Shown in pieces: positions 1-18,927 of a stretch of 18,927 bases of DNA. How positions within the stretch are numbered: the first letter of the stretch is position 1; every line of letters starts with the position of its first letter. Position numbers and translations under genes: made by a program. The notes under the pieces were generated by a model. The model made no database searches, was not told where the DNA came from, and saw only the letters and a list, made by a program, of their open reading frames with translations. This stretch comes from an uncultured Eubacteriales bacterium (GTDB taxonomy: Bacteria > Bacillota > Clostridia > Christensenellales > CAG-138): contig URSN01000026.1 in assembly GCA_900550525.1 (NCBI GenBank), forward strand, positions 1 through 18,927. Reading direction: 5' to 3'.

Positions 1-238
1 GCGTCCGGTCGCGCCGGGCCTGCTCGTCGCGGCGCAGGCGGCGGCCCGGCTGGAGGCGTGGGGCGCGGAGCCGCGTGGCGAATGGCGCTTCTACGAGCGC
101 CGGCACCTGTTCACCCATGTGGAATGGCGCATGCGCGTGTGCGCGCTGCCCGTCGCGCTCGCCCCGCTGCCGGAGGGCTGGGTCTGGCTGGACGACGCGG
201 TGCACTCGCTCCCGGCCGCCTACCGGGTCTGCCTGTGA
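1..238 (+). CDS. mutY: A/G-specific adenine glycosylase MutY, C-terminal fragment
   Basis: Only the last 78 codons are in the window; the frame is open from base 2 and ends with TGA at 236-238. The fragment matches the C-terminal NUDIX-like 8-oxoG recognition domain of MutY: the stretch RRHLFTHVEWRM (about 83-118) is the family's (K/R)H.FTH..W.M pattern, followed by an acidic/tryptophan segment and LPAAYR, which matches the usual ALP.A.R ending. MutY removes adenine mispaired with 8-oxoguanine in base-excision repair. The catalytic HhH domain and iron-sulfur cluster lie upstream of the window, so activity cannot be judged. The stop overlaps the GTG start of the next gene, suggesting co-transcription. 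Confidence 0.85.
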   Translation, partial: RPVAPGLLVAAQAAARLEAWGAEPRGEWRFYERRHLFTHVEWRMRVCALPVALAPLPEGWVWLDDAVHSLPAAYRVCL

Positions 239-1182
239 GGCCGCGCCCGCACAATCGCCTGCTGCCGCTCGCCTGCGCACTGCTGGCGCTCTTGAGCTGC
301 GCATGCGCGCCCGCCATACGGGCGGCGGGGGGCGCGCCGTCCATCGCGGCGGCCACGCCGCAGGCCGTGCCGGTGCAGGTCGTCGTCACGAGCGCGCCGT
401 CCGCGCCGCCCCTGCCCGCGGCGTCGCCGTCCCCGGCGGCGGCGCTGCGCTACGACCCGCTGCGCCTGCCCGCCTATGCCGAGGAGTTTCTCGGCCCGGC
501 GAGCCTTGCCGGCTACCGGGCGCTTGTGGAGGCGATCGGGGCCGGCGCGCCGTCGGCCGCGCTGCCGGAGGGGGCGGACTATGCGCGCATCGAGCGGTCG
601 CTCAACGCGCTCTTCCCGCAGAAGATGCTGCTCTACGACGCGCGCTATACGGCCGGCGAGGGCCCGCTGCGCTACGACGCGGCCACGCGCACCGTGAGCA
701 TCCGCTACGCCTACGATGCGGATACGCACCGCGCGCTCATGCAGGCGTTCGCCGCGCGCATGGACGAGGCGCTCTCCGCCTGTACGCCGGGCATGACGCA
801 GCGCGCGCAGGCGGAGGCGCTCTATTGCTTTGTGGTCGGGCATCTGCACTACGAGCTGGACATGCGCCTGACCGTCTATGACGCCGTGACCACCGGCGCT
901 GCCTACTGCCAGACGTACGCGGGCCTCTATCAGCTGCTGCTCGTGCAGGCCGGGATCGAGAACTACCTGACCGCCGGGCGCGTCGATACCGACGGCGACG
1001 GCATGCCGGACGGCGACCATCAGTGGAACCGGCTGGTGCTCGACGGCGTCAGCTGCTATGCCGATCCGACGTGGGAGCGCGGCGATCTGACCTGCTTTGG
1101 GATGACGTACGAACAGTGCGTCGCCACGGGCCGCCTGCCGCCGTTTCTCGACCCGAGCGACGCGCTGCTGGACGGGGCGTGA
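235..1182 (+). CDS. Transglutaminase-like domain lipoprotein
   Basis: A 315-residue protein. I chose the GTG at 235, which overlaps the mutY stop (GTGA), because a hydrophobic signal sequence starts there, with lipobox-like LLSC and CAC cysteines at residues 22 and 24; upstream in-frame starts lie inside mutY. Residues about 30-75 are an Ala/Pro/Ser-rich linker. The C-terminal part carries the papain-like transglutaminase triad: Cys225 in AYCQTYAG, His262 in DHQWNRL and Asp277 in YADPTW. The family includes extracytoplasmic proteases and cross-linking enzymes; the substrate cannot be read from sequence. There is no clear Shine-Dalgarno at the GTG, so translation may be coupled to mutY. A DTDGDGMPDGDH segment just before the catalytic His resembles an Asp-rich metal-binding loop. 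The protein is probably anchored on the outer face of the membrane. Confidence 0.8.
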   Translation: MRPRPHNRLLPLACALLALLSCACAPAIRAAGGAPSIAAATPQAVPVQVVVTSAPSAPPLPAASPSPAAALRYDPLRLPAYAEEFLGPASLAGYRALVEAIGAGAPSAALPEGADYARIERSLNALFPQKMLLYDARYTAGEGPLRYDAATRTVSIRYAYDADTHRALMQAFAARMDEALSACTPGMTQRAQAEALYCFVVGHLHYELDMRLTVYDAVTTGAAYCQTYAGLYQLLLVQAGIENYLTAGRVDTDGDGMPDGDHQWNRLVLDGVSCYADPTWERGDLTCFGMTYEQCVATGRLPPFLDPSDALLDGA

Positions 1183-1187
1183 GCCGC

Positions 1188-1216
1188 TTGACGGCCGCGC
1201 CCGCGCACGGTATACT
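1188..1216 (+). promoter_or_regulatory. Sigma-A-type promoter for the ECF leader
   Basis: TTGACG (1188-1193) and TATACT (1211-1216) are separated by exactly 17 nt, close to the housekeeping consensus. It lies just after the preceding stop codon and about 200 nt before the ECF start, predicting a transcript start near 1223 and a long leader. Confidence 0.75.
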
Positions 1217-1222
1217 GTATCC

Positions 1223-1392
1223 ATACCTCCGGCACAAGCCGGACGCGCGGCAGCAGCCGCGCCCGCCCTCCGCCGCGGGGGCGGAACGATCGCCTCCGGC
1301 GCGCATCCGCCGGGGAAAGCCGAACCATCGCGCCATGAAGGCCGCATCCGCCGCACAACGCGGCGGCCGCCTGCATGGCGTTTTCATTTTTT
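1223..1392 (+). promoter_or_regulatory. Structured 5' leader, candidate riboswitch/attenuator of unassigned class
   Basis: Between the promoter at 1188-1216 and the ECF gene lies about 190 nt of non-coding sequence with serial hairpins: CCGGC-ACAA-GCCGG (1229-1242), GCGCGGC-AGCA-GCCGCGC (1245-1262), a GC-rich arm around 1264-1283, and CCGGCG/CGCCGG (1296-1313). The terminator at 1331-1392 follows. ECF S-component genes are commonly controlled by vitamin-sensing riboswitches. I compared the leader by eye with TPP, FMN, cobalamin, THF, preQ1, ZTP and T-box signatures and saw no convincing match. Regulation by terminator readthrough is inferred. Confidence 0.5.
1331..1392 (+). terminator. Intrinsic terminator inside the ECF 5' leader
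   Basis: Outer arms CGCCATG (1331-1337) and CATGGCG (1374-1380) pair perfectly and enclose an inner stem CCGCCGC/GCGGCGG (1348-1366). The T-rich tract TTTTCATTTTTT follows at 1381-1392. It ends 22 nt before the ECF ATG, leaving room only for the ribosome binding site, so the gene should be expressed only by readthrough or antitermination. It could also stop transcripts arriving from mutY. Confidence 0.75.
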
Positions 1393-1414
1393 GTGTTTTG
1401 GGAGGTAGACAACC

Positions 1415-1927
1415 ATGCGATCCCCTGCGCTGCGCAACCTGGTGCTGTCCGCGCTGTTTTTGGCCCTCGGGCTCGTGCTGCCGTTTCTGACGGGGCAGAT
1501 CCCGCAGTTTGGCAGCATGCTGCTGCCGATGCACCTGCCGGTGCTGCTGTGCGGCTTTGCGTGCTCCTGGCCGTGGGGGCTGGCCGTGGGCGCTGTTACG
1601 CCGCTGCTGCGCTGCCTGCTGTTCACCATGCCGCCGCTGCCGACGGCGCTGGCGATGGCGTTTGAGCTGGCCGCCTACGGCTGCTGCACGGGGCTGCTGT
1701 ACCGCCGCCTGCCGCGCACGGTGCCGATGCTCTACGCCGCGCTCGTGGCCGCGATGGCCGCGGGCCGCATCGTCTGGGCGGCGGCGACGTGGTGCATCAC
1801 CGGCTCGCTGACGATGCAGGCGTTCCTGGCGGGCGCGTTTTTGAACGCCTGGCCGGGCATCGCCGCGCAGCTGCTGCTCGTGCCGCCGCTGGTGCTGGCG
1901 CTGCGCCGCGCCGGGCTCATGGATTGA
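1415..1927 (+). CDS. ECF transporter S component (substrate-binding membrane subunit)
   Basis: A 170-residue, almost entirely hydrophobic protein with about five or six membrane helices. The start is set by the strong GGGAGGT about 8 nt before the ATG. The segments LLPMHLPVLLCGF (residues about 36-48) and GLAVGAVTPLLRCLLFTMPPLP (in two parts, about 56-77) are typical of ECF S components, membrane proteins that capture a vitamin or precursor and dock onto a shared EcfA-EcfA'-EcfT energising module. No EcfA or EcfT gene is in the window, fitting a group II system with the module elsewhere. The layout resembles PanT/FolT-like proteins, but I cannot assign the ligand. Expression is probably controlled by the upstream leader terminator. 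Confidence 0.8.
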   Translation: MRSPALRNLVLSALFLALGLVLPFLTGQIPQFGSMLLPMHLPVLLCGFACSWPWGLAVGAVTPLLRCLLFTMPPLPTALAMAFELAAYGCCTGLLYRRLPRTVPMLYAALVAAMAAGRIVWAAATWCITGSLTMQAFLAGAFLNAWPGIAAQLLLVPPLVLALRRAGLMD

Positions 1928-1937
1928 AAATGGAAAA

Positions 1938-1965
1938 GCGCACGCGCGCCCGCGCGCGCGTGCGC
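1938..1965 (+). repeat. 12-bp perfect inverted repeat, possible U-less terminator
   Basis: The arms 1938-1949 and 1954-1965 are perfectly complementary around a CCGC loop, 11 nt after the ECF stop. No T tract follows. Most of it is alternating purine-pyrimidine (CG/CA), which favours Z-DNA. It may end the ECF transcript. Confidence 0.5.
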
Positions 1966-1985
1966 GCGGACGTACTGCGTGCGGA

Positions 1986-2008
1986 CAAGCGCGCGTTTTG
2001 CGCGCTTG
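1986..2008 (+). repeat. 9-bp perfect hairpin upstream of the EamA promoter
   Basis: CAAGCGCGC (1986-1994) pairs with GCGCGCTTG (2000-2008) around a GTTTT loop. Its right arm runs into the -35 of the next promoter. It may be a second terminator-like element or an operator; no T tract follows. Confidence 0.45.
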
Positions 2009-2034
2009 CCTTCTGCCGGAAAATGGCGTATAGT
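2006..2034 (+). promoter_or_regulatory. Promoter of the EamA transporter gene
   Basis: TTGCCT (2006-2011), a 17-nt spacer and TATAGT (2029-2034). The predicted transcript start is at about 2041-2042. Confidence 0.65.
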
Positions 2035-2059
2035 GTCCCGCATGGACCAGGATGGGATG

Positions 2060-2992
2060 ATGGCGTCCCCTGCGGACGCGGCGAAGAAAAAAACGGCCGC
2101 CGGCGTGATCATGCTCACGCTGGCGGCGGTCATCTGGGGCGCGGCGTTCTCGGCGCAGAGCGTCGCCAGCGAACACATCGGGCCGTATTCGTTCAATTCG
2201 ATGCGCTTCCTGCTCGGCGCGGCGACGCTGCTGCCGGTCATCCTCATCTCCGACCGCCGCGCGGCCCGCAGGGGCCGCCGCGCGCGGGGGGACCGGCGCA
2301 AGCTGCTCGCCGGCGGTTCGCTCTGCGGGGCGGCGCTGTTTCTGGCCTGCTATTTCCAGCAGTGCGGCATCGCGCGCACGGGCGCGGGCAAGGCGGGCTT
2401 TATCACCTCGCTGTACATCGTGCTCGTGCCGCTGCTCTCGCTCGTCTTCCTCAAAAAACGCGCCGGCCTGCCCGTGTGGGCGGGGGTCGGCGTCGCGCTG
2501 TGCGGGATGTATCTGCTCTGCGCGTGGGAGGGGGGCGCCGCCTCCGCGGGCGATCTGTACCTGCTCGCCGCGGCCGCGGGCTTTTCGGTGCATATCCTGA
2601 TCATCGACCGGTATTCGCCGCATGTGGACTGCCTGCGCATGTCCTGCCTGCAATTCTTCGTCGCGGGCGTGCTGGCGCTCATCCCCATGCTCGCCGTGGA
2701 GCGCCCGGCCCCGGCGGACGTGCTGGCCGCCTGGCAGCCCATCGCCTATGTGGGCGTGTGCTCGTGCGGCATGGGCTATACGTTCCAGATGCTGGGCCAG
2801 CGGGATGTGCCCGCGCCGGTCGCCTCGCTGCTGATGAGCCTTGAGTCCGTGTTTTCGGCGCTGTTTGCGGCGCTCCTGCTGCACGACTTTTTGCAGCCGC
2901 GCGAGCTGCTCGGCAGCGCGCTCATGCTCACGGCTGTGCTTGTGGTGCAGCTGTGGCGTCCGCGCCGGGCGTGCGCGCAGCCCCCGCGCTGA
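2060..2992 (+). CDS. EamA/DMT-family drug/metabolite exporter
   Basis: Ten hydrophobic helices in two EamA repeats, about 310 residues, the usual length of the family. The first repeat opens with the characteristic AAVIWGAAFSAQ segment and ends near the KKRAGLPVWAG junction; the second contains GYTFQMLGQRDVPAPVASLL and a SLESVFSALFAALLL helix, the usual EamA ending. These are inner-membrane exporters of amino acids, drugs or metabolites; the substrate is not predictable. I prefer the ATG at 2060 because AGGA lies 7 nt upstream; the in-frame ATG at 2042 has no ribosome binding site but falls on the predicted transcript start and would be leaderless. The 3' end overlaps the convergent thioredoxin-like gene by 65 nt. 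Confidence 0.85.
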   Translation: MASPADAAKKKTAAGVIMLTLAAVIWGAAFSAQSVASEHIGPYSFNSMRFLLGAATLLPVILISDRRAARRGRRARGDRRKLLAGGSLCGAALFLACYFQQCGIARTGAGKAGFITSLYIVLVPLLSLVFLKKRAGLPVWAGVGVALCGMYLLCAWEGGAASAGDLYLLAAAAGFSVHILIIDRYSPHVDCLRMSCLQFFVAGVLALIPMLAVERPAPADVLAAWQPIAYVGVCSCGMGYTFQMLGQRDVPAPVASLLMSLESVFSALFAALLLHDFLQPRELLGSALMLTAVLVVQLWRPRRACAQPPR

Positions 2993-3566
2993 GCAGCGAC
3001 AGGCCGAACAGCAGCGCATCCTCGCCGATGCCGCCCTCCGATCTGGCGGCGATGAAGCCCTCCTCGTCAATGAAATATGTCGCCGGCGCCTGCGCCGCGC
3101 CGCAAAGGGCCAGCGCGCTGCCGTCCTCGTCGAAGGAGAGCGGCAGGCGCAGCTGCTCGCGCGCAAACAGCGCGCGCGCCTCCTGTGCCGTCTGTGCGGC
3201 GGCGCGCGTGTGCACGGTCAAAAACAGGACGTCCTCGCCGTACTGTCCGTACGCGCTCTCAAGCGCGCGCAATTCCTCGAGCACCGCCTCGTCCCCGCCG
3301 TTCCAAAAATGCAGCACGATGGGCGTGCCCAGATGGTCGTACAGCCGCGCGGCCGCGCCGTCGCTCCCGGTGTAGGCAAAGTCCGGCAGCGCGTCCACGG
3401 TGAACCCCGCGCCCTCGGCGTAGGGGATGGGCGTTACCGCCTCCGTCTGCGCCGCGCCGTCAGCGGCGGGCTGGCGCGCCGTCAGCGCGTCGCAGAGGAA
3501 ATAGCTGCCCACCAGCACGAGCATGAGCGCGGCGGCGATGATGACGGGGCTGCGCGTTTTCTGCAT
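2928..3566 (-). CDS. Membrane-anchored thioredoxin-fold (TlpA/redoxin-like) protein lacking the CxxC
   Basis: A 212-residue protein with an N-terminal membrane helix (about residues 8-27), a short linker, and a TlpA/AhpC-TSA-like fold: PIVLHFWNGGDE at about 82-93, LFLTVHTR at about 114-121, and APATYFIDEEG at 160-170, the family's cis-proline strand. In active TlpA/ResA proteins FW is followed by A-S-W-C-x-x-C; here the matching positions read N-G-G-D-E-A-V, so both catalytic cysteines are absent. Thiol-disulfide exchange is therefore unlikely and a binding or scaffold role is more plausible. AGGAGG just upstream supports the start. It follows apbE by 20 nt and probably shares its transcript. 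Confidence 0.75.
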   Translation of the reverse strand: MQKTRSPVIIAAALMLVLVGSYFLCDALTARQPAADGAAQTEAVTPIPYAEGAGFTVDALPDFAYTGSDGAAARLYDHLGTPIVLHFWNGGDEAVLEELRALESAYGQYGEDVLFLTVHTRAAAQTAQEARALFAREQLRLPLSFDEDGSALALCGAAQAPATYFIDEEGFIAARSEGGIGEDALLFGLSLLSAGAARTPGADATAAPQAQP

Positions 3567-3586
3567 GCGATCCTACCTCCTGCCGG

Positions 3587-4624
3587 TCAGTCCGGCTGTG
3601 CAACGATCCTCTGCGCCCGCTCGCCGTTTGGCGTGAAGGGCGCGTTTTCCGAATAGAGCACCTCGCCCGCATCCGTCACCAGGACGAACGCAAAGCCGTC
3701 CTCGCCGCCGCCGTGTTCGCGCCAGAAGGCGGCGGCCCGCTCCGCGCCCATGACGAACAGCGCCGTGGAGAGCGCGTCCGCCGCCGTGCCGTCCGCCGCT
3801 ATGATGGTGACGGAGGCAAGACCGCTGTCCGCCGGGCGGCCCGTGGCGGGGTCGAGGATGTGGTGGTAGCGCGTGCCGTCCTGCTCAAAGTAGCGCTGGT
3901 AGCCGCCGGAGGTGATGACCGCGCGCTCGCGCGCCTCCACCACGCCGACATACGCCTGCTCGTCCGCCGGGTCGCGCACGGCGATGCGCCAGGCCGTGCC
4001 GTCCGGCTTTTCGCCGAGGGCGTAGACGTTTCCGCCCAGCGTCAGCAGAGCGCTTTCTACGCCCGCCCCGCGCAGCAGCGCGGCCAGCCGGTCCGCCGCA
4101 TACCCCTTGGCGATGCCGCCCAGATCCACGCCCATGCCCGCGGGCAGGCGGGCCGTGCCGTCCGCCCCCAGCTCGATGCGCTCCGCGTCCACCAGCGGCA
4201 GCAGCGCCGCGATCGCCTCATCCTCCGGCACGGCCGGATCGCCCCCGAACCCCCACAGCCGCATGAGCGGGTAGACCGTCGGGTCGAACGCGCCGCCCGT
4301 CAGCGCGGAGAGGTCGCGCGCGCGCCGCAGCAGCGCCGCCGTATCCGCCGCCACCGAAACCGGCGCGCCGCCGGCGGCGGTGAGGCGGGAGACGTCGCTC
4401 GCTTCACGCGTGGCGGAGAACAGCTCCTCCAGCCGGTACAGCTCGTCCGCGCAGGCCTGCAGCGCGTCCTCCGCGCCCGCGCCATAGGCGGCGAGCTGCG
4501 CATAGGTGTCCATGACGAACAGCGTCCGTTCGGCGGGCGCCTGCGCGGCGGGGGCGCAGGCGCACACGGCGGCCGAAAGCAGCAGCAGGCATAGCGGCAG
4601 GGAAAGGCGGCGCAGCATCTTCAT
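3587..4624 (-). CDS. apbE: FAD:protein FMN transferase, lipoprotein
   Basis: A 345-residue ApbE. It has a signal sequence with lipobox-like VCAC (Cys23). Family motifs are present: VMDTYAQL near the start of the domain, MGVDLGGIAKGYAAD, HHILDPATGRP (the H-x-L-D-P-x-T-G-x-P flavin/metal signature) and TAADALSTALFVMG (metal-binding D/T). ApbE attaches FMN from FAD covalently to Thr/Ser of RNF/NQR-type and other redox proteins on the outer face of the membrane. The start at 4624 is chosen because a TATAAT -10 ends 6 nt before it and no ribosome binding site precedes it, so the mRNA may be leaderless. A longer in-frame start at 4687 would lie upstream of the promoter. The thioredoxin-like gene follows 20 nt downstream. 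Confidence 0.92.
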   Translation of the reverse strand: MKMLRRLSLPLCLLLLSAAVCACAPAAQAPAERTLFVMDTYAQLAAYGAGAEDALQACADELYRLEELFSATREASDVSRLTAAGGAPVSVAADTAALLRRARDLSALTGGAFDPTVYPLMRLWGFGGDPAVPEDEAIAALLPLVDAERIELGADGTARLPAGMGVDLGGIAKGYAADRLAALLRGAGVESALLTLGGNVYALGEKPDGTAWRIAVRDPADEQAYVGVVEARERAVITSGGYQRYFEQDGTRYHHILDPATGRPADSGLASVTIIAADGTAADALSTALFVMGAERAAAFWREHGGGEDGFAFVLVTDAGEVLYSENAPFTPNGERAQRIVAQPD

Positions 4625-4630
4625 GCCCAC

Positions 4631-4659
4631 ATTATACATGCTCCGCGCCCCGGGCGCAA
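4631..4659 (-). promoter_or_regulatory. apbE promoter, implying a leaderless mRNA
   Basis: On the minus strand, TTGCGC (4659-4654), a 17-nt spacer and a perfect TATAAT (4636-4631). Six bases separate the -10 from the ATG at 4624, so the expected transcript start coincides with the start codon. Confidence 0.7.
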
Positions 4660-4695
4660 CCGCGCGCCGCGGCGCGCAGGGGCGCAAAAATCCTG

Positions 4696-4724
4696 TTGGT
4701 TTCCGCCGGCGGTTGTGGTAGATT
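4696..4724 (+). promoter_or_regulatory. Promoter of PPi-phosphofructokinase
   Basis: TTGGTT (4696-4701), a 17-nt spacer and TAGATT (4719-4724). The predicted start is near 4731 and the ribosome binding site GGGAGGT lies at 4747-4753. Divergent from the apbE promoter. Confidence 0.55.
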
Positions 4725-4763
4725 GTATGCGCATGATTATGTACACGGGAGGTATTCTGGGTT

Positions 4764-6020
4764 ATGAGTCAGTTAAGGGGCGCCTGCATCATCGGGCAGT
4801 CCGGCGGGCCGACGGCGGTCATCAACGCCAGCGCGTACGGCGTCATCCGCACCGCGCTGGACAATCCGAACATCACCAAGGTCTACGGCGCGGCGCACGG
4901 CATCCGCGGCGTGCTCGACGACGTGCTGTACGATATGGGGCAGGAGGACCCGGACGAACTGGCGCTCATGATGCACACGCCCTCGTCCATCCTCGGTTCC
5001 TGCCGCTATAAGCTCAAGGATTTTGAAGAGGACGATACCGATTACAAGCGCATCCTTGAAATTTTCAAAAAGTACGACGTGCGCTACTTCTTCTACAACG
5101 GCGGCAACGACTCCATGGACACCTGTAACAAGATCTCCAAGTACATGCAGATGGCCGGCTACGAGTGCCGCATCATGGGCGTGCCCAAGACCATCGACAA
5201 CGACCTGTGGGGCACGGACCACTGCCCGGGGTTTGCCTCCGCGGCCAAGTATGTGGCGACCAGCTGCATGGAGCTGTATCACGATGCGTTCGTGTACGAT
5301 ACGTCCATGATCTGCATCATCGAGATCATGGGCCGCCATGCGGGCTGGCTGGCCGGCAGCGCGGCGGTCGCCTCGTATCTGGGGCAGGGGCCGGACCTGG
5401 TCTATCTGCCGGAGGTCGATTTTGACATGGACGCGTTCCTTGCGGACGTGTCGCGCATCTATCAAAAGCGCGGCAAGTGCATCATCGCCGTATCCGAGGG
5501 CATCCACGACCGCGAGGGCCGGCTCATCGCCGAGTACGCCTCACACGGCGAGACGGCGGTCGACTCCTTCGGCCACAAGCAGCTCGGCGGCCTTGCGGCC
5601 ACGCTCGTGGCCATCGTGCGCGAGAAGCTCGGCGTGACCAAGATCCGCGGCATCGAGCTGTCGCTGCTGCAGCGCTGCGCGGCGCACTGCTCGTCCGAGA
5701 CGGACGTGGAGGAGGCGTTCCTCTCCGGCCAGAAGGCGGTGGAGTACGCGGCCATCGCCGGCGTGACGGACAAGATGGTGGGCCTGGAGCGCAGCTATGA
5801 CCGCGACGGCCGCTACCAGTGCAACATCCGCCTCGTGGAGCTGACCGACGCCGCCAACGCGGAGAAGAAAGTGCCGCTCGAGGGGATCAACGCGCGCGGC
5901 AACGGCGTGACGAGCGAGTTTGTGGACTATGTGATGCCGCTCATCCAGGGCACGCCCAGCCTCGTCTACGAAAACGGCATGCCGCGCTTTGCCAAGCTCA
6001 AAAAGATCGCCGCCATGTGA
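4764..6020 (+). CDS. pfp: Pyrophosphate-dependent 6-phosphofructokinase
   Basis: 418 residues. It carries the phosphofructokinase motifs GQSGGPTAVINAS (residues 11-23), GGNDS (113-117), PKTIDND (141-147) and MGRHAGW (189-195). The GGND form (Asp116 where ATP enzymes have GGDG) together with Lys142 of PKTIDND marks pyrophosphate rather than ATP as phosphoryl donor. The enzyme reversibly phosphorylates fructose 6-phosphate to fructose 1,6-bisphosphate in the cytoplasm, saving ATP in fermentative glycolysis. The start is supported by GGGAGGT 10 nt upstream and the first glycine-rich loop just inside. It is monocistronic by layout: its own promoter at 4696-4724 and a strong terminator at 6056-6095. 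The aldolase and GAPDH genes lie within 7 kb. Confidence 0.93.
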   Translation: MSQLRGACIIGQSGGPTAVINASAYGVIRTALDNPNITKVYGAAHGIRGVLDDVLYDMGQEDPDELALMMHTPSSILGSCRYKLKDFEEDDTDYKRILEIFKKYDVRYFFYNGGNDSMDTCNKISKYMQMAGYECRIMGVPKTIDNDLWGTDHCPGFASAAKYVATSCMELYHDAFVYDTSMICIIEIMGRHAGWLAGSAAVASYLGQGPDLVYLPEVDFDMDAFLADVSRIYQKRGKCIIAVSEGIHDREGRLIAEYASHGETAVDSFGHKQLGGLAATLVAIVREKLGVTKIRGIELSLLQRCAAHCSSETDVEEAFLSGQKAVEYAAIAGVTDKMVGLERSYDRDGRYQCNIRLVELTDAANAEKKVPLEGINARGNGVTSEFVDYVMPLIQGTPSLVYENGMPRFAKLKKIAAM

Positions 6021-6055
6021 TCCGCGCCGCCCGCACGGCACGCGGGCGCGCCGCC

Positions 6056-6095
6056 GGGCCGCCGCCGGGACCCCCCCGGCGGCGGCCCCTTTTTT
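6056..6095 (+). terminator. Intrinsic terminator after pfp
   Basis: Perfect 14-bp stem, arms 6056-6069 and 6075-6088, followed after one C by six T (6090-6095). It lies 35 nt after the pfp stop. Confidence 0.85.
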
Positions 6096-6265
6096 GCCCG
6101 GGCGCGGCGGGAAACCCGGAGCCGCGCGCCGCGCGGACGGCGGACTTCCCGGCAGGCCGCGCCCGGCGTCCGGTTCGCGCGCGCCGCGGCGGCCGCGGCG
6201 AACAGGGGATGGGGGAGGGGGCGGCGGCAAGATGTAACGAATCCGTAAAATGAAGCGCCGCCGCC
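6096..6265. other. GC-rich intergenic stretch without a gene
   Basis: The gap between pfp and the next gene is 315 nt (6021-6335). Apart from the terminator and the promoter at 6266-6294, I see only CG-rich sequence with short self-complementary pieces such as CCGCGC-GCC-GCGCGG at 6122-6136 and a purine-rich patch at 6201-6228. Open frames across it on both strands lack ribosome binding sites and family motifs. Confidence 0.5.
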
Positions 6266-6294
6266 TTGCGCTTTGCCCAAAAGCCGCCTACACT
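6266..6294 (+). promoter_or_regulatory. Promoter of the SH3b-EEP gene
   Basis: TTGCGC (6266-6271), a 17-nt spacer and TACACT (6289-6294). The predicted start is near 6301, with CGGAGGG before the ATG at 6336. Confidence 0.6.
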
Positions 6295-6335
6295 CATAGC
6301 TGGCATGATTTTGCACGGAGCATCACGGAGGGCGC

Positions 6336-7796
6336 ATGAAACGGAGATTCACCGGCGCGCTGCTCGCGCTGCTTGCGCTCTGCCTGGCATGTTTCCCGGC
6401 AGGAACGGGCGCGCTGGCCGCGCAGCCGTCGCAGACAGAAGCATTTGACCGGGGCGTCATCACGGGCGAGGGCGTCGCCTTCCGCCGCGGCGCAAGCCTG
6501 GACGCCGGGCTCATCCGGCGGCTTTCGCGCGGCACGGCCGTCGAGATCCTGGAGACGAACGTCAACGCGGAATGGCACCGCGTGCGCGTGGACGGCGACA
6601 CCGGCTACGTCAACCGCCTCTACGTCAGCCTTGACCCGTCGCTGCCGTCCTACCGGCGCGCGTATACGGGCACGGTCGTCAACTGTAACGAGTCCGTCAA
6701 CGTGCGCGCCGCGGCAAGCGCCTCCTCAAAGCGCCTCGGCACGGCGCCAAAGGGCAGCGTCTGGACGGTGACGGAGGCGTACTGCGCCGGCGGCTGGCAC
6801 CGCATCGACTATCAGGGACAGCCGGCCTATATCTTTGGCGAGTATCTCTCGCTCGCCGCGCAGGCGGACGACGGGCAGCTCGCCTCGCTCACGGTGACGG
6901 GCGGCACGATGAGCCCGGCGTTCTCGCCGGATGAATACGGCTACGTCGTGCGCGCGGACGCGCCGGAGGTCACCATCGCCGCCGCGGCCAACGACGGCGC
7001 GGCGGTGGACGTGGGCGGGACGGGCCTTGCACAGTATACCGTCAGCATGCCGGCGTCCGGCAGCAAGACCATCCGCATCGCCGTGGACGGCCAGGTGCGC
7101 TACACGCTCTACCTGGTGCGCGGCGCGCTGGTCGTGGGCAGCTGGAACATCAAGCGCGGCAATTCCAACCTGGAGATGCAGGGCTGGCTCGTGGAGAGCC
7201 AGCAGCTCGACGTGCTGGCGCTGCAGGAGGTCTACCGCAACACGGGCGGCAGCGGCACGGACAATCTGCGCAGCCTGCGCACCAGGGCCATGCAGCACAT
7301 GGATTTCGCCGCGGCCATCGACTATTCCGGCGGCGGAGCGTACGGCGTGGGCCTGCTCTCGCGCTTTGAACTGACGGACGCCTCCGCCAGCAAGCTCTAC
7401 AGCGGCTCGTATGAGCAGCGCGTGCTGCAGCGCGCCGTCATCACGGTGGACGGCAAGCGCGTCTCGCTGTACAATACGCACCTGTCGTTCAACTCCGCGG
7501 CGCTCAGGCGGCAGCAGTTTGCCGCCATTCTCGACGCGCTCGAGGCCGACGAGAACCCCTACCGCATCATCTTCGGCGATTTCAACGCCGCCGCCTCGGA
7601 ATATGCGCAGCTTAGCGGCTATACGGCCGTCAACACGCGGGATACGGCGTTATACGATTATGCGGGCGAGCCGATCTCCAAAAACGAGATCGACAACATC
7701 CTCGTCACGCCCAACATCACCGTGCTCAACGCGCGCCTCATCGAGAACGACTGTTCCGACCACCGCATGCTGGTGGCCTATCTGCGCCTCGACTGA
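6336..7796 (+). CDS. Secreted SH3b / cadherin-like / endonuclease-exonuclease-phosphatase protein
   Basis: 486 residues, start set by CGGAGGG before the ATG. Order of parts: signal peptide (1-29); SH3b-type repeat 1 (about 40-100, with GEGVAFRRGAS and GYVNRLYVSL); SH3b repeat 2 (about 110-175, VNVRAAASASSKRLG and YIFGEYLSL); a cadherin-like beta-sandwich (about 182-263, LASLTVTGG..SPAFSPDEYGYVV); and a complete EEP domain (about 265-485). Visible EEP catalytic residues are Asn271 (SWNIKRG), Glu298 (LQEV), His382 (NTHLS), Asp415 and Asn417 (GDFNA), Asp453 (EIDNI), and Asp475-His476 (SDH). Bacterial SH3b domains usually bind peptidoglycan, so this looks like a wall-associated metal-dependent phosphodiesterase; the substrate (DNA, RNA, phospholipid or inositol phosphate) is open. 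Monocistronic by layout. Confidence 0.85.
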   Translation: MKRRFTGALLALLALCLACFPAGTGALAAQPSQTEAFDRGVITGEGVAFRRGASLDAGLIRRLSRGTAVEILETNVNAEWHRVRVDGDTGYVNRLYVSLDPSLPSYRRAYTGTVVNCNESVNVRAAASASSKRLGTAPKGSVWTVTEAYCAGGWHRIDYQGQPAYIFGEYLSLAAQADDGQLASLTVTGGTMSPAFSPDEYGYVVRADAPEVTIAAAANDGAAVDVGGTGLAQYTVSMPASGSKTIRIAVDGQVRYTLYLVRGALVVGSWNIKRGNSNLEMQGWLVESQQLDVLALQEVYRNTGGSGTDNLRSLRTRAMQHMDFAAAIDYSGGGAYGVGLLSRFELTDASASKLYSGSYEQRVLQRAVITVDGKRVSLYNTHLSFNSAALRRQQFAAILDALEADENPYRIIFGDFNAAASEYAQLSGYTAVNTRDTALYDYAGEPISKNEIDNILVTPNITVLNARLIENDCSDHRMLVAYLRLD

Positions 7797-7877
7797 CCGC
7801 CGCGGCGGGCGCGCACGCGCCCGGCCGGCAGCTCCCCCGTTTCGGGCCGTAAAGCCCCCCATTTCAGATCATAAAGG

Positions 7878-7911
7878 AAAAAGCGCCGCCGCGCGCCGTG
7901 CTGCGCGCGGC
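7878..7911 (-). terminator. Terminator of the NUDIX gene (minus strand)
   Basis: On the minus strand, a perfect 9-bp stem GCCGCGCGC / GCGCGCGGC (7911-7888, 6-nt loop) followed after five bases by TTTTT (7882-7878). About 60 nt after the NUDIX stop. Confidence 0.6.
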
Positions 7912-7969
7912 ACGTCTGCCGCTGTGCCGCTATGCCGCTGCGCGATGCGCCCGGCGATGGCGGGTCCGT

Positions 7970-8437
7970 TCAGTTTTCCCAGGTGAAGATGTGTTCGAGC
8001 CGGTCGGACGGCTCGGTCAGGCGCGTCTTGAAAAAGGTGGGGTAGAGCCGCTCCGGCGCGAGCGCGTCCAGCGGCAGCCAGCACAGCGCGTCGCCCGAGC
8101 TGCCGCACAGCCGCCGGGCGGACAGGCCGGGGAGCGGGCGCATGTAATAGTACAGCGCAATCTCATGGTGGTTGGCGCCGCGCTTTTCGTCAAAGAAGAA
8201 GTTTTCGTGCAGGAAGCCCAGCCTGTCGATCTCCATCGCCACGCCCGTTTCCTCCTGCACCTCGCGCAGCAGCGCGTCCACGGAGCTCTCGCCCATGTGC
8301 ACGCGCCCGCCCACCGGGTAATAATAGCCCAGCGGATGGCGCACCATGAGCAGGCGGCCGCCGTCAAGGATGATGGCGCGCACGCGCAGCGAAAAATCCC
8401 CGCCGTCGTTGCGGAAGGTCAGATCGGCCCGGTCCAT
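7970..8437 (-). CDS. NUDIX hydrolase (MutT-like)
   Basis: 155 residues. A complete Nudix box runs from Gly44 to Val66 in the G-x5-E-x7-R-E-U-x-E-E-x-G-U pattern, with Glu50, Arg58-Glu59 and Glu62-Glu63 available for metal and pyrophosphate cleavage. The flanking YYYPVGGRVH and the absence of extra domains fit a small cytosolic hydrolase of a nucleoside diphosphate-X substrate, which cannot be named from sequence. A GGGGGG ribosome binding site precedes the ATG. It lies 111 nt downstream of the aldolase gene on the same strand with no clear promoter between, so it may be read through from fba. Confidence 0.88.
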   Translation of the reverse strand: MDRADLTFRNDGGDFSLRVRAIILDGGRLLMVRHPLGYYYPVGGRVHMGESSVDALLREVQEETGVAMEIDRLGFLHENFFFDEKRGANHHEIALYYYMRPLPGLSARRLCGSSGDALCWLPLDALAPERLYPTFFKTRLTEPSDRLEHIFTWEN

Positions 8438-8491
8438 GGATGTCCCCCCTGTTGTGTTGCGGTGTTGCGCGCCGCCCGGTGCGGCGCAGGA

Positions 8492-8509
8492 AAGGGAAGG
8501 GGAAGGGAA
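8492..8509. repeat. Homopurine mirror repeat
   Basis: Within a 23-nt all-purine run (8488-8510), 18 bases read the same in mirror order about their centre (AAGGGAAGG then GGAAGGGAA). It lies between the fba stop and the NUDIX start. Such tracts can form triplex (H-DNA) structures. Confidence 0.6.
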
Positions 8510-8514
8510 GCGGA

Positions 8515-8533
8515 GCGGCGCGCCGCGCGCCGC
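8515..8533 (-). repeat. Hairpin after fba, possible terminator without T run
   Basis: GCGGCGCG (8515-8522) pairs with CGCGCCGC (8526-8533) around a 3-nt loop, 15 nt after the fba stop. On the minus strand it is followed by a pyrimidine tract rather than T residues, so termination is uncertain. Confidence 0.4.
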
Positions 8534-8548
8534 CCCGCCAGGAGATGC

Positions 8549-9484
8549 TTACGCCTTGCCGTCGCAGCCGAGCACGTCCACGATCTTGTGGGCGACCATC
8601 TGCTTGATGGCCTCGCGCGCGGGCTTGAGATACTGGCGCGGGTCGAAGTGGGACGGGTTCTCGGCCATGTACTTGCGGATGGTCGCGGTCATGGCCAGGC
8701 GCAGGTCGCTGTCGATGTTGATCTTGCACACGGCCATGCTCGCGGCCTTGCGCAGCATGTCCTCCGGCACGCCGATGGCGTCGGGCATCTGGCCGCCGTA
8801 GCGGTTGATCATCTCGACAAACTCCGGGATGACGCTCGACGCGCCGTGCAGCACGATCGGGAAGCCGGGCAGGCGCTTTTCAACCTCCTCGAGGATGTCG
8901 AAGCGCAGCTGCGGCTTCGTGCCGGGCTTGAACTTGTACGCGCCGTGGCTCGTGCCGATGGCGATGGCCAGTGAGTCCACGCCCGTGCGGGAGACGAAAT
9001 CCTGCACCTGATCCGGGTCGGTGTAGGAGCCCTCGCCCGCGGCGACCTTCACGTCGTCCTCCACGCCCTCGAGGCGGCCCAGCTCGCCCTCGACGACCAC
9101 GCCGTGGTCGTGCGCGTATTCGACGACTTGGCGCGTGAGCTTCACGTTCTCCTCATAGGGGTGGTGCGAGCCGTCGATCATCACGGAGGAGAAGCCGCCG
9201 TCGATGCAGCTCTTGCACAGCTCGAACGTGTCGCCGTGGTCGAGGTGGACGCAGATGGGCAGCTCCGTCTCGATGCACGCGGCCTCGATGAGCTTCATCA
9301 GATAGGTGTGGTTGGCGTACTTGCGCGCGCCGGAGCTGACCTGCAGGATCAGCGGGGCGCGCAGCTCCTTGGCCGCCTCGGTGATGCCCTGGATGATCTC
9401 CATGTTGTTGACGTTGAACGCGCCGATGGCGTAGCCGCCCTTGTACGCGTCGGCAAACATCTTGGTGCTGGTGACGACTGGCAT
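8549..9484 (-). CDS. fba: Class II fructose-bisphosphate aldolase
   Basis: 311 residues. It cleaves fructose 1,6-bisphosphate to glyceraldehyde 3-phosphate and dihydroxyacetone phosphate, using zinc. Visible class II residues: catalytic Asp82 and zinc ligand His83 (HLDHGDT, 80-86), Glu134 (VEGELGRLEG), zinc ligands His180 (GTSHGAYKF) and His213 (VLHGASSV), and INIDSDLR near the C-terminus for phosphate binding. GAFNVNN near residue 21 is the usual N-terminal signature. AAAGGAG before the ATG and a TATAAT promoter (9523-9528) support the start. Gene ends in TAA, one of only two in the window. Sits back to back with the glycosyltransferase gene. Confidence 0.95.
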   Translation of the reverse strand: MPVVTSTKMFADAYKGGYAIGAFNVNNMEIIQGITEAAKELRAPLILQVSSGARKYANHTYLMKLIEAACIETELPICVHLDHGDTFELCKSCIDGGFSSVMIDGSHHPYEENVKLTRQVVEYAHDHGVVVEGELGRLEGVEDDVKVAAGEGSYTDPDQVQDFVSRTGVDSLAIAIGTSHGAYKFKPGTKPQLRFDILEEVEKRLPGFPIVLHGASSVIPEFVEMINRYGGQMPDAIGVPEDMLRKAASMAVCKINIDSDLRLAMTATIRKYMAENPSHFDPRQYLKPAREAIKQMVAHKIVDVLGCDGKA

Positions 9485-9522
9485 GTGTATACCACTCCTT
9501 TGCCTCAGAATTTCCCGTTGCC

Positions 9523-9550
9523 ATTATACCGCATCTGCCCCGAAATGCAA
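9523..9550 (-). promoter_or_regulatory. fba promoter
   Basis: On the minus strand, TTGCAT (9550-9545), a 16-nt spacer and a perfect TATAAT (9528-9523), giving a start near 9516 and a leader of about 30 nt with a ribosome binding site. Confidence 0.7.
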
Positions 9551-9556
9551 GGAAAA

Positions 9557-9585
9557 TTGCAAACGGGATAAAAATGGGGTATACT
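9557..9585 (+). promoter_or_regulatory. Promoter of the GT2 gene, back to back with fba
   Basis: TTGCAA (9557-9562), a 17-nt spacer and TATACT (9580-9585). The two divergent -35 boxes are only 6 bp apart and form the inverted repeat TGCAA-N6-TTGCA (9546-9561). Confidence 0.7.
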
Positions 9586-9653
9586 ATCCCCTGGGAAGAT
9601 CTTGCAATGGCGGCAGGATCTGCCTGAAAAGCCACAGACAGGAGGCCAACCCG

Positions 9654-10583
9654 ATGCCGGAGCAGCTGCTTTCGCTCATCGTCCCCGTGTTCAACGAGCA
9701 GGAGGTGCTGGAGGAGTCGTTCGCGCGCATGGACGCCGCCATGCGCGCCACCGGGCACCCCTATGAGATCATCTACGTCAACGACGGCAGCCGCGACGGG
9801 ACGATGTCCATCCTGCGCCGCATCGCCGCCGGCGCGCCGCAGGTGCGCGTGCTCTCGTTTTCCCGCAATTTCGGCCATCAGCTGGCGGTGACGTGCGGCA
9901 TGGACGCCGCGCGCGGCAGCGCGCTGATCATCATCGACGTGGATTTGCAGGACCCGCCGGAGCTCATCCCGCAGATGGTGGAGCGATGGAAGGCGGGCGC
10001 GGACATCGTCTACGGCAAGCGGTTGAAGCGCGAGGGGGAGACGCTGTTCAAAAAGCTGACCGCCAGCGTCTACTACCGCCTGCTCTCGTGGATGAGCGCG
10101 TACCCCATCCCGCTGGACACGGGCGATTTCCGCCTGATCGACCGGCGCGTGGCGGACGTGTTTTTGCAGATGCGCGAGCACAACCGCTTCCTGCGCGGCA
10201 TGTCGGCCTGGATGGGCTTTCGCAGCGAACCGCTCGAATACGAGCGGCACGAGCGCGCCGCGGGCAGCACGAAGTATACGCTCAAAAAGATGCTGCGCCT
10301 TGCGGCGGACGGCATCACCGGCTTTTCCGACAAGCCGCTGACGCTGCCGGCCGCGCTGGGGCTCGCGCTGTGCGCGCTGGCCGGCCTGGGCCTTGTCGCG
10401 CTCATCGTGTGCGCGTGCACCTGCGGCGCGGCGCCCTGGCTCTTTGCCGTGGACGGCCTCGTGCTGCTGCACGGGCTCACGCTCTGCTGCGTCGGCGTGC
10501 AGGGCATGTACCTGGGCCGCATGTACGACGAGCTCAAGGGCCGCCCGCTGTACATCGTGGCCGAGCGCATCAACGCGGACTGA
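9654..10583 (+). CDS. Membrane GT2 family glycosyltransferase (GtrB/DPM-like)
   Basis: 309 residues. A GT-A fold occupies about 1-220: SLIVPVFNEQE (7-17), VNDGSRDGT (42-50), the metal-binding DVDLQDPPE (95-103, D-x-D at 95-97), and TGDFRLIDR (156-164). Two C-terminal membrane helices follow at about 230-254 and 261-284. This is the layout of polyprenyl-phosphate glycosyltransferases (GtrB, YkcC/CsbB, dolichol-phosphate mannose synthase), which load a sugar onto a lipid carrier at the inner face of the membrane. No flippase or partner glycosyltransferase is adjacent, so the pathway is unknown. The start is set by CAGGAGG before ATG 9654, with a promoter at 9557-9585. Confidence 0.9.
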   Translation: MPEQLLSLIVPVFNEQEVLEESFARMDAAMRATGHPYEIIYVNDGSRDGTMSILRRIAAGAPQVRVLSFSRNFGHQLAVTCGMDAARGSALIIIDVDLQDPPELIPQMVERWKAGADIVYGKRLKREGETLFKKLTASVYYRLLSWMSAYPIPLDTGDFRLIDRRVADVFLQMREHNRFLRGMSAWMGFRSEPLEYERHERAAGSTKYTLKKMLRLAADGITGFSDKPLTLPAALGLALCALAGLGLVALIVCACTCGAAPWLFAVDGLVLLHGLTLCCVGVQGMYLGRMYDELKGRPLYIVAERINAD

Positions 10584-10633
10584 CGCCGCGCTGCCGCTGC
10601 ATGGTTTTTTCGCACGGCAAACAGATTTTTAGG

Positions 10634-11772
<1,139 letters not shown>

Positions 11773-11796
11773 CCCGCATCCGGCAAAAGCAAACGC

Positions 11797-11833
11797 GCGC
11801 CCCTTCCGCTTCCTGCGGAAGGGGCGCTTTTTT
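11797..11833 (+). terminator. Intrinsic terminator after gap
   Basis: Perfect 13-bp stem, arms 11797-11809 and 11815-11827 with a 5-nt loop, followed by six T (11828-11833). Confidence 0.92.
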
Positions 11834-11874
11834 GCGAGGCCGCGGTTTATGGCGCGCGGGGGCGGACACAACGA

Positions 11875-11890
11875 CACGGCCGCGGCCGTG
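11875..11890. repeat. 16-bp perfect palindrome upstream of the small helical protein
   Basis: CACGGCCGCGGCCGTG reads identically on both strands. It lies in the 257-nt gap between gap and the next gene, where I see no convincing promoter. It could be an operator or a chance product of GC richness. Confidence 0.35.
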
Positions 11891-12029
11891 GCCGTGCGGG
11901 CCGCGGCTTCTGCGCGCAACAAGCGGTTTTCGTCTCCGACCCTTCGCACCGCGACGGTTCCGCCCGCCCGGCGCTCATACTTCCCGGCGCGGCGGGCAGA
12001 CTATGGGAAAAAGGAAAAGGGGACCATCC

Positions 12030-12464
12030 ATGATTGAACAGGATACCATCCGCCTGCTGCGCGAATGCGATGCGGGCATCGAAATGGGCACGTCGGCCAT
12101 TGAGGACGTGCTCGGCGCCGTGCGCGGCGAGGAGCTGGAGCTGATGCTCTGCCGCTGCCGGGACGAGCACCGGGCGCTGAAGCTGGAGCTGGAGCGGCTG
12201 CTGCTCGCATACGGGGACGACGGCAAGGAGCCGGGCGTGGTGGCGCAGGGCATGGCGCGCATGAAAACGGGCGTCAAGCTCGCGCTGGACGCATCCGACG
12301 CGGCCATCGCCGAGCTGCTCATCGACGGCTGCAACATGGGCGTCAAATCGCTCAGCCGCTACCTGAACCAGTACGCCGCAGCGGACGAGCGATCCAAGGC
12401 GCTGGCGGGCAGGCTCATCCGGCTCGAGGAGCGGATCGCGGCCGCCCTGCGGCCCTATCTGTAA
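12030..12464 (+). CDS. Conserved small helical protein of unknown function (DUF2383/ferritin-like type)
   Basis: 144 residues, rich in Leu, Glu, Ala and Arg, with four predicted amphipathic helices (about 2-28, 33-61, 67-99, 106-141) and no membrane segment. The first pair of helices and the DGCNMGVKSLSRYLNQY segment (99-115) resemble, from memory, small four-helix-bundle proteins widespread in Clostridia, sometimes placed with DUF2383/PA2169-like families. Function is unknown; conserved acidic and Cys residues (Cys41, Cys43, Cys101) are noted but no metal site is proven. The ATG at 12030 has AAAAGGGGACC upstream; the in-frame ATG at 12003 has none. It ends in TAA and is followed by a terminator. 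Confidence 0.75.
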   Translation: MIEQDTIRLLRECDAGIEMGTSAIEDVLGAVRGEELELMLCRCRDEHRALKLELERLLLAYGDDGKEPGVVAQGMARMKTGVKLALDASDAAIAELLIDGCNMGVKSLSRYLNQYAAADERSKALAGRLIRLEERIAAALRPYL

Positions 12465-12484
12465 GATCGCCGTACAGGCGCACG

Positions 12485-12518
12485 CGCCGCCGGGCATGCC
12501 CGGCGGCGTTCGTTTTTA
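12485..12518 (+). terminator. Terminator after the small helical protein
   Basis: A 24-base perfect palindrome (12485-12508) forms a hairpin of about 10-11 bp, followed by TTCGTTTTT. It begins 21 nt after the stop. Confidence 0.75.
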
Positions 12519-12528
12519 GGGGCGGGCC

Positions 12529-12562
12529 GGCGGCCTGCGGAGGGTTGGCGGCCTGCGGAGGG
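12529..12562. repeat. Tandem direct repeat of 16 bp
   Basis: GGCGGCCTGCGGAGGG occurs at 12529-12544 and again at 12547-12562 (period 18), followed by a degenerate third piece GGCGCCTGCGCAG at about 12565-12577. It lies in the gap between the small helical protein and the uvrC end. Confidence 0.6.
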
Positions 12563-12648
12563 ACGGCGCCTGCGCAGCAGGGCCGCCCACGCTTCCCGCG
12601 CCTGCGCACGGCCCGCTGTTTCGCACCATGTCGCCCGGCGCGTTGCGC

Positions 12649-13641
12649 CTATTGCGCGGGCGCGGGCGGCGCGTCCTCCGGCGGCGCGTCCTCCGAATGG
12701 AAGTGGGCGTAGACCGCCTCGGCGGCCGGCCGGGTCATCGCCGGCACGGCGGCGAGCTGCTCCACGGTGGCGGCCTTCATCGCGTCGAGCGTGACGAATG
12801 CGGCGAACAGGGCGCGCTTGCGCCGCGCGCCGATGCCGCCGATCTGGTCGAGCACGGAGAAGAGCGCGTTCTTCTGCCGCAGGCTGCGGTGGTAGGTGAT
12901 GGCGAAGCGGTGCGCCTCGTCGCGCAGCCGTTCGAGCAGGTGCAGCGCGGCGCTGCTGCGCGGCAGGGCGAGCGGCTGCTCCTCGCCGGGCTGGTAGACC
13001 AGCTCGTGCGCCTCGGCCAGACAGATGGCCGGCACGAACGGCAGGCCTGCCTCCGCGAGCACCTCGAGCGCCACGTCCAGCTGCGTGCGCCCGCCGTCGA
13101 TCACCAGCAGGTCCGGCAGGCGGTCGAACCCCGCGTCGCCGCTTGCAAAGCGGGCAAAGCGCCGCGTGAGCGCCTCGCGCATGGCGACAAGGTCGTCCCC
13201 GCCCGCCTCGGCGCGGATGCGGAAGCGGCGGTACGCCTTGCGGTCGGGCTGGCCGTTGGTGAACACGACCATGGAGGATACGGTATCGCGCCCCTGTATG
13301 TGCGAGTTGTCGAAACATTCCAGCCGCTCCGGCACGCTCTCGAGCCCCAGCAGGCCGGACAGCTCCGCCAGCGCGCCCTCGCCGCGCTCCCAGGCGCGCC
13401 GCTGCAGGGCCGCGTCCTTTTCCAGCGCGTCGATGCAGTTGCGGTAGGCCATTTCGGAAAGCTTCGCCTTTGCGCCGCGCTGCGGCCGGTGCAGCAGAAC
13501 CCTGCGCCCGGCGCGCTCGGACAGCCAGGCGGCGATGGCGTCCATATCCGCCGCCTCGCCGTGGAGCAGGATCTCGGGCGGCGGCGCCGCGTCCTCGAGG
13601 AAAAACTGCTTCAAAACCGCGTCGGAGATCTCCTCGTCCGA
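12649..13641 (-). pseudogene. uvrC: UvrC C-terminal portion, separated by in-frame amber codons
   Basis: The same reading frame as the N-terminal portion continues after the third TAG (13644-13642). It encodes about 330 residues beginning SDEEISDAVLKQFFLED and includes the UvrC RNase H-like 5'-incision domain: ECFDNSHIQG with catalytic Asp, LLVIDGG with the second Asp, DEAHRFAITYHRSLR with the His, and the C-terminal helix-hairpin-helix region (IGGIGARRKRALF and VPAMTRPAAEAVY) that binds DNA. It ends in a Pro/Ala/Glu-rich tail and TAG at 12651-12649. No frameshift is present. The first usable start would be a TTG at 13614 with no convincing ribosome binding site, so alone it is unlikely to be well translated. 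Confidence 0.8.
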
Positions 13642-13686
13642 CTAACCAGCGTCCGCGCCCATGCGGAACTTCTACGTGCCGACGAC

Positions 13687-14520
13687 CTAGACGTCGCGCA
13701 CGAACAGCGCGAACACCAGCGCGCTGCCGTCCAGCCGCCCGAGCGCGAACACGTCCATGCGCTCCCTGCGCGTGCCGATGGCGGCCTGCCTGTCGCGCAG
13801 CGTCTCCACCGCGCGGATGCTGTCGCGCAGCGCGGCGGCGCGCTCAAACTCCAGCGCGTCCGACGCCTGCTGCATCTTCTCGTGCAGCTCGCGCAGCACG
13901 CGCTCGGTGTGGCCGGTGAGGAAGGCGCAGATCTCGTCGAGCATCGCATGGTACTGCGCGCGCGTCACGCTGCCGGAGCAGGGCGCGCAGCACTTGCCCA
14001 CATGGTACATCAGGCAGGGCCGCTCGCGCCGGGCCATCGCCTTTTTCAGGTCCTTGCGGCAGTGGCGCACGGGAAAGTGCTCGCGCACGACGTTCATCCC
14101 GTCCCGCAGCGCGATGCCGGAGAGGAACGGCCCGAGATAGCGCGCGCCGTCGTTGTGCACGCGCCGCACGATCTCCACGCGCGGGAAATCCTGCCGGTAG
14201 TCGATGCGCACATAGGGGAAGTGCTTGTCGTCCTTGAGCAGGATGTTGTAGCGCGGCTTGAACTGCTTGATCAGGTTCGATTCGAGCGTGAGCGCCTCGG
14301 TCTCGTTGGCCGTGCGCAGCGTTTCAAAATCGGCGATGTGGCTGACCATCGCCCGCACCTTGGGCGTGTGGTTCTTCGAGGACTGGAAGTACTGCCGCAC
14401 GCGGTTCTTGAGCGACACCGCCTTGCCCACATAGATGACCTCGCCCGCGGCGTTGAACATCTTGTAGACGCCCGGCGCGTTGGGCAGCAGGCGCAGCTTT
14501 TCCTCGATGAGCTGGTTCAT
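13687..14520 (-). CDS. uvrC: UvrC N-terminal portion (excinuclease subunit C), ending at a premature TAG
   Basis: 277 residues: GIY-YIG nuclease domain (about 12-95; GVYKMFNAAGEVIYVGKA, then SLKNRVRQYF), a Cys cluster region (CLMYHVGKCCAPC, about 169-181) and the UVR UvrB-binding helices (about 204-240). UvrC makes both incisions in nucleotide-excision repair. Intact UvrC is about 600 residues; this frame stops at TAG 13689-13687, then meets TAG at 13674-13672 and 13644-13642, after which the rest of UvrC continues in the same frame (623 codons in all). As read, this fragment keeps the 3'-incision domain but lacks the 5'-incision and HhH parts. The start ATG overlaps the maf stop (ATGA), so it is translated as the third gene of xth-maf-uvrC. 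Confidence 0.85.
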   Translation of the reverse strand: MNQLIEEKLRLLPNAPGVYKMFNAAGEVIYVGKAVSLKNRVRQYFQSSKNHTPKVRAMVSHIADFETLRTANETEALTLESNLIKQFKPRYNILLKDDKHFPYVRIDYRQDFPRVEIVRRVHNDGARYLGPFLSGIALRDGMNVVREHFPVRHCRKDLKKAMARRERPCLMYHVGKCCAPCSGSVTRAQYHAMLDEICAFLTGHTERVLRELHEKMQQASDALEFERAAALRDSIRAVETLRDRQAAIGTRRERMDVFALGRLDGSALVFALFVRDV

Positions 14521-15092
14521 GCGCCCGCCTCCGGCAGCGCGCCCGCCTCGCGCAGCATGCGGTACAGCAGCGGCAGCGGCATGCCGATGACGTTGAAGTA
14601 GTTGCCCTCGATCCGGTCCACGTAGACGGCGAACGGCCCCTGCACGCCGTAGGCGCCCGCCTTGTCGAGCGGGTCGCCGCTTGCGACGTAGCGGTCGATC
14701 TCCTGCGCGCTCATGGGCGCGAAGGTCACGCGCGTCGTCTCGTGCCGCACGTCCGCCCGGCCGTGCGCGATGACCGCCACGCCCGTGTACACCGTGTGGG
14801 TGCGCCCCTGCATCCGGGAAAGGTACGCGCGCGCAACCTCAGGCGTGTGCGGCTTGCCCAGGATCTCTCCATCGAGCCACACGACCGTGTCCGCGCCGAT
14901 GACGCACTCGTCCGGGTAGGCGGCGGCGACGGCGGACGCCTTTTGCAGCGCGATGGCGCGCACGGCCTCGTCCGGGCCGGCGTGCGCGGGCATCACCTCC
15001 TCGGCGTGGCTCGGCACGACCGTGAACGTGAGCCCCATGAGCGCGAGCAGCTCCCGCCTGCGCGGGGATTCGGAAGCGAGGATGATGCGCAT
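14517..15092 (-). CDS. maf: Maf-like nucleoside triphosphate pyrophosphatase
   Basis: 191 residues. Family motifs: ILASESPRRRELL (residues 4-16, the S-x-S-P-R-R nucleotide loop), VIGADTVVWLDGEILGKP, the SRMQGRTHTVYTGV segment and DPLDKAGAYGVQG (Lys and Gln for catalysis and selectivity). Maf proteins hydrolyse non-canonical or modified nucleoside triphosphates (house-cleaning) in the cytoplasm. The start at 15092 is chosen because the motif begins at residue 4 and GGAGG precedes it, inside the xth 3' end; the start is 1 nt past the xth stop. Its own stop overlaps the uvrC ATG. Operon with xth and uvrC. Confidence 0.92.
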   Translation of the reverse strand: MRIILASESPRRRELLALMGLTFTVVPSHAEEVMPAHAGPDEAVRAIALQKASAVAAAYPDECVIGADTVVWLDGEILGKPHTPEVARAYLSRMQGRTHTVYTGVAVIAHGRADVRHETTRVTFAPMSAQEIDRYVASGDPLDKAGAYGVQGPFAVYVDRIEGNYFNVIGMPLPLLYRMLREAGALPEAGA

Positions 15093-15093
15093 G

Positions 15094-15852
15094 TCAGTCC
15101 TCCAGCAGCAGGGCGACCGGACAGTGGTCGCTGCCGTATACGTCGCTGAGGATGCGGCTGTCACCGACGCGCGGCGCCAGCCGGTTCGATACGATGAAAT
15201 AGTCGATGCGCCAGCCCGCGTTGCGCGCGCGCGCGCCGTAGCGGTAGCTCCACCAGGAGTAGGCGCCCGCCGCGTCCGGGTAGAGCAGGCGGAAGCTGTC
15301 GGTAAAGCCGGCCGCGAGCAGCTCGCTCATCTTGGCGCGCTCCTCATCGGTAAAGCCGGCGCTGCCGCGGTTGGGGCCCGGGTTTTTGAGGTCGATCTCG
15401 CGGTGCGCCACGTTCAGGTCGCCGCAGAGGACGACGGGCTTTTTCGCGTCGAGCGCGACCAGATGGGCGCGCAGCGCATCCTCAAACGCCATGCGGTAGG
15501 GCAGGCGCGAGAGCGTCTCCTGCGCGTTTGGCGAGTAGCACGTGACAAAATACAGCCCCGGCAGCTCCACGGTGATCACGCGCCCCTCGCTGTCGAACGC
15601 CGGGTCGCCGAGCCCGTTGACCACATCGAGCGGCTCCTGCCGGCAGAACACCGCCGTGCCGGAATAGCCCTTTTTTTCCGCGCTGTTCCAGTACTGCCGG
15701 TAGCCGGGCAGCGGCACGTCCGCCTGATGCGGCTGCATCTTCGTTTCCTGCAAAGCCAGCAGATCGGGCGCCTGCGAGGCGGCAAAGTCCAAAAAGCCCT
15801 TGCCCATGCAGGCGCGCAGGCCGTTCACGTTCCACGAGATCATCTTCATCAT
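15094..15852 (-). CDS. xth: Exodeoxyribonuclease III / AP endonuclease
   Basis: 252 residues from the ATG at 15852. EEP-fold residues are all visible: Asn8 (SWNVNGLR), Glu36 (LQETKMQ), Tyr106 (CYSPNA), Asp145 and Asn147 (CGDLNVAH), Asp217 (RIDYF), and Asp242-His243 (SDHCPV). It matches ExoA/XthA, which cuts DNA 5' to abasic sites in base-excision repair. A TATAAT box ends 6 nt before this ATG and no ribosome binding site is present, so the message is probably leaderless. A longer in-frame start at 15888 lies upstream of the -10. The downstream maf and uvrC genes make a DNA-maintenance operon. Confidence 0.93.
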   Translation of the reverse strand: MMKMISWNVNGLRACMGKGFLDFAASQAPDLLALQETKMQPHQADVPLPGYRQYWNSAEKKGYSGTAVFCRQEPLDVVNGLGDPAFDSEGRVITVELPGLYFVTCYSPNAQETLSRLPYRMAFEDALRAHLVALDAKKPVVLCGDLNVAHREIDLKNPGPNRGSAGFTDEERAKMSELLAAGFTDSFRLLYPDAAGAYSWWSYRYGARARNAGWRIDYFIVSNRLAPRVGDSRILSDVYGSDHCPVALLLED

Positions 15853-15858
15853 GGCCCC

Positions 15859-15888
15859 ATTATACGCCATCGCGCGCGCATTGGACAA
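15859..15888 (-). promoter_or_regulatory. Promoter of the xth-maf-uvrC operon
   Basis: On the minus strand, TTGTCC (15888-15883), an 18-nt spacer and a perfect TATAAT (15864-15859). Six bases separate the -10 from the xth ATG. Confidence 0.65.
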
Positions 15889-16012
15889 GCCGTGCGCGCA
15901 AATTCCGCGATCCGCCGCCCGCCCTGCGCCGCCCCTCGCCCCCCCGCGCAGGGCCTGACGGCCGGAAGGCGCAGGCGGCGAGGCGGACGGACAAAAACCT
16001 TCGCACCGGGGC

Positions 16013-16041
16013 TTGACGCGGGCGGCGTCCGGTGGTATGCT
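16013..16041 (+). promoter_or_regulatory. Promoter of the Crp/Fnr-ABC transporter operon
   Basis: TTGACG (16013-16018), a 17-nt spacer and TATGCT (16036-16041), predicted start near 16048. Confidence 0.7.
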
Positions 16042-16047
16042 TGTTCC

Positions 16048-16061
16048 GTCTCAAATGAGAC
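16048..16061. promoter_or_regulatory. Perfect palindrome at the operon start, candidate operator
   Basis: GTCTCA (16048-16053) and TGAGAC (16056-16061) are perfect inverted repeats around AA. They lie on the predicted transcript start, 12 nt before the regulator's ATG. The size and symmetry suit a Crp/Fnr-family dimer; binding there would block transcription, suggesting autorepression. Confidence 0.55.
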
Positions 16062-16073
16062 AGTTTGGAGGGA

Positions 16074-16766
16074 ATGAAAACGGGAGCGGGAACGGCCGCA
16101 TACAGGCAGGCGGATCTGGCCACCCTGCGGCAGACGGCGCTCTTTGCCGGGCTGACGGAGGCGCAGCTGCGCCCGCTGCTCGAGCGGCCGGGCGTATCCG
16201 TCGCGTCGTTCCGGCGCGGGGAGACGATCTACGCCCCGGCTCAGTTCTCGCGCAGCCTGGGCGTGCTGCTGTCCGGCTCGGCCACGGTCGAAAAGCGCGG
16301 CGGCGCGAACAAGATGCTCATGAGCGTGCTGCGCGCAGGCGACCTGTTCGGCGCGGCGTCGCTGTTCGCGCCGGCGGACGCGCCGTATGTGGTCAGCATC
16401 CGCGCGGCGGCGGCCGTGCGCGCGCTGCTGATCGGCGAGGCGGCGCTAATCGCGCTGCTGCGGGAGGATTTTCGCCTTGCGGAGAACTACATGCGCTACT
16501 TGACGGGCCGCATCCGCTTTCTCAACCGGCGCATCGAGGGCTTTGTCCGCCCGAGCGTGGAGGAGCGGCTGCTGCTGTTTCTGGAGAGCAACGCGCAGGG
16601 GGGCGTCTGCACGCTGCCGTTTGGCATGACGGCGCTGGCGCAGGCGCTGTGCGCCGGCCGCGCCACGCTGTACCGCGCGCTCGACGCGCTCGAGGCGGCG
16701 GGCCGCATCCGGCGCGAGGGAAGGACCATCGTATTGTACCAAAAGGAGGAGGAGATACAACCATGA
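16074..16766 (+). CDS. Crp/Fnr-family transcriptional regulator
   Basis: 230 residues. An N-terminal cyclic-nucleotide-binding-like beta-roll spans about 20-130 (FRRGETIYAPAQFSRSLGVLLSGSA, in two halves, then AGDLFGAASLF at 88-98). A long dimerisation helix follows at about 130-165, and a C-terminal winged HTH (about 178-222; MTALAQALCAGRATLYRALDAL). Only Cys179 and Cys193 are present, so there is no FNR-type four-Cys iron-sulfur site; the effector is unknown. ATG 16074 has GGAGGG only 2 nt upstream, an unusually short gap; a TTG at 16065 is the alternative. The stop overlaps the next start (ATGA), so it is translationally coupled to the transporter it probably controls. Confidence 0.85.
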   Translation: MKTGAGTAAYRQADLATLRQTALFAGLTEAQLRPLLERPGVSVASFRRGETIYAPAQFSRSLGVLLSGSATVEKRGGANKMLMSVLRAGDLFGAASLFAPADAPYVVSIRAAAAVRALLIGEAALIALLREDFRLAENYMRYLTGRIRFLNRRIEGFVRPSVEERLLLFLESNAQGGVCTLPFGMTALAQALCAGRATLYRALDALEAAGRIRREGRTIVLYQKEEEIQP

Positions 16767-17731
16767 AACGGAACAAACGCCCGATCGGACGCATCCTTGC
16801 CGTCCTGCTTGCAGCGCTGCTCGCGCTGCTGAGCGCGGGCTGCGCCCAGCAGCAGAGCGCGCCCGTCGTGCTCAACGTCGCCGCGCTCAAGGGGCCGACG
16901 GGCATGGGCCTTGCCTACGTCATGTCGGAACAGGCGGACGCCTATCACATCGAGCTGTTCGACGCGCCGGACGTGGTCACCGGCAAGTTTGTCAACGGCG
17001 AGATCGACATCGCCGCCGTGCCGGTCAACCTGGCCGCGACGCTGTACAACAAGACCGACGGCGAGGCCGTCATGATCGCGATCAATACGCTCGGCGTGCT
17101 CTACGTGCTTGAGAACGGGGACAGCGTGCAGTCCATCGCCGACCTGGCGGGCAGGAAGCTCTACGCCACCGGGCAGGGCAGCACGCCCGAGTATGTGCTC
17201 GACTACCTGCTGGAGCAGAACGGCCTGAGCGGGCAGGTGGAGGTGGAGTACCTGGCCGAGCACGCCACGCTCGCCGCGATGGTCGCCTCCGGCGAGGCGG
17301 AGCTGGCCATGCTGCCGGAGCCGAACGTGTCCTCCGTGCTGGTCAAGAGCGAGACGGCGCGCATCGCGCTCGACCTGACGGCCGAGTGGGACGCGGTGTG
17401 CGACACGGCGCTGCTGCAGGGCTGCTACATCGTGCGCCGCTCCGTGCTTGAGCAGGAGCCGGAGGCGGTGAAGGCGTTCGTCGAGGCCGCGGCGGATTCG
17501 GCCGCGCGCGTCGTCGGCGAGGAGGGCGCGGCCGCGCTTGTGGCGGAGCTGGGCATCGTCGGCTCGGAGGCCATCGCCGCGCGCGCCATCCCCAACTGCA
17601 ACATCGTCTGCATCACCGGCGAGCAGATGCGTCAGGCGGCCAGCGCCATGCTGCAGGTGCTCTTTGACGCCGATCCCACGTCCGTCGGCGGGGCGCTGCC
17701 GGACGACGCGCTCTATGCGTCGCTGGATTGA
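16763..17731 (+). CDS. ABC transporter substrate-binding lipoprotein (NMT1/SsuA/TauA-like)
   Basis: 322 residues. The signal peptide ends in a clear lipobox LSAGC (Cys27). The mature protein is a type II periplasmic-binding fold: LNVAALKGPTGMGLAYVMS, then FVNGEIDIAAVPVNLAATLYNK and DLAGRKLYATGQGSTPEYVLDYLL, a pattern of nitrate/sulfonate/taurine/pyrimidine-precursor binding proteins. In a Gram-positive-type cell it would be anchored outside the membrane, delivering ligand to the permease encoded next. The ligand is not assignable. AAGGAGGAGG precedes the ATG, and the start overlaps the regulator's stop by 4 nt. The last 17 nt overlap the permease gene. Confidence 0.88.
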   Translation: MKRNKRPIGRILAVLLAALLALLSAGCAQQQSAPVVLNVAALKGPTGMGLAYVMSEQADAYHIELFDAPDVVTGKFVNGEIDIAAVPVNLAATLYNKTDGEAVMIAINTLGVLYVLENGDSVQSIADLAGRKLYATGQGSTPEYVLDYLLEQNGLSGQVEVEYLAEHATLAAMVASGEAELAMLPEPNVSSVLVKSETARIALDLTAEWDAVCDTALLQGCYIVRRSVLEQEPEAVKAFVEAAADSAARVVGEEGAAALVAELGIVGSEAIAARAIPNCNIVCITGEQMRQAASAMLQVLFDADPTSVGGALPDDALYASLD

Positions 17732-18461
17732 GAACCGCTTTGTGCGCGCGTGCCTGACCGTCGCCGTCTACCTGCTCGTGTGGCAGGCCGCTGCGGCGGC
17801 GGTCGCACGTCCGCTGCTGCTGCCGGGGCCGGCGCTCACGCTGCGCCGGCTCTTTGCGCTGCTGGGCGAGCCGGAGAGCTACGCGGCCATCGCGCTGACG
17901 CTCGGGCGCGTGCTGCTGGGCTTCCTGCTCGGCACGGCGGCGGGGGTGCTGCTGGGCGCGCTCACGGGCGCGTCGCGCTTTGCGGACGCGCTGCTCTCGC
18001 CGCTGCGCGGCGTGGTCAAGGCCACGCCCGTCACGTCGTTCATCCTGCTGGCGCTGCTGTGGTTTTCCTCCGGCATGGTGCCGGTGTGGATCGCGCTGCT
18101 GATGGTGCTGCCGGTCGTATGGGCGGCGGTGCTCGAGGCCGTGCGTGAGACCGACCCGGCGCTGCTGGAAATGGCGCGCGCCTTCCGCCTGCCGCGGCGG
18201 CGGCAGATCCGCGAGATCTATGCCCCGTCGGCGCTGCCGCCGGTGCTGGCGGCGTGCTCCACGGCGCTGGGCTTTGCATGGAAATCCGGCGTCGCGGCGG
18301 AGATCCTCGCCCTGCCGCGCCTGGCGGTGGGCAGCTATCTGTACCGCTCGAAGGTGACGCTGGAGACGGCGGACCTGTTCGCCTGGACGCTGTGCGTCAT
18401 CGTGCTGTCCATGCTGCTCGAGCGCGCGCTGGTGCGCCTGATGCGGAGGATACGGCCATGA
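17715..18461 (+). CDS. ABC transporter permease (SsuC/TauC-like)
   Basis: 248 residues with about six membrane helices. The EAA loop, which contacts the ATPase, is recognisable as LLEMARAFRLPRRRQIREIY followed by APSALP, in the C-terminal half. VKATPVTSFILLALLWF is typical of nitrate/sulfonate/taurine permeases of the BPD_transp_1 family. The ATG at 17715 lies inside the end of the binding-protein gene (17-nt overlap), and the stop overlaps the ATPase start (ATGA), so all parts are translationally coupled. Confidence 0.88.
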   Translation: MRRWIENRFVRACLTVAVYLLVWQAAAAAVARPLLLPGPALTLRRLFALLGEPESYAAIALTLGRVLLGFLLGTAAGVLLGALTGASRFADALLSPLRGVVKATPVTSFILLALLWFSSGMVPVWIALLMVLPVVWAAVLEAVRETDPALLEMARAFRLPRRRQIREIYAPSALPPVLAACSTALGFAWKSGVAAEILALPRLAVGSYLYRSKVTLETADLFAWTLCVIVLSMLLERALVRLMRRIRP

Positions 18462-18927
18462 TCGAGCTCTCCGGCGTTACGGTGCGCTTTGGCGCGCGCA
18501 CGGCGCTCTCCAACTTTTCCGCCCGCCTGCCGGACGAGGGAACGGTCGCGCTGCGCGGCGCGTCCGGCGCGGGCAAGACGACGCTGCTGCGCGTGTTGGC
18601 GGGGCTGCTCAGGCCGGACGCGGGCACGGTGACGGGCCTTGCGGGGCGGCGGATCGGGTTTGTGTTCCAGGAGGACCGGCTGCTGCCGTGGCGCACGGCG
18701 CTGCAAAACGTGGCGCTCGTGTCGGACGAGGCGCGCGCAAAGGAGCTGCTTAAGCGGCTGGATCTTGGCGGCGCGCTGGCGCTGCGGCCCGCCGCGCTCT
18801 CGGGCGGGATGCGCCGCCGCGTGGCCATCGCGCGCGCGCTGGCCGTTTACGGCCACGTGCTGCAGCGGGACGAGCCGGTCAACGGGCAGGCCGAGGAGCG
18901 GCGCGGACCGCGCGCCGCGCTCGAGCG
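18458..18927 (+). CDS. ABC transporter ATP-binding protein (SsuB/TauB-like), cut by the window end
   Basis: 156 codons are visible and the gene runs off the edge. Walker A is GASGAGKTT with Lys40, the Q-loop is GFVFQEDRLLPWRT, and the ABC signature is LSGGMRRRVAIARAL. After that the expected hydrophobic Walker B (typically LLLDEPF) reads VLQRDEPVNGQAEE, and the D-loop GLD reads GQA: the DE pair is kept but the hydrophobic strand and D-loop are not. The reading frame is intact. This occurs only in the last 70 bases, so it could be local sequence error rather than a real variant. Coupled to the permease by ATGA overlap. Confidence 0.85.
   Translation, partial: MIELSGVTVRFGARTALSNFSARLPDEGTVALRGASGAGKTTLLRVLAGLLRPDAGTVTGLAGRRIGFVFQEDRLLPWRTALQNVALVSDEARAKELLKRLDLGGALALRPAALSGGMRRRVAIARALAVYGHVLQRDEPVNGQAEERRGPRAALE

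Follow-up and report, generated by a model that had tools for sequence, protein, structure and literature searches.

Dense substitutions confined to short regions have been described in Illumina data. According to PMC3334598, low-quality 3' ends of reads accumulate at particular places, in several cases almost exclusively on one strand, and the dense substitutions that come from such read tails disappear on trimming. PMC4787001 reports that error increases toward read ends and that the preferred wrong bases are G on HiSeq and G and T on MiSeq; it cites earlier work tying errors to inverted repeats and to GGC, but its own favoured cause is the chemistry of polymerase and nucleotides. In-frame TAG codons beyond which the reading frame continues are also a property of the pyrrolysine system and other amber suppression systems. 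The bacterial stop reassignments known at the time of PMC8629427 concern UGA, as that paper states. We compared with these systems a uvrC frame that is interrupted by three TAG codons.

The frame lies on the minus strand of an 18,927-nucleotide stretch of DNA from an uncultured clostridial bacterium, referred to here as the window. Its coding part (12652-14520) comprises 623 codons and is followed by a terminal TAG at 12649-12651; the internal stops are exactly three, every one of them TAG, at codons 278, 283 and 293 (Table 1). A frameshift was sought along the 623 codons and none was found, and reading of the frame confirmed the claim of an earlier sequence-only reading that the frame holds these three stops and no other nonsense codon. 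Compared with the family model TIGR00194 (UvrC, excinuclease ABC subunit C), the first piece of the gene scored 294 bits, above the cut-off of 285, and the second piece 224 bits, under the cut-off as expected for a fragment. A short in-frame repeat, EDAPPEDAPP, is found at the 3' end of the gene (window 12664-12693). The window uvrC resembles the family in that both flanks match it and in that an uninterrupted relative with 98% identity exists, whereas its own frame is broken by the three TAG codons and carries missense changes within the same 93 bases. We propose, with a probability of roughly 0.8, that this patch belongs to an ordinary uvrC in which sequencing or assembly went wrong locally, and the uvrC with three TAG codons is most likely not a biological feature.

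Table 1. Position of the uvrC frame, its internal stops and adjoining features in the window
Feature	Window positions	Strand	Basis or remark
uvrC frame, 623 codons and terminal TAG, with three internal TAG	12649..14520	minus	ORF reading, UvrC match
TAG, codon 278	13687..13689	minus	Lys in 119/120 relatives (best 120 of 7983 matches)
TAG, codon 283	13672..13674	minus	Glu in 117/120 relatives (best 120 of 7983 matches)
TAG, codon 293	13642..13644	minus	Glu in 118/120 relatives (best 120 of 7983 matches)
Patch of doubtful bases, codons 277-307: 3 TAG, 7 missense vs P0121, 3 rare codons with unchanged residue	13600..13692	minus	Comparison with P0121, codon use
Inverted repeats, 9 nt at 89% and 7 nt at 100%	13694..13748		Just upstream of the patch (coding strand); little weight

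Relatives were sought with a UvrC query in which the stops were read as X. The search found 7983 proteins, and the best 120 of these 7983 are the relatives used below. The length limits of the search favour uninterrupted frames and, together with clustering at 90%, would hide broken forms. Among the matches listed, the best was P0121, an uninterrupted protein of 616 aa with 98% identity to the window UvrC, which is seven residues longer. P0121 is a predicted cluster representative, for 131 member sequences, whose contigs do not exceed 3,204 bases; it is probably from the same species as the window. The next relatives among the matches listed, P0122-P0162, are 88-89% identical to the window UvrC, and P0175, at 79%, is labelled Candidatus Aphodomorpha. 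The sequence-only reading had suggested an alignment with uvrC of close relatives; this alignment returned no interrupted frame in P0121 or the rest of the best 120 of 7983, within length limits that favour such a result, and it bore out the expectation that the TAG sites would carry Lys or Glu.

The comparison with P0121 covered codons 1-609, codons 610-623 being omitted since the tail of the window protein is the longer by seven residues. Fifteen residue differences were found, and ten of them sit in the 31 codons from 277 to 307 (window 13600-13692). These ten consist of the three TAG codons and seven missense changes, at codons 277, 294, 299, 300, 302, 306 and 307. The earlier description of the gene as otherwise intact had missed these seven; with them included, one can no longer argue from a disruption by amber codons alone. 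G277, F302 and Y307, which are changed in the window, are identical in 120 of 120 relatives, and the residues that replace them (V277, V302 and F307) occur in none of the 120 (best 120 of 7983 in both cases). The remaining five differences are at codons 500, 504, 565, 573 and 609. Codons 504 and 609 vary among relatives, and the window residue at 504 is the commonest one there (46/120, best 120 of 7983). At the other three the window residue occurs in no relative: C at codon 500, where G is found in 119/119, A at codon 565, where D or E is found in 117/118, and A at codon 573, where D is found in 118/118 (gaps aside; best 120 of 7983). C500, A565 and A573 are isolated, not clustered; they may reflect additional errors, differences between strains or the early decay of a dead gene.

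The clustering of the uvrC differences exceeds chance. When 15 changes were placed at random over 609 codons, in a rough test that takes all codons as equally changeable, a 31-codon stretch received at most seven in 200,000 draws, compared with the ten observed. A second measure, which draws on more than P0121, used the 298 uvrC columns whose conservation among the relatives reaches 97% or more (best 120 of 7983). The window deviates at ten of these columns, seven of which lie within one 31-codon stretch; among the 120 listed relatives, the maximum for any such stretch was four (in 1/120), and 105/120 reached only 0 or 1. In total deviations the window is exceeded by P0206 (15) and P0201 (14) and equalled by P0184, none of which has more than four in a stretch. 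So sharply bounded a patch is what would be left if the segment had been exchanged by recombination with a diverged uvrC or with another sequence. We consider this hardly credible, given that V277, V302 and F307 are absent from all 120 listed relatives and that a donor search across the window gave no unusually long match to the patch.

The differences inside the patch require a minimum of 11 base changes, against five in the other 578 codons compared, and about seven of the 11 yield T on the coding strand; these changes were deduced from a protein, P0121. The patch contains substitutions only, with no insertions or deletions. Three codons in it, GCT at 291, GGT at 292 and TTG at 303, are rare and leave the residue unchanged, which suggests further silent changes. 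The codons that are rare in the window and found in the patch are GGT (1.0% of Gly), GCT (2.0% of Ala), TTG (2.2% of Leu) and GTT (2.2% of Val). The T content of the patch, 23/93, is the highest among 31-codon slices of uvrC; the slices average 13.7, and those that do not overlap the patch reach no more than 20. Judged window-wide on codon bias and T content alone, the patch is not exceptional: 523 of 4961 slices, including some from wrongly started frames, have a lower codon-bias score, and 118 are richer in T. The window-wide codon-bias scan was not useful as a marker of the patch, its lowest scores being dominated by wrongly set starts. An inverted pair inside the patch, with arms at 13621-13626 and 13637-13642, was given no weight, the 201 bases examined there containing several pairs of 6 bases.

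To assess the soundness of the rest of the contig, we applied the conserved-column measure to the genes for GAPDH, aldolase and PFK. The window deviates at 0 of 161 columns in GAPDH and at 0 of 203 in aldolase, each judged against the 30 best loci (86/103 and 92/103 genomes matched, respectively), and at 1 of 173 in PFK, judged against 120 relatives among the matches listed. A local error is favoured by the restriction of the patch to substitutions, by the clean conserved columns of GAPDH and aldolase, and by the published cases of dense read-tail errors. The differences are clustered within about a read length or less, and they appear blind to function, in that missense, nonsense and rare silent codons occur together and invariant residues are struck. 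Wrong bases would be densely packed over about 93 bases, as happens where a consensus depends on one read or a few and on their low-quality 3' part, a read-tail origin that we infer from the pattern alone. Three of the wrong bases would have produced TAG, and others missense and probably silent changes. The likeness to the errors in PMC3334598 lies in substitutions that are crowded into a short region and spare other stretches; the difference is that those errors were shown on reads, whereas the patch is known from a finished consensus alone. The excess of T does not plainly fit the wrong-base preference given in PMC4787001, which counts against an error. Also weighing against it are the standing of P0121 as a predicted representative, the deduction of the base changes from a protein, the odd residues C500, A565 and A573 outside the patch, and the unexceptional codon bias and T content of the patch on the scale of the window.

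If the TAG codons were read through or recoded, by a suppressor tRNA or as pyrrolysine, a full UvrC protein would be made. The frame does go on past each TAG, as in amber suppression systems, with UvrC on both flanks. However, recoding would explain the stops and not the missense changes that share the patch, and the codons around the TAG sites do not show normal constraint, with seven missense changes in 31 codons and G277, F302 and Y307 among the residues hit. The terminal TAG of the window gene stands near the residue where P0121 ends. A stop is visible in 76 related loci, and in 9 of them it is TAG that terminates uvrC; in the 80 loci as a whole, the first uvrC stop is TAA in 34, TGA in 33 and TAG in nine, and four run off the contig. 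The residue found in relatives differs by site, Lys at one and Glu at two (best 120 of 7983), and no internal TAG was seen in 15 further gene parts from the window. Among 103 genomes in the family of a relative, G001, none has a PylS above the cut-off; this and the missense changes around the sites are points of difference from pyrrolysine systems. G001 is the closest of the 103 by UvrC (70%) and GAPDH (90%), whereas in aldolase its 81% falls short of the 93% of G098 and G099. Weak PylS matches in 44/103 genomes were read as related synthetases and rejected as a sign of pyrrolysine, given the behaviour of control genomes, 13/14 of which gave matches and one a match over the cut-off. ARAGORN found no tRNA genes within the window, and PMC8629427 places the bacterial stop reassignments known at its time at UGA. 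A TAG inside the aldolase gene of genome G050 (L158:54-986) was rejected as a recoded site; it adjoins unknown bases (X), the protein match is lost there, and it looks like an assembly gap. Recoding is therefore disfavoured by the seven missense changes around the stops, the position of the terminal TAG, the lack of PylS over the cut-off in the 103 genomes and the uninterrupted frames of the listed relatives (best 120 of 7983, under length limits that favour such frames), and we regard it as very improbable.

Among the explanations offered by the sequence-only reading, local sequence error is accordingly the best supported, suppression or recoding has lost ground, and a recent pseudogene keeps a small share of the probability. 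That reading had also counted 19 gene ends, 16 of them TGA, two TAA and one TAG; from 18 chosen coding frames, several with loosely set starts, we obtained the same numbers for TAA and TAG, the TAG being that of uvrC, with 15 TGA. For in-frame stops in a single contig, these results indicate that the stops should be weighed jointly with the surrounding missense changes: where stops come together with several successive changes at invariant residues, bad bases are indicated, since under recoding the remaining frame would stay normal. The locus thereby drops out as a misleading sign of TAG recoding in Clostridia.

The bases might instead be real, the gene being a very recent pseudogene in which one local burst of mutation, for example by error-prone gap repair, struck some 90 bases of this strain's uvrC and the remainder has had too little time to decay. 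An uncultured clostridium would then have been sampled just as it was losing an excision-repair gene. The cluster of ten changes itself is consistent with such a burst, as are C500, A565 and A573 elsewhere in the gene. So dense and mixed a burst is, however, unusual among spontaneous mutations, and the best 120 of 7983 relatives are uninterrupted, although the length limits of the search favour such frames. Templated mutation from a nearby repeat was also rejected, the longest exact matches of the patch elsewhere being 12 bases direct and 12 inverted, inside the range of 200 control segments from window 12701-14400 (11-17 bases direct, 10-15 inverted). Taken together, we judge a young pseudogene to be unlikely. 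The idea that the gene of a second species is interrupted at this site too was rejected after a search with the first piece, in which the last P0121 residue reached was spread over 160-499 (best 120 of 2112 matches). Counts per 20-residue bin ran from 2 to 15, with 11 at 260-279, 13 at 280-299 and the fullest bin at 340-359 (15), and no match exceeded 85% identity among the matches listed (best 120 of 2112). The match of one UvrC fragment, P0001 (276 aa, 73% identity), ends at P0121 residue 275, adjoining the patch, where either a stop or a contig end is possible.

Elsewhere in the window, PFK (window 5883-6017) was compared with P0324, a fragment with 99% identity. Three of 312 residues differ, and the last three codons account for two of these; the differences may be between strains or be more wrong bases. 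The protein encoded at window 6336-7796 has bacterial SH3 domains and, after them, an endonuclease/exonuclease/phosphatase domain.
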